64,000 nucleotides of DNA, taken from NCBI GenBank assembly GCA_017645765.1, contig JAGCNV010000016.1, positions 100,316 to 164,315 on the forward strand. The letters run 5' to 3'. Both the position numbers and the translations under genes were made by a program. The notes beneath the pieces were generated by a model that did not search any database, was not told the DNA's origin, and saw only the letters and a list, made by a program, of their open reading frames with translations. This document shows positions 1-64,000 of this stretch, piece by piece (the first letter of the stretch is position 1; the number at the start of each line of letters is the position of its first letter). The stretch comes from a bacterium (GTDB lineage Bacteria; UBP6; UBA1177).

Positions 1-615
1 TCGGTATGGTGGCTCAAGGAAAACATCTGGAAAGACGAGGCTCGCGTGCTGGCAGCCACGAAAAAAGGCGTTCTGAGCGCCTACGACAAACTGGGGATCG
101 ATGCGACAAACGTAAAATTCTCGACTCATATCGCAACTGTAGTTTCCACTCCCCGCGCGACCGTCTCTTTTTTTAAAACGCTGGCAGAAAACGGCTACAA
201 AGTTGACGTGGCGGGCATCAGCTACTATCCGAGCGCGTCCTCGATGGCTGTAGACAGATGGGACATGCTCACCAGAACGGTCGTGCGCATAAATCATGAA
301 CTCAAAGTTCCTGTTTTTATTGCCGAATTCGCCTATCCGTCGGGCAAAATGGAGAGCCCCTTCGCAGGCTGGAACAAGAAGTTAAAGAACTACAAGCACA
401 ATCAGCACGGTCAGGCTGAAATTTATGCCGACGTGATCGAATGGGGCCGAGAATACGGCCTGGCGGGGATCCGCTACTGGGCTCCCGATTATGAAAAATG
501 GTATGCAATGGCGATGTTCGAATTTGCCGACAAAAAAGGCACCGCAAAGGAGATTCTCCTGAACCACAAAGAACTGATCGGCGGATCAGATGAAACTGAA
601 AACGAGGGAGAGTAA
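1..615 (+). CDS. GH53-like arabinogalactan endo-beta-1,4-galactanase, C-terminal part
   Basis: The reading frame is open from the first base, so the gene starts upstream of the window and only its last 204 codons are here. Glycoside hydrolase family 53 enzymes cut beta-1,4-galactan side chains of pectin in a TIM-barrel fold. Visible matches are the strand ending in the GISYYP motif (about residues 72-77) and FIAEFAYP (about 106-113), whose glutamate fits the family's nucleophile. A later GIRYWAPDY stretch fits the last barrel strands. A GTG at 46 could be taken for a start, but the residues before it (SVWWLKENIW) continue the family pattern, so it is internal. The next gene begins one base after the stop, suggesting an operon. 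The signal peptide and the acid/base glutamate would lie outside the window. Confidence 0.72.
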   Translation, partial: SVWWLKENIWKDEARVLAATKKGVLSAYDKLGIDATNVKFSTHIATVVSTPRATVSFFKTLAENGYKVDVAGISYYPSASSMAVDRWDMLTRTVVRINHELKVPVFIAEFAYPSGKMESPFAGWNKKLKNYKHNQHGQAEIYADVIEWGREYGLAGIRYWAPDYEKWYAMAMFEFADKKGTAKEILLNHKELIGGSDETENEGE

Positions 616-616
616 C

Positions 617-1174
617 ATGAAAAAGAATATCATACTGATTGTTATGCTCCTTTTCACAGCTCTTCCCGTGTTTGCACAGACCGAAACTTCCCCGAAACTC
701 ATCGGCATGAGTGGCGGAGCCGGTCTGCCTTTTGAAGTTTATGACCTTGAAGCGATGGGCATAAACTTACATTTGGGCTTTGACTATGCGCATCCGGTGA
801 AGAATAACTTTGCTCTCGGATTCTATCTCAATCTTGGCGGCGGTGTTATGGGAGCACTTCACCCTTACAGCGAGTATGACCGCTATTATTATCCTTTCAG
901 ATTTTCGGCAGGTCTTTTAGCGGAAATCGGCGACTTGCAGGAAAGACCGTTCATCCTAGGTATCGCTCCATGCACAGGCATGGGTTTCGTGGACATGGAT
1001 CTTTTCATTCCGCTGGAAATCCGTTTCGGCCGCTTCATCACTGACAACTGGTACATTGTCGCCGAACTGACCTACGGCATTTCACTGGCGCATGAAACAG
1101 CATATTTAGAGCCATCGATCCGTGTAGGATATAATTTCGGACGGAAGAGCAAGAAACAATCGGAGGCAAAATGA
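617..1174 (+). CDS. Small outer-membrane beta-barrel-like protein
   Basis: A 185-residue protein starting at ATG 617 behind GAGGGAGAG. An in-frame start at 590 lies inside the preceding gene and has no ribosome site. Residues 1-22 form a signal peptide ending VFAQ. The rest alternates polar and aromatic residues with many glycines, as in 8-strand barrels, and ends in a strand (VGYNFG) plus a short charged tail. That tail means it lacks the usual terminal aromatic residue of BAM substrates. It lies between the GH53 gene and a lipoprotein phosphatase, overlapping the latter by ATGA. I do not recognise a named family; an outer-membrane or periplasmic role is inferred from composition only. Confidence 0.6.
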   Translation: MKKNIILIVMLLFTALPVFAQTETSPKLIGMSGGAGLPFEVYDLEAMGINLHLGFDYAHPVKNNFALGFYLNLGGGVMGALHPYSEYDRYYYPFRFSAGLLAEIGDLQERPFILGIAPCTGMGFVDMDLFIPLEIRFGRFITDNWYIVAELTYGISLAHETAYLEPSIRVGYNFGRKSKKQSEAK

Positions 1175-2229
1175 GAAAAATCTGCTTTATTTTTATCATT
1201 TTTTCGATCTTCATTTTCTCTGGATGCGGTGAAAAAACAACGGAACAGTCAAAGAATCCGTTCGAGCTGTGGAACGAATGCGAGTCAATCAGCGCGCTTA
1301 AGGACTATGTTACAGCCGTGACGGACGAAAAATCGGAAAATTTCATTCCGGTTGAAGACAGGATCGCGGTCTTTGATATGGACGGAACACTGTGCGGCGA
1401 ACTGTTTCCCGAATATATCGAATATCTGCTTCTTGAATACCGCTGCCTTGACGATCCGGCATACAAAGAGATTGCAAGTGACGAACTCAAGGAAGTTGCA
1501 AATCTCATAAGAGAATCGGGCAAAAATTACAAAACTCCTGACGTTGAGCATTTTGACCTCGTGCACGGAAAAGCCCAGGCAAAGGCGTTCGAAGGAATGA
1601 CTCCCGACGAGTTCATCTCATACGTCAAAACGTTTTTAAAGCGTGAGGCGCGTGGTTTTAAAGGACTTACCTACGCAAATTCAATTTACAAACCGATGAT
1701 CGAAGTCGTGAAATACTTGCAGAATAACGGTTTCACCACCTATATCGTGAGCGGTTCCGACAGAATGCTCTGCCGCGCTCTCGCCTGCGAAGCACTCGAT
1801 ATCCCTGAAAATCAGGTCATCGGCATGGATGTTAGGCTTGTTGCAAGCAATCAGGCAGGCAAGGACGGACTTGATTATCAGTTCAATACCGGCGGAAAAG
1901 ACAAACTCGTCAGAAGCGGCGAACTGTGGCTCAAAAACCTTAAAATGAATAAAGTTTTTAATATTGCTCAGGAAATTGGCAAACAGCCTGTGCTTTCATT
2001 CGGCAACAGCAGCGGAGACGTGAGCATGCACGAATACACCGTCACCGGCAACAAGTACAAGACTATGGCTTTCATGCTTATCGCGGACGACACGGAGCGC
2101 GATCACGCCGATATGACCGAGACAAACAAGCGCAAAGCACAGTGGGAACAGAAAGGCTACACGATCATCTCGATGAAAAACGACTTCAAAACCATCTACG
2201 GCGACGGCGTAGTCAAAACGAACGATTAG
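1171..2229 (+). CDS. HAD-superfamily phosphatase lipoprotein
   Basis: A 352-residue protein with a lipoprotein signal (FSGC, Cys19) followed by Gly at +2, predicting lipidation and outer-membrane sorting. It is a haloacid dehalogenase-type phosphohydrolase related to the SerB-like subgroup. Motif I is DMDGT (69-73, with nucleophile Asp69 and acid/base Asp71), motif II is the Ser/Thr region VSGSD (193-197), and motif III/IV is the GNSSGD loop (277-282). A helical cap lies between motifs I and II. HAD phosphatases are usually cytoplasmic, so a lipid-anchored periplasmic one probably releases phosphate from small organic esters, though the substrate cannot be read from sequence. A strong GGAGG precedes the start, which overlaps the previous stop by four bases. 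Confidence 0.78.
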   Translation: MRKICFIFIIFSIFIFSGCGEKTTEQSKNPFELWNECESISALKDYVTAVTDEKSENFIPVEDRIAVFDMDGTLCGELFPEYIEYLLLEYRCLDDPAYKEIASDELKEVANLIRESGKNYKTPDVEHFDLVHGKAQAKAFEGMTPDEFISYVKTFLKREARGFKGLTYANSIYKPMIEVVKYLQNNGFTTYIVSGSDRMLCRALACEALDIPENQVIGMDVRLVASNQAGKDGLDYQFNTGGKDKLVRSGELWLKNLKMNKVFNIAQEIGKQPVLSFGNSSGDVSMHEYTVTGNKYKTMAFMLIADDTERDHADMTETNKRKAQWEQKGYTIISMKNDFKTIYGDGVVKTND

Positions 2230-2263
2230 AAAAAGAAAACGCATAGTGTAGAACGAGTTTAAA

Positions 2264-3400
2264 ATGAAAAAATTCTTTCGTATTTTCAGGATATCAGCCG
2301 TGATCCTGGCTTCCGTTGCGGCTTTTTTTGTTCTTCATAAACCTGTGGAGCCAAAAACCGATGACTGCAGCCTTGACAAAGAGGCGGCGAAACAGATTTT
2401 TAAGACTGCTGAAACTTTTGAAAAAACTGGAGTTGAGTGTGTTTTCAATGTTTCCGATGCTTCTGGGAACATGCTCGGAAGAGTGCTTTACGCAAAACCG
2501 GACGAGACAAGTGTCGCCGGTTTCGGCGGTAATCTGAGAGTCGTCACGGGCATTTTGCCTGACGGAAAAATCGCCGGGATCGAACTCGGCGAAAACTACG
2601 AATCATACGGTTTTATCGAGCGGGTGAAAAACGAAGGTTTCTTCACAAAATGGAACGGTCTCAGTGTCGCAGATGCGGCAAAAGCAGATGTAGACACGGT
2701 GAGCGGCGCGACGATGTCAACGACTGCAATCAAATCTATGGTCGCTCTCAACCTTTCGAAATACAGCGGCATGGAAATCGCGGCAGATCAGCAGGATTCA
2801 ACAGCTCTCTGGCTTAAAATCGCAGTTTTCATCATCCTTGCCTACTCTCTTTTTGCATTTTTCTTTCCGCAGAAAACGGCAAAATTCAGAATTTTTCACC
2901 TTCTCATGCTCGCACTAATCCTTGGTTTCATCGGCGGTTCGGCGCTTTCAATGGAATCTTTCAAAAACTGGATAGTAAGCGGAAATATCGCGCTTGTTCC
3001 GATTGTCATTCTTTGTGCGGCGCTTATTCTTCCGATAGTTTCCGGCAAAAATTTTTACTGCAATTTTGTCTGTCCTTTCGGAGCAATGCAGGAACTTCTG
3101 GGAAAAATCCCCATTCCGAAAAAGAGTTTTCCGCCGAAATTCATGAAAGGAGTTACGATTTTTAAAGTCGTTCTCCTGATTTTCCTTTATGCAGTTATGA
3201 TTTCCGGCCTGCTTTCAGATTTCACGGTTTTCGAGCCTTTCAGCGCGTTCAAATTCGAAGTTGCGGCTCTTCCGTCGCTAATAATCGCCGCTCTTTTTCT
3301 TGTGATTTCGCTTTTCATAAGCCGTCCGTGGTGCCGGTTTTTCTGCCCGACAGGGACTCTGATAAATATGTTCGCTAAGAAAAACGGCGGAGAAATCTAA
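2264..3400 (+). CDS. FMN-binding / NosR-NapH-like iron-sulfur membrane protein
   Basis: A 378-residue protein with an N-terminal membrane anchor (about 9-25) and an extracytoplasmic FMN-binding domain (about 40-165). The latter ends in SGATMST (147-153), the signature for covalent FMN attachment to Thr, here most likely Thr150. Four to five membrane helices follow (about 183-355) with two CxxxCP motifs, CNFVCP (266-271) and CRFFCP (357-362), as in NosR, NapH and the RdhC/PceC group. Such proteins pass electrons across the membrane between quinols and periplasmic acceptors. No reductase partner, Rnf subunit or ApbE flavin transferase is nearby. Its stop overlaps the stop of the convergent SGNH gene. 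Confidence 0.78.
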   Translation: MKKFFRIFRISAVILASVAAFFVLHKPVEPKTDDCSLDKEAAKQIFKTAETFEKTGVECVFNVSDASGNMLGRVLYAKPDETSVAGFGGNLRVVTGILPDGKIAGIELGENYESYGFIERVKNEGFFTKWNGLSVADAAKADVDTVSGATMSTTAIKSMVALNLSKYSGMEIAADQQDSTALWLKIAVFIILAYSLFAFFFPQKTAKFRIFHLLMLALILGFIGGSALSMESFKNWIVSGNIALVPIVILCAALILPIVSGKNFYCNFVCPFGAMQELLGKIPIPKKSFPPKFMKGVTIFKVVLLIFLYAVMISGLLSDFTVFEPFSAFKFEVAALPSLIIAALFLVISLFISRPWCRFFCPTGTLINMFAKKNGGEI

Positions 3401-4590
3401 TTCGATTCCTGCTTCAGATATTCCTTCAAAAGCGGGATGATTCTATCGGCCACATCGTTTCCGACAATACGCGAAGCTGTCGGAGTGAAGTGGATTCCGT
3501 CATAGAACATAGTCTCCGAATAACCGTCAAAAACATAGGATTGGTTGAACATTACAGGATCTTCACTTTCTGACATTCCTGCCACGCAGCGCAGGACATA
3601 ATTGTTCAATCCCGGGACTGCGATCTCGTTTCTGTAGATCAGGTTGTGTTCCGCCGAGCTCCAGAATTTTTTCGATTGTAGAAAAGTAGAGAAGACGAAC
3701 ACGCTTCTTATCCCTTTTGCGGCAAGTAGTTCAGACGCTTTCTTCATCCTTGTCTTCAATTTTAAGACTAATTCATCAGCTCTCGCCTCGAACTCCGGTA
3801 TCAAAGGACGAAAACCGTCTTCTTTTTCAAAAGATACCATGTTTTGAGCGGAATCACTCCAGAAAGCCTCTTTTATAACCTTGACGACAGCACTGCGCTG
3901 AAAAAAAGGCTTTTTTCTGTCGTCATTGATATTATCTATCACGCCTTGATCCATCTCGTCTTCCGTCTTGAACGGCGGAAGCTCGATATTTCCACGATTG
4001 AAACTGTAGTTCACGTCGCCTGTCCCCGAATAGAACAGAGCCATGTCGAGTTCCAGCTTCTCGCTGTAAAGTTCAGCCAAAGGGATCGCCCGCATGAGTT
4101 CGTATCCCTCGATCCCTATATTGAAAACGGTGATTTTTCTATTCGGAAATTCCTCCTGCAGTCTTTTCTGTACTACAAAAGGGATCGTATTCTCCTCTGC
4201 GATATAGATTCCGAGAATCCTCGAATCTCCGAAAAGTCCTATACGGTATTCATTTTTCTCTTTTTTCTGAGGTTCCTCGCCTCGGAAGCCGAACGAGTTG
4301 AAGTTGAAGCTCTCTGTCCGTACCTTTTTGTAGCGGTATATAACTGTTCCTGGAATTCCTACGGCCCTTCTGTCAATTGAAGCAAGATCCTCTCTTGCCT
4401 TAATCGCTGTTTTCAGCTCATCTTCCGAAAAAGCAATGCTCGCATAATATTCTATATTGTTGAGTGTATCTCCGAAAGAGAAATTACTTAGAATGAATTC
4501 TGAAACCGCAAACAGGACAAACAGCATCAACATTGCGATTAGAATACCTTTGAAAGATCTGATTCTGTCGATGCGTTTATTTTTCTTCAA
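3397..4590 (-). CDS. SGNH-type hydrolase-like membrane protein, paralogue 3
   Basis: A 397-residue protein, last of three tandem paralogues. It has a short basic N-terminus (KKNKRIDRIRS), one signal-anchor helix (about 15-35) and an extracytoplasmic SGNH-like domain. Block I is GDSRILG (Ser123) and the C-terminal block is DGIH before FTP, supplying the Asp/His pair. The block III position reads SGTGD, while the paralogue at 5742 has SGAND, so the usual asparagine is missing. The start is TTG at 4590, preceded by AGCGGGG, and the start overlaps the upstream gene by 14 bases. With an MBOAT in the operon, O-acyl transfer to an exported glycan (as for AlgX/AlgJ-like partners of AlgI) is the likely role. 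The substrate is unknown. Confidence 0.68.
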   Translation of the reverse strand: MKKNKRIDRIRSFKGILIAMLMLFVLFAVSEFILSNFSFGDTLNNIEYYASIAFSEDELKTAIKAREDLASIDRRAVGIPGTVIYRYKKVRTESFNFNSFGFRGEEPQKKEKNEYRIGLFGDSRILGIYIAEENTIPFVVQKRLQEEFPNRKITVFNIGIEGYELMRAIPLAELYSEKLELDMALFYSGTGDVNYSFNRGNIELPPFKTEDEMDQGVIDNINDDRKKPFFQRSAVVKVIKEAFWSDSAQNMVSFEKEDGFRPLIPEFEARADELVLKLKTRMKKASELLAAKGIRSVFVFSTFLQSKKFWSSAEHNLIYRNEIAVPGLNNYVLRCVAGMSESEDPVMFNQSYVFDGYSETMFYDGIHFTPTASRIVGNDVADRIIPLLKEYLKQESN

Positions 4591-5758
4591 GATATTTCCC
4601 CGCTTCCAGAATTTTTATCAGTTCGTCGGCAATATGTTCAGCCTCAATCCTGTAGAATTTCGGTGTATAGTGTATTCCGTCGTAAAAAACAGTATCCGGA
4701 ATTCCTTGAAACACTTCACTGTCATCGATGATATTTGTATCGTATTTCCCGGTTTTCAAAGCTTTTTTGACACCTTCAATACACTTTAAATAGAAAAGGT
4801 TTATTCCCGGAGAAGCAACTTCGTTCATATGAATTGTCTGTATTTCAATATTGCTCAACGGCTTTTTTGTCTGAATAAGCGGCGTAAGAATGAAAAGTGA
4901 CTTGATTCCAAGTTTATCGAAATATGCTGCTGCATCTGATATTCTGTCCAAAAATGTTTCCGGAAATTTTTCTGCGAAATCTACTTTTTGAGGAGGTATG
5001 GGAAGAACCGCGAAATCGCTCTCCTGAATACGTGCCGTTATTTTGGCACTGTCACTGATATATGTCTGTCTTAAAGTATTCAGCAGTTTGACCTTGTCGT
5101 ATACTGTCTCTTTGGAACTCGGAGCGAGCGTTTCCTCGCCTTTAAACGGCATCCAGTTGATGTTGCCGTTAGTGAAAGTACCCATTATGTCATTTATCCA
5201 AGAATAGAAAACAACCATATCCGGTTCGATTTTTTCATTGTAATATCGGGCGGCTGCTATTTCTCTCTGCAGCTCGTGTGCTTCCACTCCCATATTCAAA
5301 ACCGTTATGTTCCTGTTAAAATGTTTTCTCAGCTTTTTTTCAACAATATAAGGAATAGTATCCTCTGTCTGAAGCGCGAAGCCGAATATCTTTGAATCAC
5401 CATAAACCGCTATCCTGAACTCATCCTTTTCTTTTTTCCTGAACTCTTCGTTTCTGAACCCGTCGGAATTGATGATAAAACTTTCCGTTACCGCAGGTTT
5501 ATATTTGTATATTATTGTTCCTGGAATGCTTATTCCCCGTTCTTTTCCGATACTTGTAAGATCCCGCTTGAATTTCGCGGCCTTTTCGCTCTCCTCTTTT
5601 GAAAAAACGAGGTTCTGATAGTAGTCAAAATCGTCTTTCACCTCTTTAAAAATCGTGAATTTAAGGACAATTTCCGAAAAGACAAAATATGCTGCGATGC
5701 AGAGAAGCAGCAGAAACAGTTTGCCGGCAGAGTTTATTTTATCAATTCTTTTTTGCAT
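4577..5758 (-). CDS. SGNH-type hydrolase-like membrane protein, paralogue 2
   Basis: Length 393 residues from ATG 5758. A longer frame begins at a TTG at 5791, but the shorter start lines up with the basic motif (KRIDKINS) that opens all three paralogues. Signal-anchor helix at about 13-32. Catalytic features are GDSKIFG (Ser122), WIND (Asn189-Asp190) and DGIH (Asp360, His363). The block just after the anchor, with a conserved IPGT.IYKYKP segment near residue 80, is shared with its sisters and looks specific to this family. Overlaps of 17 bases upstream and 14 downstream indicate translational coupling. Probably periplasm-facing, acting with the MBOAT protein on a surface polymer. Confidence 0.7.
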   Translation of the reverse strand: MQKRIDKINSAGKLFLLLLCIAAYFVFSEIVLKFTIFKEVKDDFDYYQNLVFSKEESEKAAKFKRDLTSIGKERGISIPGTIIYKYKPAVTESFIINSDGFRNEEFRKKEKDEFRIAVYGDSKIFGFALQTEDTIPYIVEKKLRKHFNRNITVLNMGVEAHELQREIAAARYYNEKIEPDMVVFYSWINDIMGTFTNGNINWMPFKGEETLAPSSKETVYDKVKLLNTLRQTYISDSAKITARIQESDFAVLPIPPQKVDFAEKFPETFLDRISDAAAYFDKLGIKSLFILTPLIQTKKPLSNIEIQTIHMNEVASPGINLFYLKCIEGVKKALKTGKYDTNIIDDSEVFQGIPDTVFYDGIHYTPKFYRIEAEHIADELIKILEAGKYLEEK

Positions 5759-6941
5759 CTTTATTTTGTATTTCTTTAATAATTGCAACAAGTTCTTCAG
5801 AAAGTTTTTTCGCGTGCAGCCTTGAACCTTCGGGCGTGAAATGAACTCCGTCGTAATAAACGGTCTCTTTTATTCCGTCAAAGACCCTGCTTTGGTCTAT
5901 AACTTTGAAATTCCGCTTTGCTGCAAGAATTTCAGAGATTTTTTCTTCACACCGCTGCGTAAAAAGATTCAAACCATTTGAAAACGACTCATGCCTGAAG
6001 AGCAGATGCCTTTCGATCTCCGAAAGAGGCTTGTTCAGCTGTGCTACCGGAGAAAGAACATATGCGGCATTCACTCCGCGCTCCTCGAAATACAAGCATG
6101 TGTCTTCGACCTTTTCCGTGAATTTTTTTATAAAGACATCCGATTTTTCAAGCTTTTCCGGAGACATTTCAACGGATGCAAAATCATTTTTGTTAAACTC
6201 TTGATAAAATGCGGAAAAATCATTTATCAAAGTGAGCCTCATTGTATTCAACAGTTTTATTTTCGAGGAAAGCTGATCATCCGGCTTATCTCCGAAAGCA
6301 GGCAGAAGCGGCGAATTCTCTGCAAAAGGTTCCCACTCTTTCCAGCCTACAATATAGGCTTCGTTTATGTCGTTTGCTCCGCTGTATAAAAGAACGAGAT
6401 CAGGTTCGAGCTCTTTGTAATAATGCTTTGCGGCATCCGCAGTCCGCTGCAGCGTAAGTCCTTCGACACCGAAATTGAGAACCTTTATATTTTTGTCGGG
6501 AAAAGTTTCTCTCAGATTCTTTTCGAGAGCAGCCGGGATCGTGTTTTCGTCGGCAAGCAGAATCCCGAAAATTCTGGAATCACCGAAAAGGACGATTCTG
6601 AATTCGTCCTTTTCCTTCGGTTTTACCTCGTCTCCGCGGTAGCCGAAAGAATTTATCGTGAAACTCTCCGTTTTCACCGGTTTGTACTTGTAGAAAAGCG
6701 TTCCGGGAACAACTGTGCGTCTTTCACCCATCGAAAGGAGATCTTCCCTGAATTTTTGCGCAAATTCCCAGTCTTTTTCGGAAAAAACTATAGATGCGTA
6801 GTAGTCTGATTCATTCTTGGCATTGCTGAAAACAGAGGTTTCCAGTGCAGCTTCTGATATTGAATAGTACAGCGCAAAAAATAAAAACACAGCGCAGAAC
6901 ACGCCTGGCGAATTTATTTTGTCGACCCTCCGTATACGCAT
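5742..6941 (-). CDS. SGNH-type hydrolase-like membrane protein, paralogue 1
   Basis: A 399-residue protein whose ATG directly abuts the stop of the MBOAT gene. It has the most complete SGNH signature of the set: GDSRIFG (Ser122), SGAND (Asn190-Asp191) and DGVH (Asp364, His367). An N-terminal anchor at about 13-33 places the domain outside the cytoplasmic membrane. By analogy with alginate and cellulose acetylation systems, MBOAT proteins move acyl groups across the membrane and SGNH partners place them on, or remove them from, the polymer. This copy is the best candidate for the active transferase or esterase. No polysaccharide synthase gene is visible in this window. Confidence 0.72.
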   Translation of the reverse strand: MRIRRVDKINSPGVFCAVFLFFALYYSISEAALETSVFSNAKNESDYYASIVFSEKDWEFAQKFREDLLSMGERRTVVPGTLFYKYKPVKTESFTINSFGYRGDEVKPKEKDEFRIVLFGDSRIFGILLADENTIPAALEKNLRETFPDKNIKVLNFGVEGLTLQRTADAAKHYYKELEPDLVLLYSGANDINEAYIVGWKEWEPFAENSPLLPAFGDKPDDQLSSKIKLLNTMRLTLINDFSAFYQEFNKNDFASVEMSPEKLEKSDVFIKKFTEKVEDTCLYFEERGVNAAYVLSPVAQLNKPLSEIERHLLFRHESFSNGLNLFTQRCEEKISEILAAKRNFKVIDQSRVFDGIKETVYYDGVHFTPEGSRLHAKKLSEELVAIIKEIQNKDAKKN

Positions 6942-8342
6942 TTAAAACCTGAAATAGAAGAAAGGATCGGAAAAAATCATCGTGCTGCTGGAAAGCGCCG
7001 CACCGAAGAGAACAAGAAGAAATGCCGCCTCCAGCCACTTGAACACATTAGACTTTCCGAATTTATCGGTTATAACTCTGTAAATCGGAAAACCAAATAT
7101 GAATCCGACTATAAAAATAACAAATGATTTTGCGTCGAAAATCTGCATTGTTGAAACTGTAGATGATGCATTAGGAATAAACATTGCCTTTACAACGCCG
7201 AAATAATAGCCGACTGAATCGACCTTTACCGAAATGAAAAACAGAGGGAAAGCAACCATTTTCGTGTAAAGATGGGCGAACACTGTGTTCCGGTATGGGC
7301 AGTATTTCTTGAAAAGCCGTTCTATGGTTATCAAAAAAGCGGAAAGCGCGCCAAGGAAAATGAAGTTCCATGCAGCCCCGTGCCACAACCCGCAGGCAAG
7401 AAAAGAGAGCCAGAGGTTGACTATAGCCCTGAAATCGCCTTTTCTGCTGCCGCCGAGCGGGATATAAATGTAATCTCTGAACCATGTCGAAAGGGAGATG
7501 TGCCATTTGCGCCACATGTTTCCGAGAGATGTCGCGGTAAAAGGATAGTTGAAGTTTTCCGGAATTTTTATACCGAACATCCTCGCCAGACCGATCGCCA
7601 TATCGGAATATCCCGAAAAATCGAAGTAAAGCTCCACCATAAAGACAACTGAAGCAGCCCACGCCACATCAATGCCCATTGTTGAAGGATCCATAGAATA
7701 AATTTTATCAACGACCGGAGCAAGATTGTTTGAAATCAGCACTTTTTTGGCGAAACCGTAGACAAAACGCTTCAAGCCGTAAAAAAACGCAGCATAGTGG
7801 ACTGCCCTGTATTTAAGCTGCGGAATAAAATTGTCATAGCGGACGATAGGACCTGCGACAAGCTGCGGAAAGAATGCAATGTAAAGTGCAGTATCAATCA
7901 GTTTAGGTTCTTTTTCCGCCGGGTTTCTATAAAAATCAATTATGCAGGAAACCGCCTGAAACGTAAAAAATGATATTCCGAGCGGCAGATGAAAGTTGGT
8001 AGGTGTTATTTTTACAGAAGAAAAAAAAGCTAAAAGATGCGACAACTGCGTAGTGAAAAAATTCATGTGCTTGAAAACAAGAAGCACCGTGAGCGAAACA
8101 ACAGAACCTACAACCGCTATTGCCGTTCTGTGTCGTTCCGACCTGCGGATCAGTACTATTGAAATATGCGCGGCCAGAATTGTCACGAGCATAAGCGCGA
8201 CAAAAAAACCTTCACCGTACATATAAAATATGAGGCTGGCAAAAAGAAGGAATGCCTTTCTCAGCTTTTCAGGAAGCAGAGCGTGGAAAATCCACACAAA
8301 AGGAAGAAAAACAAATAAAAATATAGGACTGCTGAAAACCAT
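6942..8342 (-). CDS. MBOAT family O-acyltransferase, AlgI-like
   Basis: A multi-pass membrane protein of 466 residues. The start is placed at ATG 8342 (MVFSSPIFLF), which matches the usual AlgI-type N-terminus and has GAGG at good distance. The upstream ATG at 8363 and TTG at 8375 lack a ribosome site. The MBOAT core is clear: FDFSGYSDMAIGLA, then WRKWHISLSTWFRDYIYIPL with a conserved His near 281, and WHGAAW (320-325) with the invariant His321. These enzymes transfer acyl groups, usually acetyl, to export-bound polysaccharides or other extracytoplasmic acceptors. It is the first gene of a four-gene operon with three SGNH proteins. Confidence 0.88.
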   Translation of the reverse strand: MVFSSPIFLFVFLPFVWIFHALLPEKLRKAFLLFASLIFYMYGEGFFVALMLVTILAAHISIVLIRRSERHRTAIAVVGSVVSLTVLLVFKHMNFFTTQLSHLLAFFSSVKITPTNFHLPLGISFFTFQAVSCIIDFYRNPAEKEPKLIDTALYIAFFPQLVAGPIVRYDNFIPQLKYRAVHYAAFFYGLKRFVYGFAKKVLISNNLAPVVDKIYSMDPSTMGIDVAWAASVVFMVELYFDFSGYSDMAIGLARMFGIKIPENFNYPFTATSLGNMWRKWHISLSTWFRDYIYIPLGGSRKGDFRAIVNLWLSFLACGLWHGAAWNFIFLGALSAFLITIERLFKKYCPYRNTVFAHLYTKMVAFPLFFISVKVDSVGYYFGVVKAMFIPNASSTVSTMQIFDAKSFVIFIVGFIFGFPIYRVITDKFGKSNVFKWLEAAFLLVLFGAALSSSTMIFSDPFFYFRF

Positions 8343-8453
8343 GAAAACCTCGAATACTGACATAAAAAAATACAAAAAACATGGCAGTTTACTAAAAAAT
8401 CGGCAAATTTAAAGTTTAGTTGATATATGCAGAACCAGATTTTCGCCAAAAAC

Positions 8454-8482
8454 TTTAAAACCTCTGTTATTTTTGGTATAAG
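8454..8482 (+). promoter_or_regulatory. Possible sigma-70 promoter for panC
   Basis: TTTAAA at 8454-8459 and TATAAG at 8477-8482 with a 17-base spacer, about 34 bases before the panC start. Matches are 4/6 and 5/6. This lies in the divergent region between the acylation operon and panC, which is otherwise AT-rich with no gene. Confidence 0.45.
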
Positions 8483-8515
8483 TCTGCGTTTTTTTATCAA
8501 CTATTGGAGTTCATT

Positions 8516-9376
8516 ATGAAAGTTTTACGTGAAATAAGTGAAGTAAGAAATGCAAGAAAACAGTGCGGATCGACTTTGGGACTCGTCCCGACTATGGGTG
8601 CACTCCACGAAGGGCATCTCACACTCATCAGAAAAAGTGTTGAAAAGTGCGGAGAAACTATCGTTTCGATCTTTGTCAACCCGACACAGTTCGGTCCGAA
8701 CGAAGATTACGAAAAGTATCCGAGAACTGTCGAGGAAGACCTTAAAAAATGCGAAGAAGCAGGCGCGGATTACGTCTTTCTGCCGACGAACCAGACTATT
8801 TACGGCACAGAAAAGCCGCTCGTCACGCTGAATGTCGACAAAGAACTTACTTCAATTCTTTGCGGAAAAAGCAGACCTATCCACTTCAACGGCGTCGCGC
8901 AGATCGTTTCGATTCTTTTCAATATCGCACAGCCTGATGTCGCGTTTTTCGGCGAAAAGGACTATCAGCAGCTCACTGTCATCCGCAAAATGGTTTCAGA
9001 CCTTCACTTCCCGCTCGAAATCGTCGGCGTTCCGACAGTACGGGAAGAGAGCGGACTTGCAAGAAGTTCGAGGAACCGCTATCTTTCCGAAGCGGAGCTC
9101 GCAGTTGCGCCCAACATTTATAAAGTTATGAATATTATTAAAGAAAAAGCAAATTCACTTCATACAAAGAATGAGACTGTTCCCGTTGAAACTCTTGAAA
9201 ACGAAGCGAAAAAAATGATAACGGAACTTGTTCCCGGCTCAAAAATCGACTACTTCGAGATCCGCAGCACTTCTGACCTCAAAAGAAGCGAAAACCTTGC
9301 CGCAGACTCACGTATTTTCACGGCAGTCTATGTCGGAACTACGAGACTTATCGACAACCTTTACATTGGAAAATAA
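8516..9376 (+). CDS. panC: Pantothenate synthetase
   Basis: Joins pantoate and beta-alanine with ATP to make pantothenate, the last step of vitamin B5 synthesis, in the cytoplasm. The 286-residue length is typical. Signature PTMGALHEGH (25-34) holds the ATP-binding histidines, and FVNPTQFGPNEDY, FFGEKDYQQL and SSRNRYL are the other family motifs. The start is ATG 8516 with GGAG six bases upstream. panB and panD are not in the window. folK follows after 15 bases, then a small gene, der and mltG, apparently in one transcript. Confidence 0.95.
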   Translation: MKVLREISEVRNARKQCGSTLGLVPTMGALHEGHLTLIRKSVEKCGETIVSIFVNPTQFGPNEDYEKYPRTVEEDLKKCEEAGADYVFLPTNQTIYGTEKPLVTLNVDKELTSILCGKSRPIHFNGVAQIVSILFNIAQPDVAFFGEKDYQQLTVIRKMVSDLHFPLEIVGVPTVREESGLARSSRNRYLSEAELAVAPNIYKVMNIIKEKANSLHTKNETVPVETLENEAKKMITELVPGSKIDYFEIRSTSDLKRSENLAADSRIFTAVYVGTTRLIDNLYIGK

Positions 9377-9391
9377 CAAGCAAATCTGAAA

Positions 9392-9925
9392 ATGAAATAC
9401 CTTCTTTCCCTAGGCTCCAACACCGGCGATTCGATGACTAATCTGAAAACGGCGATAAACAAACTTGAAGAAAAATCGATTTTCGTAGAAGACTGGTCCA
9501 GCGTCTATGCGACTTCGCCGGTCGACTATGTTTACCAGAACGACTTCCTCAATATGTCACTCATCGTCGAAACGCCGTTTGAACCGCAGCAGCTCCTCGA
9601 AAAACTTAAGGAGATAGAGCACGAAATGGGAAGAGTTAAGACTATCGAAAAAGGACCGAGAAATATCGATCTCGACATCATTTTCTGGGAAAAAGGAAGT
9701 TTTGAATCATCCGACCTCACGATCCCGCACAAAGAAGCGGAAAAAAGACTTTTTGTTATATTTCCGACGCTTGAAATCATCGGCAGCACAGGGGGATTCA
9801 GCGGTGAAAAATCGCGTCTGGACCACATTCTCGAAACCGAACAGGATCGTTTTACAGGACAAAAAATAGAAAAACTGTGTCCTTTCAAAATAGAAGGAGA
9901 AGACTATGGCTGGAAAAATTGTTGA
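9392..9925 (+). CDS. folK: 2-amino-4-hydroxy-6-hydroxymethyldihydropteridine pyrophosphokinase
   Basis: Transfers pyrophosphate from ATP to hydroxymethyl-dihydropterin in folate synthesis. The 177-residue protein opens with LSLGSNTGD, contains the core GPRNIDLDIIFW with the metal-binding aspartates, and then IPHKEAEKRLFV. These three blocks define HPPK. It overlaps the start of the next small gene by 20 bases. Pairing with panC is common in bacterial genomes; folP and folB are absent here. Confidence 0.93.
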   Translation: MKYLLSLGSNTGDSMTNLKTAINKLEEKSIFVEDWSSVYATSPVDYVYQNDFLNMSLIVETPFEPQQLLEKLKEIEHEMGRVKTIEKGPRNIDLDIIFWEKGSFESSDLTIPHKEAEKRLFVIFPTLEIIGSTGGFSGEKSRLDHILETEQDRFTGQKIEKLCPFKIEGEDYGWKNC

Positions 9926-10208
9926 CAAATTTCTCGAAAAAGTGCCGTTCTCGAACGAAATCATTGATGCGGTGAACAAAAATTTCGATCTCACCTTCAC
10001 GAAGCAGCTGGCAGCCGAAATATCGCATCAGCTTCTTGAACAGGGTAGCAAACTTAAAAACGAGATAACAAACGCCGTTTCGGAACAGATACGCAAGGAA
10101 ATCAGAGAACAGATCGACGGAACAGACAAAGCGAAACTGCTTGCCGAAACGCTCGAAAATCTTGAAATAACGATTTCTTTCAAGCCGAAAAAACGGAGCA
10201 GACAATGA
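9906..10208 (+). CDS. Small helical protein of unknown function between folK and der
   Basis: A 100-residue product starting at ATG 9906 with AGGAG upstream, nested in the end of folK and overlapping der by ATGA. It is predicted almost fully helical, rich in Glu, Lys and Gln, and ends in a basic tail (KPKKRSRQ). There is no signal peptide, membrane segment or cysteine. Two repeated amphipathic stretches (QLLEQGSKL, EQIRKEIREQ) suggest a coiled coil or small adaptor. I do not recognise a family. Coupling on both sides and a good ribosome site support it being a real gene. Confidence 0.65.
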   Translation: MAGKIVDKFLEKVPFSNEIIDAVNKNFDLTFTKQLAAEISHQLLEQGSKLKNEITNAVSEQIRKEIREQIDGTDKAKLLAETLENLEITISFKPKKRSRQ

Positions 10209-11575
10209 GTAAAATCATAAACAACGTCAAGCCGCTTATTGCAATCATAGGTCGGCCGAATGTCGGAAAATCGACTCTTTTTAACAAAATCCTGAACAAA
10301 AATTCGGCGATAGTCGACGACATGCCAGGTGTTACGAGGGATCTCAACTATCAGGATCTGATCTACGACGACAAGCCTTTCACGATAATCGATACCGGTG
10401 GTTTCCATATAGACGAAGACGAAACAGACGCTATAACGAAAGGGATCAGAGACCAGATAAACGAAGTTCTTGATGAAGTCGACGGCGTGATAATGCTCTG
10501 CGACGGCGAAACCGGCCTTACCGGAAGCGACCGAGAGATCTATCATCTGATCCGCGTGAAAGGGCTCCGTTCGTGGCTTGCAGTTTCGAAAATCGATTCC
10601 GAAAACAAAGAGATTGCATCTGCCGAATTTTACGAAACCGGCGCAGACATGGTTTATCCGGTTTCTGGAAAAACCGGTTACGGCGTTTTCGATCTGCTTG
10701 ACGATGTGACGAAGGAGTTCTGGACTGAAAAAGAGATCAACGAAAAACTGCCGCCCGCTCCCGAAGAGATAAAAATTGCGATTTTCGGCCGTCCGAATGT
10801 CGGAAAATCGACTCTCGTCAACAAAATCATCGGTCAGGACAAGATGCTTGTGAGCCCGATCCCTGGAACCACGATGGATCCTATCGATTCGACCGCGAAA
10901 TATATGGGAAAGACGCTTCGCCTCATCGATACTGCCGGAATACGCAGAAAAAAGAAAATCGAAATGCTCATGGAGAAGGCAGCGATAGTACGCGCTTTCC
11001 ACTCGGTCGACCGTTCCGACATCGTCATTTTCATGATGGACGCGCAGGAACTTGCAACCGATCAGGATCTCCGCATTTTAGGACTTGCCCACGACAAGGG
11101 AAAAGGAATAATCATCGTCATAAACAAGTGGGATCTCATCGAAAAAGAGACGGGAACTTACGAAAAAATCGTTCAGGATCTGCGCGACAGGATAAAATTT
11201 GCTCCTTACGCACCGATAATTTCGATTTCGGCAATGCAGGGAATGCGTGTGCAGAAACTGCTTGAAAAAGTAATGTCAGTGCATGAAAACTATCAGAAAA
11301 TGATTGACGATGAAACTCTGGAAGAGTGGCTTTCCGCCGTTCTTTCAAAAAATCCGCCGCCACTTACCCGAAAAAACAAAATGATCCACTTCAACGGGAT
11401 CACGATGGAGCAGACTTCGCCGCTTACCGTCGTAATCAAGGTCAGCGCACCGAACGACATCCATTTTTCATACGACCGATACCTGCTCAACAAATTCTAT
11501 GAAGCTTTTCCGTACGAAGGTGTGCCGGTGAAAATCGTTTACAGACACAGTTTTAAAAAACCGAAAAAGGGGTAA
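10205..11575 (+). CDS. der: Ribosome biogenesis GTPase Der (EngA)
   Basis: A 456-residue protein with two consecutive GTPase domains and a C-terminal KH-like domain, the arrangement unique to Der, which acts in 50S ribosome assembly. Domain 1 has G1 GRPNVGKST, the DMPGVTRD switch and DTGG. Domain 2 repeats GRPNVGKST near residue 196, with IPGTTMD, DTAG and NKWD. Domain 1's base-recognition motif reads SKID rather than the usual NKxD. The C-terminus ends FKKPKKG. Translationally coupled to the small gene before it and followed closely by mltG. Confidence 0.96.
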   Translation: MSKIINNVKPLIAIIGRPNVGKSTLFNKILNKNSAIVDDMPGVTRDLNYQDLIYDDKPFTIIDTGGFHIDEDETDAITKGIRDQINEVLDEVDGVIMLCDGETGLTGSDREIYHLIRVKGLRSWLAVSKIDSENKEIASAEFYETGADMVYPVSGKTGYGVFDLLDDVTKEFWTEKEINEKLPPAPEEIKIAIFGRPNVGKSTLVNKIIGQDKMLVSPIPGTTMDPIDSTAKYMGKTLRLIDTAGIRRKKKIEMLMEKAAIVRAFHSVDRSDIVIFMMDAQELATDQDLRILGLAHDKGKGIIIVINKWDLIEKETGTYEKIVQDLRDRIKFAPYAPIISISAMQGMRVQKLLEKVMSVHENYQKMIDDETLEEWLSAVLSKNPPPLTRKNKMIHFNGITMEQTSPLTVVIKVSAPNDIHFSYDRYLLNKFYEAFPYEGVPVKIVYRHSFKKPKKG

Positions 11576-11577
11576 GC

Positions 11578-12609
11578 ATGAAAAAAATAATTTTAACGGT
11601 TTTTCTGATCGCTGTTGCGGTTGTACTTTTCAAATGTTATTCGATTTATAGCGGATATCAGGCTTTCAAAACGACGAAAATCGAAGTTCCTGTCGGAACG
11701 ACAGTCGTCATCGAAAAAGGCAATACATGGAACTCTGCCGCGAAAAAACTCGCTGAAGCAAAAATCATCACCGACGCGAAACAGTTCATGTGGATGGTCA
11801 AGGAAAAGGATTTCGGCAAGTCGCTCAAAACCGGCGAATTCGAATTTTCAGGAGAAATGACACCTGAAGACGCGGCAAAAAAAATCATGAGCGGCAAAGT
11901 CAAACTCTACTCTTTCACGATTCCCGAAGGCTACAACAAATACGATGCAGCCGCGGTTTTTAAAGGTTTGGACTGGATGAACGGAAGCGGCAAGTTTCTT
12001 GAAGTCTGCCACGACAAAAACTTTCTCGAATCGATCGGCGCAAAGAACAAGCAAAGCTGCGAAGGGCTTCTTTTTCCGTCAACGTACAGTTTTCCGAGAG
12101 GCAGCGACATCATCGCCGTCATGAAAAAAATGGCTGAGCAGATGAAAACCACGCTGGCAAAATATAAGAGCGATATAGAAAAATCGGGAATGGACGCATA
12201 TGATCTCCTCAAACTCGCCTCGATCGTCGAAAAAGAGACAGGAGCTAAAGACGAACAGCCCAAAATCGCCTCCGTTTTCCTGAACAGACAGAGGATCGGA
12301 ATGAAAATGCAGACCGACCCTTCGGTAATTTACGGACTTCTCCCAAAATTCAACGGCAACATCACCAAAAAAGATCTGATGACAGACCATCCGTGGAACA
12401 CTTACACCCGCTACGGTTTTCCTGCTACTCCCCTCTGTTTTCCGGGCGATGGAGCGATAAAAAGCGTTCTTCATCCCGACAATACGAAATATCTCTACTT
12501 TGTCGCGACAGGAAAAGGCTATCACTATTTTTCAAAAACACTCAAAGAGCACAACGCAGCTGTAGAACACTATCAGGTTCAAGGCAGACGCGACAAGTTT
12601 GTTTATTAA
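11578..12609 (+). CDS. mltG: Endolytic transglycosylase MltG
   Basis: A 343-residue inner-membrane enzyme that cleaves nascent peptidoglycan strands and sets glycan chain length. One N-terminal helix (about 3-20), a LysM-like region around 35-100, then the YceG catalytic domain. SIVEKET near residue 220 carries the catalytic glutamate, followed by ASVFLNR and MQTDPSVIYG. The stop lies 20 bases from the convergent kinase gene with no obvious hairpin between them. It is two bases after der, so probably the last gene of the panC transcript. Confidence 0.93.
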   Translation: MKKIILTVFLIAVAVVLFKCYSIYSGYQAFKTTKIEVPVGTTVVIEKGNTWNSAAKKLAEAKIITDAKQFMWMVKEKDFGKSLKTGEFEFSGEMTPEDAAKKIMSGKVKLYSFTIPEGYNKYDAAAVFKGLDWMNGSGKFLEVCHDKNFLESIGAKNKQSCEGLLFPSTYSFPRGSDIIAVMKKMAEQMKTTLAKYKSDIEKSGMDAYDLLKLASIVEKETGAKDEQPKIASVFLNRQRIGMKMQTDPSVIYGLLPKFNGNITKKDLMTDHPWNTYTRYGFPATPLCFPGDGAIKSVLHPDNTKYLYFVATGKGYHYFSKTLKEHNAAVEHYQVQGRRDKFVY

Positions 12610-12629
12610 GAAATCAGAATTTTAAGAAT

Positions 12630-14546
12630 TTAGTCGAATTTCTCGATCAGTCTTTTTGTTTCACCGGCTTCCAGTTCTACCGGGATCGTCTTATCTATTT
12701 TCGCTTTCGGATTTTTAAACTGGATCTTGTAACTTCCGGCAGGAAGTTTGTGTTTTGATATCGGAGTCGAACCGATGTGTTTGCCGTTGATATATATGTT
12801 CGCCCACGGCATGCTGTTTATCGTAAGATATGCAGGTTCGCCCGGTTCTGCAGCCGATTTGGAGGAGGAAGTATCCGTTTTTTTCGACTTTGACTGAGCA
12901 GGCGCGTTTTTCATCGGCTTCAGTATTACACTGACTTCCTTGTTCATGTTGGCCGGAACTTTTCCTATATTTTCTTCATAGGGGAAATATCCGTGTTTTT
13001 CAACTCTGACCACAATATCAAGACCTACAGGAATATCGTTTACGATGGTCGGAGTCGCAGCCTGAACTTTTTTGTCGTTGATATAGAGAACAGCTCCGTC
13101 AGGATCCGATTTGACGGTTATCATCGTCTTCTGCTCGCCGATACGGTACATTTTTACGAACTTTTCAAGTTTATCGCCTTTGCTTAAGAAAATACTCTCC
13201 TTAACATCGACGAAACCGGTTTTTGAGAATGAAATTTCGTGCTGACCTGCAAGAAGTCCTTCTATGATGCAAGGAGTCTCACAGCGCTTCTGATACATCG
13301 TATTTTCATCCACGACGACTATCGTCTTTTTCTCGTTCGAATCGACAATAATTGAAGCCGCGTCTTTTTTGCTTCCCCCCATAACCAGCAGCAGAGCTAC
13401 CGCAAATCCAAGAACTATAAGAACAGCAGCAAAAACAAGCACCAGTTTTTTCGGTGAAGAACTTGCGGTGTGGATGGCAGATCCTTCCTCTTCTCTTGAC
13501 GAAACATCGCTGCGGAGAGACTGAGATGCCTCACGCAACGGCATATCGACAGGTTTTTTGATTTTGTGGTATTCTTCAAGTTTTGCAGTTTCTTCTTCCA
13601 GTTCGTCAGCAAAAAACTCGCTCATAAAGTTCATCATATCCTGACGGGAGAAACTTTTTCCGCTCGAATAGCTGAACTTTTTAAGATCTTCGGAAAATTC
13701 ACTCGCCCACTGATAACGGTCTTCTCTGTCTTTAGCGAGTGCTTTAAGAACGATCCTGTCAAGTTCCGGCGGCACAGCACTGTTGAAAACGCTCGGTGGC
13801 AGAACTTCCGCTTTTCTGATTTTTTCAAGCGTTTCGACATCGTTTTTGCCGAGGAAAAGACGCTTTCCTGTGAGCATTTCAAAGAAAACGACACCGAGAG
13901 AGAAAATATCGCTTCGCCTGTCGATCGGCTGACCGCTGACCTGCTCCGGAGACATATAGCTGAACTTTCCTTTGAGCATTCCGACCTGAGTTTTCGTCGA
14001 CTTGCTCTTCGCCTTCGCGATACCGAAGTCAATGAGTTTTACAGTACCTTCGTAAGAAACGATCATGTTCTGCGGAGAAATATCGCGGTGAACGATGTTC
14101 AGCGGATTCATCTTCTCGTCTGTTTTGCGGTGAGCGTAATCCAATCCGTCGCATACCTGCGAAATGATGTATGCACTCTGTTCGACCGGCATCAGAAGAT
14201 CGACTCTTTTCAGTCTTTTACGGATTGTTTTGAGATCTTTTCCGTTGATGAGCTCCATCGCTATGAAGTAGGAATCTTCAATTTTTCCGAGTTCAAAAAT
14301 CTGAACGACATTCGGATGCTGGAGTTTTACCGCGATCTTCGCCTCGTCAACGAACATTTTGATAAATTCGGCATCTTCGGCGACTTCAGGCAGAATCCTT
14401 TTTATCGCAACGATCTTCTCGAAACCTTCGACGCCGAACATTTTGGCTTTAAAAACTTCGGCCATACCGCCGACGTTGATCAGCTCTAAAAGATAGTATT
14501 TTCCAAATAATCTCGGCAACTTGTAAGTTGAATTATTTTCTTCCAT
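12630..14546 (-). CDS. Hanks-type Ser/Thr protein kinase with C-terminal PEGA domains
   Basis: A 638-residue membrane kinase. The start is ATG 14546 with GGGA upstream; a TTG 15 bases earlier is less likely. Kinase domain about 15-290: glycine loop around NVGGMAEV, catalytic Lys49 in AIKRI, HRD catalytic loop with Asp155, and DFG at 173-175. One transmembrane helix at about 367-391. Outside the membrane there are two clear PEGA domains (about 474-540 and 573-636), plus a weaker related repeat before them with a CETPC pair. PEGA modules are surface or wall-associated beta domains, common in myxobacterial kinases. It has its own promoter and is not fused to the two-component operon upstream. 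Confidence 0.92.
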   Translation of the reverse strand: MEENNSTYKLPRLFGKYYLLELINVGGMAEVFKAKMFGVEGFEKIVAIKRILPEVAEDAEFIKMFVDEAKIAVKLQHPNVVQIFELGKIEDSYFIAMELINGKDLKTIRKRLKRVDLLMPVEQSAYIISQVCDGLDYAHRKTDEKMNPLNIVHRDISPQNMIVSYEGTVKLIDFGIAKAKSKSTKTQVGMLKGKFSYMSPEQVSGQPIDRRSDIFSLGVVFFEMLTGKRLFLGKNDVETLEKIRKAEVLPPSVFNSAVPPELDRIVLKALAKDREDRYQWASEFSEDLKKFSYSSGKSFSRQDMMNFMSEFFADELEEETAKLEEYHKIKKPVDMPLREASQSLRSDVSSREEEGSAIHTASSSPKKLVLVFAAVLIVLGFAVALLLVMGGSKKDAASIIVDSNEKKTIVVVDENTMYQKRCETPCIIEGLLAGQHEISFSKTGFVDVKESIFLSKGDKLEKFVKMYRIGEQKTMITVKSDPDGAVLYINDKKVQAATPTIVNDIPVGLDIVVRVEKHGYFPYEENIGKVPANMNKEVSVILKPMKNAPAQSKSKKTDTSSSKSAAEPGEPAYLTINSMPWANIYINGKHIGSTPISKHKLPAGSYKIQFKNPKAKIDKTIPVELEAGETKRLIEKFD

Positions 14547-14584
14547 GGAAAATTCCCGCAAAATAACAAAAAAATTCTATAATT

Positions 14585-14613
14585 ATTCTAATTGTTGAAT
14601 TTCTATAAGTCAA
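14585..14613 (-). promoter_or_regulatory. Sigma-70-type promoter for the Ser/Thr kinase gene
   Basis: On the minus strand TTGACT (14608-14613) and TAGAAT (14585-14590) are separated by 17 bases, each matching consensus at five of six positions, about 40 bases before the kinase start. It sits between the histidine kinase stop and the kinase gene, so the latter can be expressed independently. Confidence 0.75.
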
Positions 14614-14625
14614 ATAAAAGAACCG

Positions 14626-16626
14626 TTATTTTACGCTGACCGATTCTATCGGGAAAGTGATGTGGAAAACCGTTCCCGCTGGAGAAGTATCCCACAGAAC
14701 GATCGAACCACCTGAAAGTTTTACGATTTTTTCACAGGTTGCAAGTCCGAGTCCGTTTCCGTTCTTTTTCGTCGTATAAAACGGCTCGAAAATCGAATCT
14801 TTGTGTTCCGACGGAATACCGGGACCGTTGTCAGAAACTTCGATAAGCAGTTTTTTCTTCTTTTTGGCAACTGAAACCTTGACTCTGCCGACGCGATCAG
14901 TTTTTTCAAGTGCCTGAAGGCTGTTGTTCACAAGGTTCACGAAAACATTTTTCAGCACATCCCAGTCGAACATGAATTCTTTTCCGCCGGTCTGATCGGT
15001 AAAATTGACTGTGCGGTCGGCATAGCTGAAAAACTGTTTCATTTCGGCAAAAAACGATCTGAAATTATAGGGATAAGGTGAAAGTTTTATATTTCTTCCG
15101 TAAACAAGCATCTTTTCGATCGTTTCGTTGATCCGCTTCAACTCTTTAAGCGAAATGTCAAGATATTCCGTATCTATATCCTTTTTTCTGTCAATTGAAT
15201 CCTTCACCACCTCGATGTTGAACATTATTGAAGTCATCGGCGAACGCAGTTCGTGGGCAACGAATGAGAGCATTTTGTCTACTTCCTTGAAATGTTTCAG
15301 CATTTCCACTTTCTTTTCTGTTTCTATGACTGTGGCGAAAAGCGAGATCTTTTCGAATTTATTGAGCGTCATTTCGGCAAGATTACTGATGCAAAGCATT
15401 GCATTATGAGAAATATTCCTTGAATTTATTACAAAAAAGCCCGAAAGTTCGTTGTGATATACGACAGGAATAAAAAAATCACCTCCAGTTTTTTTGACAA
15501 AACCTTCGAGCGTCGGAACCGAAATCAGCGCGAAATCCTTTGACACATAAGTTTCATGCAAAAGGACCTGCTCGCTTAAAAGTTCTTGAAAATCGTCGTT
15601 ACCGTCGTAAAGTTCGACCGGCATTTTACTGTTCTGCCACAAAAGATCTTCCAGATAAACATACTTTATGTGCTTGATTTCATGGAACCATCCGGTTACG
15701 CATTCGTAAAATTTGTCGAAAAGGAGCGGCGGTTCGGTTATGTCTTCGATTTCGAGACGGAACCTGTTCAGATATGTCTGATAGTAGTTGCGGCTTTTGT
15801 AAATAAAACTTTCAACCGAAGACGAAAAATAGGAAATAGCTATTCCTGTCAGCATGAAAAGCATGAAAAGAGCACATAGCACAACAAGCGAAAAGCTGGC
15901 GCTCCCAAACGCGCGTGTCACAAGAAACCTTAATGAAAACAAAAAGTTAACCAAAAAAGAGGCAGGAAGTGCCAAAAGTATGATAAGCCAGAAATTTATT
16001 CTGTTAAGTCCGGTCGACGACCTTGGATTCACATAAAGAAAAAGTCCGAAGCAAACCACGAAAAGCGCTGAAAGGATCATTGCGGCCACATTGAAATAGA
16101 GCGAATTGTAAAACATCACCGAAAAGGCCGATGCAACAGGTACAAGGAGCGAAAGAAGCGCCATAGCTGAAATATTAAAAAGAACAAATTTTTTCACATT
16201 TGCATTCAAGTATTTGATTTTCCTGAATATTATCGGGATATCAAGTGCAAGTGCGGCAAGCGGAAGAACAAAATAGACAAAATAGAGTCTTGTCTTCATA
16301 TAAATAAACAGAACGACCATAAAAACCACTGAAACAGCTATCGTAGTCACCCATATCAGGTTAGGAAGAACAGCGTGAGGGAACGAATATATATAAAGTG
16401 TTGAAAATATTACAAAACATAGCATTGCTACAAAAAAATAAACTTTTGAGAACGGAAAATAGACCGCTGCAACTGACGAGAAAATAAAAACATTCGAAAT
16501 CATAATAAAAAACAGCCACAGATTTTGAGGCACACCCCTGCCCTTTATCATGATATGCCAGCCGGTCGAAGACATGGCTATCGCAAAAAAAATAACGAAG
16601 TATAGAAATGAAGCTGATTCAGACAT
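14626..16626 (-). CDS. Membrane sensor histidine kinase
   Basis: A 666-residue protein. The first ~260 residues form about eight membrane helices, a 7TM-like sensor region. A GAF-like linker follows (about 285-430), then the transmitter: H-box FVAHELRSP with phospho-acceptor His458, N-box NLVNNSLQA near 567, G1 DNGPGIP near 598 and G2 GNGLGLA near 624. It should autophosphorylate and pass phosphate to the NtrC-type regulator whose stop it overlaps by eight bases. The sensor domain gives no clear ligand. It is third and last in an operon with the regulator and a methyltransferase-like gene. Confidence 0.93.
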   Translation of the reverse strand: MSESASFLYFVIFFAIAMSSTGWHIMIKGRGVPQNLWLFFIMISNVFIFSSVAAVYFPFSKVYFFVAMLCFVIFSTLYIYSFPHAVLPNLIWVTTIAVSVVFMVVLFIYMKTRLYFVYFVLPLAALALDIPIIFRKIKYLNANVKKFVLFNISAMALLSLLVPVASAFSVMFYNSLYFNVAAMILSALFVVCFGLFLYVNPRSSTGLNRINFWLIILLALPASFLVNFLFSLRFLVTRAFGSASFSLVVLCALFMLFMLTGIAISYFSSSVESFIYKSRNYYQTYLNRFRLEIEDITEPPLLFDKFYECVTGWFHEIKHIKYVYLEDLLWQNSKMPVELYDGNDDFQELLSEQVLLHETYVSKDFALISVPTLEGFVKKTGGDFFIPVVYHNELSGFFVINSRNISHNAMLCISNLAEMTLNKFEKISLFATVIETEKKVEMLKHFKEVDKMLSFVAHELRSPMTSIMFNIEVVKDSIDRKKDIDTEYLDISLKELKRINETIEKMLVYGRNIKLSPYPYNFRSFFAEMKQFFSYADRTVNFTDQTGGKEFMFDWDVLKNVFVNLVNNSLQALEKTDRVGRVKVSVAKKKKKLLIEVSDNGPGIPSEHKDSIFEPFYTTKKNGNGLGLATCEKIVKLSGGSIVLWDTSPAGTVFHITFPIESVSVK

Positions 16627-18010
16627 CTTTGCGCAAACCGAATTCTTCTATTCTTTTATCAAGAGTCGGACGTGTTATCCCCAGCAGTTCAGCTGTCCTG
16701 CCTTTATGCCAGTTTGTCTGTTTGAGGACATATTCTATATAGTTTCGTTCGACATCGCGCAGAGGCATCAGCTTCTCCGGCAGAACCAGTTCTTCGACCG
16801 TATTCTGTTTTGCATTCGGAGCCTCTTTTTTCTCGGCAGCAAGAAAAGAAAAACTGTCCCGCGTGAGAACTTTGTCCTTTGCCTTTATCGAAGCACGCTG
16901 TATCGTGTTTTCGAGTTCGCGGATATTGCCGGGCCACGCATGCGACCTGAGGTAATCGACTGCCTCTTTCGTGATGCTCTGAATAGACGTGTTCATCATG
17001 AAATTCGCCTTTTTTATAAAGTGTAGGATCAGCATTTCCAGATCGTTAAGGTGTTCACGCAGCGGCGGAACTGAAATCGTGATGACGTTGAGACGATAGA
17101 AAAGATCCTCTCTGAACTTACCTTTTTCAACAAGTTCCTTCAGATTTTTGTTCGTCAGAGCGACGATCCTGCCGTTAAAACGCTTTTTTTCTGTCGCACC
17201 GATAGGATAGAAATCCTTTTCCTGAATAACGCGCAGAAGTTTCGTCTGGAATTCGTAGGGCATTTCCGAAATCTCGTCAAGAACGAGCGTTCCACCTTTC
17301 ACAGCTTCAAGTTTGCCCTCGCGGTTCGCATTAGCGCCTGTGAAAGCACCTTTGACATAACCCATGAGTTCGCTTTCGATCAGATTTTCCGGCACTGCGG
17401 CGCAGTTTATCGCGATAAAAGGCTCGTCAGGCACGGTGTTTTCATGGATCGCTTTCGCAACCATCTCCTTTCCGGTTCCGCTTTCACCCGTGACAAGGAT
17501 CGTCGCCTTGTTTCCTTTCAGCGTTCCGATGGTCTTGTAAATATCTATCATCAGAGGATCGCGGCCGATTATCGTGTCTTTGAACGGAGTACTGTCGGGT
17601 TCGATAAAGTATGCAACGCGCTCTTTCAAAGTAAGGGTTTCAAGCGCGCATTCGACAGTAGAACGCAGCTTTTCAAGGGGAACAGGCTTAGTCAAAAATT
17701 CGTAAGCACCTAAATTCATTGCCCTTACAGCAGCATCGAGATCACCGAAAGCAGTCAGCATCACGATAAGCGGAATATCTTTTTTGTTAAAAGTCCTGTT
17801 CAGATCTTCGAGCAGTTCCAAACCGGTCTTCACCGGCATATTTATGTCAAGCAGAACAAGATCTGGATGCTCTTTTTCTATCGCGATATAACCGTTTCTT
17901 CCGTCATCCGCTGTAAAAACCGTATAGCCTTCCGATTCAAGATATTTCTGATAACTCCTGAGAATCGAAAGATCGTCGTCAACTATGAGTATTTTCCACT
18001 TGTTCTTCAT
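16619..18010 (-). CDS. Sigma-54-dependent response regulator, NtrC family
   Basis: A 463-residue activator with the classic three parts. The receiver domain (1-120) has the acidic pocket DDD at 11-13, phospho-acceptor Asp55 and Lys108 in TKP. The AAA+ domain (about 148-385) has Walker A GESGTGKE (175-182) and the GAFTGA loop that contacts sigma-54. The C-terminal Fis-type helix-turn-helix is at about 425-460 (GRTAELLGITRPTLDKRI). It turns on RpoN-dependent promoters after phosphorylation. Its ATG overlaps the methyltransferase-like gene by four bases and its end overlaps the kinase start, so all three are probably translated in a coupled way. Confidence 0.95.
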   Translation of the reverse strand: MKNKWKILIVDDDLSILRSYQKYLESEGYTVFTADDGRNGYIAIEKEHPDLVLLDINMPVKTGLELLEDLNRTFNKKDIPLIVMLTAFGDLDAAVRAMNLGAYEFLTKPVPLEKLRSTVECALETLTLKERVAYFIEPDSTPFKDTIIGRDPLMIDIYKTIGTLKGNKATILVTGESGTGKEMVAKAIHENTVPDEPFIAINCAAVPENLIESELMGYVKGAFTGANANREGKLEAVKGGTLVLDEISEMPYEFQTKLLRVIQEKDFYPIGATEKKRFNGRIVALTNKNLKELVEKGKFREDLFYRLNVITISVPPLREHLNDLEMLILHFIKKANFMMNTSIQSITKEAVDYLRSHAWPGNIRELENTIQRASIKAKDKVLTRDSFSFLAAEKKEAPNAKQNTVEELVLPEKLMPLRDVERNYIEYVLKQTNWHKGRTAELLGITRPTLDKRIEEFGLRKDV

Positions 18011-19602
18011 TGTTCGACCTCCTTCGATTCACAATCTTCGCCAAGATAACGTTCGATAATAGCGACTTCTTCAATCGAAAGTTTGAAAAGCTGATAGACA
18101 AATCCGTCAAGTCTTTCAGAAACAGCTGCGAGCTCTTTCTTCAGGGCAACACTCTCTTTCGAAAGAGCCATTTCGCGGTAAATTCTGCGTATCTCAAGCA
18201 CCTCATGCGAAATAAGATTCTGAAAATTCTTTCCGCAAAGCATGAACGGGATCTTGTTGAAATTTTTCTTCAAAAACTTGTTGTGATGCGGGAATTTTAT
18301 TTTATAAAAAAATTCGACAAGCTTTGAATTGAGGTAACCTTCTGCAAAATAGAGATCGATATCGGAAGTGCGCGGGATCACTGCCGCGACATCGTTCATA
18401 AAGTAAAGTCCGTCTTCGTCGTATGCGAAAACAGGTTTTACAGAAAGATAGCGCATAAGGAGTTTTTTGCTTTCGAAACTGCTTTCCGCCGGAATCTGGA
18501 AAAAGGCCTGTGGATCGGGATAGATATATTTTTTGATTTTTGGAGTTCTGAACGGAATGATCTCCTTAGAAGTTACAAGCGGCCTGTAAGCGGCGCTCCG
18601 CCTCAGCGTTTTGACAAGATCGTCAATCGGAGCGTTTCTGAACATTCCGAGGAAAAACCTGAAGTGGTCTCCGCATGTTCCTCCGGCTTTTTCCTCTATT
18701 TTCGAAACAAGAGCCAGCTGATCGGCCGTCACTTTGTCGTTGAACGTGAAAAGATGGTTGAAATCAAGACAGTTGCGGTCAAGTTCGAGCACTTTTCCTT
18801 CGGCAAAATCGCGGATAACGACATTCTGCGGCTGCACAGGAATCAGCCCTTCGACTTTTTTAAACAGCTTAAGTTGCAGAAAATCGTCAAAGCGGTCGAT
18901 TTCTTCCGTTTCAAAATGAGCATAAAGACTTTTTTTATCCTTTCTGGTGAGCGGAGAAGAAAGAAATGTCTTTTTAACCATGAGATAAAAAACGGCGTCG
19001 TATTTCAGCAGAACCGACAGAGTATCAAGCAGACTTTCGCTCGCAAACGGATAGTTTGCCGAATCGTCGACGACAATATCAAAACTCTGCGGCCGAAGCT
19101 GAGTGCCGTCATCGTTCATCAGATCGAACAAAGTCGTCTGCATCGAAATCGAAAGCGCAGCATCTCTCGCCACAGGATAATATTCAATATTTTTGAAAGG
19201 TGATTCTTTTGTCCTTTCGGAAGAGTAGCCGATGAAAAGCTGGATTTTTTTCTCGGTTTCGTAAGGCAGGACTATCGAATCGGTGAGAAGAAGCACTGAC
19301 TGTTTCGGCTGAACTTTGACATTCTGAAGTTCGATCACCTTTTCAGCCGGAAGCGACAGAATCTCGCTGACCGAAAGCGAAAGAACGAAATCACGCCCGA
19401 GTCTGTCGGAAAACTCGTTGTTGAGAACGGAAAAATCGCTTTTTGTTATACCGATTAAAGTGTTTGCCGCCGGCCGCTTGTTCTGAAGTGAAAGCCAGAA
19501 TTTGTTCAGCAGAAAAGCATAAGGATCGGATTTTATCGATTTCTGCTTAACAAACTCGTCGATTTCGTAAAAAAGTTTTACAAGTTTCTTTCTTTTATCC
19601 AT
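18007..19602 (-). CDS. Degenerate TaqI/Eco57I-type N6-adenine methyltransferase-like protein
   Basis: A 531-residue protein that resembles the large single-chain adenine DNA methyltransferases. The C-terminal half fits their target-recognition domain: AYRPLVTSKEI (about 338-348), the FAYDEDGLYF segment (392-401), GYLNSKLVEFFYK (422-434) and the closing LDGFVYQLFKLSIEE (498-512). The middle matches the Rossmann methyltransferase core in pattern, but the catalytic NPPY motif is replaced by FDIVVDDSANYPF (174-186), and motif I (about 103-110) has lost its glycines. It probably binds DNA, or a partner, without methylating. It is first in an operon with a sigma-54 regulator and sensor kinase, with its own promoter. 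No restriction gene is nearby. Family assignment is by eye. Confidence 0.65.
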   Translation of the reverse strand: MDKRKKLVKLFYEIDEFVKQKSIKSDPYAFLLNKFWLSLQNKRPAANTLIGITKSDFSVLNNEFSDRLGRDFVLSLSVSEILSLPAEKVIELQNVKVQPKQSVLLLTDSIVLPYETEKKIQLFIGYSSERTKESPFKNIEYYPVARDAALSISMQTTLFDLMNDDGTQLRPQSFDIVVDDSANYPFASESLLDTLSVLLKYDAVFYLMVKKTFLSSPLTRKDKKSLYAHFETEEIDRFDDFLQLKLFKKVEGLIPVQPQNVVIRDFAEGKVLELDRNCLDFNHLFTFNDKVTADQLALVSKIEEKAGGTCGDHFRFFLGMFRNAPIDDLVKTLRRSAAYRPLVTSKEIIPFRTPKIKKYIYPDPQAFFQIPAESSFESKKLLMRYLSVKPVFAYDEDGLYFMNDVAAVIPRTSDIDLYFAEGYLNSKLVEFFYKIKFPHHNKFLKKNFNKIPFMLCGKNFQNLISHEVLEIRRIYREMALSKESVALKKELAAVSERLDGFVYQLFKLSIEEVAIIERYLGEDCESKEVEQ

Positions 19603-19633
19603 TTTTTCTCACCTTTCAAAGTTCGATAAATTC

Positions 19634-19662
19634 AGTATAGAAACCAAATTTAAAAAAATCAA
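19634..19662 (-). promoter_or_regulatory. Sigma-70-type promoter for the methyltransferase-like/two-component operon
   Basis: Minus-strand TTGATT (19657-19662) and TATACT (19634-19639) with a 17-base spacer, about 32 bases before the start of the methyltransferase-like gene. It sits directly behind the terminator of the previous gene. Matches are 4/6 and 5/6. Confidence 0.72.
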
Positions 19663-19674
19663 GCAATTCAGGGC

Positions 19675-19702
19675 AAAAAAAAAGGGCACCGAAGTGCCCT
19701 TT
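19675..19702 (-). terminator. Rho-independent terminator of the repeat lipoprotein gene
   Basis: On the minus strand, AAAGGGCAC pairs with GTGCCCTTT around a TTCG tetraloop and runs into a T tract. The nine-base perfect stem lies 29 bases after the lipoprotein stop. Confidence 0.93.
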
Positions 19703-19730
19703 AAAAAATCTACCGAATAAAAGTGACAAC

Positions 19731-20939
19731 TTAGTCTGTCGGGTTGTCAGTCGGGTTATCCGTCGGATTGTCAGTCGGGTTATCCGTCGGGTTATCCGTC
19801 GGGTTGTCAGTCGGGTTATCCGTCGGGTTGTCGGTCGGGTTGTCAGTCGGGTTATCCGTCGGGTTGTCAGTCGGGTTATCCGTCGGGTTGTCAGTCGGGT
19901 TATCCGTCGGATTGTCAGTCGGGTTATCCGTCGGGTTGTCAGTCGGGTTATCCGTCGGATTGTCAGTCGGGTTATCCGTCGGGTTGTCGGTCGGGTTATC
20001 CGTCGGGTTGTCGGTCGGATCGGTCGGATCTTCGTCAGCCGGACATTCGATCTCTTTGCCGGAACCGCTTGCGTAAGAAACGCATGTGCAAAGGTCAGCC
20101 GGAGTTGCGACATAACCTTCAGCGCCTTCTTCTACGCCTTCGTTGTAAGCAGCCTGAATGTCTTCAAACTTGTCGGTAAGTCTAGCATCGATTCCGAATT
20201 TGATGGTCTGACCAGCATCGATCGTGCCAGCTTTGCCATAGCAGTACTGGAAAGAACCTTCCGGCATGTCGCCCTGAGCGATCTCTGACGGAGCGTAGGT
20301 GTTGATTGCGATTGTGCACATTTTGTACCAGTCAATGTTCTGACCTTTCCATTTAATGTCAAGAGAAGCGACATTGATCATCGGAGCGAAAGGAGCTCTG
20401 TCGAAATCATCCGGATATTCTTCCATGATCTGGTCAATAGCGTCGAACCACTGATCAGGAACAATTGCCTGGATCTGAAGGTTCGGATAGTTGCCGCTGT
20501 AGCCCATGCCGATAAGAACAACTGATTTCATTCCGTTGGTCAGAGTAGCATTGAGGAAGTAGGACTGCGAAGTCTTAAGGTTGTAGTCCTGATTGTCCTC
20601 AAGATAAAGCGATGTTTTGGTGAGTGTCGTCATGTCGACATCTTCAGCATTTTCATCATTGATGGTGCCTGCACCTTTGAAGGTGTAGTAGTTGTCAAAA
20701 CTCGATGAAGCATAAGCGTCATCAATTTTGCAGGTGTCAGGATTGTTGGTAGGATTCGTCGGATCATCTGTCGATGTCGGATCATCTGTCGATGTCGGAT
20801 CATCTGTCGATGTCGGATCATCTGTCGATGTCGGATCATCTGTCGATGTCGGATCTGTCGGATCATCGCTGTTGCCGCCGCAGCTGACAACGAAGAGGGC
20901 GAGAACGATCGCCACAAGGATTGCTGTGAATTTCTTCAT
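19731..20939 (-). CDS. Repeat-rich surface lipoprotein with PTSTDD and PTDN tandem repeats
   Basis: A 402-residue lipoprotein starting at ATG 20939 behind GGAG; an upstream extension has no ribosome site. Lipobox VVSC with Cys20 followed by Gly. Directly after the anchor are five PTSTDD repeats, then a globular domain of roughly 240 residues with a handful of cysteines (including CKIDD, CTCVSYASG), and finally 23 PTDN repeats running to the C-terminus. Both repeat tracts are acidic and proline/threonine rich, probably extended and possibly wall-spanning or O-glycosylated. The globular part shows no family I recognise. It is a monocistronic unit with its own promoter and terminator. Confidence 0.85.
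   Translation of the reverse strand: MKKFTAILVAIVLALFVVSCGGNSDDPTDPTSTDDPTSTDDPTSTDDPTSTDDPTSTDDPTNPTNNPDTCKIDDAYASSSFDNYYTFKGAGTINDENAEDVDMTTLTKTSLYLEDNQDYNLKTSQSYFLNATLTNGMKSVVLIGMGYSGNYPNLQIQAIVPDQWFDAIDQIMEEYPDDFDRAPFAPMINVASLDIKWKGQNIDWYKMCTIAINTYAPSEIAQGDMPEGSFQYCYGKAGTIDAGQTIKFGIDARLTDKFEDIQAAYNEGVEEGAEGYVATPADLCTCVSYASGSGKEIECPADEDPTDPTDNPTDNPTDNPTDNPTDNPTDNPTDNPTDNPTDNPTDNPTDNPTDNPTDNPTDNPTDNPTDNPTDNPTDNPTDNPTDNPTDNPTDNPTDNPTD
19738..20013 (-). repeat. 23 tandem copies of a 12-bp unit encoding PTDN
   Basis: Plus-strand unit GTCGGGTTRTCM repeats 23 times without interruption. Two variants (ending TTGTCA/TTGTCG and TTATCC) mostly alternate, giving a 24-bp higher-order period. The unit length is a multiple of three, so copy changes lengthen the protein without a frameshift. 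Confidence 0.97.
20761..20850 (-). repeat. Five tandem copies of an 18-bp unit encoding PTSTDD
   Basis: Five identical copies of GGATCATCTGTCGATGTC on the plus strand, in frame in the lipoprotein gene just after the lipid anchor. Perfect identity suggests recent expansion. Confidence 0.97.
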
Positions 20940-21006
20940 TTCAATTCTCCTAAAAAAAGTTAGTAAAAAAAAAACCTCAATTTCATGTTGTAAAAAAACC
21001 GTCTGA

Positions 21007-21035
21007 AATTTTAAAGTCACCTTTTTTTTTGTCAA
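21007..21035 (-). promoter_or_regulatory. Possible promoter of the repeat lipoprotein gene
   Basis: A perfect minus-strand TTGACA (21030-21035) is followed after 17 bases by AAAATT (21007-21012), a weak -10. It sits between the OPT transporter stop and the lipoprotein start. The -35 is convincing; the -10 is not certain. Confidence 0.45.
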
Positions 21036-21089
21036 GTAAAAAAACAAAAAAACGCCTCAACTGAAAAAAAACAACAAAAACGGTAACTT

Positions 21090-22949
21090 TTAACCGCCGA
21101 AAACAGTTGAAAGCAGAATTATAAACACTCCGGCAAGCGATTCGCCGGCAATAATTCCCGAAGCCGCAGGAACTATGTATTCCTCAAGCGATTTCTTTTT
21201 ATGTTCGATGATAAGAACGATCAGAGCTCCCAGGAACATCGAAAGCGAGTTCCAGAACGGAATAACGAAAGCGAGACCTATACCCATCGACGACGGGATG
21301 AATTTCGCCGCTTTCGGGAACCATTTTTCGAGAAGCGGAATGATCACACCGACCGCAACACCGATTATCATTGCGATTTTAGCGGTTGAATGAAGCGTCG
21401 AGAAGCCCTGAGCCAACAGATCCGCGACTCTCGACCAGACCTGAGCCGCCGGAGCCGGGAAGTAGTCGCTTCCGAGAACGTCAGGTGTCGGAACGATGAG
21501 GTAGAACGCCGGAACGATTACCGCTGTTCCCGCAAAAATGCCGAGAAACTGCGCGAGGAACATTTTTCTCGGGCTTGCGCCGAGGATGTATCCCGTTTTG
21601 AGGTCGGTGAGAAGGTCTGCCGAAGATCCTGCTATACCCGAAGTGATCGAAGCTGTCATAAGAGTCGTGACCTTGCTGCCGGGACGGAGCATTCCATAAA
21701 AAGCCTGCGTTACCTGACCGAGCGCGCCGACGGGAGTCGTGTCGGTTTCGCCTGTCGCGCGGCATGCAACGATCGAAAGGAAGAACGAAAGAATGACCGC
21801 AAGCACCGAGACCCAGACCGGAATGTCGAACGCGAAAAGCATGATGAGGGCGATACCTGTGCCGCCGACAACAATGCCCCAGAAGAACCAGCTCATCGGA
21901 ACTTCGACTTTTTCGATTTCGGAAAGTTCCCGTTTTTTGGTCGAGAAAAGGTCTTTGAGCGAGGCGAACGCCTTCAGAGCGACTTTCCACTGCATAAGGA
22001 ACGACGTGAATCCTGCCGCGACCATGACAGGTGCGCCGAACCAGAGGCTCCAGCTGCTGATACCGCGGTAGCCGAGTTCCGTTATCGCACCGATTTTGAA
22101 CATATAAGGTGCTAAAACTATATAATTAAGTATCGCTCCGAAGAGAATGCTCCATGCCGTCCGCCAGCCCATGATCCCGCCTGCCGCGACCATGATGAGG
22201 CTCGTTTCCATCGAAACTGTGTATTCTGCAAGTTTTTCGCCGAAAACCGCATAGGTGTATTTGATCCACTCGAAAAAGTCACGAATTACAGTGAGAACCG
22301 CGCCGCCAAGCGCGAAACCGAGAAGCGTACGCGTCTGTTTTTTGCTTTCCTCGCCTGCATAAAGGCTTTTAAGCGTCTCGGCGGTTGCAGTTCCAGACGG
22401 AAACGGCAGCTTTTCCATGTTGATCATCTGTTTTTTCATCGGTATCGCCATGACGACGCCCGCAATTCCGAGAAAAACAGTCCACGCCGTGAGCACCCAG
22501 AAGTTGAGATGCTGCCCGGTGATTAAAATGTAAGCCGCAATTGCACTTACCATCGTTCCGCCCGTCGTATAGCCGGCGCTCGAAGCAGTAGATTTCATCG
22601 AATTGTTTTCGAGAAGAGTCATGTCGGTCTTAAAAATTTTCGGAAAAATGACGCGCAGCAGTTTCCAGATGCTGAACGAAAGTACGCACGCCGTGATCGT
22701 TACACCAAGTCCCCAGCCTGTTTTGAGGCCGATGTAAAGGTTCGTGAGGCTCATAAGACCGCCGATGATCATTCCCATGACGACTGCGCGGACTGTAAGC
22801 TGTTTGACATCGCCCTGATAGACGTTTTTCAGCCACTGGCGGTCGTCTTCCTCGTACTGCTCCTCCAAAGTGAGCGGTCTTTTCGGCGAATTTTCAGCCG
22901 CCGCACCGTTTTCAGCAGACAATTTTTCGTTTTTGTTTTCTTCTGACAT
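21090..22949 (-). CDS. OPT family oligopeptide transporter
   Basis: A 619-residue protein with a soluble charged N-terminus (1-50) and about 14-16 hydrophobic helices. The opening helix pattern (MGMIIGGLMSLTNLYIGLKTGWG) and later SSADLLTDLKTGYILGASPRK and AAQVW segments fit the bacterial oligopeptide transporter (OPT) family, which imports small peptides, or in some cases metal chelates, with protons. The final helices repeat glycine-rich packing. The start is ATG 22949 with AGG upstream. It lies downstream of the coiled-coil gene with a 52-base gap, perhaps co-transcribed. Substrate cannot be told from sequence. Confidence 0.9.
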   Translation of the reverse strand: MSEENKNEKLSAENGAAAENSPKRPLTLEEQYEEDDRQWLKNVYQGDVKQLTVRAVVMGMIIGGLMSLTNLYIGLKTGWGLGVTITACVLSFSIWKLLRVIFPKIFKTDMTLLENNSMKSTASSAGYTTGGTMVSAIAAYILITGQHLNFWVLTAWTVFLGIAGVVMAIPMKKQMINMEKLPFPSGTATAETLKSLYAGEESKKQTRTLLGFALGGAVLTVIRDFFEWIKYTYAVFGEKLAEYTVSMETSLIMVAAGGIMGWRTAWSILFGAILNYIVLAPYMFKIGAITELGYRGISSWSLWFGAPVMVAAGFTSFLMQWKVALKAFASLKDLFSTKKRELSEIEKVEVPMSWFFWGIVVGGTGIALIMLFAFDIPVWVSVLAVILSFFLSIVACRATGETDTTPVGALGQVTQAFYGMLRPGSKVTTLMTASITSGIAGSSADLLTDLKTGYILGASPRKMFLAQFLGIFAGTAVIVPAFYLIVPTPDVLGSDYFPAPAAQVWSRVADLLAQGFSTLHSTAKIAMIIGVAVGVIIPLLEKWFPKAAKFIPSSMGIGLAFVIPFWNSLSMFLGALIVLIIEHKKKSLEEYIVPAASGIIAGESLAGVFIILLSTVFGG

Positions 22950-23001
22950 TGAAACCTCTGATTTTTAAAAAGTGAAAGTTAAAAGAAAATTTTCGATGGA
23001 A

Positions 23002-26000
23002 CTAATCCTCTGAATCGCCGCTGTCCTTGGTATCTTCGATGAGAGCAAGGACTCTGAGATAGTAAGCACTCCTCGGACTGAGTTCCTTTCTGAGCTTGAT
23101 GAGGACTTTCTTTGCAGCACTTACGTCACCCGCCTGAAGGTCAGCATAAGCTCTGTCGAACATTGCGGCAGCGGTCTTTTCGATCTCTTTAAGACCGTTC
23201 TGGGCAGATTTGCTGTTTGCATCAGCATAGAGAGCGTCGAAGAAGTATTTTCTAGCCTCGGCAATGTTTTCGTCTTTCAGGAGTTCCATTCCCTGAGCAG
23301 CAAGCGCATCGGCTTTGACTGCATTGAGCTGTTTCGTGTATGCACTGTATTCGTAGTTTCTGTCTCTTTCCTCTTTAAATTCGCTTCCGCCTGCGACAGA
23401 AATCGATTTTGACTTGATGAGATCGTCAACTTTAGCCTTGTACTGCTTTTCGATGTTGTTTTTCGCCTGCTCGTACTTCGCTTTTGCGGCCTCTTCACGC
23501 TTTTCGGCAGCCTTGAGGTTTGCTTCGTGCGCAGCTTTTCTCTTTGCGGCAGCCTTTTCCCACTCGTCTTTCATTGTATCTGTTCTCTTTTCGGCAGCTT
23601 CAAGTTCAGCGCGTAATCTAACCTCATCTTTTTCTTTGCCGGCGATCATTTTTTTCGAGTTACTTTCAAGCTGGGCGATCTTGCCGTTTATCGCTTTTTT
23701 GTCGGTCTCAGCCTTTTTCTCGTATTTCGCATAGACCGCCTGTTTTTCTTTTTCTATCGCGTTTTCGTTAGCGTCTTTCTTCTGTTCGATCGCGACTTCG
23801 ATATCGTTCACCTTCTTTTCAGCGGCAGCCTTTTTGTTTTCAAGCTGAAGAGCGAGAGCGTCTTTCGTCTTTTCAGTGTTTGCATCAGCTGTTTCGCGCT
23901 GTTTTTCAAGAGCGGCGAGCTGTTTTCTCTTTTCAGCAGAAGTTTTGTCGTAAGCAGCCTTTCTCTGTTTAGCCTTTGCGTTTCTTTCAGCTTCGCGTTT
24001 GGCAGCACGACCTTCGATCTCTCTGATCTTGTTGTTCTTGTTTGCGTTGATAGTAGCCTGTTTCTTTTTGATATCCTTTTCGAAAGCGGCCTTTTCCTGC
24101 TCGACTTTCTTCATTTCGGCGTTAAGAGCCTTTTTCTCTGCTTCCTTTTTAGCTTTGAAAGCGGCAGTTTCCTTCTTGATCTCAGCCTCGCCTTTCTTCT
24201 GATCAGCGTCGATCTTAGCCTGTTCAGCCTTATAGTTTTTCGTTATTGCAACAGTCTCTTTTTCCACGAATTTGTCGTGACCGTCCTCGAAAGCAGCGAG
24301 ATCCTTCGAAGCAGCAGCCTGATCTTTTTTAAGTTTCTGCCACTTCGGATCTTTTTCGTATTTCTCCACTTTATCCTGAATTTCGAACATCTGGGTTTCT
24401 ATGGTTTCGACTTTCTTTGCACGTTCAGCCTGACCTTTGCTGTAAGCCTGTTCAGCCTTTTCTTCGGCAGCGCTTTTTTCAGATTCGAACTTGCGCTCGG
24501 CCTCATCTCTCTTTTTGTCGAAATTTTCCTGATTCTTGCTGAGTTTTTCCTCCTGTTTGTCGTTGTAATCGCTGATTTCGGAGTCTATTTTGTCAAATTT
24601 GTCAGTATAAGAGGAAAGTTTTTTGTCGTAATCCTCAAGCTGTTTATTAAGGTTTTCTGTCTCGTCGTCAGCCTTTTTCTCAGCAGCTTCGAGGTCTTTT
24701 GAATCCTTTGCTTCGGCATCAGCTATAGCCTTGTCGAACTTTTCCGATTCTTTCTGCTCTTCAGCTTCGAAATCACCTTCCATTTTTTCAACTTCTTTAG
24801 AAAGTTTAGCGATCTGCTTTTCAAGGTCGGAATTCGATTTTTCGAGAGCCTGCATCTTGTCGTTATACTCTTTTTCAGCAGCTTCTATATCGGCTTTGGA
24901 CTGTTTTTTGGTCTGAATGAGCTGTTTTTTGAGGTCTTTGCTTCCTTTTTTGTATTTCTCATCGATAGCCGCGATCTCTGCTTCGATCTCTTTCTGGTAG
25001 ATCTCTTCGGCCGGTCTTTCGTCTTCGAGCTGTTTGTTCAGCTTTTCGATCTCTCTGTCGGTCTTTTTGAGCTTGTCACGGTAGATCGCATCCATATTTT
25101 CGACATTTTCTCTGAGAGTTTCGAGCTTTTTCTGATGTTCGCGCTCCTGTTTTTTCTCAGCTTTTGCCTGTTTTTTCTCGTCCTGCTCGAATTTTTCGTT
25201 GAGCTTTTTCTGCTCGTCGAGTTTTCCGGCCATAGAATCTTCGAGTTTTTTCATTTCGCCGTCGCGCCATACCGAAATGGTCTTCATCTCTTTCTTGACG
25301 CTTTTGAAAGCACGTCTCGCCTTGTCGTATTCATCTTTTCCGGGCTCGTTGTAACGGCGTTTTTTATTGGTTTCCTTGACGAACTGAAGCTCTTTATAAC
25401 CTTTTTCCCTGAGTTCGAGATCCTTTCTTTCGATTTTGTTGACAGTGTCGACAGCTCTTGAAGCATCGCCGTTTTTGGTCATCGATTTAGCATCATCAAG
25501 AGCCTGCATTATTTCATCAACTGTATCGGCAAAAGAAACGCTTTCGGCCTTTCTGAAAAGAGATGAAGCCTCTTTGCCTTTACCTGCTTTATATGCTTTG
25601 AACGCAGAACGCAGAGTTTCCTTTTTCTCCCTTTCGGTCATTTGAGGAGCTTCTTCTTTCTGAGGAGCAGCTTCTTCAGCTTCTTCAGCCTCTTCCTCGT
25701 CGCCTCCTTCTTCACCGCCTTCCGAAAGTTTTGTAATTGCATCCATAAGTTTTGCCGCAACTTCCGAAGCGAAATCTTCGGCATCTGTATCGCCAGCGAC
25801 ATCGACATTCTGTTTTTTGGCAATCTTGCCGTTTTTGTCGAAGATGTAAAGGATAGCAGTGAAACCTTCGTCGTTAGCCTTTACGACCGGGAAAAGGACA
25901 TACTGCGATTTTTTTAACTTTTTGGCCTCTTCACGGGCACATTTAAGCTTCACGCCGCACTTTTTGAACTTGCCTGACGCAGCGGAATCTATGTCGGAAA

Positions 26001-26175
26001 GCTGAGCACCCTTAACGGTTTTGTAAAGGATTTTAAACTCTTTTGCGAGACTTTTAGCCATTGACGCCGCATCGCTATCACCCGCAGCCGGAACAACCGC
26101 CATTTTGGGATCTGCTGCGAAAAGAGAAAGAGAAACAAAAAGCATAAGCACCAGAATAAAAGATTTTCTGACCAT
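23002..26175 (-). CDS. Large secreted coiled-coil protein with TolB-N-like head and TPR tail
   Basis: A 1057-residue protein. The start is ATG 26175, since GGATGG upstream fits it and the residues then form a signal peptide (cleavage after LFAA, about 21); ATGs further upstream do not. Residues about 25-145 form a small alpha/beta domain reminiscent of the TolB-N/CsgG-like folds found in myxobacterial envelope proteins, with two cysteines (CGVKLKC). An acidic stretch (EEGGDEEEAEEAEE) leads to some 750 residues of near-continuous Lys/Glu/Ala coiled coil. The last ~90 residues look like TPR helices. It is presumably a periplasmic rod or spacer. RodA is encoded upstream in the same direction. 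I know no named family for the whole. Confidence 0.8.
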   Translation of the reverse strand: MVRKSFILVLMLFVSLSLFAADPKMAVVPAAGDSDAASMAKSLAKEFKILYKTVKGAQLSDIDSAASGKFKKCGVKLKCAREEAKKLKKSQYVLFPVVKANDEGFTAILYIFDKNGKIAKKQNVDVAGDTDAEDFASEVAAKLMDAITKLSEGGEEGGDEEEAEEAEEAAPQKEEAPQMTEREKKETLRSAFKAYKAGKGKEASSLFRKAESVSFADTVDEIMQALDDAKSMTKNGDASRAVDTVNKIERKDLELREKGYKELQFVKETNKKRRYNEPGKDEYDKARRAFKSVKKEMKTISVWRDGEMKKLEDSMAGKLDEQKKLNEKFEQDEKKQAKAEKKQEREHQKKLETLRENVENMDAIYRDKLKKTDREIEKLNKQLEDERPAEEIYQKEIEAEIAAIDEKYKKGSKDLKKQLIQTKKQSKADIEAAEKEYNDKMQALEKSNSDLEKQIAKLSKEVEKMEGDFEAEEQKESEKFDKAIADAEAKDSKDLEAAEKKADDETENLNKQLEDYDKKLSSYTDKFDKIDSEISDYNDKQEEKLSKNQENFDKKRDEAERKFESEKSAAEEKAEQAYSKGQAERAKKVETIETQMFEIQDKVEKYEKDPKWQKLKKDQAAASKDLAAFEDGHDKFVEKETVAITKNYKAEQAKIDADQKKGEAEIKKETAAFKAKKEAEKKALNAEMKKVEQEKAAFEKDIKKKQATINANKNNKIREIEGRAAKREAERNAKAKQRKAAYDKTSAEKRKQLAALEKQRETADANTEKTKDALALQLENKKAAAEKKVNDIEVAIEQKKDANENAIEKEKQAVYAKYEKKAETDKKAINGKIAQLESNSKKMIAGKEKDEVRLRAELEAAEKRTDTMKDEWEKAAAKRKAAHEANLKAAEKREEAAKAKYEQAKNNIEKQYKAKVDDLIKSKSISVAGGSEFKEERDRNYEYSAYTKQLNAVKADALAAQGMELLKDENIAEARKYFFDALYADANSKSAQNGLKEIEKTAAAMFDRAYADLQAGDVSAAKKVLIKLRKELSPRSAYYLRVLALIEDTKDSGDSED

Positions 26176-26292
26176 TTTTTCCATCCTTTTTATAGTGAAT
26201 AATTCCAAAAAACGTCTAAATTTTTGATAAATAACAAAAAAGCGCGCGAAAGGTAACGAAAAGAGCTTTTCTTGTCAATTTTTTGCGCCGAA

Positions 26293-27381
26293 CTAAGAAT
26301 AACAGCGGTGCAAACTGACGTTATGCACCAATCCCATCAGCAGCATGTTGAAAATGAGCGAACTTCCGCCGTATGAAAACCACGGCAGCGGGATCCCGAC
26401 GACAGGCAGAATACCTGTGACCATGCCGATATTGACAAGGACCTGAAGCCAGATGTGGGCACAGGAACCGACGAGGATCAGTGCAGAAAATTTGTCCTTG
26501 ACCTTGCCGACAAGCAGAAGAATCCTGACTAAAAGCAGAAAATAAAGAAAAAGGAGCAGCATGACTCCGAAAAAACCGAATTCTTCGGCATAGACCGAAA
26601 AAATGAAGTCGGTGTGATGCTCAGGAATGAAACGGAGCATGTTCTGCGTGCCGCGCATGTAACCTTTACCGTGCAGCCGTCCGCTTCCGACCGCGATTAT
26701 CGACTGTTTGATGTGATACTGCGAAGTCTGGCTGAGTTCCTGTGATTCTTCGCCCAGGAGCATCGTTACAAGCGCAATGACTCGTGTTTTCTGATAGTCG
26801 TGAAGTCCCCACATCCAGAGAACAGGCACTGAAACGATAACGAAAAGCAGAACTCCCACAAGCCATCTGCGGTTGATTTTAGTCGAAAGGATCATCGCTG
26901 CCGCGACAGCTCCGACAAGGATCGCCGTACCGAGATCAGGCTCTTTGTAGATCAGAAAAACGGGGACAAATATGCCGAACGCTTCCGGCAGAATGTCGAT
27001 AAGGTTGTAACCGTCTTCGAGCGTAGGCTTTAAGTTAAACTGATAAGCTATGAATAATATTACAGAAATCTTTGTCAACTCACTAACTTGGAAGTTCATG
27101 AATCCGATATCGAGCCACCTCTGCGCACCGCCGCTCGTCTTTCCGATCAGCAGAACGAGTGCCAAAAGTATGACGTTTGCAAAATACATCGGGATCACCG
27201 CACGTTCGAACATTCGGAGATCGGAATACGAAACGAACACAAAAACCACTGCGGCAAGAACGACCCAGATAAGCTGGATGTAAAATTTCGAAATAAGTGC
27301 ACTGCTGAGAGAAAGAAGACCTAAAAAAAGTATTGCCGCGATCGGAAGAATAAGAAAAATGTCTATCTTCTTTCTGGGCAT
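26293..27381 (-). CDS. rodA: Rod-shape-determining SEDS glycosyltransferase RodA
   Basis: A 362-residue, roughly ten-helix member of the SEDS family, which polymerises lipid II in the elongasome. Signature regions: HDYQKTRV, the long periplasmic stretch QSIIAVGSGRLHGKG, IPEHHTDFIFSVYAEE and the closing PWFSYGGSS. It lacks the FtsW-type cytosolic tail and fits RodA better. The usual partners mreBCD and PBP2 are not adjacent. The downstream gene encodes a secreted coiled-coil protein, separated by 117 bases. Confidence 0.92.
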   Translation of the reverse strand: MPRKKIDIFLILPIAAILFLGLLSLSSALISKFYIQLIWVVLAAVVFVFVSYSDLRMFERAVIPMYFANVILLALVLLIGKTSGGAQRWLDIGFMNFQVSELTKISVILFIAYQFNLKPTLEDGYNLIDILPEAFGIFVPVFLIYKEPDLGTAILVGAVAAAMILSTKINRRWLVGVLLFVIVSVPVLWMWGLHDYQKTRVIALVTMLLGEESQELSQTSQYHIKQSIIAVGSGRLHGKGYMRGTQNMLRFIPEHHTDFIFSVYAEEFGFFGVMLLLFLYFLLLVRILLLVGKVKDKFSALILVGSCAHIWLQVLVNIGMVTGILPVVGIPLPWFSYGGSSLIFNMLLMGLVHNVSLHRCYS

Positions 27382-27476
27382 TGCTGACTCCGAACAAAAA
27401 ACTTGTATGCGGATATATAGTTTTCGTGTAATTTTGCAAAATTATTTTCAGTTCTGTTGAAAGTTCAGGCTAAAAC

Positions 27477-27504
27477 TTGCCTTTTAGTTCAAGGATTGTA
27501 TCAT
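27477..27504 (+). promoter_or_regulatory. Possible promoter for the cysteine-repeat lipoprotein
   Basis: TTGCCT (27477-27482) and TATCAT (27499-27504) with a 16-base spacer, 35 bases before the ATG at 27540. Matches are 4/6 and 5/6. It lies in the divergent gap with rodA. Confidence 0.5.
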
Positions 27505-27539
27505 AAATGTTTTGTTGTTGTTTGTATTTGGAGACAAAA

Positions 27540-30104
27540 ATGAAAAAAATCTTCTTATGTCTGCTGTTTCTCGGTCTTTTGTTCGTAATGATCGGATGCG
27601 GAAAGAAAAAAACCGATTCAATATACGATCTTGTGGAAGAAGAAGGAGAAGAAATCCGCGGCGCCCTTTACACCAAATGTTATCCGGACAAAACCTGTGA
27701 TGAAGATCTGATATGTGATAAAAGGTACAACATCTGCATAAGGGATTGTTCCAACAGCGAAGGATTTTTGGAAGAACTTGAAGAGGACATTCCTTCCGCG
27801 TGCAACCCGAACCCGTGCCGGAGCATAGCAAACGCGACCGGGACCTGCACTATAACCGAAGACGAAACTGATTTCGACTGTGAATGCAAAACGAATTATA
27901 CCTGGAACAGCCAGGCAAAAACCTGCGATGCAAATTCCAGAAACAACTACTGCAGCAACCTTCCGGCCAACGCTAAATGGAACACTGTTGCACAGATCAC
28001 TCAGGTCTGGAACGGTGAAACATGGGTTCCTGACAACACAGGTGTGTACGACACGACTCCGAGCACGACCGAATGCCATTTTGTATGTAATGAAAACTAC
28101 GACTGGAACGGAACTTCCTGCAACGGAGTCAAAAAAACGGAAAATTGCACAGGACTTCCGGAAAATGCAAGCTGGAACACTGTTTCATCAATCACACAGA
28201 CATGGAACGGCTATTCATGGACTCCTGACACAAAAGGATACTACAACATCTCCCCGAGCACCAGTCAATGCAGATTCAAATGCAACGACGACCACTATTA
28301 TCACGATGACAAGTGCGTGACACCCTGCACCGAAGGAATCTGCAACATCGCGAACTCGACCGGGCTCTGCAAAGCTTCAAACTGGGACAAATACAGCTGT
28401 GAATGTGAAGAGAACTATACTTGGAACGATTCCACGCGGACTTGCGATGCGAATTCCAAAATTTCAAAATGCATCGGACTTCCCGACAACGCTGCATGGA
28501 ACATCGTGGCAAGCATTACTCAGACATGGAACGGTACGGAATGGCTGCCTGTCAACGAAAGTATTTACAGCGAGGCATCAAGCACTAACGAGTGCAGATA
28601 CAAGTGTAAAACCAACTATTCATGGGAAAATTCCGTTTGTATTCCGAGCTCCAGAGTTACCGACTGCACAGGACTTCCGGAACATGCAGTCTGGAACAAC
28701 GATTCTACAGTTACGCAGACTTGGAACGATCCTGTTTGGACTCCGAGCGCAACAGGAAGTTACAGCAAGAATCCAGGTTCGACACCCTGTACATTTCAGT
28801 GTGATGAAGATTTCCATTGGGAAAATCCGTACTGCATATCCGACAAAAAAACTGTAAACTGCACTGGTCTGCCTGAAAATGCAGTCTGGAACACGAAATC
28901 AAGTATCACCCAGACATGGAAAAACAATACATGGACTCCGGATCCTGCCGGGAAATACAATGCTTATCCAAGCACATCCGAAGAATGCAGATTCAAATGC
29001 ATGGACAATTTCTTCTGGAACGGAACCGCATGCATTACCTATCGATGCGATCGCAAAATCTGCGACAGAGACAGCAGGCCCCATTCAACAGAGGAGTGCA
29101 TTTTGAAAGGAGCGAACAAGCAGATATGTGTATGCGAAGAAGGATTCTACTGGTGGGACGATCTCGGATGCGACAAAAAGCCTCTTTCATTAGGCAATAT
29201 CTGCACAGGCCAGAACGAGTGTTTCAACGACAGCAGCGATATCCCATGTCCGGTCGAAGGAGATGACTTCTACGGCCAGGATGCGCAGTATGCGGCGCTT
29301 GGAAACTGTACACCAAAAAGCTTTACGATAAAAAACGTTGCAGGACAGAATATCATCGTCGACAACAACACCGGTCTTGAATGGCAGCAGTCCGCTCCGA
29401 GCCAGAAATACTCGTGGGAACAGGCCAGAGACTACTGCGGCAGTCTCGTATACGGAGGGCATGCAGGCTGGCGTCTCCCCTCACCGCAGGAATTTCTTAC
29501 AATCATAGACAGCAGCAAGTATAAGCTCGCTCTGGACGTAACATACTTCACGAATATGCCGTCGGATCAGCTGGCCCGCATATGGACATCAAAAGAAGCT
29601 CCGGAAGATCCAGACACGGCCGTTGCGGCGAATGTTTACTACGGCTCCATCCACCGCGGCGAAGACTATCCCAAAACAAATCAGTACAATGTCGTATGCG
29701 TCTGGGGCGACGAACTGCCGGCAGGATCTTTCACGACTTCCACATTGGGTGAATACGATGAAGATGTCGTAACCGATTCCGGGACTGGTCTTATGTGGCA
29801 GAAAATTTTCGTCGAGACGAAGACCTGGAAAGAGGCTCTCTATTACTGCGAAAACCTTGAATATGCCGGATATTCCGACTGGAGACTGCCGAACAGGAAC
29901 GAACTTGCCTCGCTTGTAAATTTTGACCTCTACCAGCCGGCATCGGATTTCCCGGAAATGCCTGAAGAGGACCGTTTCTGGACTTCTTCCTATCTGCCAT
30001 ACAGCACAATACATGCTCAGGCTGTCGATTTTACTTCCGGAATTTTTTATAGCACTCAAAAAACGGAATCGCAGTCTGTCCGCTGCGTCAGGAACAGCAA
30101 TTAA
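27540..30104 (+). CDS. Surface lipoprotein with cysteine-rich repeats and two DUF1566 domains
   Basis: An 854-residue lipoprotein from ATG 27540 behind GGAGA. Lipobox MIGC followed by Gly. A short acidic linker precedes an EGF-like unit and five repeats of about 60 residues with the frame C-x-GLP-x2-A-x-WN ... TQTWN ... STxxCxFxC ... W-x4-C, each with four cysteines. EGF-like inserts occur between repeats. The C-terminal third has two DUF1566/Lcl domains, marked by TGLEWQQ...WRLPSPQEF and TGLMWQK...WRLPNRNEL. Such domains occur in bacterial surface proteins, some with adhesive roles. The many disulfides need an oxidising envelope. It is distantly matched by the 1105-residue lipoprotein at 38311. 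Confidence 0.85.
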   Translation: MKKIFLCLLFLGLLFVMIGCGKKKTDSIYDLVEEEGEEIRGALYTKCYPDKTCDEDLICDKRYNICIRDCSNSEGFLEELEEDIPSACNPNPCRSIANATGTCTITEDETDFDCECKTNYTWNSQAKTCDANSRNNYCSNLPANAKWNTVAQITQVWNGETWVPDNTGVYDTTPSTTECHFVCNENYDWNGTSCNGVKKTENCTGLPENASWNTVSSITQTWNGYSWTPDTKGYYNISPSTSQCRFKCNDDHYYHDDKCVTPCTEGICNIANSTGLCKASNWDKYSCECEENYTWNDSTRTCDANSKISKCIGLPDNAAWNIVASITQTWNGTEWLPVNESIYSEASSTNECRYKCKTNYSWENSVCIPSSRVTDCTGLPEHAVWNNDSTVTQTWNDPVWTPSATGSYSKNPGSTPCTFQCDEDFHWENPYCISDKKTVNCTGLPENAVWNTKSSITQTWKNNTWTPDPAGKYNAYPSTSEECRFKCMDNFFWNGTACITYRCDRKICDRDSRPHSTEECILKGANKQICVCEEGFYWWDDLGCDKKPLSLGNICTGQNECFNDSSDIPCPVEGDDFYGQDAQYAALGNCTPKSFTIKNVAGQNIIVDNNTGLEWQQSAPSQKYSWEQARDYCGSLVYGGHAGWRLPSPQEFLTIIDSSKYKLALDVTYFTNMPSDQLARIWTSKEAPEDPDTAVAANVYYGSIHRGEDYPKTNQYNVVCVWGDELPAGSFTTSTLGEYDEDVVTDSGTGLMWQKIFVETKTWKEALYYCENLEYAGYSDWRLPNRNELASLVNFDLYQPASDFPEMPEEDRFWTSSYLPYSTIHAQAVDFTSGIFYSTQKTESQSVRCVRNSN
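27943..29034 (+). repeat. Five diverged ~175-bp repeats coding for four-cysteine modules
   Basis: Units begin near 27943, 28143, 28467, 28662 and 28857, each carrying GLP, WN, TQ.WN and two CxxxC-type cysteine sets. Units 2-3 are separated by an EGF-like insert. The copies have diverged in DNA but share the motif framework. Confidence 0.85.
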
Positions 30105-30147
30105 AACAACCCGATCTTAACCTGAAAAACAATCTTTTCGCGCCGAC

Positions 30148-30176
30148 TTGCAAGAAAAATGAAATAAATTTAATAT
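30148..30176 (+). promoter_or_regulatory. Possible promoter for the MoxR gene
   Basis: TTGCAA (30148-30153) and TAATAT (30171-30176) with a 17-base spacer, 39 bases before the ATG. Each matches consensus at four positions. Confidence 0.4.
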
Positions 30177-30215
30177 GCCGCTTGTTTCTGGTTCGGTTTT
30201 TTGACGGAGGATCAA

Positions 30216-31193
30216 ATGGAATTCGGTGAATTGAATGAAAAAATCAGAGCTCACGCACTGACAATAAACGCTCTGAAATCGGAAATTTCAAAAGTTATAG
30301 TCGGTCAGGAAGAGATGGTCGAAGCGCTCATCATGGGCATGATCGGCGAAGGTCACATCCTGCTTGAAGGCGTTCCCGGACTTGCAAAAACGACCGCTGT
30401 CAAGGCTTTTGCAGACTCGACCGACCTCGATTTTCAGAGGATACAGTTTACGCCCGATCTGCTTCCCGCGGATATAATCGGAAGCAGGATCTTCAACATG
30501 ACCGAGCACAATTTCGAGACAAAAAAAGGTGTTATTTTTTCAAATGTCATCCTTGCCGACGAAATAAACCGTGCACCGGCAAAAGTCCAGTCAGCTCTTC
30601 TTGAAGCGATGCAGGAGCGTCAGGTAACGATCGGAGGCGACACTTTCAAACTCCCCGACCCGTTCATAGTTCTGGCGACGCAGAACCCGCTTGAGCAGGA
30701 AGGAACTTATCCGCTTCCCGAAGCGCAGGTAGACAGGTTCATGTTCAAAGTGCTCATCGACTATCCTACTCAGGACGAAGAGCTTAAAATCATCGAAAAA
30801 TTCGAAAGACGCGAACTCACGCAGAAACTCAATAAAATTCTGAACAAAGCCGAAATAAAGGAGTGGCAGGAAATCGCGAAACAGATCTACACAGACGACA
30901 GGATCAAAAAATACGTCATTTCGATCGTTTCGGAAACGAGACAGCCGAAAGAAAAGGCGATCGCGCAGCTCATCGATGTCGGAGCAAGCCCGCGTGCAAG
31001 CATTTTCCTAATTCTGGCGGGAAGAATCCGCGCTTTCATCGAAGGACGCACTTTCGTAACACCGGAAGACATCAAGGAAGTCGCATATCCGGTGCTCCGT
31101 CACAGAATAATCCCCTCTTTCGAAGCCGAAGCCGAAAAAATCTCCGCCGACAAAATCATTTCAGAATTGCTCAACCGCGTCGAAGTACCTTAG
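30216..31193 (+). CDS. MoxR-family AAA+ ATPase
   Basis: A 325-residue ATPase starting at ATG 30216 with GGAGG five bases before. A TTG 15 bases upstream is not needed. Walker A is GVPGLAKT, Walker B LADEINRAP, and the arginine-rich sensor LPEAQVDRF follows. MoxR ATPases act as chaperones that help mature or activate partner complexes, typically with DUF58 and VWA-domain proteins encoded next door. Here none of those partners is adjacent: cmk follows after a 168-base gap containing a palindromic element. Either its partners are elsewhere or this is a stand-alone RavA/MoxR-type chaperone. Confidence 0.92.
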   Translation: MEFGELNEKIRAHALTINALKSEISKVIVGQEEMVEALIMGMIGEGHILLEGVPGLAKTTAVKAFADSTDLDFQRIQFTPDLLPADIIGSRIFNMTEHNFETKKGVIFSNVILADEINRAPAKVQSALLEAMQERQVTIGGDTFKLPDPFIVLATQNPLEQEGTYPLPEAQVDRFMFKVLIDYPTQDEELKIIEKFERRELTQKLNKILNKAEIKEWQEIAKQIYTDDRIKKYVISIVSETRQPKEKAIAQLIDVGASPRASIFLILAGRIRAFIEGRTFVTPEDIKEVAYPVLRHRIIPSFEAEAEKISADKIISELLNRVEVP

Positions 31194-31200
31194 ATTTAAT

Positions 31201-31260
31201 GCCGCCGCCATCAGCGTCACGTCGTTTCGCCGTTACGCCGTCACGACGACACAGGGCGGC
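31201..31260 (+). repeat. GC-rich palindromic intergenic element, copy A
   Basis: Begins GCCGCCGCC seven bases after the MoxR stop and closes with GGCGGC, so the ends can pair. The interior contains near-repeated GTCACG. It resembles the elements at 47166 and 58563, but its stem is the least perfect. Confidence 0.5.
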
Positions 31261-31263
31261 AAA

Positions 31264-31294
31264 TCGTTATTGTCGTTCTTATCAACAATAACGA
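31264..31294. repeat. Ten-base perfect inverted repeat
   Basis: TCGTTATTGT (31264-31273) and ACAATAACGA (31285-31294) flank an 11-base loop. There is no T tract behind it, so it is more like a protein-binding or RNA-processing site than a terminator. It lies just upstream of the cmk promoter. Confidence 0.55.
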
Positions 31295-31310
31295 CAAATT
31301 AAAAAGAAAT

Positions 31311-31339
31311 TTGATTTTCTAAAAATCCAAAATTATAAT
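31311..31339 (+). promoter_or_regulatory. Sigma-70-type promoter of the cmk-ispH-dprA-topA genes
   Basis: TTGATT (31311-31316) and a perfect TATAAT (31334-31339) with a 17-base spacer, about 22 bases before the cmk start. Confidence 0.75.
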
Positions 31340-31361
31340 AGACCGTTTTTTGGAGGGTACT

Positions 31362-32030
31362 ATGAAAAAAATCAGAGTTGCAATCGACGGTCCGGCAGGT
31401 GCCGGGAAAAGCAGCGTTAGCAGGTTAACAGCTGAAAAACTTGGTTACTCTTATATCGACACCGGTGCGATCTACCGTGCTTTAGCCGTTTTTATGGGCG
31501 AAACAGCAGCCGATGAACACGGAAAAATCAGGGAACTTCTGAAAAATTTCGAAGTTTCTTTCAAAATTGAAAATGGCGTCAACCGCGTTTTTCTCAACGG
31601 AAAAGATGTAACGACCGATATCCGCGCTGAAAAAATCAGCATGAAGGCAAGTTCGGTTTCGGCAATCCCGTTTGTCCGCGAGGCTCTTTTCAACATGCAG
31701 AGAAAATATGCCGAAGTCGGCGGAGTCGTCATGGAAGGGCGTGATATCGGCACAGTCATCATGCCCGATGCCGAACTCAAGATCTTTCTCACGGCTTCCC
31801 CTGAAAAAAGAGCGCGGCGCAGAATGCTCGAAATCGAGGCTAAAGGGCTGAAAGTCGATTTCGATGAACTCGTGAAAGAAATCAAAGAGCGCGACATCAA
31901 GGATTCGACACGAGCGGTCTCCCCGCTTAAACAGGCTGAAGACGCCGTTCTGCTCGACAATTCAGACATAAATCTTGAGCAGACTGTCGATCTCATCGTA
32001 AAATATGCAAGAGAAAGAGAGGGAAAATGA
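31362..32030 (+). CDS. cmk: Cytidylate kinase
   Basis: Phosphorylates CMP and dCMP with ATP. The 222-residue protein starts at ATG 31362 with GGAGGG; an earlier TTG is not needed. P-loop DGPAGAGKSS near the N-terminus, YIDTGAIYRA for nucleotide binding, EGRDIGTVIMPDA and the lid arginines in ERDIKDSTRAVSPL are all present. The stop overlaps the ispH start by ATGA. cmk-ispH adjacency is a known bacterial arrangement; rpsA, which often follows, is missing here. Confidence 0.96.
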   Translation: MKKIRVAIDGPAGAGKSSVSRLTAEKLGYSYIDTGAIYRALAVFMGETAADEHGKIRELLKNFEVSFKIENGVNRVFLNGKDVTTDIRAEKISMKASSVSAIPFVREALFNMQRKYAEVGGVVMEGRDIGTVIMPDAELKIFLTASPEKRARRRMLEIEAKGLKVDFDELVKEIKERDIKDSTRAVSPLKQAEDAVLLDNSDINLEQTVDLIVKYAREREGK

Positions 32031-32923
32031 AGATAACTGTTGCAGACAATTCAGGTGTGTGCTTCGGCGTGAGGAGGGCGTTCTCACTGCTTGAAGAGGC
32101 GGTAGAAAACGCAAAAAAAAGCGGAACAAAAGTTTTTATGCTGGGACCGCTCATCCACAATCCGAGAGTGATCGCACAGTATGCAGGAAAAGGTGTTGAC
32201 GTCATAGACATCGACTCTATTCAGGAAAATTCGTGCGTCGTGATACGAAGCCACGGCATCACAAAGGACGAACAGGCACTTCTTGACAGATTCAGCGGAA
32301 TCACCCTTGTCGATACAACATGCCCTTACGTTCAGAGGATCCACCAGCTTGTCGAAAAGCGCTCGGAGGAAGGTTTTGCAGTTCTCATTATGGGAGACCG
32401 TGAGCATTCCGAAGTGAGAGGAATAACTTCCAAAATTACGGGCGATTTTTTTGTAATCCATCCGACTGAATTTGAGTCGAAAAGCGAAGAACTTTCCGGA
32501 TTTATCAAGGCTCACGCCAGAATTTTCGCCGTTGCGCAGACGACTTCACGCCCTGCAAACTACGATTTTCTCCTCAAAAAAGTGCGAAAAGTTGTCGGCA
32601 CTATGCCGGGTCACAGGTTTATCGCTGCGGAAACGATATGCACGGCAACTCTCAAAAGGCAGGATTCGGCGGGCGAACTTGCTAAAAAAACCGGCTCGAT
32701 GGTCGTCATCGGCGGCAGAAACTCGTCAAATACTTCAAAACTTTTTCAGGTCGTTTCGGAAAAGAACAAAAATTCATTCTGGGTCGAATCACCCGAAGAT
32801 TTCAGCGCATCTGACATAGAAATCCTGAAAAATTCGGAATCTGTCGGAATCACCGCAGGCGCTTCCACTCCCGACGAACAGATTGAAGAAATGAAATCGT
32901 TTTTAGGCTCGCTGAATGGCTAA
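32027..32923 (+). CDS. ispH: 4-hydroxy-3-methylbut-2-enyl diphosphate reductase
   Basis: The last enzyme of the MEP isoprenoid pathway, a [4Fe-4S] reductase giving IPP and DMAPP. Its three cluster cysteines appear as GVCFGV (Cys12), TTCPYV (around 99) and ETICTAT (around 206). IRSHG, GDREHSEV, VAQTT and AGASTPD are also conserved. The 298-residue length is normal. It overlaps cmk and dprA, so this is one coupled cluster. Confidence 0.96.
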   Translation: MKITVADNSGVCFGVRRAFSLLEEAVENAKKSGTKVFMLGPLIHNPRVIAQYAGKGVDVIDIDSIQENSCVVIRSHGITKDEQALLDRFSGITLVDTTCPYVQRIHQLVEKRSEEGFAVLIMGDREHSEVRGITSKITGDFFVIHPTEFESKSEELSGFIKAHARIFAVAQTTSRPANYDFLLKKVRKVVGTMPGHRFIAAETICTATLKRQDSAGELAKKTGSMVVIGGRNSSNTSKLFQVVSEKNKNSFWVESPEDFSASDIEILKNSESVGITAGASTPDEQIEEMKSFLGSLNG

Positions 32924-33863
32924 AACAGGCAATACCGCGGAAAATCATCCCGACAAAATCTTAAAACTTGCCCCTGAAATCGGCCTTCCTCTAGATATTG
33001 AAGGCTCTGTTCTTCCGTGTGATGCAGAAGCTGTGGCGATAGTCGGAAGCAGGAAACCCTCTCTTTACGGCATAAAATTAGCTGAAAAAGCGGCGGAAAC
33101 GGCAGTAAGCTGCGGAAAAACGGTGATCAGCGGTCTGGCACGCGGAATCGACACAGAATCACATCGCGCGGCGCTCAGAGCCGGAGGAAGAACAATAGCT
33201 GTTTTAGGAACCGGAATAAATGTCATCTACCCTGAGGAAAACATAGGACTCGCCGAAGAAATCAAACACAGCGGCGCGGTCATTTCGCAGTTTCCGCCGG
33301 ACACGCCGCCAATAGGGAGAAATTTTCCGATAAGAAACGAGACTGTGGCAAAAATGTGCACTTCACTCGTTCTCGTTCAGGCTGCGGCAAAGAGCGGAAG
33401 CCTAATCACGGCACGTCTTGCGCTCGAATACGGCAAAAAAGTTTTCGTCTGCCCTGGTGAAATCGACGACCCTCTTTTCGAAGGGAACTACGAGTTTCTT
33501 AAAAAATACCGGAAAAACAGAAATCTCAAAATACTTTTCGATTTCGGCATGCTGACTGAAAACAACGGAGAGAGGGATCAGAATTTTGAATTTTTTTCAG
33601 AAAATCAAAACGCAAAACACTCTGAAATCACAAACAAAAGTGTCATTTCAGGCAACAAAAAAGAACCGCAACTTGATGGAACTAAAAAAATTGTTTATAA
33701 CATAATAAAGTCAAATCCGTCTGGGATCGACTTTGATACTCTCACCGTTCTTTCCGGAATCGGCGCGGCGGAACTTCCTGCTGTGCTGCTTTCGCTTGTT
33801 CTTGAAGGAATAGTGAGCGAGCTTAACGGCAAAATTTATAAACCAAGTGAGGCGAAATTATGA
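32916..33863 (+). CDS. dprA: DNA-processing protein DprA
   Basis: Loads RecA onto incoming single-stranded DNA during transformation. The Rossmann-like core is clear: AIVGSRKPS, SGLARGID, AVLGTGINVIYP, RNETVAKM and SGSLITARLALEYGK. A C-terminal winged-helix domain follows (about 250-312). The N-terminal SAM-like domain of many DprAs is nearly absent, so the 315-residue protein is short at that end. It overlaps ispH upstream and topA downstream; dprA-topA is a widely conserved pair. Confidence 0.92.
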   Translation: MAKTGNTAENHPDKILKLAPEIGLPLDIEGSVLPCDAEAVAIVGSRKPSLYGIKLAEKAAETAVSCGKTVISGLARGIDTESHRAALRAGGRTIAVLGTGINVIYPEENIGLAEEIKHSGAVISQFPPDTPPIGRNFPIRNETVAKMCTSLVLVQAAAKSGSLITARLALEYGKKVFVCPGEIDDPLFEGNYEFLKKYRKNRNLKILFDFGMLTENNGERDQNFEFFSENQNAKHSEITNKSVISGNKKEPQLDGTKKIVYNIIKSNPSGIDFDTLTVLSGIGAAELPAVLLSLVLEGIVSELNGKIYKPSEAKL

Positions 33864-36088
33864 AACTTCTTATCGTGGAATCACCAACAAAGGCAAAAAC
33901 TCTTACAAAATATCTGCCCGATTTCAAAGTCGTGGCATCGATGGGTCACATCATCGACCTTCCGTCGAAAACTCTGGGAATCGACATCGACGACAACTTC
34001 AAGCCCGATTACGAAGTGATCCCGGGAAAAGAAGGAACGATTTCGATGCTCAAAAAAGAGGCCGATGCGGCTGATGAAATCTATATCGGATCCGACCCTG
34101 ACCGCGAAGGAGAGGCAATCGCGTTCCACATTGCGTCACTTTTCACGAACAAAGTGATCCACCGTGTTCTTTTCCACGAAATCACGAAAAGCGGAATAGA
34201 AAAAGCGCTTTCGACTTCCGCCGAGCTTAACGAAGACCTTTACAATTCGCAGCAGGCCCGCAGAATTTTAGACAGAATTGTCGGCTACAAACTTTCTCCG
34301 TTCCTCTGGAGAAGCGTTAAAAAAGGACTCAGCGCAGGAAGAGTACAATCGGTCGCACTTGAAATGATAGTTGACCGCGAAAAAGAGATCCGCGCTTTCG
34401 TTCCAGAAGAATACTGGTCGTTCAAAGCCGATTTCGCAGGAAAAAACGGAAAATTCGACGCTATTCTTGAAAAAATCAAAGGGGAAAAAGTCGAAGTCTC
34501 CAACGAAAAAGATGCAAATGCAATCAGAGACGATATCGAAAAAACCAATTCTTTCTCGATAGTTTCAATTGAAAAGAAGGAAAAGAAGGAATCTCCCCTT
34601 CCGCCCCTCAACACGAGCAATCTTCAGCAGGAAGGTTCACGCCTTCACAACTACACGGGCGAGCAGACGATGAGGATCGCGCAGTCGCTCTATGAAGGTA
34701 AAGATTTGGGCGAAGACGGCTTCACAGGTCTTATCACCTACATGAGAACAGACTCTTTCAGAATTTCCGAAGAGGCAAATGCGGCTCTCAGAGACTACAT
34801 TGCAGCAAATGTCGGCAAAGAATACTTGGCACCGAAAACAAAATACTACGCAAACAAAAAAGGAAAAACTCAGGACGCGCACGAAGCGATCAGACCAACA
34901 AACGTCGAGCTCACTCCGACAAAAATCGCTTCGAAACTCACAAAAGACGAACTCAATATCTACACTCTCATCTGGAAAAGATTCGTCGCGACTCAGATGA
35001 AGGATGCCGTCTACGAAACGACTGCGATCACGATCGAAGACACTGACAAGAAATATTCCTTCAAAAAGACGGGAAGCGTCATTCAGTTCGAAGGTTTCCG
35101 CAAAATATACAAAAAAACGGGAAAGGACGACACTATTCCGAAAGTGACGGAAAACGAAGTCGTTCAGCTTGAAAATCCGGTATGCGAACAGCATTTCACA
35201 AAGCCGACACCGAGATTTACCGAAGGCAGCCTCGTAAAAGAGCTCGAAGAAAAAGGAGTCGGCAGACCTTCAACTTATGCTACCGTCATCAAACAGATCG
35301 TTCAGCGCAACTACATCGAACGCATGAAGGAACCGCGCGGCGCACTTATGGCGACAGACCTCGGAATCCTGGTCAGCGACACACTTGTTTCCTTCTTCCC
35401 GGAGATCATCAACGTCAACTTCACGGCCGAGATGGAATCGGATCTTGATACCGTCGAAACAGGAGAAAAAGACTGGCTCGATGTTCTCAGAACTTTCTAC
35501 GCGACTTTCTCTAAAGTCCTCGACAAAGGGATCACCGAAGTCAAAAAAGAGGGTAAAAAGAAAATCTACGCTGAAGAACCATGTCCTAAATGCGGAAAAA
35601 GACTCGTTCTCAGATGGTCGAAAAAAGGGAACCTTCCTTTCCTTTCATGCGAAGGCTACCCCGAATGCGACTTTGCCGGCACATTTGAAAAAGACGGGGA
35701 TGTCTACCACCTCAAAGAGGAAACCGAAGAAGAAAAAAGCGTCGAACTTGAAGAAGTCTGCCCGAACTGCGGAAGCAAACTCGTCATCAAAAAAGGACGT
35801 TTCGGCGAATTCAAGGCTTGCAGCGCTTATCCTAAATGCAAGACAATAATCAAGGAAGATAAGAAAATCTGCGACTGCCCGGTCTGCGGAAACGGCGCGA
35901 TAACCGTGAAACGCTCCAAAAAAGGAAGACTTTTCTACGGATGCTCAAACTATCCGAAATGCGATTTCGTCAGCTGGTACAAACCGGTCGAAGGCGAAGT
36001 ATGCCCGGAATGCGGCTTCAAATATGTCGTTGAAAAGAAAAGAAGCGGCAAAGTCTGCCAGAAGTGCGGCAAAAAAATCGATAAATAA
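33860..36088 (+). CDS. topA: DNA topoisomerase I
   Basis: A 742-residue type IA topoisomerase that relaxes negative supercoils. The Toprim domain begins IVESPTKAKT with the DPDREGEAIAFH metal-binding region near 80. The catalytic tyrosine is in TYMRTDS at about 294. The C-terminus carries several four-cysteine zinc ribbons (CPKCG, CPNCG, CPVCG, CPECG) that bind single-stranded DNA. It overlaps dprA by four bases and ends two bases from the convergent acpS gene. Confidence 0.97.
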   Translation: MKLLIVESPTKAKTLTKYLPDFKVVASMGHIIDLPSKTLGIDIDDNFKPDYEVIPGKEGTISMLKKEADAADEIYIGSDPDREGEAIAFHIASLFTNKVIHRVLFHEITKSGIEKALSTSAELNEDLYNSQQARRILDRIVGYKLSPFLWRSVKKGLSAGRVQSVALEMIVDREKEIRAFVPEEYWSFKADFAGKNGKFDAILEKIKGEKVEVSNEKDANAIRDDIEKTNSFSIVSIEKKEKKESPLPPLNTSNLQQEGSRLHNYTGEQTMRIAQSLYEGKDLGEDGFTGLITYMRTDSFRISEEANAALRDYIAANVGKEYLAPKTKYYANKKGKTQDAHEAIRPTNVELTPTKIASKLTKDELNIYTLIWKRFVATQMKDAVYETTAITIEDTDKKYSFKKTGSVIQFEGFRKIYKKTGKDDTIPKVTENEVVQLENPVCEQHFTKPTPRFTEGSLVKELEEKGVGRPSTYATVIKQIVQRNYIERMKEPRGALMATDLGILVSDTLVSFFPEIINVNFTAEMESDLDTVETGEKDWLDVLRTFYATFSKVLDKGITEVKKEGKKKIYAEEPCPKCGKRLVLRWSKKGNLPFLSCEGYPECDFAGTFEKDGDVYHLKEETEEEKSVELEEVCPNCGSKLVIKKGRFGEFKACSAYPKCKTIIKEDKKICDCPVCGNGAITVKRSKKGRLFYGCSNYPKCDFVSWYKPVEGEVCPECGFKYVVEKKRSGKVCQKCGKKIDK

Positions 36089-36090
36089 AA

Positions 36091-36423
36091 CTATTTTTCC
36101 CAAATAACGACCGCGGTTGCGAATTTCCGTTCGTGACTTATCGAAAGATGAACTTTTCCTTCAATTTCCAATCCGTCGAACTCAAAAAACGGTTTTCCGC
36201 TTTCGTCATGCGCCACCGTTACCTGCGAAAAGTTGAAATCCTTTCTGTTCAGAGCTTTGACGAGAGCCTCTTTAGCCGCCCAGAATCCTGCTATATGCTC
36301 TTCTTTAAACCTGAATCTGTCGATATATTCACGTTCTTTTTTGCTCAAGAAGCGGTTCCACAGTTCAGGTTTGTCTTTGAATCTTTCGACTTCAACAATA
36401 TCAGTTCCAACACCTGCGATCAT
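36091..36423 (-). CDS. acpS: Holo-[acyl-carrier-protein] synthase
   Basis: Attaches phosphopantetheine from CoA to acyl carrier protein. The 110-residue protein has the family's GVGTDIVEVERF start, with the Mg-binding Asp, and FWAAKEALVKAL near 45-60, then HLSISHER. It is at the normal length for AcpS. Twenty bases separate it from the upstream barrel gene, with which it is probably co-transcribed. Confidence 0.95.
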   Translation of the reverse strand: MIAGVGTDIVEVERFKDKPELWNRFLSKKEREYIDRFRFKEEHIAGFWAAKEALVKALNRKDFNFSQVTVAHDESGKPFFEFDGLEIEGKVHLSISHERKFATAVVIWEK

Positions 36424-36443
36424 TTTTCATCTCAAAATTTCAG

Positions 36444-38309
36444 TTACAGATTTATCTCGATTTCGGCTTTCACCCCTTTGAAATCAGGAAGATAGCGGCA
36501 TGTTCCGCCGTCACAGGTAAATCCTCCTTTCTCAAGACCGCCGAAAACGTAAGTTCTCAGGAATTTGTATTTGTAGCCGATTGATCCGCCTGTGTAGAAA
36601 TCGGGAGAATAGCTTCCGCCTCCCGCCTCTTTTTCGATCCATGTCGTGTTTTTGACAGCCGCAAAAAGTTCGTGAGTCCGCATGTATTTCCAAGAAACTT
36701 CGGCGACAGTCTTGAGTTCGTGAATGTGATCCATTTTGTGAACATTGTCAATCCAGTAGTCCTTGTTATAGTAGTCATTGGTAAGTTTCATCGACCAGTC
36801 TGAGACAAAACCGCCGACATGAATGAATGAAATTATCCAGTCGCGGCTGTTTTTTCTGTCTGAATTACCGTCAACTGTGTGCCAGCCGACTCCGGCCGAA
36901 AGCGAAACGTGGTCCCACTCTTTTTCGCCGCTAAGTGCCGAATACCAGAAATCCTCTGCCTGATAGTCGAGAATAAGATTAGTTCTACTCGAAGGGAGCG
37001 CTTCCTTGTTTCCGAGAGAATCGCCTTTGACAAGATCAGCGTGGAACTTTATTCCCGAATGATTCTCGTTGAAACTTATTCTTCCACCCACAGCCCAAGT
37101 GTCGAATTCATTATCGATCTGCAACTCCTTCGGAAGCAGTGTCGGCGGGTTGAAATAACGGCGTTTCTGATAGTCCTTGTCTTCCATTCTGTTGTAGTTC
37201 AGGAAAAACTTGTTATACACTTTGCCTTCGAGCTTGAAGGTCAGGCGGCTTTTCTTCTCGCCGAAATCGAAGTAGTAAAGGACCGACGAATAAAAGGCTG
37301 CAGCATTCTGCAGATCGTTTTTTTCCTTATCTGTTGTCGGATCATTTTCTTTGAACTGCTTGGTCTCGGTCGTGGTTTCGTAACCGTACGGCACATAGAC
37401 GGCACCTGCGTAAAATGAAAATCCAGGGAACGGATTGCGCAGCGATACATAACTTCCGATAAAGTGAAATTCCTTTTCGGCATAGATATTTTTTTTAGAT
37501 GTCTCTTTATTCACGCTGATCAGATCATATTTTCCGTAGTTTCCGTAGCCGTACTGCACCGCAGCTTCGGCGATTTTCCACTTATAACCCGTTTCCATGC
37601 CTGCAAGCCAGTCGTCGGACTCATTCATTCTTTTGAAAGTCGCGCTGTCACGGAGCTGCGGATTAGCCCTGCCGCCGAACGCCTTGATGAAAAAACCGTT
37701 GTAGTTCGCCGCAATGTTGCCGCCGCGGATCGAATTGTCGCCGTAAACCTGGTCGTTTTTCATCGAAAACGCCATTCCGCGGTTCATGCTCTCGTAAAAA
37801 TCGCCCGCCGTGAATTGTATATTTTTCCACTTTCCTTTCATATAAAGTCTGTCAAGATACTGTTCCCAGCAGTGGTTGAAGTGCTCGTCGCTGTAAACGT
37901 AGTCGAAGTTTTTAACTGAATCGTCACTTTCTTTGTCTGCAAAGAAAAGAAGTGTTTTTCTGATTCCGAAAGAGTAGTTTTTGTAGGAAATCTCGCCGAA
38001 ATCCTCCGTCTGCAATACTCCGTAGTTATCGTAGGCTTCTACCAGCTCGCCGTTGCGTGTTGTCTGTATTTTCTGGTCAAGGAAAACATGAGCCTTGTTT
38101 TTCGAATAGAATTTCCAGCTTATTTCGGTTTTTTTGGGTTGTCCTGCCGGTTTTTGTTCACTATTTCCTGACGGATTCTGTTCTTTCTGAGACGTTTCAG
38201 GTAACGTCTCTACGGATTGAGCGGCATTTTCCGCAGGTTTTTCGGCCTCGTCCGCAAAAACGGAAACGAAAGAGAAAATCAGTGAAAAAACAAGGAGAAA
38301 TTTCTTCAT
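36444..38309 (-). CDS. Predicted outer-membrane beta-barrel protein
   Basis: A 621-residue protein with a signal peptide (cleavage after VFAD, about 20) and a Pro/Glu-rich linker (about 20-60). The rest is rich in short alternating strands with many Tyr, Phe and Trp. Motifs such as GDFYESMNRGMAFSM and GGNIAANYNGFFIKAFGG resemble those of DUF6029-like barrel proteins, but I am not certain of that family. The protein ends EIEINL, without a terminal aromatic residue. Its ATG comes one base after the stop of the 1105-residue lipoprotein gene, so the two may function together at the surface. Confidence 0.68.
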   Translation of the reverse strand: MKKFLLVFSLIFSFVSVFADEAEKPAENAAQSVETLPETSQKEQNPSGNSEQKPAGQPKKTEISWKFYSKNKAHVFLDQKIQTTRNGELVEAYDNYGVLQTEDFGEISYKNYSFGIRKTLLFFADKESDDSVKNFDYVYSDEHFNHCWEQYLDRLYMKGKWKNIQFTAGDFYESMNRGMAFSMKNDQVYGDNSIRGGNIAANYNGFFIKAFGGRANPQLRDSATFKRMNESDDWLAGMETGYKWKIAEAAVQYGYGNYGKYDLISVNKETSKKNIYAEKEFHFIGSYVSLRNPFPGFSFYAGAVYVPYGYETTTETKQFKENDPTTDKEKNDLQNAAAFYSSVLYYFDFGEKKSRLTFKLEGKVYNKFFLNYNRMEDKDYQKRRYFNPPTLLPKELQIDNEFDTWAVGGRISFNENHSGIKFHADLVKGDSLGNKEALPSSRTNLILDYQAEDFWYSALSGEKEWDHVSLSAGVGWHTVDGNSDRKNSRDWIISFIHVGGFVSDWSMKLTNDYYNKDYWIDNVHKMDHIHELKTVAEVSWKYMRTHELFAAVKNTTWIEKEAGGGSYSPDFYTGGSIGYKYKFLRTYVFGGLEKGGFTCDGGTCRYLPDFKGVKAEIEINL

Positions 38310-38310
38310 G

Positions 38311-41300
38311 CTAGTTTACAACTGCAAACTGAAGACATTCCTCACCGTCCCAGGTATATTCTTCACCGCATTCGCATACATATCCGGTTTCGATTTCAGG
38401 ATCAGTGGTCGTCAGGCATCTTCCTGTCGAATTTTCAACCGATGCACACGGATTTCCGGCACACGCGCTATCACCGCCTGAAACACAGCGGAAACGTGCA
38501 TAAGAATCGTTGTCCTGTTCGAAAACTTCAACATTACTGAAATCGAAACAAGAAATCTTTCTATATTCCGGTAAATCGGAAGACCAGAAATAACTAATGT
38601 CGCCCAAAACCGAATACTTACCGCTGAAATCTACCGCACAGTTTCCTTCTTCGCAGTGTCTTACAAGCGTCTGAAGCTCTTCCATTGTCGGAAGTCTCCA
38701 GAAGTTTTCAGTATCTTCTTCCGTATTAAGTTCTGCGCAGTAATCGTAAGCATCCCGCCAGTCCGCATAAGGCTTCAAATCAGACCACGTGAGTCCGGCC
38801 GGATCAGTGTAAGGAATCGTCTCATAATCATCAAGAGTATTGTCAAGAACGCACCTTTGGACGAGCAGCGAAATAGGAATTCCGCTTTCAGCATAAATAA
38901 GCCCTTCTGCGGCATCTACGATCCAGGGTTTTGACCAATTGTCATTTCCATCACTCCAGGAATCGAGTGTCATAGTGCCTGAAAACATGGCTCCGTAATC
39001 ATTCAAAGTCGTTTTTGAAGTTACATCACCGATGCAAGCCTCTTCATCAAAACACGACTCTTCCCTGCATACAGTTGTTACGCCGCATGTTCCGCCCTCT
39101 TTTTTGAGTTTTTCAGTCGTAACGGTATTGCGGATCTCGTCTATTGTCGGAAGCCTCCACCTGTTCGAGCCGTTTTCGCTCAGATAGCGGCACATTTCAG
39201 CAAGGTCAGATATATAAACCGTCTTTACTGTAGAACGGTCACATTCACTACCGCGCAGTTCACAGTCGGGATCGTAATACGAGCCGGAAGAGAGATAGTA
39301 GTTATCGAAATCTGCAAAAATTTCGGGGTAAATCCTCGACGACCAGATCGTGCCGTTCGCATCTATGCAGGGTCCCGTTCCTGTTCCGTCACACTCAGGA
39401 ATTTCCTCTTTTTCATCAAGATCACTTCTGACGCAGAGAACAGAGTATCCTTCTTCTTCCTCAGCTATTTCGTCTTTTTTGATGCTTTTAAGTGACCGTG
39501 GCTGCTGCGGTCCCACTATCGGTTCGTCTTCCGGATTTTCGACTTCGCCGGACGGGCCGACAAGTCCGTATCCCATGTGGATAAGCCATACAAGATAATC
39601 GACAGGCGCCGGAGTCGAAGTCCAGAAGATATCAGGCGCCATATCAGGGAATGAAGAGACAACTTCAGATCCTTCCTCCGTTTCCGCTACTACTTCATCA
39701 CCTTCTCCAGCAACTTCCGCCGATAATTTAGAATAGTCTATAAGCGTTGCAAGTTCGTTCATGTTCGGAAGTCTCCAGTCGGTATGTCCTGCGTATTCAA
39801 GGTTTTCGCAGTAGGAAAGCGCCTCTTTCCAAGTCGCCTTCCTGACCGGTTCTTTCTGCCAGAAAAGGTTTGTGGATGAATCCGAGATCATCTCATCGCC
39901 GTTTTCAGTAACGGCAGAATAGTTTTCAGCACTTGCCTCGCCGTATTTTTCTCCGCTTACGCACATGAGGTATCCTTCATACGAATACGAACTTCTGGCA
40001 AGATTAACCATACGGGTAATCAAACCGTAGGGCAGCAGATAGAAATAATTTTCGATCGAGGTCAGGATTAAATCAGGACCGTATGACCTGGAAACTTCGC
40101 GAACCAAGGTACCATCATCATATTTTCCATAAAGTTCTACAAAATAAACCGGATCAATTCTGTTACCGTAAAGCATTCCGTGATCGGCGAGAGCGGCAAG
40201 TTCCTGCGGCTCCGGAAGTCTCCAGTCTTCGATTCCTCCGTAAGCGGCATATTCGTTTTTCATCTCTTCGTAAGTTCCAATTCTTCCGGTAAGCCACCAG
40301 GTGAGCCCTGTAACATTGTCTTTGATGAAAGGCTCTCCTTCAACCTCTTCACTATTTTCGATTTCGGTGTAACTGTGCGGCACACAGCCTTTTCTTGCGG
40401 CATACTGCGCATCCTGACCGTAAGCATCTTCATCTTCCTTCGGGCATAAAATCTGATTTCCTTCACCGTCCGTGCAGATCGCCATGCCCGTGCAGAGCAC
40501 TTTGGAATAAATTTTTTTGCAGTCGTCAGAGCAGCTTGAACCGATTCCTTCACCGGTTTCAGCCTTGTCGCATTTCTCGTTGCTTTGAACTATGCCGTCG
40601 CCGCAATAAGCAGTCGAACCTTCCGCATTCTGACAGTTTGTCGTGCAGACAGTGCAGGATGTTTCGCCGTAAGCACAGGCGGTCCGGCCGTTATCCGTTC
40701 CGTTGTCGCATGCTTCATCGGGATCTAAAATGCCGTTTCCGCATTCAGCGACATAAACGTCATTGTCTTCGTCAGCAACCGGTTCGTCAGCATCTTCGTC
40801 CGAGATTTCGATATCCGATGTATCGACATCGTCTTCTTCATCCGTAATTTCGATATCCTCGTCTTCATTCGTGATTCCGGAATCATCTTTATCAGGTTTT
40901 TCAACAGGTTCTTCCTCATCTTCGACATCAATCAAGAAAAATGCGTAAGCGGTGAAGTGACCGGTCGTCATCATGATCGGATCTCCGGCAGCACTCATCA
41001 TGATGGGATCTCCAGCTGCCGTAACCATAATGGGATCTCCTGCCGCGCTAAGCATAATCGGATCTCCGGCTGCATCCATCATAATCGGGTCTCCTGCAGC
41101 ATTCAGCATTATAGGATCACCGGCAGCCGTTGTAATGACCGGATTGCCTGCGCCGTCATGACTGAGTTTTACCGTGTATCCGATTTTGCTGAAACTCCAT
41201 TTACCTTCTTTCTCTCTGTAAACTGCAGCAGTGATGACTTTTTTCTTAGCCGCCCTGAGTTCTCCGCCGGTTCCGGTGCTTGTCATCGAAATAAAAACAG

Positions 41301-41628
41301 GTTTCTTGAAAACCGTACCTGTTGGTTCGAACTCGACCACTTTGCTGATAACGGTTTTGTCTTCTGTTCCGGGATAACCCTTGGCATCGTAAACTCTCAT
41401 CGTGATTTTAGTGTCACTGTCGAGAGCATCAGCCGGAATTTCAATCGAAGTCTGTCCGTCTGAACTTTCGATCTTTCCACCTTCTTCAGCAGAAATTTCT
41501 TTCGTGACCTCTTCTTCAACCAGCGGTTTTTCATCATTTTGTTCAGGTTTGTTTTTTTTCTTGTCGCTGCATGAAGCGAGCGCAAAAAGCGAAACAAAAA
41601 CCATAACCAAGCAAAATACGCGTTTCAT
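38311..41628 (-). CDS. Giant surface lipoprotein: ZU5-like domain, cysteine-rich repeats, four DUF1566-like domains
   Basis: An 1105-residue lipoprotein from ATG 41628 with AAGGAGG. Lipobox ALASC (Cys20) then Ser. A ZU5-like beta domain (about 40-235) contains six AAGDPIM repeats (168-221) inserted before its TGHFTAYAF ending. A long acidic tether (about 240-300) follows. Next come myxobacterial-type cysteine repeats (CGNGILDPDEACDNG, CGDGIVQSNEKCD). Four DUF1566/Lcl-like domains follow, each with a WRLP motif and a WxSS-type end, and a final EGF-like unit closes the protein. Its likely place is the cell surface in binding or adhesion. The downstream barrel gene follows after one base. Confidence 0.85.
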   Translation of the reverse strand: MKRVFCLVMVFVSLFALASCSDKKKNKPEQNDEKPLVEEEVTKEISAEEGGKIESSDGQTSIEIPADALDSDTKITMRVYDAKGYPGTEDKTVISKVVEFEPTGTVFKKPVFISMTSTGTGGELRAAKKKVITAAVYREKEGKWSFSKIGYTVKLSHDGAGNPVITTAAGDPIMLNAAGDPIMMDAAGDPIMLSAAGDPIMVTAAGDPIMMSAAGDPIMMTTGHFTAYAFFLIDVEDEEEPVEKPDKDDSGITNEDEDIEITDEEDDVDTSDIEISDEDADEPVADEDNDVYVAECGNGILDPDEACDNGTDNGRTACAYGETSCTVCTTNCQNAEGSTAYCGDGIVQSNEKCDKAETGEGIGSSCSDDCKKIYSKVLCTGMAICTDGEGNQILCPKEDEDAYGQDAQYAARKGCVPHSYTEIENSEEVEGEPFIKDNVTGLTWWLTGRIGTYEEMKNEYAAYGGIEDWRLPEPQELAALADHGMLYGNRIDPVYFVELYGKYDDGTLVREVSRSYGPDLILTSIENYFYLLPYGLITRMVNLARSSYSYEGYLMCVSGEKYGEASAENYSAVTENGDEMISDSSTNLFWQKEPVRKATWKEALSYCENLEYAGHTDWRLPNMNELATLIDYSKLSAEVAGEGDEVVAETEEGSEVVSSFPDMAPDIFWTSTPAPVDYLVWLIHMGYGLVGPSGEVENPEDEPIVGPQQPRSLKSIKKDEIAEEEEGYSVLCVRSDLDEKEEIPECDGTGTGPCIDANGTIWSSRIYPEIFADFDNYYLSSGSYYDPDCELRGSECDRSTVKTVYISDLAEMCRYLSENGSNRWRLPTIDEIRNTVTTEKLKKEGGTCGVTTVCREESCFDEEACIGDVTSKTTLNDYGAMFSGTMTLDSWSDGNDNWSKPWIVDAAEGLIYAESGIPISLLVQRCVLDNTLDDYETIPYTDPAGLTWSDLKPYADWRDAYDYCAELNTEEDTENFWRLPTMEELQTLVRHCEEGNCAVDFSGKYSVLGDISYFWSSDLPEYRKISCFDFSNVEVFEQDNDSYARFRCVSGGDSACAGNPCASVENSTGRCLTTTDPEIETGYVCECGEEYTWDGEECLQFAVVN
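40966..41127 (-). repeat. Six tandem 27-bp units encoding AAGDPIMxx
   Basis: Residues 168-221 of the lipoprotein read AAGDPIM followed by two variable residues, six times (LN, MD, LS, VT, MS, MT). The units are similar but not identical, so this is an older expansion than the one at 19738. Confidence 0.95.
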
Positions 41629-41700
41629 GAAACCCTCCTTTTAAAACATTAGCCTGTCAATTATCGGGATTTTAGTTACAAATGCAAGAAAAACAGCAAC

Positions 41701-42333
41701 TTAACGATTATTTTCATTTATTTCGGCAACTATTTTTTCCGAGACTTCCCCGACCTGAAAAATATCGCCGGTTTCATCTTTGACAGAAGTGATTTTGCAG
41801 TTTGGCATTCCGCACGGGACAATTCTTGAGAAATACGACAAGTCATTGGAAATGTTGACCGAAAATCCGTGGATCGGAACAAATTTCTTAAAGTGCATTC
41901 CAGTGAAGGCGATTTTCCTGTCTTCGACCCAAAGCCCTGCCTTTTCATCGTGCCAAGCCAGGTTTTTCACTCCGCAGAAATCAGTCAGAACATTTTTTAT
42001 AGCGTTTGCAAAAAAAAGAACAAACTCTTTAATCGAAGAGAATCCGTAATTTCTGAAATCGATCACGGGATAAATCACAAGCTGACCCGGCCCGTGAAAA
42101 GTGAGCTCTCCGCCGCGCCTGATGTTGTAAACCGGAATATCGCCTATCGGCTTGATAAAGTCTTCTTCCCTGCCGCGAAGTCCCGAAGTATAGACCGGTT
42201 TATGCTCCAGAAACAAAACACATCCACTGCTTTTTTTTGCAATGACATCGTTTCTCAGATTTTCCTGAAACTCAAGAATTTCGCCGTAATCACACGTATT
42301 TTTAAAAATCCGAAACGGGATTTCAGCAGCCAT
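41701..42333 (-). CDS. lipB: Octanoyl-(acyl-carrier-protein):protein N-octanoyltransferase
   Basis: Moves octanoate from ACP to lipoyl domains, the first step of lipoate synthesis. The 210-residue protein has RRGGELTFHGPGQLVIYP (about 73-90), lysine in KIAFTGMHF and the catalytic cysteine in IVPCGM (about 174-179). These are the residues used by LipB. lipA is not nearby. Its ATG overlaps the phosphoesterase gene upstream by 11 bases. Confidence 0.93.
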   Translation of the reverse strand: MAAEIPFRIFKNTCDYGEILEFQENLRNDVIAKKSSGCVLFLEHKPVYTSGLRGREEDFIKPIGDIPVYNIRRGGELTFHGPGQLVIYPVIDFRNYGFSSIKEFVLFFANAIKNVLTDFCGVKNLAWHDEKAGLWVEDRKIAFTGMHFKKFVPIHGFSVNISNDLSYFSRIVPCGMPNCKITSVKDETGDIFQVGEVSEKIVAEINENNR

Positions 42334-43075
42334 TTCTAAGCCTTTCGCCGAATGATGCAGGGAGACGCAAAGCCTTGATTTTATTGATAGTCAGTTCAAA
42401 ATCGTATTCGACTCTGTGATACCTGAGGATTTGTTTTTCCGTATCGTAGGAGACAAAACTTGAACGCGGGTCTCCGTCACGCGGCTGTCCAACCGATCCG
42501 CAGACACAAACGACCGGATTCGGAATAGTCGAAATATCGACTTCGCCACCCGAAATATTGAGCTCGACCGACTGATTGTTACCCGTCATCAGAAAAAGAT
42601 TGGTGTAGTGGCTGTGACCTACGAAATTCACTTTCTGCAGAAACGGTGCAACGTCGTACAGGCGGTTCACTCCCCTGCAGTTGAAAATGTAGTCGTATCT
42701 TTCCGGCATTCGTGGCGATCCATGAGAAAGGAGACAATGAGCTCTGTCATCGACATGGATGTATTTCAGACGGTCCAGAAAGGCAAACTGGTCGTTCGTC
42801 AGAATATCTGTCGTCCAGTTTATGACATATCTCACCGCATCGTAGTAATCGTTGATATTCGTCTTTCCGACAATACCTGCATCGTGATTGCCGAGCACGC
42901 CGAAATCAACATTCTCTTTAAGGATATCAATGGTTTCACCAGGCCACGGGCCATATCCTACAGCATCGCCGGCAAACAGAATGGCATCGGGCTTGATGTT
43001 CTCCCTGATCTCTTTCATAACCGCTTCAAGAGCGGGAAGATTTGAGTGGACATCGCCTATGACTACGATCTTCAT
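42323..43075 (-). CDS. Calcineurin-like metallophosphoesterase
   Basis: A 250-residue cytoplasmic phosphoesterase. Metal-ligand motifs are in order: GDVHSN (7-12), GDAVGYGP (about 36-43), GNHDAG (about 62-67) and the later LLSHGSPR and GHSH. Related proteins of this small family act on phosphodiesters or as protein phosphatases; the substrate is unknown. It is between lipB and the PIN-PhoH gene, overlapping the former and three bases from the latter. Confidence 0.85.
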   Translation of the reverse strand: MKIVVIGDVHSNLPALEAVMKEIRENIKPDAILFAGDAVGYGPWPGETIDILKENVDFGVLGNHDAGIVGKTNINDYYDAVRYVINWTTDILTNDQFAFLDRLKYIHVDDRAHCLLSHGSPRMPERYDYIFNCRGVNRLYDVAPFLQKVNFVGHSHYTNLFLMTGNNQSVELNISGGEVDISTIPNPVVCVCGSVGQPRDGDPRSSFVSYDTEKQILRYHRVEYDFELTINKIKALRLPASFGERLRNGC

Positions 43076-43078
43076 ATT

Positions 43079-44407
43079 CTAAAGAAGTTCTGCGGCTGCG
43101 TTTGCAAGGGCAGAACGCTCACCTTTTTCAAGAGTTATGTGACCTGCAAGCGAAAGATCCTTGAACCGGTCTACAATGTAGCTCAGACCGTTGTTTGACT
43201 CGTTCATATAAGGATTGTCAATCTGGAACGGGTCGCCGGTGAGAACCATTTTAGTATTTTCGCCGACTCTGGAAACGATCGTTTTGATTTCGTGAGGAGT
43301 AAGGTTCTGCGCCTCGTCGACGATGATGAACTGTTCGGGAATGCTTCTTCCGCGGATATAGGTCAGAGCTTCGACTTCGATCACCTTGCTCGCCATAAGT
43401 TCGTTCATTTTTCCCATACTGTTCATGTCGTGGTCTGCAAGAAGATATTCCAAGTTGTCGAAAACGGGCTGCATCCACGGTTTGAGCTTTTCGTCAATCG
43501 TGCCGGGAAGGAAACCGATATCTTTTCCCATCGGATAAATCGGTCTTGCAACGAGCATTTTTGTATATTTTCCCTCTTCAAGACACTTCTGCAAACCTGC
43601 CGCGATCGCAAGAAGAGTTTTTCCGGTTCCGGCAGTTCCGATAAGACTTACAAGCTTTACTCTGTCGTCCATCAGAAGATCTAAAGCAAGCCTCTGAGCG
43701 AAATTTCTCGCCTTGAGACCCCACACTTCCTTGAACTGCTTGAGCGGAACGATCGCATTTTCAAACGGATCGACTTTGACAGTGACCGTATGCTGTTCGC
43801 CGTTTACCGAATCAATAAGCCTGAAAAACTGGTTCGCGTGCGCCGTTTCGAAAGGAGTTCCGGCTAACGTATCAAGCTGGATCTTCTTCTCTTCGAAAAT
43901 GCGGTCGATAAAAGCACCCTCAACGCTCAAAGTTTCGTATCCGGTCGGAAGTTTGTTGAAGTTGACCGTGTCGTTTCTGTAATTATCAGCCTTTATGCCG
44001 TAAACATCAGCTTTGATGCGGAGATTGACGTCCTTGCTGACGAGAACGACCTCTCTGTCGGGATTATCCTTCGTGATTTTGTAAGCGGCGCAGAGAATGA
44101 CGTTGTCGGCATACCCTGAAGCGAGTTTCGCGCCGGGAAGTTCGAATTCGCCCGTAATGTCAATTCTTATCGAACCTCCTCCGGGAAGCGCAACACCGTC
44201 AAGAAGACTTCCCTGCTGGCGAAGTTCCTCGATATGACGCGCAAAAGCACGTGCCGCAAGACCGACCTGATTCATATCTTTCTTGAATTTGTCAAGCTCT
44301 TCGATAACGACTATCGGAACAACTATATCGTGCTCGTCAAAATTGAAAATCGCCTTCGGATCGGAAATAAGAACATTGGTGTCAAGGACAAAAATTTTTT
44401 TAGCCAT
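43079..44407 (-). CDS. PIN domain / PhoH-family ATPase (PhoH2-like)
   Basis: A 442-residue two-domain protein. The N-terminal PIN RNase domain (about 1-150) begins VLDTNVLISDP, with further acidic residues in IEELDKF and a later YADN. The C-terminal PhoH ATPase (about 225-440) has Walker A GTAGTGKT, PIYPMGKDIGFLPG, and FIIVDEAQNLTPHE. Proteins like this (YlaK/PhoH2) unwind and cut RNA in vitro. AGGAGG precedes the start, and it overlaps the kinase gene upstream by eight bases. Confidence 0.9.
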   Translation of the reverse strand: MAKKIFVLDTNVLISDPKAIFNFDEHDIVVPIVVIEELDKFKKDMNQVGLAARAFARHIEELRQQGSLLDGVALPGGGSIRIDITGEFELPGAKLASGYADNVILCAAYKITKDNPDREVVLVSKDVNLRIKADVYGIKADNYRNDTVNFNKLPTGYETLSVEGAFIDRIFEEKKIQLDTLAGTPFETAHANQFFRLIDSVNGEQHTVTVKVDPFENAIVPLKQFKEVWGLKARNFAQRLALDLLMDDRVKLVSLIGTAGTGKTLLAIAAGLQKCLEEGKYTKMLVARPIYPMGKDIGFLPGTIDEKLKPWMQPVFDNLEYLLADHDMNSMGKMNELMASKVIEVEALTYIRGRSIPEQFIIVDEAQNLTPHEIKTIVSRVGENTKMVLTGDPFQIDNPYMNESNNGLSYIVDRFKDLSLAGHITLEKGERSALANAAAELL

Positions 44408-45926
44408 TATCCGCCTCCTGTTTAAGTTTCAAATTGACCGTCATATCCTTGTCAAGCGTTACAGCCATCGGTTTTATCGAATAGTCTTCGTATTCAAAAC
44501 CGAGAATCAACACTTCTGATTCTTTTTTCGGCAGTTTCTTCGTGCAGGGTGTTTTGCAGATCGTTTTTCCATTTTCGTTGTTAAAAACCCTGACTCCCTT
44601 GATATTTGAATTTACGGTAAGTTTCATCATTGGCACGCTTTTTTTGCCGTTTGCCGCAGCTTTTTTGACCGGCTCGGCACTCTTTTTATCCGCCGGAGAC
44701 TCTTTTTTCTGCGGCTGTTCATCTTTTACAGCTGCATTTTTGTCGTCATACTTCGAAAGTTCCGTACGTTCAGCCATCATAGGCGGATTCTGCTTCATAA
44801 CAAAAGCATACACCGCAATTCCGGCCAAAATCAAAAGAAGACAAACTATCACTATCTTGAGACCTGTTCCGGAAGAACGGCTTTCAACAGTAACATGCTT
44901 TACGTTCTCATCATGAGACGAATTGAGCATCCTGATTATCTCTTCGCTAGAAATCATGTCGGAGGCAGGATTCATGCTTCTGACGGTTCCGGAATTAAAA
45001 AGGAATGCAAGACTGATCTTTTCTTCAAGATTATATTTCAGATAAATATTTTTCAGATCGTTGAGAAGAAGCATCATCGTGCCGTAACGGTTGAAAGGCT
45101 TCTTTTCGAGACACTTCATTATCAGCGCGTTGACATCCGGCTGAATGTCGGGATTTACATTACTTGGCAGTTCCGGGAATTCATACTGATGTTTATGCAG
45201 TATTTTCATATAGTTATCGTCAAAAAACGGAAGTCTTCCCGTCAGCATTTCATACATTATGACGCCGAGTGCATAGATGTCGGAAGCGGGTTCGACACTC
45301 TCTCCTGCCGCCTGTTCAGGAGACATATACTCCGGCGTTCCGAAAATAGCGCCCGACTTAGTCAGAGTGCGCAGACGCTCATCGGGTTTGACATCGTCCT
45401 GAAGTATCTTGGAAATACCGAAATCAACGATTTTGACAAAAGGATAGTTGCCGTCTTTTGTAGTCAAAAGAATGTTTTCCGGCTTAAGATCGCGGTGAAT
45501 TATCCCTTTCCCGTGAGCCGAATAGAGAGCAAAAGCTATCTGGGAAGCAACCGAAACGGCAAATTCGAGCGGAAGAACGCGCTGTTCCTTCATAACGTCG
45601 GCAAGCGACCGCCCTTCAACATACTCCATAACGAAGTATGCATTTCCCTCTTCGGTGTAACCGAAATCGGTGACATCCACAATATTGTCCTGACCGATGT
45701 TCGACGCCGCAATGGCTTCGCGTTTGAACCTTTCGACAGTGTCTTTGCGCTTACTCTGCTCGTAATGCAGAATTTTTATAGCAACTTTCTTCCTTAAAAT
45801 CTCATGCTCGGCAAGATAGACGCTTCCCATGCCGCCAGTGCCTACGAGTTTGATTATTTTATAACGGTCGTTTATCACCGTTCCTATATATTTTTCTTCA
45901 AAATCAGCTGTACTATTAGTTATCAA
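44400..45926 (-). CDS. Hanks-type Ser/Thr protein kinase with PEGA-like C-terminus
   Basis: A 508-residue membrane kinase. The start is TTG 45926 with GAGAGG five bases before. The kinase domain (about 18-285) has glycine loop GTGGMGSVYLAE, the AIKIL lysine, HRDLKPENIL, DFGISKI and APE-like YMSPEQAA. One membrane helix at about 354-376 is followed by a Lys/Ala/Glu-rich linker. The end is a PEGA-like module of about 70 residues with a CKTPC pair. It overlaps the PIN-PhoH gene, so its regulation may link the two. Together with the kinase at 12630 and the PP2C at 56795 it forms the window's Ser/Thr signalling set. Confidence 0.92.
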   Translation of the reverse strand: MITNSTADFEEKYIGTVINDRYKIIKLVGTGGMGSVYLAEHEILRKKVAIKILHYEQSKRKDTVERFKREAIAASNIGQDNIVDVTDFGYTEEGNAYFVMEYVEGRSLADVMKEQRVLPLEFAVSVASQIAFALYSAHGKGIIHRDLKPENILLTTKDGNYPFVKIVDFGISKILQDDVKPDERLRTLTKSGAIFGTPEYMSPEQAAGESVEPASDIYALGVIMYEMLTGRLPFFDDNYMKILHKHQYEFPELPSNVNPDIQPDVNALIMKCLEKKPFNRYGTMMLLLNDLKNIYLKYNLEEKISLAFLFNSGTVRSMNPASDMISSEEIIRMLNSSHDENVKHVTVESRSSGTGLKIVIVCLLLILAGIAVYAFVMKQNPPMMAERTELSKYDDKNAAVKDEQPQKKESPADKKSAEPVKKAAANGKKSVPMMKLTVNSNIKGVRVFNNENGKTICKTPCTKKLPKKESEVLILGFEYEDYSIKPMAVTLDKDMTVNLKLKQEADNG

Positions 45927-45975
45927 AATTTCCTCTCAATGCAGCAAAAGCGTTGGATCATCATAAAAAACCAAA

Positions 45976-47088
45976 TCAATAAGATACCGTTATGTCATCA
46001 AGATAGAAACCAAAGGCCTCATCGGATTCGTCGCTCGTAAAGCGGAAACCTATATCGACACTCTTCCCTTTAAAAGCTGAAAGATCGCCGGTAAATTTGT
46101 AATAGTTGGTTTTGAGCTGCTTCGTGATTTTGGTTTTGTGATTGTCAAGAGCATCAAGCACCGAAGGAGTGCCGGCGGAAAGCGGAACACCCGTATCGGT
46201 CAGTTCCCAAACATCTTCGCTTTTCTTAACGATAACTTCGACATAATCATAAGGCGAATAACCGTTTCCGACAATATCAACCCATGCATAGAACGATATT
46301 TCGGGCTTTCCTTCCGATGGAATCGATATCGATGTATTGTAATAAAGCAGATCCTTGCAGTTCGCCAGATAATTACCGTCAAGAGCCGTCGCAGCGACAT
46401 TGGCTCCGCCGTGCGCCTCTTCCGGACCGCTCGTCGGAATGCCGATATCCCAGCAGTGAGTTCCCTCTGTAGCCGGAACTCTGGTCCACTGGCTGCCACC
46501 GTCCTCAAAATCTTCGGTCATAATGGTTTGTCCTAAACCAGGATCGGATGAATTATCAGTATCGGTATCGGCATCGTTGTCACTGACATCATTGTCCTTA
46601 TCGGCAGGCTCGCTGTCGTTTACTTCAGGATCATCATCCGTTTCAGTGTCGGAATGATCTTCATCATCGCTTTCCCACGGTTTGTCGCCGTCGCTGATAT
46701 CACCATCGTAAGAACGGCATTCTCCGTTTGCAAGATTGCATATAGGATATTCCGGATCTTTGCAGTCGTCATTTGACTTGCACAAAATACCGTCAGCCTC
46801 TTTGCTGGTTATGCAGAAACCCTCATTTTCCTTACATTTCCAGTTAATCGGACAATCGGCCTGTGTTGCACAAAGTTTCCTTTTTTTGCAGGAATAAACC
46901 AGCATACCGAGTTCGGGATCCTGCTTAGGATGATCGAAATCGCAGTAAGAATCCCTGTCGCAGTCGATATTTGAATTGCAGTTCACGTTTGCCTCGACCT
47001 CTCCTCCCCCTTCTTCATCTGAACAGGAAACAGCCAAAACAAGTAAAACGACCGAAACCAACAACAAAAACAAGAACTTTTCCTTCAT
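45976..47088 (-). CDS. Lipoprotein with acidic tether and C-terminal beta-sandwich
   Basis: A 370-residue lipoprotein, ATG 47088 behind AGGAG. Lipobox AVSC then Ser. Cysteine-rich short repeats (about 35-125, e.g. CNSNIDCDRDSYC, CKSNDDCKDPEYPIC) are followed by a Ser/Asp/Glu tether (about 130-185) of the kind seen in other surface proteins here. The last 180 residues form a beta-sandwich beginning EDFEDGGSQWTR and ending FGFYLDDITVSY, similar to MAM-like or 'choice-of-anchor' carbohydrate-binding folds. It probably displays this domain at the cell surface. Confidence 0.78.
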   Translation of the reverse strand: MKEKFLFLLLVSVVLLVLAVSCSDEEGGGEVEANVNCNSNIDCDRDSYCDFDHPKQDPELGMLVYSCKKRKLCATQADCPINWKCKENEGFCITSKEADGILCKSNDDCKDPEYPICNLANGECRSYDGDISDGDKPWESDDEDHSDTETDDDPEVNDSEPADKDNDVSDNDADTDTDNSSDPGLGQTIMTEDFEDGGSQWTRVPATEGTHCWDIGIPTSGPEEAHGGANVAATALDGNYLANCKDLLYYNTSISIPSEGKPEISFYAWVDIVGNGYSPYDYVEVIVKKSEDVWELTDTGVPLSAGTPSVLDALDNHKTKITKQLKTNYYKFTGDLSAFKGKSVDIGFRFTSDESDEAFGFYLDDITVSY

Positions 47089-47118
47089 TTTTCACTCCTG
47101 AAAAAATTAAGCCTGGCT

Positions 47119-47146
47119 ATTCTAATAAATTAAGGAAAAATTTCAA
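47119..47146 (-). promoter_or_regulatory. Sigma-70-type promoter of the acidic-tether lipoprotein gene
   Basis: Minus-strand TTGAAA (47141-47146) and TAGAAT (47119-47124) with a 16-base spacer; both match five of six positions. It lies 31 bases before the ATG and just after the palindromic element. Confidence 0.7.
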
Positions 47147-47165
47147 CTATTCGGGGAAAAAATTC

Positions 47166-47230
47166 GCCGCCGCCGTCGGGATTTCGAAATATCGAAATAT
47201 CGTGATACCGTTCAAAAAATGCGGCGGCTA
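47166..47230 (-). repeat. GC-rich palindromic intergenic element, copy B
   Basis: GCCGCCGC (47166-47173) pairs perfectly with GCGGCGGC (47221-47228), enclosing AT-rich short palindromes such as ATTTCGAAAT. It lies eight bases past the pal stop and is followed on the minus strand by a T run, so it may double as a terminator. Confidence 0.7.
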
Positions 47231-47238
47231 AAAAAGCA

Positions 47239-47976
47239 CTAATTTTCGCGCTTGAATTCTGCTCTTCTGTTTTTGAACCATGCTTCTTCGTTCGAAGCTG
47301 GATCTACAGGAAGTTCTTCACCGTAGGAAACGATTTTTATTCTTTCACCGTCGATACCGGCCTGAATGAGTTTGTTTTTGACTTCCAGCGCCCTCTTTTC
47401 ACCAAGCGAAAGGTTGTAGTCGTTGCTGCCGCGTTCGTCTGCGTGACCTTCGATCCTGACTACTCTTTCGGGGAAATTTATCATCCACTGAGCCATAAGG
47501 TCTATCTTCGGAAGGTCTTCTTCAAGAACGGCGTACTGGTTGTATTCGAAGTGAACGACCTGAAAATCCATTTCGGGATTTTTAGGATCAACTGAAGGAT
47601 CTGCATCATCAGTCGATGTGATATTTTCTTCTTTGATAGTGCCGGTTTCTTCACCGTTTCCATTGCCGTCTTTTTTCTTCATGCATTCATCCGGATGCTC
47701 GCGGTAATATTTCGCTATCGCGTCGCTTTTTTCCTTAACGGCGTTGAAAAGTTCCTTCGCCTTGTCGTAATTTTTGTTGTTGATCTCTTCCCTCGCCTGT
47801 CTAAGGAGCTCTTCTGCAGCGAGATAATTCTCTCTGTCGCAGTCCTTGCCGCCTTCAGCATCGGCAAAAGCCTTCTCGGCAAGTTCCCTTTCATCCTTCG
47901 GCGGATTGCCGGCGCAGGAGCAAAGCACTGTAAAAACGAAAACCGCTATTGCACAACAATTGAAAAACTGTTTCAT
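47239..47976 (-). CDS. pal: Peptidoglycan-associated lipoprotein Pal
   Basis: A 245-residue outer-membrane lipoprotein (lipobox LCSC, then Ala) whose OmpA-type domain binds peptidoglycan. The C-terminal domain (about 135-245) has the VHFEYNQYAV start, RIEGHADERGSNDYNLSLGEKRA and the closing NRRAEF. The N-terminal part is longer than in E. coli Pal and contains a helical, Lys/Glu-rich region (about 25-90) before a short Gly/Asn linker. It is the last gene of the tol-pal operon, 12 bases after tolB. Confidence 0.95.
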   Translation of the reverse strand: MKQFFNCCAIAVFVFTVLCSCAGNPPKDERELAEKAFADAEGGKDCDRENYLAAEELLRQAREEINNKNYDKAKELFNAVKEKSDAIAKYYREHPDECMKKKDGNGNGEETGTIKEENITSTDDADPSVDPKNPEMDFQVVHFEYNQYAVLEEDLPKIDLMAQWMINFPERVVRIEGHADERGSNDYNLSLGEKRALEVKNKLIQAGIDGERIKIVSYGEELPVDPASNEEAWFKNRRAEFKREN

Positions 47977-47988
47977 ATCTCACCTCTC

Positions 47989-49290
47989 TTAATTAGTTTC
48001 CGCCGGAGACCACGAAGGCATAAGCACCTCGCCTTCACCCGAATAAACCGCGATCTGTCTCGTTCCGCTTAAATTCGCAAGGAAAAGTCTGCTTTTCCCG
48101 CTTCTGTTCGAAGAGAACCCGATAATTTTGCTGTCGGGCGAGAATGTAGGAGATTCGTTTTTCCCCTGATTCTGCGTAAGTCTGCTGATTTGTCTCGAAG
48201 CCAGATCGATTATGAAAAGATCAAACTGGTATTTTTCGTCACGACCGCTGAATGCCACTTTGGTACCGTTGGGACTATATTCGGGATCCTGATTGTAGTT
48301 TCCCTGCTCGGTAAGTCTTTCGACCTTGTTGAGATCGGAAAGATTCATTCTGTAGATCTGCGGATTTCCAGATCTGCCGGAAACAAAAACGATTTCCTGA
48401 CCGTTCGGACTTACGCTCGGAGCGGCATCAATTTCGGAGTTCACAGTCAGCCTTTTGAGTTCGTTCGTCGTCGTATCAAGCGAATAGATTTCGGAATTTC
48501 CGTCTTTCGAAAGGCAGAGCGCTATCGTTTTGTTGTCGGGATATGCGCTTGCCGAAACATTGAGCCCCTCGTATGCCGAAACAGTCTTTATCTGCGAAGT
48601 TTTGAGATCGTAGGAATAAAGATTCGGATTGTTCTTTTCATGGCTCGTAAAGAAAATCTTCTGTCCGTCGGCTGACCATTCGGGAAGAAGGATCGTTTTT
48701 GAGGTGGAATAAAGTTCCTTTCTGCCGCTGCCGTCAAAATTTGTAACAACAAGCGAATATTTGTCACCTTTTTTCTCGACAAACGCGATCTTTGAGAACA
48801 TGAAGTTCATCTCTTCGCCGGTGAGCATTTTGATAACTTCGGCTGCAAAACGGTAAGCCGATTTTTTAGCCAGAGCAGCCTTTGAGCTGTACTTTTTCTG
48901 AATAAGCGCCTTGCCTTTAGCAACATCAAAAAAAGCAAGCTCGAGCTCGACATCGTCCTTGCCTTTTATCGTTCCTTTGATAAGACCGTTCGCACCGACA
49001 TCAAGCCACGATTTGAAGTTGACTGCTTTAAACGCGGTTTCAGGTTTTTCCAAAAACGACTGTTTGTCAAGGATCTTAAAATATCCTGTAATATCAAGCA
49101 CTTTTTCTATAGCAGAAGAAATTTCCAAAGCATGGGCGCCGTCAGCACCGTCAAGGACATGCAACGGGGAAACAGCCATGTTGTACTCGGCAACAGCACC
49201 GTCTTTTACCTCAACCTGAAGCTGGGCAAAAAGATTAAAACAAGCAAAAATCACCGCGATAATGGTGATCAATCTGAAGTGAACGGACAT
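47989..49290 (-). CDS. tolB: Tol-Pal system periplasmic protein TolB
   Basis: A 433-residue periplasmic protein with a signal peptide (about 1-21), an alpha/beta N-terminal domain (about 22-165) and a six-bladed propeller made of repeats such as LYSYDLKT, APSVSPNGQEIVF, NQDPEYSPNGTKVAFS and SPTFSPDSKIIGFSS. It links Pal with the Tol motor. Its start overlaps the end of tolA by 22 bases and pal follows after 12 bases. Confidence 0.95.
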   Translation of the reverse strand: MSVHFRLITIIAVIFACFNLFAQLQVEVKDGAVAEYNMAVSPLHVLDGADGAHALEISSAIEKVLDITGYFKILDKQSFLEKPETAFKAVNFKSWLDVGANGLIKGTIKGKDDVELELAFFDVAKGKALIQKKYSSKAALAKKSAYRFAAEVIKMLTGEEMNFMFSKIAFVEKKGDKYSLVVTNFDGSGRKELYSTSKTILLPEWSADGQKIFFTSHEKNNPNLYSYDLKTSQIKTVSAYEGLNVSASAYPDNKTIALCLSKDGNSEIYSLDTTTNELKRLTVNSEIDAAPSVSPNGQEIVFVSGRSGNPQIYRMNLSDLNKVERLTEQGNYNQDPEYSPNGTKVAFSGRDEKYQFDLFIIDLASRQISRLTQNQGKNESPTFSPDSKIIGFSSNRSGKSRLFLANLSGTRQIAVYSGEGEVLMPSWSPAETN

Positions 49291-50120
49291 TCAAAACCCT
49301 CCTTTAATACAAGTTTCTTCAAATTCTTATCGTCAGGCAAAGGAAGTTTTCCCGTTTTTTTAACGGCTTCAATTACCGAACTGTCATAGACTGAATTTCC
49401 GGATGATGCCTTGATTTTTATATCGTAAACATCACCGTTGTATGTTATTTTGAAATAGACTTTTGTTATTAGTTTTTTACGCTCGTCAGCAGAGATTATG
49501 CTCGGAATACTCCAGTTTTCCTTGATTTTTTTGCTGACCTGGCGCGCATACATATTCGCCTTGAGTGCAAGCGCAGGATCTGTGACATCTCCGTCATCGA
49601 CTCCGTCCTTAGCCCCTTCCTTGGTCTCTTCGGCACGGGCATCACGCTTGATTTTTTCCATTACATCGCCGGCAAGAAGCTCGTCAAGCGAAGACGGTTT
49701 TTTCTTTTCCTCTTTCGGAGGCTCGTCTTTCTTCGTTTTTTCGGCTTTTTTCGGCTCTTCCTTAGGTTTCAGCGAATTTTCCTTTCCGTCAGGTTTAGGT
49801 TTTGTCTTCTCGACAGTTTTCTCCTCTTTTTTAGGTTCAGGCTTCGGATCTTTTTTCTCCGATTTCGGCGCAGGTTTAGGCTGAGTTATACGCGGCAAAA
49901 GTTTTTTGTCGCGCTCTTCACCGAGTTTCACAAGCTTTGCCTGGACAATTTCAAACTCGATTTTGTGGCTTTCAGCAAACCACAGACCGCTTCCGAAAAA
50001 TATAAGCACCAGAATATGCAGAACAAGCGATCCTGCGGAACATCCGAGAAAAGTCTTCCGGCTCACACCGCCAGAATTTTTCCCGAAAATAAAAGATCCG
50101 TTCCTTACGTTGCCCGCCAT
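49269..50120 (-). CDS. tolA: TolA/TonB-like envelope-spanning protein
   Basis: A 283-residue protein with a short cytoplasmic tail, one membrane helix (about 28-48), a long Lys/Pro/Glu region (about 75-150) that would cross the periplasm, and a TonB-type C-terminal domain (about 185-283) with SIISADERKK, KVYFKITYNGDVYDIKI and a VKKTGKLPLP ending. Its place between tolR and tolB makes TolA the best call, although the C-terminal fold alone cannot separate TolA from TonB. Five bases separate it from tolR. Confidence 0.85.
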   Translation of the reverse strand: MAGNVRNGSFIFGKNSGGVSRKTFLGCSAGSLVLHILVLIFFGSGLWFAESHKIEFEIVQAKLVKLGEERDKKLLPRITQPKPAPKSEKKDPKPEPKKEEKTVEKTKPKPDGKENSLKPKEEPKKAEKTKKDEPPKEEKKKPSSLDELLAGDVMEKIKRDARAEETKEGAKDGVDDGDVTDPALALKANMYARQVSKKIKENWSIPSIISADERKKLITKVYFKITYNGDVYDIKIKASSGNSVYDSSVIEAVKKTGKLPLPDDKNLKKLVLKEGFECPFTSD

Positions 50121-50125
50121 CCGGC

Positions 50126-50575
50126 TTACTCCTTCTCCAAAGGTTCAGTCACAAGGTTGATATTGTTGATGCCGGCTTTTTTCATTATCGCCATGATTCT
50201 GACGACGTAACCGTACGAAAGATCCCTGCTGGCATGAAGATAAATCTCCTTTTTTTCCTGCAGAAATGCATTTGTTTTGAGTTTCACCTCAAGTTCTTTG
50301 AGAGGAACTTCTATCGGAGGCTTTGCATCACTTACAAATATCTTGTTGTCAGCCTCGGTCTTACCGCTGAAAACTCTGACGATGAATTTATCCTTGGGGC
50401 TTTCTATCGGAATCGTCTCAGTCTGCGGCAGATCGAGATCTACACCCTGTTCAATGAGCGGAGCTGCAACCATGAAGATTATCAGCAGCGTAAATACGAT
50501 ATCGACCATCGGAGTGATGTTCATTTCGGCGCGGACATTCCTTTTCCGCGGTTCTTCCATTCCGTAATTTGCCAT
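50126..50575 (-). CDS. tolR: Tol motor protein TolR (ExbD family)
   Basis: A 149-residue inner-membrane protein with one helix (about 23-45). The helix follows ITPMVDIVFTLLIIFMV, where the aspartate is the proton-path residue. The periplasmic domain is typical in length. It shares one base with tolQ and is five bases before tolA. Confidence 0.94.
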   Translation of the reverse strand: MANYGMEEPRKRNVRAEMNITPMVDIVFTLLIIFMVAAPLIEQGVDLDLPQTETIPIESPKDKFIVRVFSGKTEADNKIFVSDAKPPIEVPLKELEVKLKTNAFLQEKKEIYLHASRDLSYGYVVRIMAIMKKAGINNINLVTEPLEKE

Positions 50576-51297
50576 CAGACATTGCTCCTTTTTATCTGAT
50601 TAAGGAAATCTGCTGCGACATTCATCGCTTCGTTCTCAAATTTCTGAAGGCGCGCATTAAAATAGTTGAAAGCAACCGATGCCGGAATCGCCGCGATAAG
50701 TCCGAACGCAGTCGTTACAAGAGCGTCGGAAAGGTGCGGAGCTATCGAACCGAGAGTCGCGCTGCCGGTTTTTCCAATTTCCTGGAATGCGTTCATGATA
50801 CCGTAGACCGTTCCGAAAAGACCGATGAACGGGGATGCGGTAGCAGTTGTCGCCAGAAACGAAAGACCGTTTTCAAGAAGCTGGATCCTTACGTGAGTTT
50901 CACGCCTCATAGCCCTGTCAACATTTGCCGCAAGCTCGTCGACCTTTCCGCCGATGAGAACGATCCCTTTGTCCTCCCAGCTTTCTTTAGTTTCTTTAAA
51001 CTCAGTATAACCCGCCGCGAATACCGATGCGATCGGAGATTTAGCCAAAGTAGCGGTTTTAGCGGAGACATCCTGAAGATCCTTGTTCTTCCAGAAGATA
51101 TCGACGAATTTTGCCGTTTCTATTGTAGCAAGCCTGTATTGAATGAACTTTGTAACGATTATAGCAAGAGAGATCACGCTTGCCAGAATAAGGACCAGAA
51201 GCATGATATTTACAAGCAACGAAGAATTTTTCATCGTTTCGGCAATATTAAGACCTGACGTGAGTGAAGTTGCCGCAAAATTAAGATTAATGAGCAT
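50575..51297 (-). CDS. tolQ: Tol motor protein TolQ (ExbB/MotA family)
   Basis: A 240-residue proton-channel subunit. The start is ATG 51297 with GGAGG seven bases before; an extension upstream lacks a ribosome site. Three helices at about 22-45, 140-165 and 175-200; the conserved cytoplasmic loop and the LFGTVYGIMNAFQEIGK and LSDALVTTAFGLIAAIPA segments are the family signature. The rseP gene ends 33 bases upstream, so both may be read together. Confidence 0.94.
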   Translation of the reverse strand: MLINLNFAATSLTSGLNIAETMKNSSLLVNIMLLVLILASVISLAIIVTKFIQYRLATIETAKFVDIFWKNKDLQDVSAKTATLAKSPIASVFAAGYTEFKETKESWEDKGIVLIGGKVDELAANVDRAMRRETHVRIQLLENGLSFLATTATASPFIGLFGTVYGIMNAFQEIGKTGSATLGSIAPHLSDALVTTAFGLIAAIPASVAFNYFNARLQKFENEAMNVAADFLNQIKRSNV

Positions 51298-51330
51298 TAC
51301 AAAGCCTCCGTATAAATTAAAATTCAAACA

Positions 51331-52998
51331 TCAGTTACGGTTCAAAAACATCGGGATATATCTCGCGAAATCGTTGAATATCGCAAAAACCATAAGCGCG
51401 CACAGCAGAAACAACCCTACCATCAGCGCCCTTTCCTTTATTTTTTGCGGGATCGTCCGCCTCAAAATACCTTCCAACCCGTAAATAACAACGTATCCGC
51501 CGTCAAGAACCGGAATCGGAAACAGGTTTATAAGCCCGAGATTTATACTTATCATCGCCATGATCGCCAGGAAATAGCGCACTCCTGCATCGGCGGCACG
51601 CTTCGAAATATCGAAAATCATGATCGGACCACCGAGACCTTTTGCCGAAATCTTCCCGCTTATCATATAAGCTAAACCTTTGAATGTCGCGCTGATGACA
51701 TCGACCAGCTCTTTCGCGGCGTACCTTACAGGAAATGTCAGCAGGTTGCTGCGCCTTGAATAAAACTCTTCGACATTCGGATCGTAGTCAAAATATGCGC
51801 CCCAGTTTATCCTTTTGTCACGAATCCCTGTCATCTCGTTTTCAGATTCATCAAAAGAAGCGGTAAATTCAATATCGAGAGGCTCCTTGTCTCTGATGAG
51901 CGAAAGTTTGACACTGTCGCCTTCCTTGAGCTTGCCCATAACCGAATAGAACTGAAAGGGCGCAGTCACTTCGGCACCGTTCACAGCCGTTATGAAATCA
52001 CCCTTTTTAACGCCGACTTTTTCTGAGTAGCTGCCGCTTTTGACCTCGTCAACGACAAGACCGCCGTAAGCGATAACGAGCTCTCCTGGCTTACTTTCAA
52101 CATTCTTTTCACCATCTTCCGCGCCGTTTTCGATAGTTTTTTCTGGAAAATCGACCGGAATTTCCTTACCGCCGCGGAGAACGGTCATCTTCTTGAAAGG
52201 TCTTTTGATCCTTTCGGCAAGTTCATAGTATCTTTCAATTTTTTCTCCGTTTACCGAACGGATTATGTCACCGTTTTCAAGCCCGGGGAACTCTTTGAGC
52301 AGAAATATTTTAGGCTCTCTCGGAGCACGGACGACACCGAGTTCGCAGCGTGAGTGAGTATCACCGAAAGGATCTGTGTAAGAACCTGTTTTCGGAGTTA
52401 CAGTGTAGGTTTTAATCTCTTTCGTGAACGCCTTTTCAACTTCGACAGTGACGTTTTCACAATTTCCTGATTCGGAAAACGGAGCAAGAATTGACGGAAT
52501 ATCATCCCAGACTGCAATATCCTCTCCGTTTATTTTCGTTATCCTGTCACCGTCGGAAATCCCCGCAGCATAAGCCGCACCGTCTGAAGAAACGAATTCT
52601 AGAACCGCAGAAGGTGCCGAAAACATGAAGCAGGCTACAACCATCAGCACCAGGAATGCAAAAATCAGGTTGAAGACAGGCCCCGCGCAGACAATGAGCA
52701 CTTTCTGCCACCACTTTTTTGTGTTGAAAGCGAACGGCAGATCCTTTTCTTCGATATCATCACCTTCGGAAGTCGATTCTCCCAGCATTTTGACATATCC
52801 GCCGAGCGGAACAAGCGAAATTCTGTATTCGGTATCGCCCGATTTTTTCTTGAAAAGCGGTTTACCGAAGCCTATCGAAAAAATTTCGACCCTTACCCTG
52901 CACATTCTGGCAACAATAAAGTGGCCGAATTCATGAACCAGAACAACTATTCCGAGAAGAAGTACTCCGAACAAATACATATACATTTCAAATTCCAT
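51331..52998 (-). CDS. rseP: RseP-type site-2 zinc metalloprotease with three PDZ domains
   Basis: A 555-residue intramembrane protease that clips signalling proteins such as anti-sigma factors inside the membrane. The zinc motif is HEFGH (22-26), and the third ligand lies in INLFPIPVLDGGY (about 500-512). Between them I count three PDZ-like regions (about 120-165, 215-285 and 310-385), one more than E. coli RseP, which explains its greater length. The start is uncertain: ATG 52998 is used, but ATG 52986 and TTG 53013 are possible and none has a strong ribosome site. tolQ follows downstream. Confidence 0.9.
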   Translation of the reverse strand: MEFEMYMYLFGVLLLGIVVLVHEFGHFIVARMCRVRVEIFSIGFGKPLFKKKSGDTEYRISLVPLGGYVKMLGESTSEGDDIEEKDLPFAFNTKKWWQKVLIVCAGPVFNLIFAFLVLMVVACFMFSAPSAVLEFVSSDGAAYAAGISDGDRITKINGEDIAVWDDIPSILAPFSESGNCENVTVEVEKAFTKEIKTYTVTPKTGSYTDPFGDTHSRCELGVVRAPREPKIFLLKEFPGLENGDIIRSVNGEKIERYYELAERIKRPFKKMTVLRGGKEIPVDFPEKTIENGAEDGEKNVESKPGELVIAYGGLVVDEVKSGSYSEKVGVKKGDFITAVNGAEVTAPFQFYSVMGKLKEGDSVKLSLIRDKEPLDIEFTASFDESENEMTGIRDKRINWGAYFDYDPNVEEFYSRRSNLLTFPVRYAAKELVDVISATFKGLAYMISGKISAKGLGGPIMIFDISKRAADAGVRYFLAIMAMISINLGLINLFPIPVLDGGYVVIYGLEGILRRTIPQKIKERALMVGLFLLCALMVFAIFNDFARYIPMFLNRN

Positions 52999-53013
52999 AC
53001 TTGAAAAAAACAA

Positions 53014-53200
53014 TCAAAGCAGAGGATTATAAACATAAAAATAAATAAGAAAAGAGATAAATGCATATATTTTTATATTTTTTATCCATCTTTATCGCAC
53101 TATAACACACAAACTACAACACAACAAACAAATCAGTTGATGTAAAAATTTCAGGATTCAGACGAGAATTTAAAGAAAATCGGGAAAAAATGAAATTTGA
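53014..53200. other. AT-rich intergenic region upstream of rseP
   Basis: No open frame of note. On the minus strand a TATAGT sits 17 bases after TTGTTG, a weak promoter candidate for rseP. No hairpin or repeat is evident. Confidence 0.4.
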
Positions 53201-53818
53201 CTACTTCTTAGCCGGTTTTTCCGGTCTCGGCCAGCCGAGGAACTCTTCAGTTTCTTCATCCATGAGTTCAGGATACTTCGTAATAAAAGTATCTTTCCAC
53301 TCTTTGAGCGGGAATCTTCCTTCTTTTACGAACATCGTGATGTACATAAGCCTGTCGTTCATTGTTATAACCTGATAACGCTGTACGAGCTGGTCGAGAA
53401 GTGCCAGAAGCATTCCATCGTTAAGGCTTTTAGCACCTGCATCGACACATTTTTCAGCTGCTCTTTTGATCCAGCCGTTAACCATTTCTTTGTTGATGTT
53501 CTCAACTTTTTTGATTCTGATCATAGCTTCGATCCAAGCCTTATGATCTCCTTTCTGCTCAGCTTCGTCCCAGTATTTCTGGTAGAAACTTTCAGCGATT
53601 TTCTCATCGACCTGTCTGTTGAGTTCGGTAAGCTCCTGATCGTTCGGATACTGTCCTCTCAAAGTTACGAGTTTCGCCTTTGCCTGCTGATATTCGCCTT
53701 TTGCAACAAGCTCTTTAACATTTGCTCTTTCGTCCACTGTTTGTTTTTCACCGCATGAAACTGCGGAAAAAGCTAAAAACATTGCGAAAAGAACCATAAT
53801 AAGAACCGATTTTCTCAT
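53201..53818 (-). CDS. Small lipoprotein with TPR-like helices
   Basis: A 205-residue lipoprotein starting at ATG 53818 with GGAGG. Lipobox AVSC followed by Gly predicts outer-membrane sorting. The mature part is wholly helical; the first section (AKGEYQQAKAKLVTLRGQYPNDQEL) reads like a tetratricopeptide unit, as found in BamD-like and myxobacterial lipoproteins. The rest shows no family I know. It is the only gene between the barrel-protein terminator and the rseP region. Confidence 0.75.
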   Translation of the reverse strand: MRKSVLIMVLFAMFLAFSAVSCGEKQTVDERANVKELVAKGEYQQAKAKLVTLRGQYPNDQELTELNRQVDEKIAESFYQKYWDEAEQKGDHKAWIEAMIRIKKVENINKEMVNGWIKRAAEKCVDAGAKSLNDGMLLALLDQLVQRYQVITMNDRLMYITMFVKEGRFPLKEWKDTFITKYPELMDEETEEFLGWPRPEKPAKK

Positions 53819-53849
53819 GAAATCCTCCATTTTTCCTCAGCGGAAAAGA

Positions 53850-53881
53850 AAAAAATAAAAAAAACGGGGACTTTCGTCCCC
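53850..53881 (-). terminator. Rho-independent terminator of the barrel-protein gene
   Basis: On the minus strand, GGGGAC pairs with GTCCCC around a GAAA tetraloop and is followed by a run of eight T. It begins 8 bases after the stop at 53890. Confidence 0.93.
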
Positions 53882-53889
53882 AAAAAATC

Positions 53890-55332
53890 TTAGAACTCAG
53901 CTCCAGCCTGAAGAACTACAGTTGTAAAACCGTAATCTTTCTGTGTTTTAGTGACTTTAGTTTCAGGCTGCATAAGGAAAGTGAGACCGGCCATAGCACG
54001 AACACCTGCAAGTTCCTTTGTGAAGAAGTTTGCAGTAACACCTATCCTGAAATAACTTGATTTTGCTTTAAAATTGGTGGAATCAATATAACCGCCGTCT
54101 TTGCTGAGATAAACACCTTTAACAAAATCGAATCTCAAAGCAAGAGCAACCTTGTCGACCCATTCGTGATTGAAGTGATAAGCATAGCCTGGAGCTGCTG
54201 AAAAAAGCATTCCTTGAAGATTTGTTTTGAGAGTTTTAGCTGTACCGTCTACCATCTTCATGATGTTGTAATCAAAGGTAAGAGGCATTTCAAAACCTGC
54301 ATAGCCTCCTCTCAAATGAACACCTATGCCGATTAAATCTACATTTTTGCCAAGTTTACCCTTAGAATCCGGAACACCGTCTTTGTACTGGAAATAATCA
54401 GTCCTGTACTGGAATGCGAATGCAGCTTTGAGATAATCTTTGAAACCGTATCCGATTCTTCCGTAAATTCCCAAAGTTTTGTCGGAATACCAGAATTCAC
54501 TTTTATTCGAACCTGTTCCGAGAGAAAGACCTACGAAAATGTTGTGGTCATTTTTAATTATACTGTTGTAACCGAGTGCGATCCCTGCATCAGTTTCAGG
54601 AAGGAAACCTTCAACAACGATAAGGCTTCTGGTCAGGAAAGGAGTTGAAAAACCCATTCCGAGTTCCTGCCATGTATCAACAAGACCATATTCAGGAAGC
54701 ATTTTTCCTGCTTTGATGAAAACATCGTAGAACTTAACACCGCCGTAAACCTCGTAAAGAGCGTTTGCAACACCGTCCTGAATGGAATGAAGATTTTCCT
54801 TCATAAGCGGATTATTTACAGCTTCTTCAATGAGCGCATTGTTCGTTCTAAGATTAAGAGTTCCTCTTGCGATCACATGAGCACCCTGATAGTCAACACC
54901 GAGAATACCTTCGTCAACACTGCCGAACATAGAATTCATAGTCGAAGGTTTGGTTGTTCCTTCTTTCAATACTTTATATTGTCCCATAACCGCGAAACCG
55001 CCTTTTACGAGAAGAACGGGTTTTACGCCTGTGAACGATTTGCCGGCAGCAGCCTTTTCAGCCGGAGCAGCCTTTTCTACATTCTTAGACTCTTTCTCTT
55101 CTTCAGCAGGTTTCTCTTCTTCCGAATCGCCCATGAGATCTTTCATTGCGGCATCGCTTTCAGACATTTCTTTTGATTTTTTCTTTGAAGAAGCTTCCTC
55201 TTCATCTTCTTCCTCGGCTTCTTCGCTTTCTTCTTCATCGCCGCCGAAATCATCATCAAAATCATCCGCAATAACTGCGAACGGAATGACAAAAAGAACT
55301 GCAATAAGCAGTGTGAACATTTTCTTGAACAT
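53890..55332 (-). CDS. Outer-membrane porin-like barrel with acidic N-terminal linker
   Basis: A 480-residue protein from ATG 55332 with AGGAGG five bases before. The signal peptide ends near AVIA (about 22). A very acidic stretch (about 23-90: DDFDDDFGGDEEESEEAEEEDEEE) leads into a helix-rich Lys/Ala segment and then a beta-barrel region (about 100-480) with repeated short strands, ending GAEF. The terminal Phe fits the C-terminal signal used by BAM substrates. Named family not recognised; a porin or anchored barrel is the likely role. It is a monocistronic unit with a strong terminator. Confidence 0.75.
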   Translation of the reverse strand: MFKKMFTLLIAVLFVIPFAVIADDFDDDFGGDEEESEEAEEEDEEEASSKKKSKEMSESDAAMKDLMGDSEEEKPAEEEKESKNVEKAAPAEKAAAGKSFTGVKPVLLVKGGFAVMGQYKVLKEGTTKPSTMNSMFGSVDEGILGVDYQGAHVIARGTLNLRTNNALIEEAVNNPLMKENLHSIQDGVANALYEVYGGVKFYDVFIKAGKMLPEYGLVDTWQELGMGFSTPFLTRSLIVVEGFLPETDAGIALGYNSIIKNDHNIFVGLSLGTGSNKSEFWYSDKTLGIYGRIGYGFKDYLKAAFAFQYRTDYFQYKDGVPDSKGKLGKNVDLIGIGVHLRGGYAGFEMPLTFDYNIMKMVDGTAKTLKTNLQGMLFSAAPGYAYHFNHEWVDKVALALRFDFVKGVYLSKDGGYIDSTNFKAKSSYFRIGVTANFFTKELAGVRAMAGLTFLMQPETKVTKTQKDYGFTTVVLQAGAEF

Positions 55333-55481
55333 CAAATCCTCCTAAAAAGTCAAAATACTTGCAAAACAATCAAAAAAATCTGAAAGAGAGTAGTGAAAGT
55401 ACACACAATTTCAAGTTTTTTCGATGTTTCACTGATAATTTCTCCTATTTAAACAAAAAAAACTCTAAAAAACCAACAAAA
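55333..55481. other. Intergenic region between the thioredoxin gene and the barrel-protein gene
   Basis: AT-rich. The barrel gene's promoter should be here, and TTGAAA is visible on the minus strand near 55415, but no convincing -10 follows. No RNA-like structure seen. Confidence 0.3.
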
Positions 55482-56015
55482 TCAACGTGAAACAAGTTCC
55501 TGAAGTTCACGTTTCAAAGCCTCTTCGTCACCCGGATTATAGCCGCTGTGACGGGAAACTATTACGCCGTTTTTATCCACAACCATCATATAAGGTACCG
55601 AATCACCGCCGGGAATCATCGAACTGACAGTGTTTCCGCTCGGATCAACGAGTATAGGGAACGGCAACGCCGCCTCAGCCGCAAATTCGCTGACTTTATC
55701 GATCAACTCTTCAGTATCGGTGGAAATTCCGACAAATTCGACAGAATCGGAGAAATCGCCGTACATTTCGGCAAGTTTCTTAAGTTCCTGCTTGCACGGT
55801 TCGCACCATGTTGCCCAGAAAGCGGCGACGAGATGCTTCTTGCCGCGGATTTCTTCGAACGAAAACGTGCCGCCGTCAACTTTGTCCAAAGTTATCGAAA
55901 AACCTGATGTTTCCTGCATTTTTGCCTGATCAGCAGGCTCTTCCGGTTTCGGAGAGGCACTCCCGCATGAAACCAAAAACAATGCAAGCCAGATAAAAAC
56001 TATAATATTTTTCAT
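55482..56015 (-). CDS. TlpA/ResA-like thioredoxin-fold lipoprotein
   Basis: A 177-residue lipoprotein (lipobox LVSC, then Gly). The thioredoxin-like domain (about 40-175) carries the active-site ATWCEPCKQE (about 69-78) and the cis-Pro in SVPYMMVVD. Such proteins reduce or shuffle disulfides in the envelope, often for cytochrome c maturation. It is the last of four genes in a row: lipid kinase, PP2C, and two thioredoxin lipoproteins. Confidence 0.88.
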   Translation of the reverse strand: MKNIIVFIWLALFLVSCGSASPKPEEPADQAKMQETSGFSITLDKVDGGTFSFEEIRGKKHLVAAFWATWCEPCKQELKKLAEMYGDFSDSVEFVGISTDTEELIDKVSEFAAEAALPFPILVDPSGNTVSSMIPGGDSVPYMMVVDKNGVIVSRHSGYNPGDEEALKRELQELVSR

Positions 56016-56018
56016 ATC

Positions 56019-56780
56019 TTACAGCTCTTCAAGAAGTATTTCTATCTCGTCACAGGCGCTGTCCACCATGTCATAACCCCAGCCCGCTCCGTATTCCACA
56101 ATTTCCATCGTCGAAGCATCAATAAACATCCATGTCGGATATCCGCCATCAAGGGGTATGAACTTATGCAGCACTTTCTGTTCTTCCTTCCTGAGATATC
56201 CGTAAAGCTCGAAATCAGCTGTTTCCGGATATTCCGAAAGGAAGATATACTTATAGTTCGACAACTTTTCAGGCTCGAGTTCCGGCTGCGGTCCCTCAAG
56301 TAAACCGTTGAAAACAAGGAGAATTTTCAATCCCTGCTCTTTATATTCAGGCTTGTTTATTTCAAGTAAATCCTCTTTGAGAATCTGGCACGGAGCGCAG
56401 TCGTAAGTCGTAAAAATGAGCCAGATCAGCTTGCTTGACGGGTTGTTCGGCTTATACCATTCTGCAAGTTTGTGTTCGACATCAAGATCATCATAAATCG
56501 TAATATTCTGCGCGATATCGCCTTCTTCATGCGACGATGGGGTAACTTCGGGATAAACGAGCTCCTTCGGTCCTTCCTGCTCTTCAGGATCTTCAACTTC
56601 ACCGTCGGTCACTTCGGAATCGGCAACCTCGGAATCAGAAATCTCATTATCGGCTGTTTCAGAATCAGATTTTTCTGAAGGTTCATTGCTTTCGCCGCCT
56701 TTTTCTTCACTGCTTCCGCCGCATGAAACAAAGAAGAACATTGCGCAGACAACTGCGACCGAGATCAAAAATTTTTTCAT
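56019..56780 (-). CDS. Thioredoxin-fold lipoprotein with acidic repeat tether
   Basis: A 253-residue lipoprotein from ATG 56780 behind GGAGA. Lipobox FVSC, then Gly. A tether with repeated DxEVxDSEV-type acidic blocks (about 35-75) precedes a thioredoxin-fold domain with FTTYDCAPCQIL (about 125-136) in the CxxC position and the cis-Pro in GGYPTWMFID. It differs from its downstream neighbour in having this tether and a longer insertion after the active site. The active-site pair is intact, so a redox role is likely. Confidence 0.82.
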   Translation of the reverse strand: MKKFLISVAVVCAMFFFVSCGGSSEEKGGESNEPSEKSDSETADNEISDSEVADSEVTDGEVEDPEEQEGPKELVYPEVTPSSHEEGDIAQNITIYDDLDVEHKLAEWYKPNNPSSKLIWLIFTTYDCAPCQILKEDLLEINKPEYKEQGLKILLVFNGLLEGPQPELEPEKLSNYKYIFLSEYPETADFELYGYLRKEEQKVLHKFIPLDGGYPTWMFIDASTMEIVEYGAGWGYDMVDSACDEIEILLEEL

Positions 56781-56794
56781 AAATGTCTCCATTA

Positions 56795-57562
56795 TTAAGG
56801 TTCAACTTTTACTAAAATGACCGTAATATTGTCTTTTCCGCCGTTTGCGTTCGCCATATCGACAAGCTGTCTCGTCATTTCTTCGAGAGAAACATCGCTG
56901 CCGAGCACAACTTCCATATCGTGATCTGACACCATATCAGAAAGTCCGTCCGAGCAGAGAAGATAGATTTCTCCTGCTCTAGCCGTGCGCTTCTGAATGT
57001 CGACGAGGACATTGTCCTTCATGCCGAGAGCACGCATGATGACGTTTTTATGCGGGAAAGTCTTGGCTTGCTCTTTCGTGATCTGACCTGCCTTGATGTA
57101 TTCGTTGACAAGCGAATGGTCCTCGGAAACCTGAACAAGCTCGCCCTCGTAAAAACAGTAGCAGCGGCTGTCACCGACATGCGCGACATAAAGATCTTCG
57201 CCGCCGTCTTTGGCAATAATCGAAACGACAGTCGTTCCCATTCCGCTGCATGCAGCATCCTCGGAAGACTGTTTAAAAATGCGCTTGTTGGCAAATTTTA
57301 TCCCGACCATGAGCTTGTTCGCGTCAAGTGCGAGCGTCGGATCGAGTTTGTAAGGCCACGTCATGTCGTCATCTTCTTCGGAGGCATGAAAAAATTCGGC
57401 AATCGTGTCGATCGCGATTTTCGAAGCGACTTCACCGGCGTTGTGTCCGCCCATTCCGTCGGCAACAACAAAAACACCTTCGTTTTCAAGAATGACGTAA
57501 CTGTCCTCGTTAAGTTCCCTTTTCATGCCGGGATGCGTCTTTGCAGCACTCTTATAATGCAT
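56795..57562 (-). CDS. PP2C-type Ser/Thr protein phosphatase
   Basis: A 255-residue cytoplasmic PPM/PP2C phosphatase. Family motifs are in order: RELNEDSY, VVADGMGGHNAGEVAS (metal-binding Asp), VAHVGDSRCY, LLCSDGLSDMV and the closing GGKDNITVILV. It reverses phosphorylation by Hanks-type kinases; the two kinases in this window are natural candidates. It follows the lipid kinase after three bases and precedes the thioredoxin pair. Confidence 0.94.
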   Translation of the reverse strand: MHYKSAAKTHPGMKRELNEDSYVILENEGVFVVADGMGGHNAGEVASKIAIDTIAEFFHASEEDDDMTWPYKLDPTLALDANKLMVGIKFANKRIFKQSSEDAACSGMGTTVVSIIAKDGGEDLYVAHVGDSRCYCFYEGELVQVSEDHSLVNEYIKAGQITKEQAKTFPHKNVIMRALGMKDNVLVDIQKRTARAGEIYLLCSDGLSDMVSDHDMEVVLGSDVSLEEMTRQLVDMANANGGKDNITVILVKVEP

Positions 57563-57565
57563 TTT

Positions 57566-58489
57566 TCACTCCGTAACTAAATCCAACAACGGTCCGGTTT
57601 CGACCACAAGTTTGCCTGACGACGAGTACATATCGCCGTCCAAAGTATATCTGAACGATTTTTCTCCGTTTATAAAAAAGCAGCTCCCCACCGTATCGTC
57701 GACGACATCCGGCGGAACCGAACGGCCGAGCCATACTCTGAGGACCTGAGGCACGATCTTCGCCTTGTCGCGGAAGGCTATCATCTGCGCTTTTTTCGGA
57801 TCGATCTTCGCCCTGAAAGTGAGATCCATTCCGAGCCCTACCGACGGAAGAGTCGTGATGAGGAAAGCTAAATAAGGCGCTCTGCCGAACGAAAAACCGT
57901 CGGCATTGAGTTCCTGCCATGTCGGTTTGAAGAACTCGGCAGCAAGTTTTCCGTGAACAAGCATCGAACCAGCCATCGCAAGCACCGATTTTGCCGCGAC
58001 AAGCGGGGACGGGTTGCTGCTTCTGTGATAGAGATCCATGAAAGTACAGACCGCACCACTCCCGAAAATGAAGCCGTAACGCTCGTTAACTTTCAGAAGC
58101 GAAATCTGCCGGCAGTTGAGTTCCCTTTCTTTGTACGCCTTGACGACACGCCTGAAAATCGAAACTGTATTGCCTCTGAGCTTGAGATTCGTAGCAGTCA
58201 TGTTCATCGTTCCACCTTTAAGGATCGCGATTTTCGGCAGCTGCTCGCCACGGTAAATCTTCATCATCGAAGTGAGGGCAACATGAACCGTTCCGTCACC
58301 GCCGTTTATAGCGATAACATCGACTTTTTTCTGCTTGAAATGCTCCATCGCCGCGTCCATTTTATCAAACGAATCGGGCAGCCTGACAAGATCCTTGTCG
58401 GGAGCGCAGTCGATCAGTTTCTGCAACCTGTCAGGATGTTTTCTGTTCTTTTTTGAATATGGATTGGAAATAAGACCGATTCCCGGCAT
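57566..58489 (-). CDS. Diacylglycerol/lipid kinase family protein
   Basis: A 307-residue protein with the DAGK catalytic fold: GLISNPYSKKN at the N-terminus, INGGDGTVHVALT with the nucleotide-binding GGDGT (about 60-64), and AILKGGTMNMTA. These kinases phosphorylate diacylglycerol or related lipids with ATP. Residues 215-285 form the typical C-terminal beta-sandwich. Start ATG 58489. It is the first gene of a four-gene unit read from the strong promoter at 58519. Confidence 0.87.
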   Translation of the reverse strand: MPGIGLISNPYSKKNRKHPDRLQKLIDCAPDKDLVRLPDSFDKMDAAMEHFKQKKVDVIAINGGDGTVHVALTSMMKIYRGEQLPKIAILKGGTMNMTATNLKLRGNTVSIFRRVVKAYKERELNCRQISLLKVNERYGFIFGSGAVCTFMDLYHRSSNPSPLVAAKSVLAMAGSMLVHGKLAAEFFKPTWQELNADGFSFGRAPYLAFLITTLPSVGLGMDLTFRAKIDPKKAQMIAFRDKAKIVPQVLRVWLGRSVPPDVVDDTVGSCFFINGEKSFRYTLDGDMYSSSGKLVVETGPLLDLVTE

Positions 58490-58518
58490 AAAAGCACCTC
58501 TAAAAAAACAAACGAAAG

Positions 58519-58546
58519 ATTATAATAACAACGATTTTTTTGTCAA
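58519..58546 (-). promoter_or_regulatory. Consensus sigma-70 promoter of the lipid kinase-PP2C-thioredoxin operon
   Basis: Minus-strand TTGACA (58541-58546) and TATAAT (58519-58524), both perfect, with a 16-base spacer. The likely start site is about 20 bases before the lipid kinase ATG. Confidence 0.88.
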
Positions 58547-58562
58547 AATTCGTTCTTGTCTC

Positions 58563-58609
58563 GACGCCGCATGATCTTTGTCGATAATCGACAAGAAATG
58601 CGGCGGCTA
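58563..58609 (-). repeat. GC-rich palindromic intergenic element, copy C
   Basis: GCCGCAT (58566-58572) pairs with ATGCGGC (58598-58604), and inside TTGTCGAT and ATCGACAA form a second perfect palindrome. It overlaps the butyrate kinase stop codon (58607-58609). On the minus strand it begins TTAGCCGCCGCAT, the same as copy B. Confidence 0.75.
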
Positions 58610-59680
58610 ATAATTTTTAGCTTTCTCAACACCGTCGACGACTCTGAATGCGCCTTCAGCAAGCGCAGCAAGCTCGTCTTCGCCCGGATAAACGAAGAAT
58701 TCACCCATCCAGCCGGTGTATTCCTTGAGATCTTCGACGAATTTCTTGAAGTACGCGCAGCCGCCGGTGACGATGATCCCGTCGATCTTTCCTTTCAGAG
58801 CTGCGGCGTAGGCACCGATCTCTTTTGCGACCTGATACTCGAAAGCGTCGAAAACTTTGAGAGTTTCGGGATCGCCCGCTTTGACGCGGTCTTCGATATC
58901 GCGGAAATCTTCGGTCCCGATGTATGCCTTGAAGCCGCTTTCACGAGAGAAAATGCGTATGACTTCCTCTTTCGGCATCGAGTAACACATGTTGATTATT
59001 CCGATGAGCGGCATCGCTCCCGCTCTGTTCATGCTGAAAGGTCCCATTCCGAGAAGTCCGTCGTTGACATCAACGACTTTGCCACCTTCAAGTGCTGCAA
59101 TTGAGATTCCGCCGCCCAGATGAGCGACGACATAGTTCGCCTTGTAGAAATCCTTGCCCTGCTTTTCGGCGATTTTTCTTGCAACAGCCTTGATATTGAG
59201 CGCGTGGACGCGGCAGATCCTCGTGATCCCCGGAAGTCCGCTGAGACGCGCCTTGTCCCACATGTTGTCGGTCGTTACGGGGTCAACGATGTAGCTTTCC
59301 TTGAGTCCGAAATCTTTCGCCAGTCTGTCAGCAATTATTCCGCCGAGATTGGAAGCGTGATTTGCGAATTTACAGCTGTTCAAATCATCCAGGAGCGCCT
59401 GATTGACGAGGTAAGTGCCGCCTTCGAGCGGTTTTACCGGGCCGCCGCGGCCGACAGAAGCGACAACCTGGAAGCCTTTTTCGGCAACGACTTTGTCAAC
59501 GGCTTTTTTTATCATCGTGTATCTGAAATCGAACTGCTCCGAAACAAGTTTGAACTTCGCGAGTTCTTCCTGCGGATGTCTCACGGTTTCTTCGTAAAGC
59601 GAGCCTTCGCGGCTGAAAACGGCGAATTTCGTTGAAGTTGAACCTGGATTTACAACGATTGCGACTTCTGTTTTTGTCAT
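58607..59680 (-). CDS. buk: Butyrate kinase
   Basis: Makes ATP and butyrate from butyryl phosphate. The 357-residue protein starts at ATG 59680, where the upstream in-frame ATG (59692) carries GGAGAG for it. It has NPGSTSTKFAVF (about 11-22), GRGGPVKPL, VAHLGGGIS and GMGPFSMNRAG, which separate butyrate kinases from acetate kinases. With the ptb gene upstream, it forms the terminal kinase route of butyrate production. The end of the gene lies within a palindromic element. Confidence 0.93.
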   Translation of the reverse strand: MTKTEVAIVVNPGSTSTKFAVFSREGSLYEETVRHPQEELAKFKLVSEQFDFRYTMIKKAVDKVVAEKGFQVVASVGRGGPVKPLEGGTYLVNQALLDDLNSCKFANHASNLGGIIADRLAKDFGLKESYIVDPVTTDNMWDKARLSGLPGITRICRVHALNIKAVARKIAEKQGKDFYKANYVVAHLGGGISIAALEGGKVVDVNDGLLGMGPFSMNRAGAMPLIGIINMCYSMPKEEVIRIFSRESGFKAYIGTEDFRDIEDRVKAGDPETLKVFDAFEYQVAKEIGAYAAALKGKIDGIIVTGGCAYFKKFVEDLKEYTGWMGEFFVYPGEDELAALAEGAFRVVDGVEKAKNY

Positions 59681-59693
59681 TTTTCTCTCCATA

Positions 59694-59963
59694 TTAAATT
59701 GCGAATTTTACATCCGGATGAGCCTTCAAAGCCTCGTAGAGCGCATGCATCTTCTCTTTCGTCTCGATATAGACCGGAACTGTGTAGGAAGTGTATTTTC
59801 CGGCTGAACTTTTGTTCTCCGAGACTGCGCCTCTCAGCGGAATGCCGATTTTTTTGAGGATTTCCATAAGATCGGCAACATTTTTTCCCGCCTCTTCTTT
59901 TGAGTGCATGACGACTTTCAAAGGAATCGTCACCGGATATTTGACTTCGTGCTGTGCTGTCAT
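59694..59963 (-). CDS. DUF493 (YbeD)-like small protein between ptb and buk
   Basis: An 89-residue protein with the ferredoxin-like alternation seen in DUF493: a first strand in YPVTIPLKVVMH, a helix (EEAGKNVADLMEIL) and strands in YTVPVYIETKEKM. The ptb stop lies three bases upstream of its ATG and buk begins 13 bases downstream, so it is co-expressed with both. DUF493 proteins have a suggested regulatory or ligand-binding role. Family assignment is by pattern only. Confidence 0.6.
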   Translation of the reverse strand: MTAQHEVKYPVTIPLKVVMHSKEEAGKNVADLMEILKKIGIPLRGAVSENKSSAGKYTSYTVPVYIETKEKMHALYEALKAHPDVKFAI

Positions 59964-59966
59964 GGC

Positions 59967-60890
59967 CTAACTGTGAGCGTTTACAGTGATTCCGAGAACA
60001 AGCGAATTGATTTTCGCCCTTGCGTCGTCGGCACGCGAGCTCAGAAGAACGGGAACCTTCGCTCCGACGATTACGTGGCCTGTCTGAGCGCCACCCCAGT
60101 AGTGGACGAGTTTTCCGAGAACGTTTCCGCTTTCGATGTTCGGGAAAATGAGGATGTCAGCACATCCAGCCATTACAGAGTTGATCCCTTTGACCTTTGC
60201 AGCGTATTCCGAAATTACGTTGTCGATCGCGTAAGGTCCTTCGAGGTAAGCGTCGATGTCGTCGAGCTCGCCTTCAGCCTTCATTCTCTGGATCTCGGCT
60301 GCGTCAACAGTGGACTGGATTCTCGGTGAAACCGTTTCTATTGCCGAAATGTATGCGACTCTAGGTTTTTCGAAGCCAAGTTTGTGGAAAACCTGAACCG
60401 CGCCGCGGGTCATCTCGATTTTCTGCTCAAGCGTGGGAAGCGGGATTATGCCGCCGTCCATAAGACCGACGAGACGCTTGCCCTCACCTTTTGAAAGCGG
60501 ATCTTCGTAAATGAGGATGTCGCTGACGACTGCCGCAGCCTTGAGCCCGTTCTCCTTTCTGAAAACGGCTTTCATGATCTGCGCGGTCTCGACGCTTCCC
60601 TTAAGAAGGATCTGGACTTTGCCTTCAGCCGCCCAGTCTGCAGCTTTCGAGCAGCTTTCAACGTTGTCTGCACACGGAACTATCTCGACTTTTCCTTCAA
60701 GGACCGTTCCTTCGATAAGGTGATTTATTTTTTCAGCGTTTCCGAAAAGAACGGGAACCGCCAGATTTTCTGTAACCATGTCTATCGCAGCTTCGACTGC
60801 TACCGGCTTGTCGGCGCCGACAACGGCAACGACCTGCTTTTTTTCCATTTTCTTAACAAAATCGATCATTTCGTCAAAACTTCTGAACAT
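59967..60890 (-). CDS. ptb: Phosphate butyryltransferase
   Basis: Converts butyryl-CoA and phosphate into butyryl phosphate. The 307-residue protein starts at ATG 60890 with GGAGGA; an earlier frame extends without a ribosome site. The PTA/PTB core is visible: KGSVETAQIMKAV, FPNIESGNVLGKLVHYWGGAQ and the closing SRADDARAKINSL. The Ptb-type rather than Pta-type identity is supported by the short length and the buk gene nearby. The genes for crotonyl-CoA formation are not in the window. Confidence 0.92.
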   Translation of the reverse strand: MFRSFDEMIDFVKKMEKKQVVAVVGADKPVAVEAAIDMVTENLAVPVLFGNAEKINHLIEGTVLEGKVEIVPCADNVESCSKAADWAAEGKVQILLKGSVETAQIMKAVFRKENGLKAAAVVSDILIYEDPLSKGEGKRLVGLMDGGIIPLPTLEQKIEMTRGAVQVFHKLGFEKPRVAYISAIETVSPRIQSTVDAAEIQRMKAEGELDDIDAYLEGPYAIDNVISEYAAKVKGINSVMAGCADILIFPNIESGNVLGKLVHYWGGAQTGHVIVGAKVPVLLSSRADDARAKINSLVLGITVNAHS

Positions 60891-60963
60891 ACTGTCCTCC
60901 TTAAAACTAAAATAACAATCACAAAAATCGGGCAATAGTTGCATTTTAAAAGAGTTAAATCAA

Positions 60964-60987
60964 GAAAAAAGCGAGAGTTTCACTCTC
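60964..60987 (-). terminator. Rho-independent terminator behind the tRNA genes
   Basis: On the minus strand, GAGAGT pairs with ACTCTC around GAA and is followed by GC and six T. It lies 42 bases after tRNA-Asp. Confidence 0.82.
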
Positions 60988-61028
60988 AATTTATCGTAAA
61001 TTCAAACTAAAGGGGGAAGAAAAAAAGA

Positions 61029-61105
<77 letters not shown>

Positions 61106-61123
61106 GTCTCGATTGTGAAAGAA

Positions 61124-61199
61124 TGGTAGGCGCTGCAGGGTTCGAACCTGCGACCACCGGCTTGTAAGGCCGATGCTCTCCCAGCTGAGCTAAGCGCCC
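61124..61199 (-). tRNA. tRNA-Val (anticodon TAC)
   Basis: Minus-strand cloverleaf with acceptor GGGCGCT/AGCGCCT, D arm GCTC...GAGC, anticodon loop CTTACAA (TAC, Val) and T arm GCAGGTTCGAACCTGC. Discriminator A is followed by an encoded CCA. It is the first gene of the tRNA pair. Confidence 0.95.
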
Positions 61200-61212
61200 A
61201 TCAGCGGCAGGT

Positions 61213-61240
61213 AATATAGCCGGAATTATTTTGAAGTCAA
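61213..61240 (-). promoter_or_regulatory. Sigma-70 promoter of the tRNA-Val/tRNA-Asp unit
   Basis: Minus-strand TTGACT (61235-61240) and TATATT (61213-61218) separated by 16 bases. The start of transcription would fall a few bases before tRNA-Val. Confidence 0.8.
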
Positions 61241-61284
61241 ATAAAAAATGAAAATTTTTGGAATAAGATGATAATTATTTGAAT

Positions 61285-61533
61285 TTATTTGAAAAAATCT
61301 GACAAATCAAGAGGCGGGAGCTCACCTTTCTTTTCGACTAAATAAGCTCTCGTCTTTTCAAGAGCCGTCTGAACATCTTCCGGAAGCCCCGATGCACAGA
61401 AAGCCTCAATCTCGTCGCGCAGAGCATTGTACTTTTTCGCCAGCAGCTCCCACTCGAACGCCGATTTACACAGCATTATCCTGACGTCGATGTCGCTGAG
61501 CGATTTCATAAGGATCTTAATATCTTGAAGCAT
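61285..61533 (-). CDS. Short helical protein of unknown function
   Basis: An 82-residue product, wholly helical in prediction, with two cysteines (LCKSAF, FCASG) and a C-terminus PPLDLSDFFK. No signal or membrane segment. It begins 12 bases after the 334-residue gene ends, so is probably its operon partner. I do not recognise a family. Confidence 0.6.
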   Translation of the reverse strand: MLQDIKILMKSLSDIDVRIMLCKSAFEWELLAKKYNALRDEIEAFCASGLPEDVQTALEKTRAYLVEKKGELPPLDLSDFFK

Positions 61534-61545
61534 TTTCGACTCCGC

Positions 61546-62550
61546 TTAACCTTTTGATTTCTTCCAGTTTTCGAATGTCGGGATATCAAACGCCGAAATG
61601 TAGTAATTCGTCAGATATTCCTTAAACTTATCGGAATCGGAAAGAACTTTGAACCCGTATTTTTTGTCGATGTACTTGACCGCTTCCATGTAGATTTTGT
61701 CGAAATTTGCCCTTCCGACGCGCATCTTTGCCTTGTCGATCTCAAGGCTGACAAAAGTTTTGTAGGATTTGTACATCTCGTCGTTTTCCATCCCTTCGAC
61801 CGGTTTTCCGGGGATGTCTTCGGCGCGCTGAGTTTCCGGCTCCTCTTTCGGTTCAGCTTTCGGTTTAGCCGCTTTCGGAGCAGGTTTTTCGGCCTTTTTA
61901 GCCGTCGGTTTCTCGGACTCTTTTTCAGGTTTTTTCGCCGTGCTGAGTTTCACCATGGTATCTTCGTCAAACGGAACATAGAGAACGAAAGTCTTCTGGT
62001 TTTCGGTGAGCTGTTCAAGCAGAAGAAGCCCGTAAGCAGCCAGATTGTTTCCGAGTTCCTCAAATTCAGCGGTAGAAAGCTGGTCGAGCCCGATCCTGCG
62101 CTTCAAAGTACCGCCCCAGTAGCCGTAATTTTTTCTCTGTTCAAGCGCAAAGCAGTAAAGTTTTACAAAACATGCGTATTCTTCAAGCGGAAGCATTTTT
62201 ATGAGTTCGGCAAGTTCTTTCGGGATCGTGATGAGATCCTGATTTTTCTTGTATGAAACCCTGACAAATTCAAGGTCGTTGGAGATCGGATAGATCTCTT
62301 TTCTGCGCGGTCTTTCGCGGACTTCTTCAGCCTTTTCGGCTTCTTTGGCAGGCTCAGGCTGGACTTTTTCCTCTTTTACTACAGGAGTTTCCGGGACTTT
62401 AGGCTGCTGCTCGACCTTTGTTTCAGCCGGTTTCTGCACATTTTCGGCTTCAGGCTGTTTAGGCGCCTCTTTTTCAGCTTCGACGATCTTCAAAAGATAG
62501 TCTCTGACTTCGTTTTTTACTGCATTTCCGATGTTTTTGATCAAACCCAT
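61546..62550 (-). CDS. Protein of unknown function with charged linkers
   Basis: A 334-residue cytoplasmic-type protein behind GGAGGA. It has an N-terminal helix (about 1-27), a long Pro/Glu/Lys linker (28-85), a folded block (about 90-205) that reads like a winged helix (QRKNYGYWGGTLKRRIGL ... FEELGNNLAAYGLLLLEQ), a second Lys/Pro/Ala linker (about 210-250) and a helical end (about 255-334) rich in Tyr and Lys. The block could bind nucleic acid, but no residue proves it. The downstream 82-residue gene follows closely. No family recognised. Confidence 0.6.
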   Translation of the reverse strand: MGLIKNIGNAVKNEVRDYLLKIVEAEKEAPKQPEAENVQKPAETKVEQQPKVPETPVVKEEKVQPEPAKEAEKAEEVRERPRRKEIYPISNDLEFVRVSYKKNQDLITIPKELAELIKMLPLEEYACFVKLYCFALEQRKNYGYWGGTLKRRIGLDQLSTAEFEELGNNLAAYGLLLLEQLTENQKTFVLYVPFDEDTMVKLSTAKKPEKESEKPTAKKAEKPAPKAAKPKAEPKEEPETQRAEDIPGKPVEGMENDEMYKSYKTFVSLEIDKAKMRVGRANFDKIYMEAVKYIDKKYGFKVLSDSDKFKEYLTNYYISAFDIPTFENWKKSKG

Positions 62551-62561
62551 CTTTTCCTCCG

Positions 62562-62975
62562 TTATTTTATTTCAAGTTTCAAATTTTTGACCGTGCACTT
62601 TTCGGCGAGTCCAGTCTTTTCGTTGTAAAGGCAGACCGGAAGAGTGATTTTTGCCGAAGATTCGCCGAAATCCGAGGTGTATTCAGCCTTTCCCTCTTTG
62701 TTTTTTGCAAAAAAAGCGCGCTCGATCTTTCCGAGTTCCTTTTTTCCGGAGTCAAGAAAGAGAAATTTGTATGGAGCAGCCTCGTTGTCGTTGAATTTCG
62801 TGTTTTTTCCGTAGGTTATCGTGTACACGACACTTTTTCCCGATTTTTTGAAAGTGACATCGACTGTCGGATTTTCACCATCTGCGGCAAAAAGCGACAC
62901 CGGAACCAGCAAAGTGATAAAAGCCAACAAAATCAGAAGTTTATCAAAACAAAGCGATTTAAGAGAGCCTTCCAT
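62562..62975 (-). CDS. Small secreted protein of unknown function
   Basis: A 137-residue product from ATG 62975 with GAGGAG. A hydrophobic signal (about 12-30) ends near LFAAD. The mature part of about 105 residues alternates short strands (VDVTFKKSGKSVVYTITYG ... ITLPVCLYN), with a cysteine pair (PVC, EKC) that could form a disulfide. It resembles small immunoglobulin-like periplasmic domains. Family not recognised. Confidence 0.65.
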   Translation of the reverse strand: MEGSLKSLCFDKLLILLAFITLLVPVSLFAADGENPTVDVTFKKSGKSVVYTITYGKNTKFNDNEAAPYKFLFLDSGKKELGKIERAFFAKNKEGKAEYTSDFGESSAKITLPVCLYNEKTGLAEKCTVKNLKLEIK

Positions 62976-63028
62976 TTTTTAACTCCTCACAAAAAAACCG
63001 GAAGATTTTAATTTTCAAAAGGAAAAAG

Positions 63029-63961
63029 TCAATTTGCGGCTTTATGCTCTGCGTCAGGAGCTGCTTTTGAGCACGAAGCAGGCGCGACACCTGCATTTTT
63101 GACCGAATCGGAGTATTTTTTCACCCCTTCGGCATAGATTTTGTCGTTGTTGTAGGCTTTGAAGGCTGCCACGCTCCCTTTTTCCGAATAACCGTGCAGC
63201 TTCAGATAGTTCGCTACCGATGCGATCGCGTCTTCCATGACGAAAAGGTCGATCTTTCCGTCTCCGTTTCCGTCTTTGGCGAATTTCATCGATGCCGGCA
63301 TGAACTGCGGGAAACCTATCGCACCGGCCCATGAACCCTTGATCTCAAGCGGATCGAAATTTTTCTCCTTCGCCTGGATGAGCAGCGCCTTGAAGTTGGA
63401 AAAAGCGTTCTTTTTGAGCCTCTCTGCACGCTTTTTGCCCGCTTCGATGCTCATCGCCCCCTCCTTCTCGTATTCCCCGCTTTTTATAAGGTCATTGTTC
63501 CGTGCTTCACCAAAAAAATACTGAGCCGCAAAAATTTTGATTATCTTCTGCTCTCCGGTGACAAGCCCGAGCCTGCTCTCCCAGTTGAGTATACCGATGA
63601 TATCGCCAGGTTCGACCTTGGTCTCAGCATAAATTTTGCAGAAAAGCGGTTTGTATTTTTCAAAAAAAGCGACACCCTCCTTCACCGTTTCGCCGTTTAT
63701 CAGTTTGTCGATATAACTCGTGTGGTCGGCAGCCTGCTTTTTTATCGAAAGCGGTGAATAGATGAAAGCGAGATTTTTTTCGGTGAGCTCGTCGCTTTCA
63801 AGCGATCTTTCAACGATTTTCCGCAGTTCTTCTCTGGAATAATGCTTTGAAACGGCCTTAAAAAGAGCGTCAAAACTTTTTTCGTCGTATTTCTGCGCCG
63901 TTTCCGCGAAGAGTGGACTGAAGAGAAGAAAAAATAGGAGAAAAGAGAGAGTTTTTTTCAA
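63029..63961 (-). CDS. MltB-like lytic murein transglycosylase
   Basis: A 310-residue exported enzyme with a signal peptide (about 1-19, ending PLFAE). It cleaves peptidoglycan with formation of anhydro ends. The catalytic glutamate is in LNWESRLG (about 145-152), and GSWAGAIGFPQFMPASM (about 215-231) is the family hallmark, followed by DGNGDGKIDLF and VANYLKLHGY. A signal peptide without lipobox suggests a soluble periplasmic form. The start is TTG 63961 with AGGG five bases before. Confidence 0.88.
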   Translation of the reverse strand: MKKTLSFLLFFLLFSPLFAETAQKYDEKSFDALFKAVSKHYSREELRKIVERSLESDELTEKNLAFIYSPLSIKKQAADHTSYIDKLINGETVKEGVAFFEKYKPLFCKIYAETKVEPGDIIGILNWESRLGLVTGEQKIIKIFAAQYFFGEARNNDLIKSGEYEKEGAMSIEAGKKRAERLKKNAFSNFKALLIQAKEKNFDPLEIKGSWAGAIGFPQFMPASMKFAKDGNGDGKIDLFVMEDAIASVANYLKLHGYSEKGSVAAFKAYNNDKIYAEGVKKYSDSVKNAGVAPASCSKAAPDAEHKAAN

Positions 63962-63970
63962 TTTGACCCT

Positions 63971-64000
63971 TTATTTGTAGTAGATCACGACGCCGTTCGG
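63971..64000 (-). CDS. C-terminal end of a gene entering from the right
   Basis: An open minus-strand frame reads PNGVVIYYK before a TAA at 63971-63973. Only nine codons are visible, so nothing can be said of its function. Its stop is nine bases from the transglycosylase start. Confidence 0.35.
   Translation of the reverse strand, partial: PNGVVIYYK

Follow-up and report, generated by a model that had tools for sequence, protein, structure and literature searches.

A four-cysteine module repeated on predicted surface lipoproteins of UBP6 bacteria and shared with Gracilibacteria

Architecture of the lipoprotein gene

The stretch of 64,000 nucleotides analysed here (the window) derives from the 2.65-Mb genome (G000, 109 contigs) of an uncultured gut bacterium in the genus UBA1177, which a rumen metagenome paper assigns to the phylum UBP6 (PMC7820578). 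On its forward strand, the window encodes a putative lipoprotein of 854 residues with 53 cysteines and 33 tryptophans (27540-30104). The likely gene start is the ATG at 27540 (MKKIF), which has a GGAG upstream and is common to the orthologues L061 and L062. A lipoprotein signal peptide (27540-27599), ending in FVMIG ahead of Cys20 (MKKIFLCLLFLGLLFVMIG followed by C), was recognised by lipobox pattern only, and the lipobox cysteine is retained in the orthologues.

Within the protein, a cluster of five cysteines (27678-27749) is followed by an EGF-like unit with six cysteines (27801-27926), four-cysteine modules 1 (27951-28121) and 2 (28146-28316), a second six-cysteine EGF-like unit (28326-28445), modules 3 (28470-28640), 4 (28665-28835) and 5 (28860-29033), a third six-cysteine EGF-like unit (29046-29171) and two Lcl_C domains (DUF1566, PF07603; 29352-29702 and 29766-30092), all on the forward strand. 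EGF-like units 2 and 3 were placed by eye from their cysteine spacing, the former having been missed by the strict pattern. The original prediction for this locus had the modules alternating with EGF-like units, which are indeed interspersed, but the actual order after the five-cysteine cluster is EGF-M-M-EGF-M-M-M-EGF-Lcl_C-Lcl_C (M, four-cysteine module). Its two C-terminal DUF1566 domains were recovered as Lcl_C by Pfam (163.3 bits against a cut-off of 34.9, E 3.3e-48, in two stretches scoring 98.6 and 85.6 bits separately).

The module comprises 57 residues and four cysteines. As had been predicted, its spacing is regular: all five copies, in one frame, follow C-x40/41-C-x3-C-x10-C with LP near the first cysteine, WN, TQ-x-W and W-x-P, close to a consensus of C-x2-LP-x-NA-x-WN...TQTWNG-x2-W-x-P...Y...ST-x2-C-x3-C-x3-Y-x-W-x4-C. 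Exceptions are CSNLP at the start of module 1 and TQVW within it, HYYH in place of YxW ahead of the last cysteine in module 2, and F in modules 4 and 5 where modules 1 and 3 have Y. The copies differ widely, with identities of 40-72% across their first 40 residues, and no DNA-level tandem repeat was found, so they are diverged copies rather than a product of recent slippage.

Orthologues in named genomes are 82% (L061, bacterium UBP6_UBA1177) and 78% (L062, RGIG7134) identical to the window protein, and both retain 53 of 53 cysteines and 33 of 33 tryptophans. Matches in the genome behind L061 (G072) have coordinates identical to those in G011, a member of the same genus as G000, and G011 and G072 are accordingly treated as a single genome, UBA1177. 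With whole-gene dN/dS ratios of 0.28 and 0.18, respectively, the gene is under purifying selection; ratios for single domains were noisier and, against L061, were near 1 for module 3, 0.74 for EGF-like unit 3 and 0.63 for the first Lcl_C domain.

A large module family with a confidently predicted fold

At E<1e-3, an HMM built from the five window modules alone recovered 91 near-complete copies, spread over 21 open frames of the window and 20 further stretches of the same genome (93 copies after iteration), and a separate profile search of the genome gave 96 matches at E<=1e-4. The five window copies thus represent a small part of a large module family, with 1 to 16 modules per protein. These matches, together with purifying selection, rule out a chance or low-complexity repeat. 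Across the window and the loci from genome_contigs, the linker between successive modules is exactly 8 residues long in 156 of 239 gaps, a count in which a few Gracilibacteria frames were entered in two genetic codes. Four tryptophan positions (W10, W20, W25 and W52) are conserved in at least 90% of the module alignment rows.

Modules 3 and 4, folded together with AlphaFold2 from an alignment of 97 tandem pairs, gave a confident model of short beta strands without helix (pLDDT 95.5; pTM 0.75, which is no proof of a rigid angle between beads). Foldseek returned nothing clear for the module tandem in the PDB (best E 2.3, a TNFR-type DcR3 chain), VIA-align against 52 chains gave Z values of at most 2.9 (MSP-1(19), TNFR-type receptors and CCP domains), and the best match of the module in a viral structure library had an E of 1.1. 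Such weak matches do not prove a new fold, and none is claimed, as these programs tend to struggle with small folds of the presumed disulfide-rich kind.

Distribution of the module

Searched with a 42-unit profile at E<=1e-4, 24 of 28 genomes of the phylum (including G000) carry the module. It was found in all 15 genomes of the genus, with 15 to at least 96 matches each, in 4/4 genomes from the rest of the family and in 4/6 from the rest of the order; the remaining family of the phylum (f4) contributed one weak match among three genomes. No module was found in the 33 genomes of other phyla in the sample of relatives. The UBP6-like carriers with a source named in their titles are all of ruminant origin (rumen, abomasum, duodenum, red deer and reindeer).

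A narrow peptide-pattern scan of genome_contigs, the single search across all phyla, identified 63 loci, beyond which further carriers may exist. These loci belong to UBP6-like MAGs, Candidatus Gracilibacteria/Absconditabacteria, one deltaproteobacterial MAG (M1802) and one small 'Fermentimonas' contig (L110). The last is probably a mis-binned Absconditabacteria contig, judging from its best match, to a locus of the same sample series (L111; 832 bases at 97% DNA identity), and was grouped with Gracilibacteria in the tree. In the class to which the Gracilibacteria genome G061 belongs, the module was found in 40 of 288 genomes sampled from a larger group (nine of the 40 were already known), and in the class of M1802 it was found in one of 52 genomes, M1802 itself, with three copies.

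A tree of 83 modules (57 columns) mixes UBP6 and Gracilibacteria groups, and a KPANT-subtype branch (support 100/95) unites UBP6 with Gracilibacteria/Absconditabacteria copies; a single Gracilibacteria clade was not rejected (AU p 0.115). The patchy occurrence outside UBP6 suggests that the module has moved by horizontal transfer, although a tree of such short modules gives neither the direction nor the number of events. A phage or plasmid origin was considered and rejected: modules 3-5 matched no phage or plasmid record, and none of 24 IMG/VR stretches with the pattern was confirmed.

Lineage-specific anchors and partner domains

Anchor motifs were counted in module proteins whose start lies inside the fetched DNA; L110, its start cut off, is left out of the lipobox count. 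By pattern, a lipobox is present in 16 of the 19 module proteins of the host genome and in 38 of 46 from other loci outside Gracilibacteria (M1802 included), and a prepilin motif in none of these 19 and 46 proteins. The 12 Gracilibacteria proteins have no lipobox (0/12), and ten carry a prepilin-type motif such as FTLVELI. Pfam assigned N_methyl at E<=0.01 to five of seven of these Gracilibacteria proteins scanned, above the cut-off in three. Most Gracilibacteria module frames can be read through only with TGA as glycine, as expected of genes resident in that lineage.

The segment module-EGF-Lcl_C-Lcl_C recurs, with 23 of 41 other open frames matched over at least 98% of its length (BLAST, E<=1e-20). 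In Gracilibacteria, the partner domains are different ones: LRR, DUF285 and List_Bact (Listeria-Bacteroides) repeats, and Fib_succ_major below its cut-off.

Predicted lectin-fold heads

A model of module 5-EGF-Lcl_C-Lcl_C reached a pLDDT of 88.9, in which the single module had lower confidence (block means 72-90) than the modules of the tandem model with its deep alignment. The first Lcl_C domain is predicted to adopt a C-type-lectin fold: the closest structure to its model is the C-terminal domain of Legionella Lcl (8q4e; Z 12.5, rmsd 3.5 A over 121 residues), followed by the tip of Bdellovibrio Bd2740 (8oks; Z 11.0) and many C-type-lectin domains, and Foldseek placed ectodomains of the mannose-receptor family first by E-value. 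Lcl is described as a glycosaminoglycan-binding adhesin with an Lcl_C tip, a collagen stalk and an N-terminal helix (PMC11162425), and Bd2740 as a mosaic adhesive trimer protein, a predator fibre protein with an adhesin tip (PMC10769870). The window protein shares the predicted head fold with Lcl but has a lipid anchor and a stalk of putative cysteine beads instead; like Bd2740, it would present a C-type-lectin-fold tip on a surface adhesin, on a different stalk and with no implication of predation by UBP6. The host genome contains 141 Lcl_C matches (130 above the cut-off), so numerous lectin-fold heads are probably displayed on its cell surface, a part of them borne by cysteine-bead stalks.

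Proposed role as the stalk of an adhesin

The reading that we favour, with a probability of roughly 0.55, is that the gene encodes a surface lipoprotein adhesin composed of a lipid anchor, a stiff stalk of cysteine beads and ligand-binding Lcl_C heads. The anchor would hold the N-terminus at the cell surface, and the five 57-residue, beta-rich beads, joined mostly by 8-residue linkers and interrupted by EGF-like units, would form the stalk. At its far end, the two C-terminal Lcl_C heads would bind a ligand, probably a glycan or another cell surface, and the adhesin would be of variable reach. The module itself would most likely be a rigid, extendable stalk bead of adhesins, serving as a mobile, copy-number-variable building block of UBP6 surface proteins and mounted in Gracilibacteria mostly on prepilin-type anchors.

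The module could instead be a binding domain for glycans or peptides, with conserved Trp and Tyr residues forming the site and repetition providing avidity, a role that we regard as rather doubtful. Conservation of the four tryptophans, the combination with many different partner domains and the existence of single or terminal copies speak for it, but a structural bead would account just as well for the largely constant linker and the many copies, the Trp and Pro residues may be conserved only because they form the core of a small, confidently predicted fold, and the fold searches in the PDB found no ligand-binding homologue. Against the stalk, some proteins of the host genome do not have the module between anchor and head: one has a single C-terminal copy (L035:3538-4830) and in another the module sits between Lcl_C domains (L044:3908-5440), arrangements that would suit a binding module just as well.

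Relation to catalogued domain families

The original prediction regarded the module as unnamed, which holds for the window protein: Pfam assigns Lcl_C alone at E<=10, with no DUF5874, NCBIfam gives no match at E<=1, and the single PHROGs family matched, of unknown function, lies on the Lcl_C part. A known PDB domain was rejected by sequence, as the 42-unit profile hit only gp41 fragments (E 1.7 and 2); the whole window protein gave one hit among PDB sequences (E 0.11) and none beyond chance. Elsewhere, however, tandem pairs of modules weakly match the Pfam family DUF5874 (PF19202), for which no paper was found by name; the literature searched likewise yielded none on the module and none combining DUF1566, EGF-like and lipoprotein.

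It has to be weighed whether the module merely diverged within a family already catalogued (DUF5874, Sushi or EGF), which we consider unlikely. At E<=1, DUF5874 is hit by 58 of the 97 tandem pairs, and it aligns in register with many copies, from about residue 19 of the module past C4 and across the linker, with the highest scores in Gracilibacteria. The best bit score among the matches listed is 26.7 (L112) against a cut-off of 27.1, and the pair with the lowest E (2.4e-6) would reach about 28 bits by extrapolation, just over that cut-off. Residue order matters for these scores, since five of five real pairs match DUF5874 and none of their ten controls (five shuffled with cysteines fixed, five reversed) matches DUF5874, MBG_3 or DUF6087 at E<=0.1. 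Among the 42 single modules, however, only three match (best Pfam E 0.0052, to DUF5874; best NCBIfam E 0.045), and MBG_3, an unlikely relative, scores as high and passes its own cut-off for one tandem pair (27.5 bits against 25), with DUF6087 scoring similarly, so that a shared motif could explain such scores. From these matches, the module may have a remote catalogued relative without assigned function.

Sushi (CCP) domains resemble the module in their length of about 60 residues, four cysteines, tandem beads, a Pro-Asn near C1 and a Trp before C4, but their cysteine spacing is about 30-12-12, compared with 40-3-10 in the module, and their disulfides are C1-C3 and C2-C4. At E<=1, ten of the 97 tandem pairs gave weak Pfam matches to Sushi (PF00084; best E 0.0013), and there were none among 30 pairs, 28 of them from the 97, in further scans (E<=0.1 or E<=0.01); the CCP structure of FHR1 aligned with a Z of only 2.0 (rmsd 5.6). 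EGF-like domains share the tail: hhalign matched the last 12 columns of the module (CxxxYxWxxxxC) to the C5-C6 loop of the EGF-like units next to it with a probability of 92%. Over their whole length, the two profiles match with a probability of 14%, and EGF-like domains have six cysteines, whereas the module has four core cysteine columns (378 units) and a Trp-rich N-terminal part of 40 residues.

Cysteine conservation and predicted disulfides

No core cysteine is missing among 378 distinct modules where the alignment covers it, though the local alignment extends to C1 in 351 modules and to C4 in 265, so that loss of an end cysteine could go unnoticed. Ten modules have extra cysteines, two each in nine of the ten cases and at positions 34 and 43 in six, some of which are close relatives; such pairs would fit disulfides between neighbouring strands. 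Two disulfides per module are expected by analogy, C3-C4 as in the last loop of EGF and hence C1-C2. Of the original prediction of a disulfide-rich surface module, a regular surface module with conserved cysteines is borne out, and the bonding itself is our inference.

The number of mature cysteines is even in all ten Gracilibacteria prepilin-type proteins, not all of which are independent cases. It is even in only 31 of 53 lipoproteins from outside Gracilibacteria (UBP6 and one of M1802; p 0.14), with 8 of 16 in the host genome, which is not convincing. The window protein has 51, an odd number, so at least one would be unpaired or paired between chains.

DsbA-like Thioredoxin_4 domains are encoded in 27 of 28 genomes of the phylum and 24 of 25 in the order (the miss, G002, is 59% complete), and 23 of these 25 genomes have three such domains in one open frame. 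In the host genome this triple protein is a lipoprotein by its signal, with the sites CPFS, CPFC and CPFC. Neither VKOR nor DsbB was detected at E<=0.001 in the 25 genomes of the order, nor even at E<=10 in three of them (G000, G003 and G006), and VKOR is present in 3/3 genomes of the other family, f4. VKOR is encoded in five of nine module-bearing Gracilibacteria genomes and in M1802; of the four Gracilibacteria genomes lacking it, one has a sub-threshold DsbB match. The patterns in Gracilibacteria and in the UBP6 order indicate that module and known re-oxidase do not always occur together. Either a novel re-oxidant is at work or one that has diverged beyond detection, or else small molecules carry out the oxidation, a mechanism put forward for Clostridia (PMC12453122).

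A metal-binding or redox-active cysteine domain in place of a disulfide bead is very improbable. In its favour, the lineage is presumably anaerobic, judging from its gut MAGs, with neither DsbB nor VKOR detected, and lipoprotein cysteine parity is not significant. Against it, extra cysteines come mostly in pairs, parity is 10 of 10 in Gracilibacteria, the proteins that carry the module are exported and have EGF-like units next to it, a triple DsbA-like lipoprotein is present, and the 40-3-10 spacing is not known from metal sites.

Implications for UBP6 and Gracilibacteria

A wider scenario, which we put forward tentatively, is that the bead spread horizontally among UBP6, Gracilibacteria and at least one deltaproteobacterium, was re-mounted on the anchors of each lineage, and in UBP6 is served by the triple DsbA-like protein, recharged by an oxidant other than DsbB or VKOR, an undiscovered route to disulfides in an anaerobe. 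Obligate anaerobes are reported to tend to exclude cysteine from exported proteins (PMC12453122). The 16 complete module lipoproteins of the host genome alone contain 790 cysteines, so that a presumably anaerobic order would export hundreds of cysteines with no known DsbA re-oxidase detected.

If our reading of the module is right, a single bacterial genome of 2.6 Mb holds some 90 copies of an extracellular disulfide bead of the EGF or Sushi kind. Such a bead would link the surface proteins of two poorly known groups, UBP6 and Gracilibacteria, and many, probably hundreds of, unannotated surface proteins would become nameable.

Taxonomic affiliation of module carriers

Ten Gracilibacteria genes (loci L094, L098, L103, L104, L106, L112, L114, L115, L119 and L121) combine a prepilin-type N-terminus with the four-cysteine module and encode diverse C-terminal domains; TGA must be translated as glycine to read most of their frames. 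The taxonomic labels of several other carriers are doubtful. The contig of L110, labelled Fermentimonas, is probably mis-binned, since its gene shares up to 97% identity with that of the Absconditabacteria locus L111, which stems from the same sample series. Similarly, L063, L068, L071, L083, L087, L089, L101 and L105 bear the Spirochaetales label of the rumen metagenome-assembled genomes RUG11946 and RUG12558, whose units, where compared in the tree of four-cysteine units, adjoin those of UBP6 (e.g., L071 adjoins L031 from the genome containing the window, and L087 adjoins L074 of UBA1177), so this label is probably wrong.

Additional proteins and expansion of Lcl_C domains

The window also encodes a coiled-coil-like, Lys/Glu-rich protein of 1068 residues (23002-26208, minus strand) with a signal-like N-terminus. 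The product of L152:2461-3795, elsewhere in the same genome, is shorter, with a Lys/Glu-rich middle resembling this protein. L152 further contains a lipoprotein gene (5679-7625; contig C91, 95678-97624) encoding three tandem DsbA-like domains with the sites CPFS, CPFC and CPFC. Such a frame with three DsbA-like domains was identified in 23 of the 25 genomes of the UBP6 order, while neither DsbB nor VKOR was detected in the 25 genomes searched.

A second long DUF1566 protein of the window (38311-41628, minus strand; 1105 residues) contains three Lcl_C (DUF1566) matches, two of which exceed the Pfam cut-off. Genome-wide, 141 Lcl_C matches, 130 of them exceeding this cut-off, are distributed across many contigs of the 2.65 Mb assembly; domains of the lectin fold are thus very greatly expanded in this single genome.
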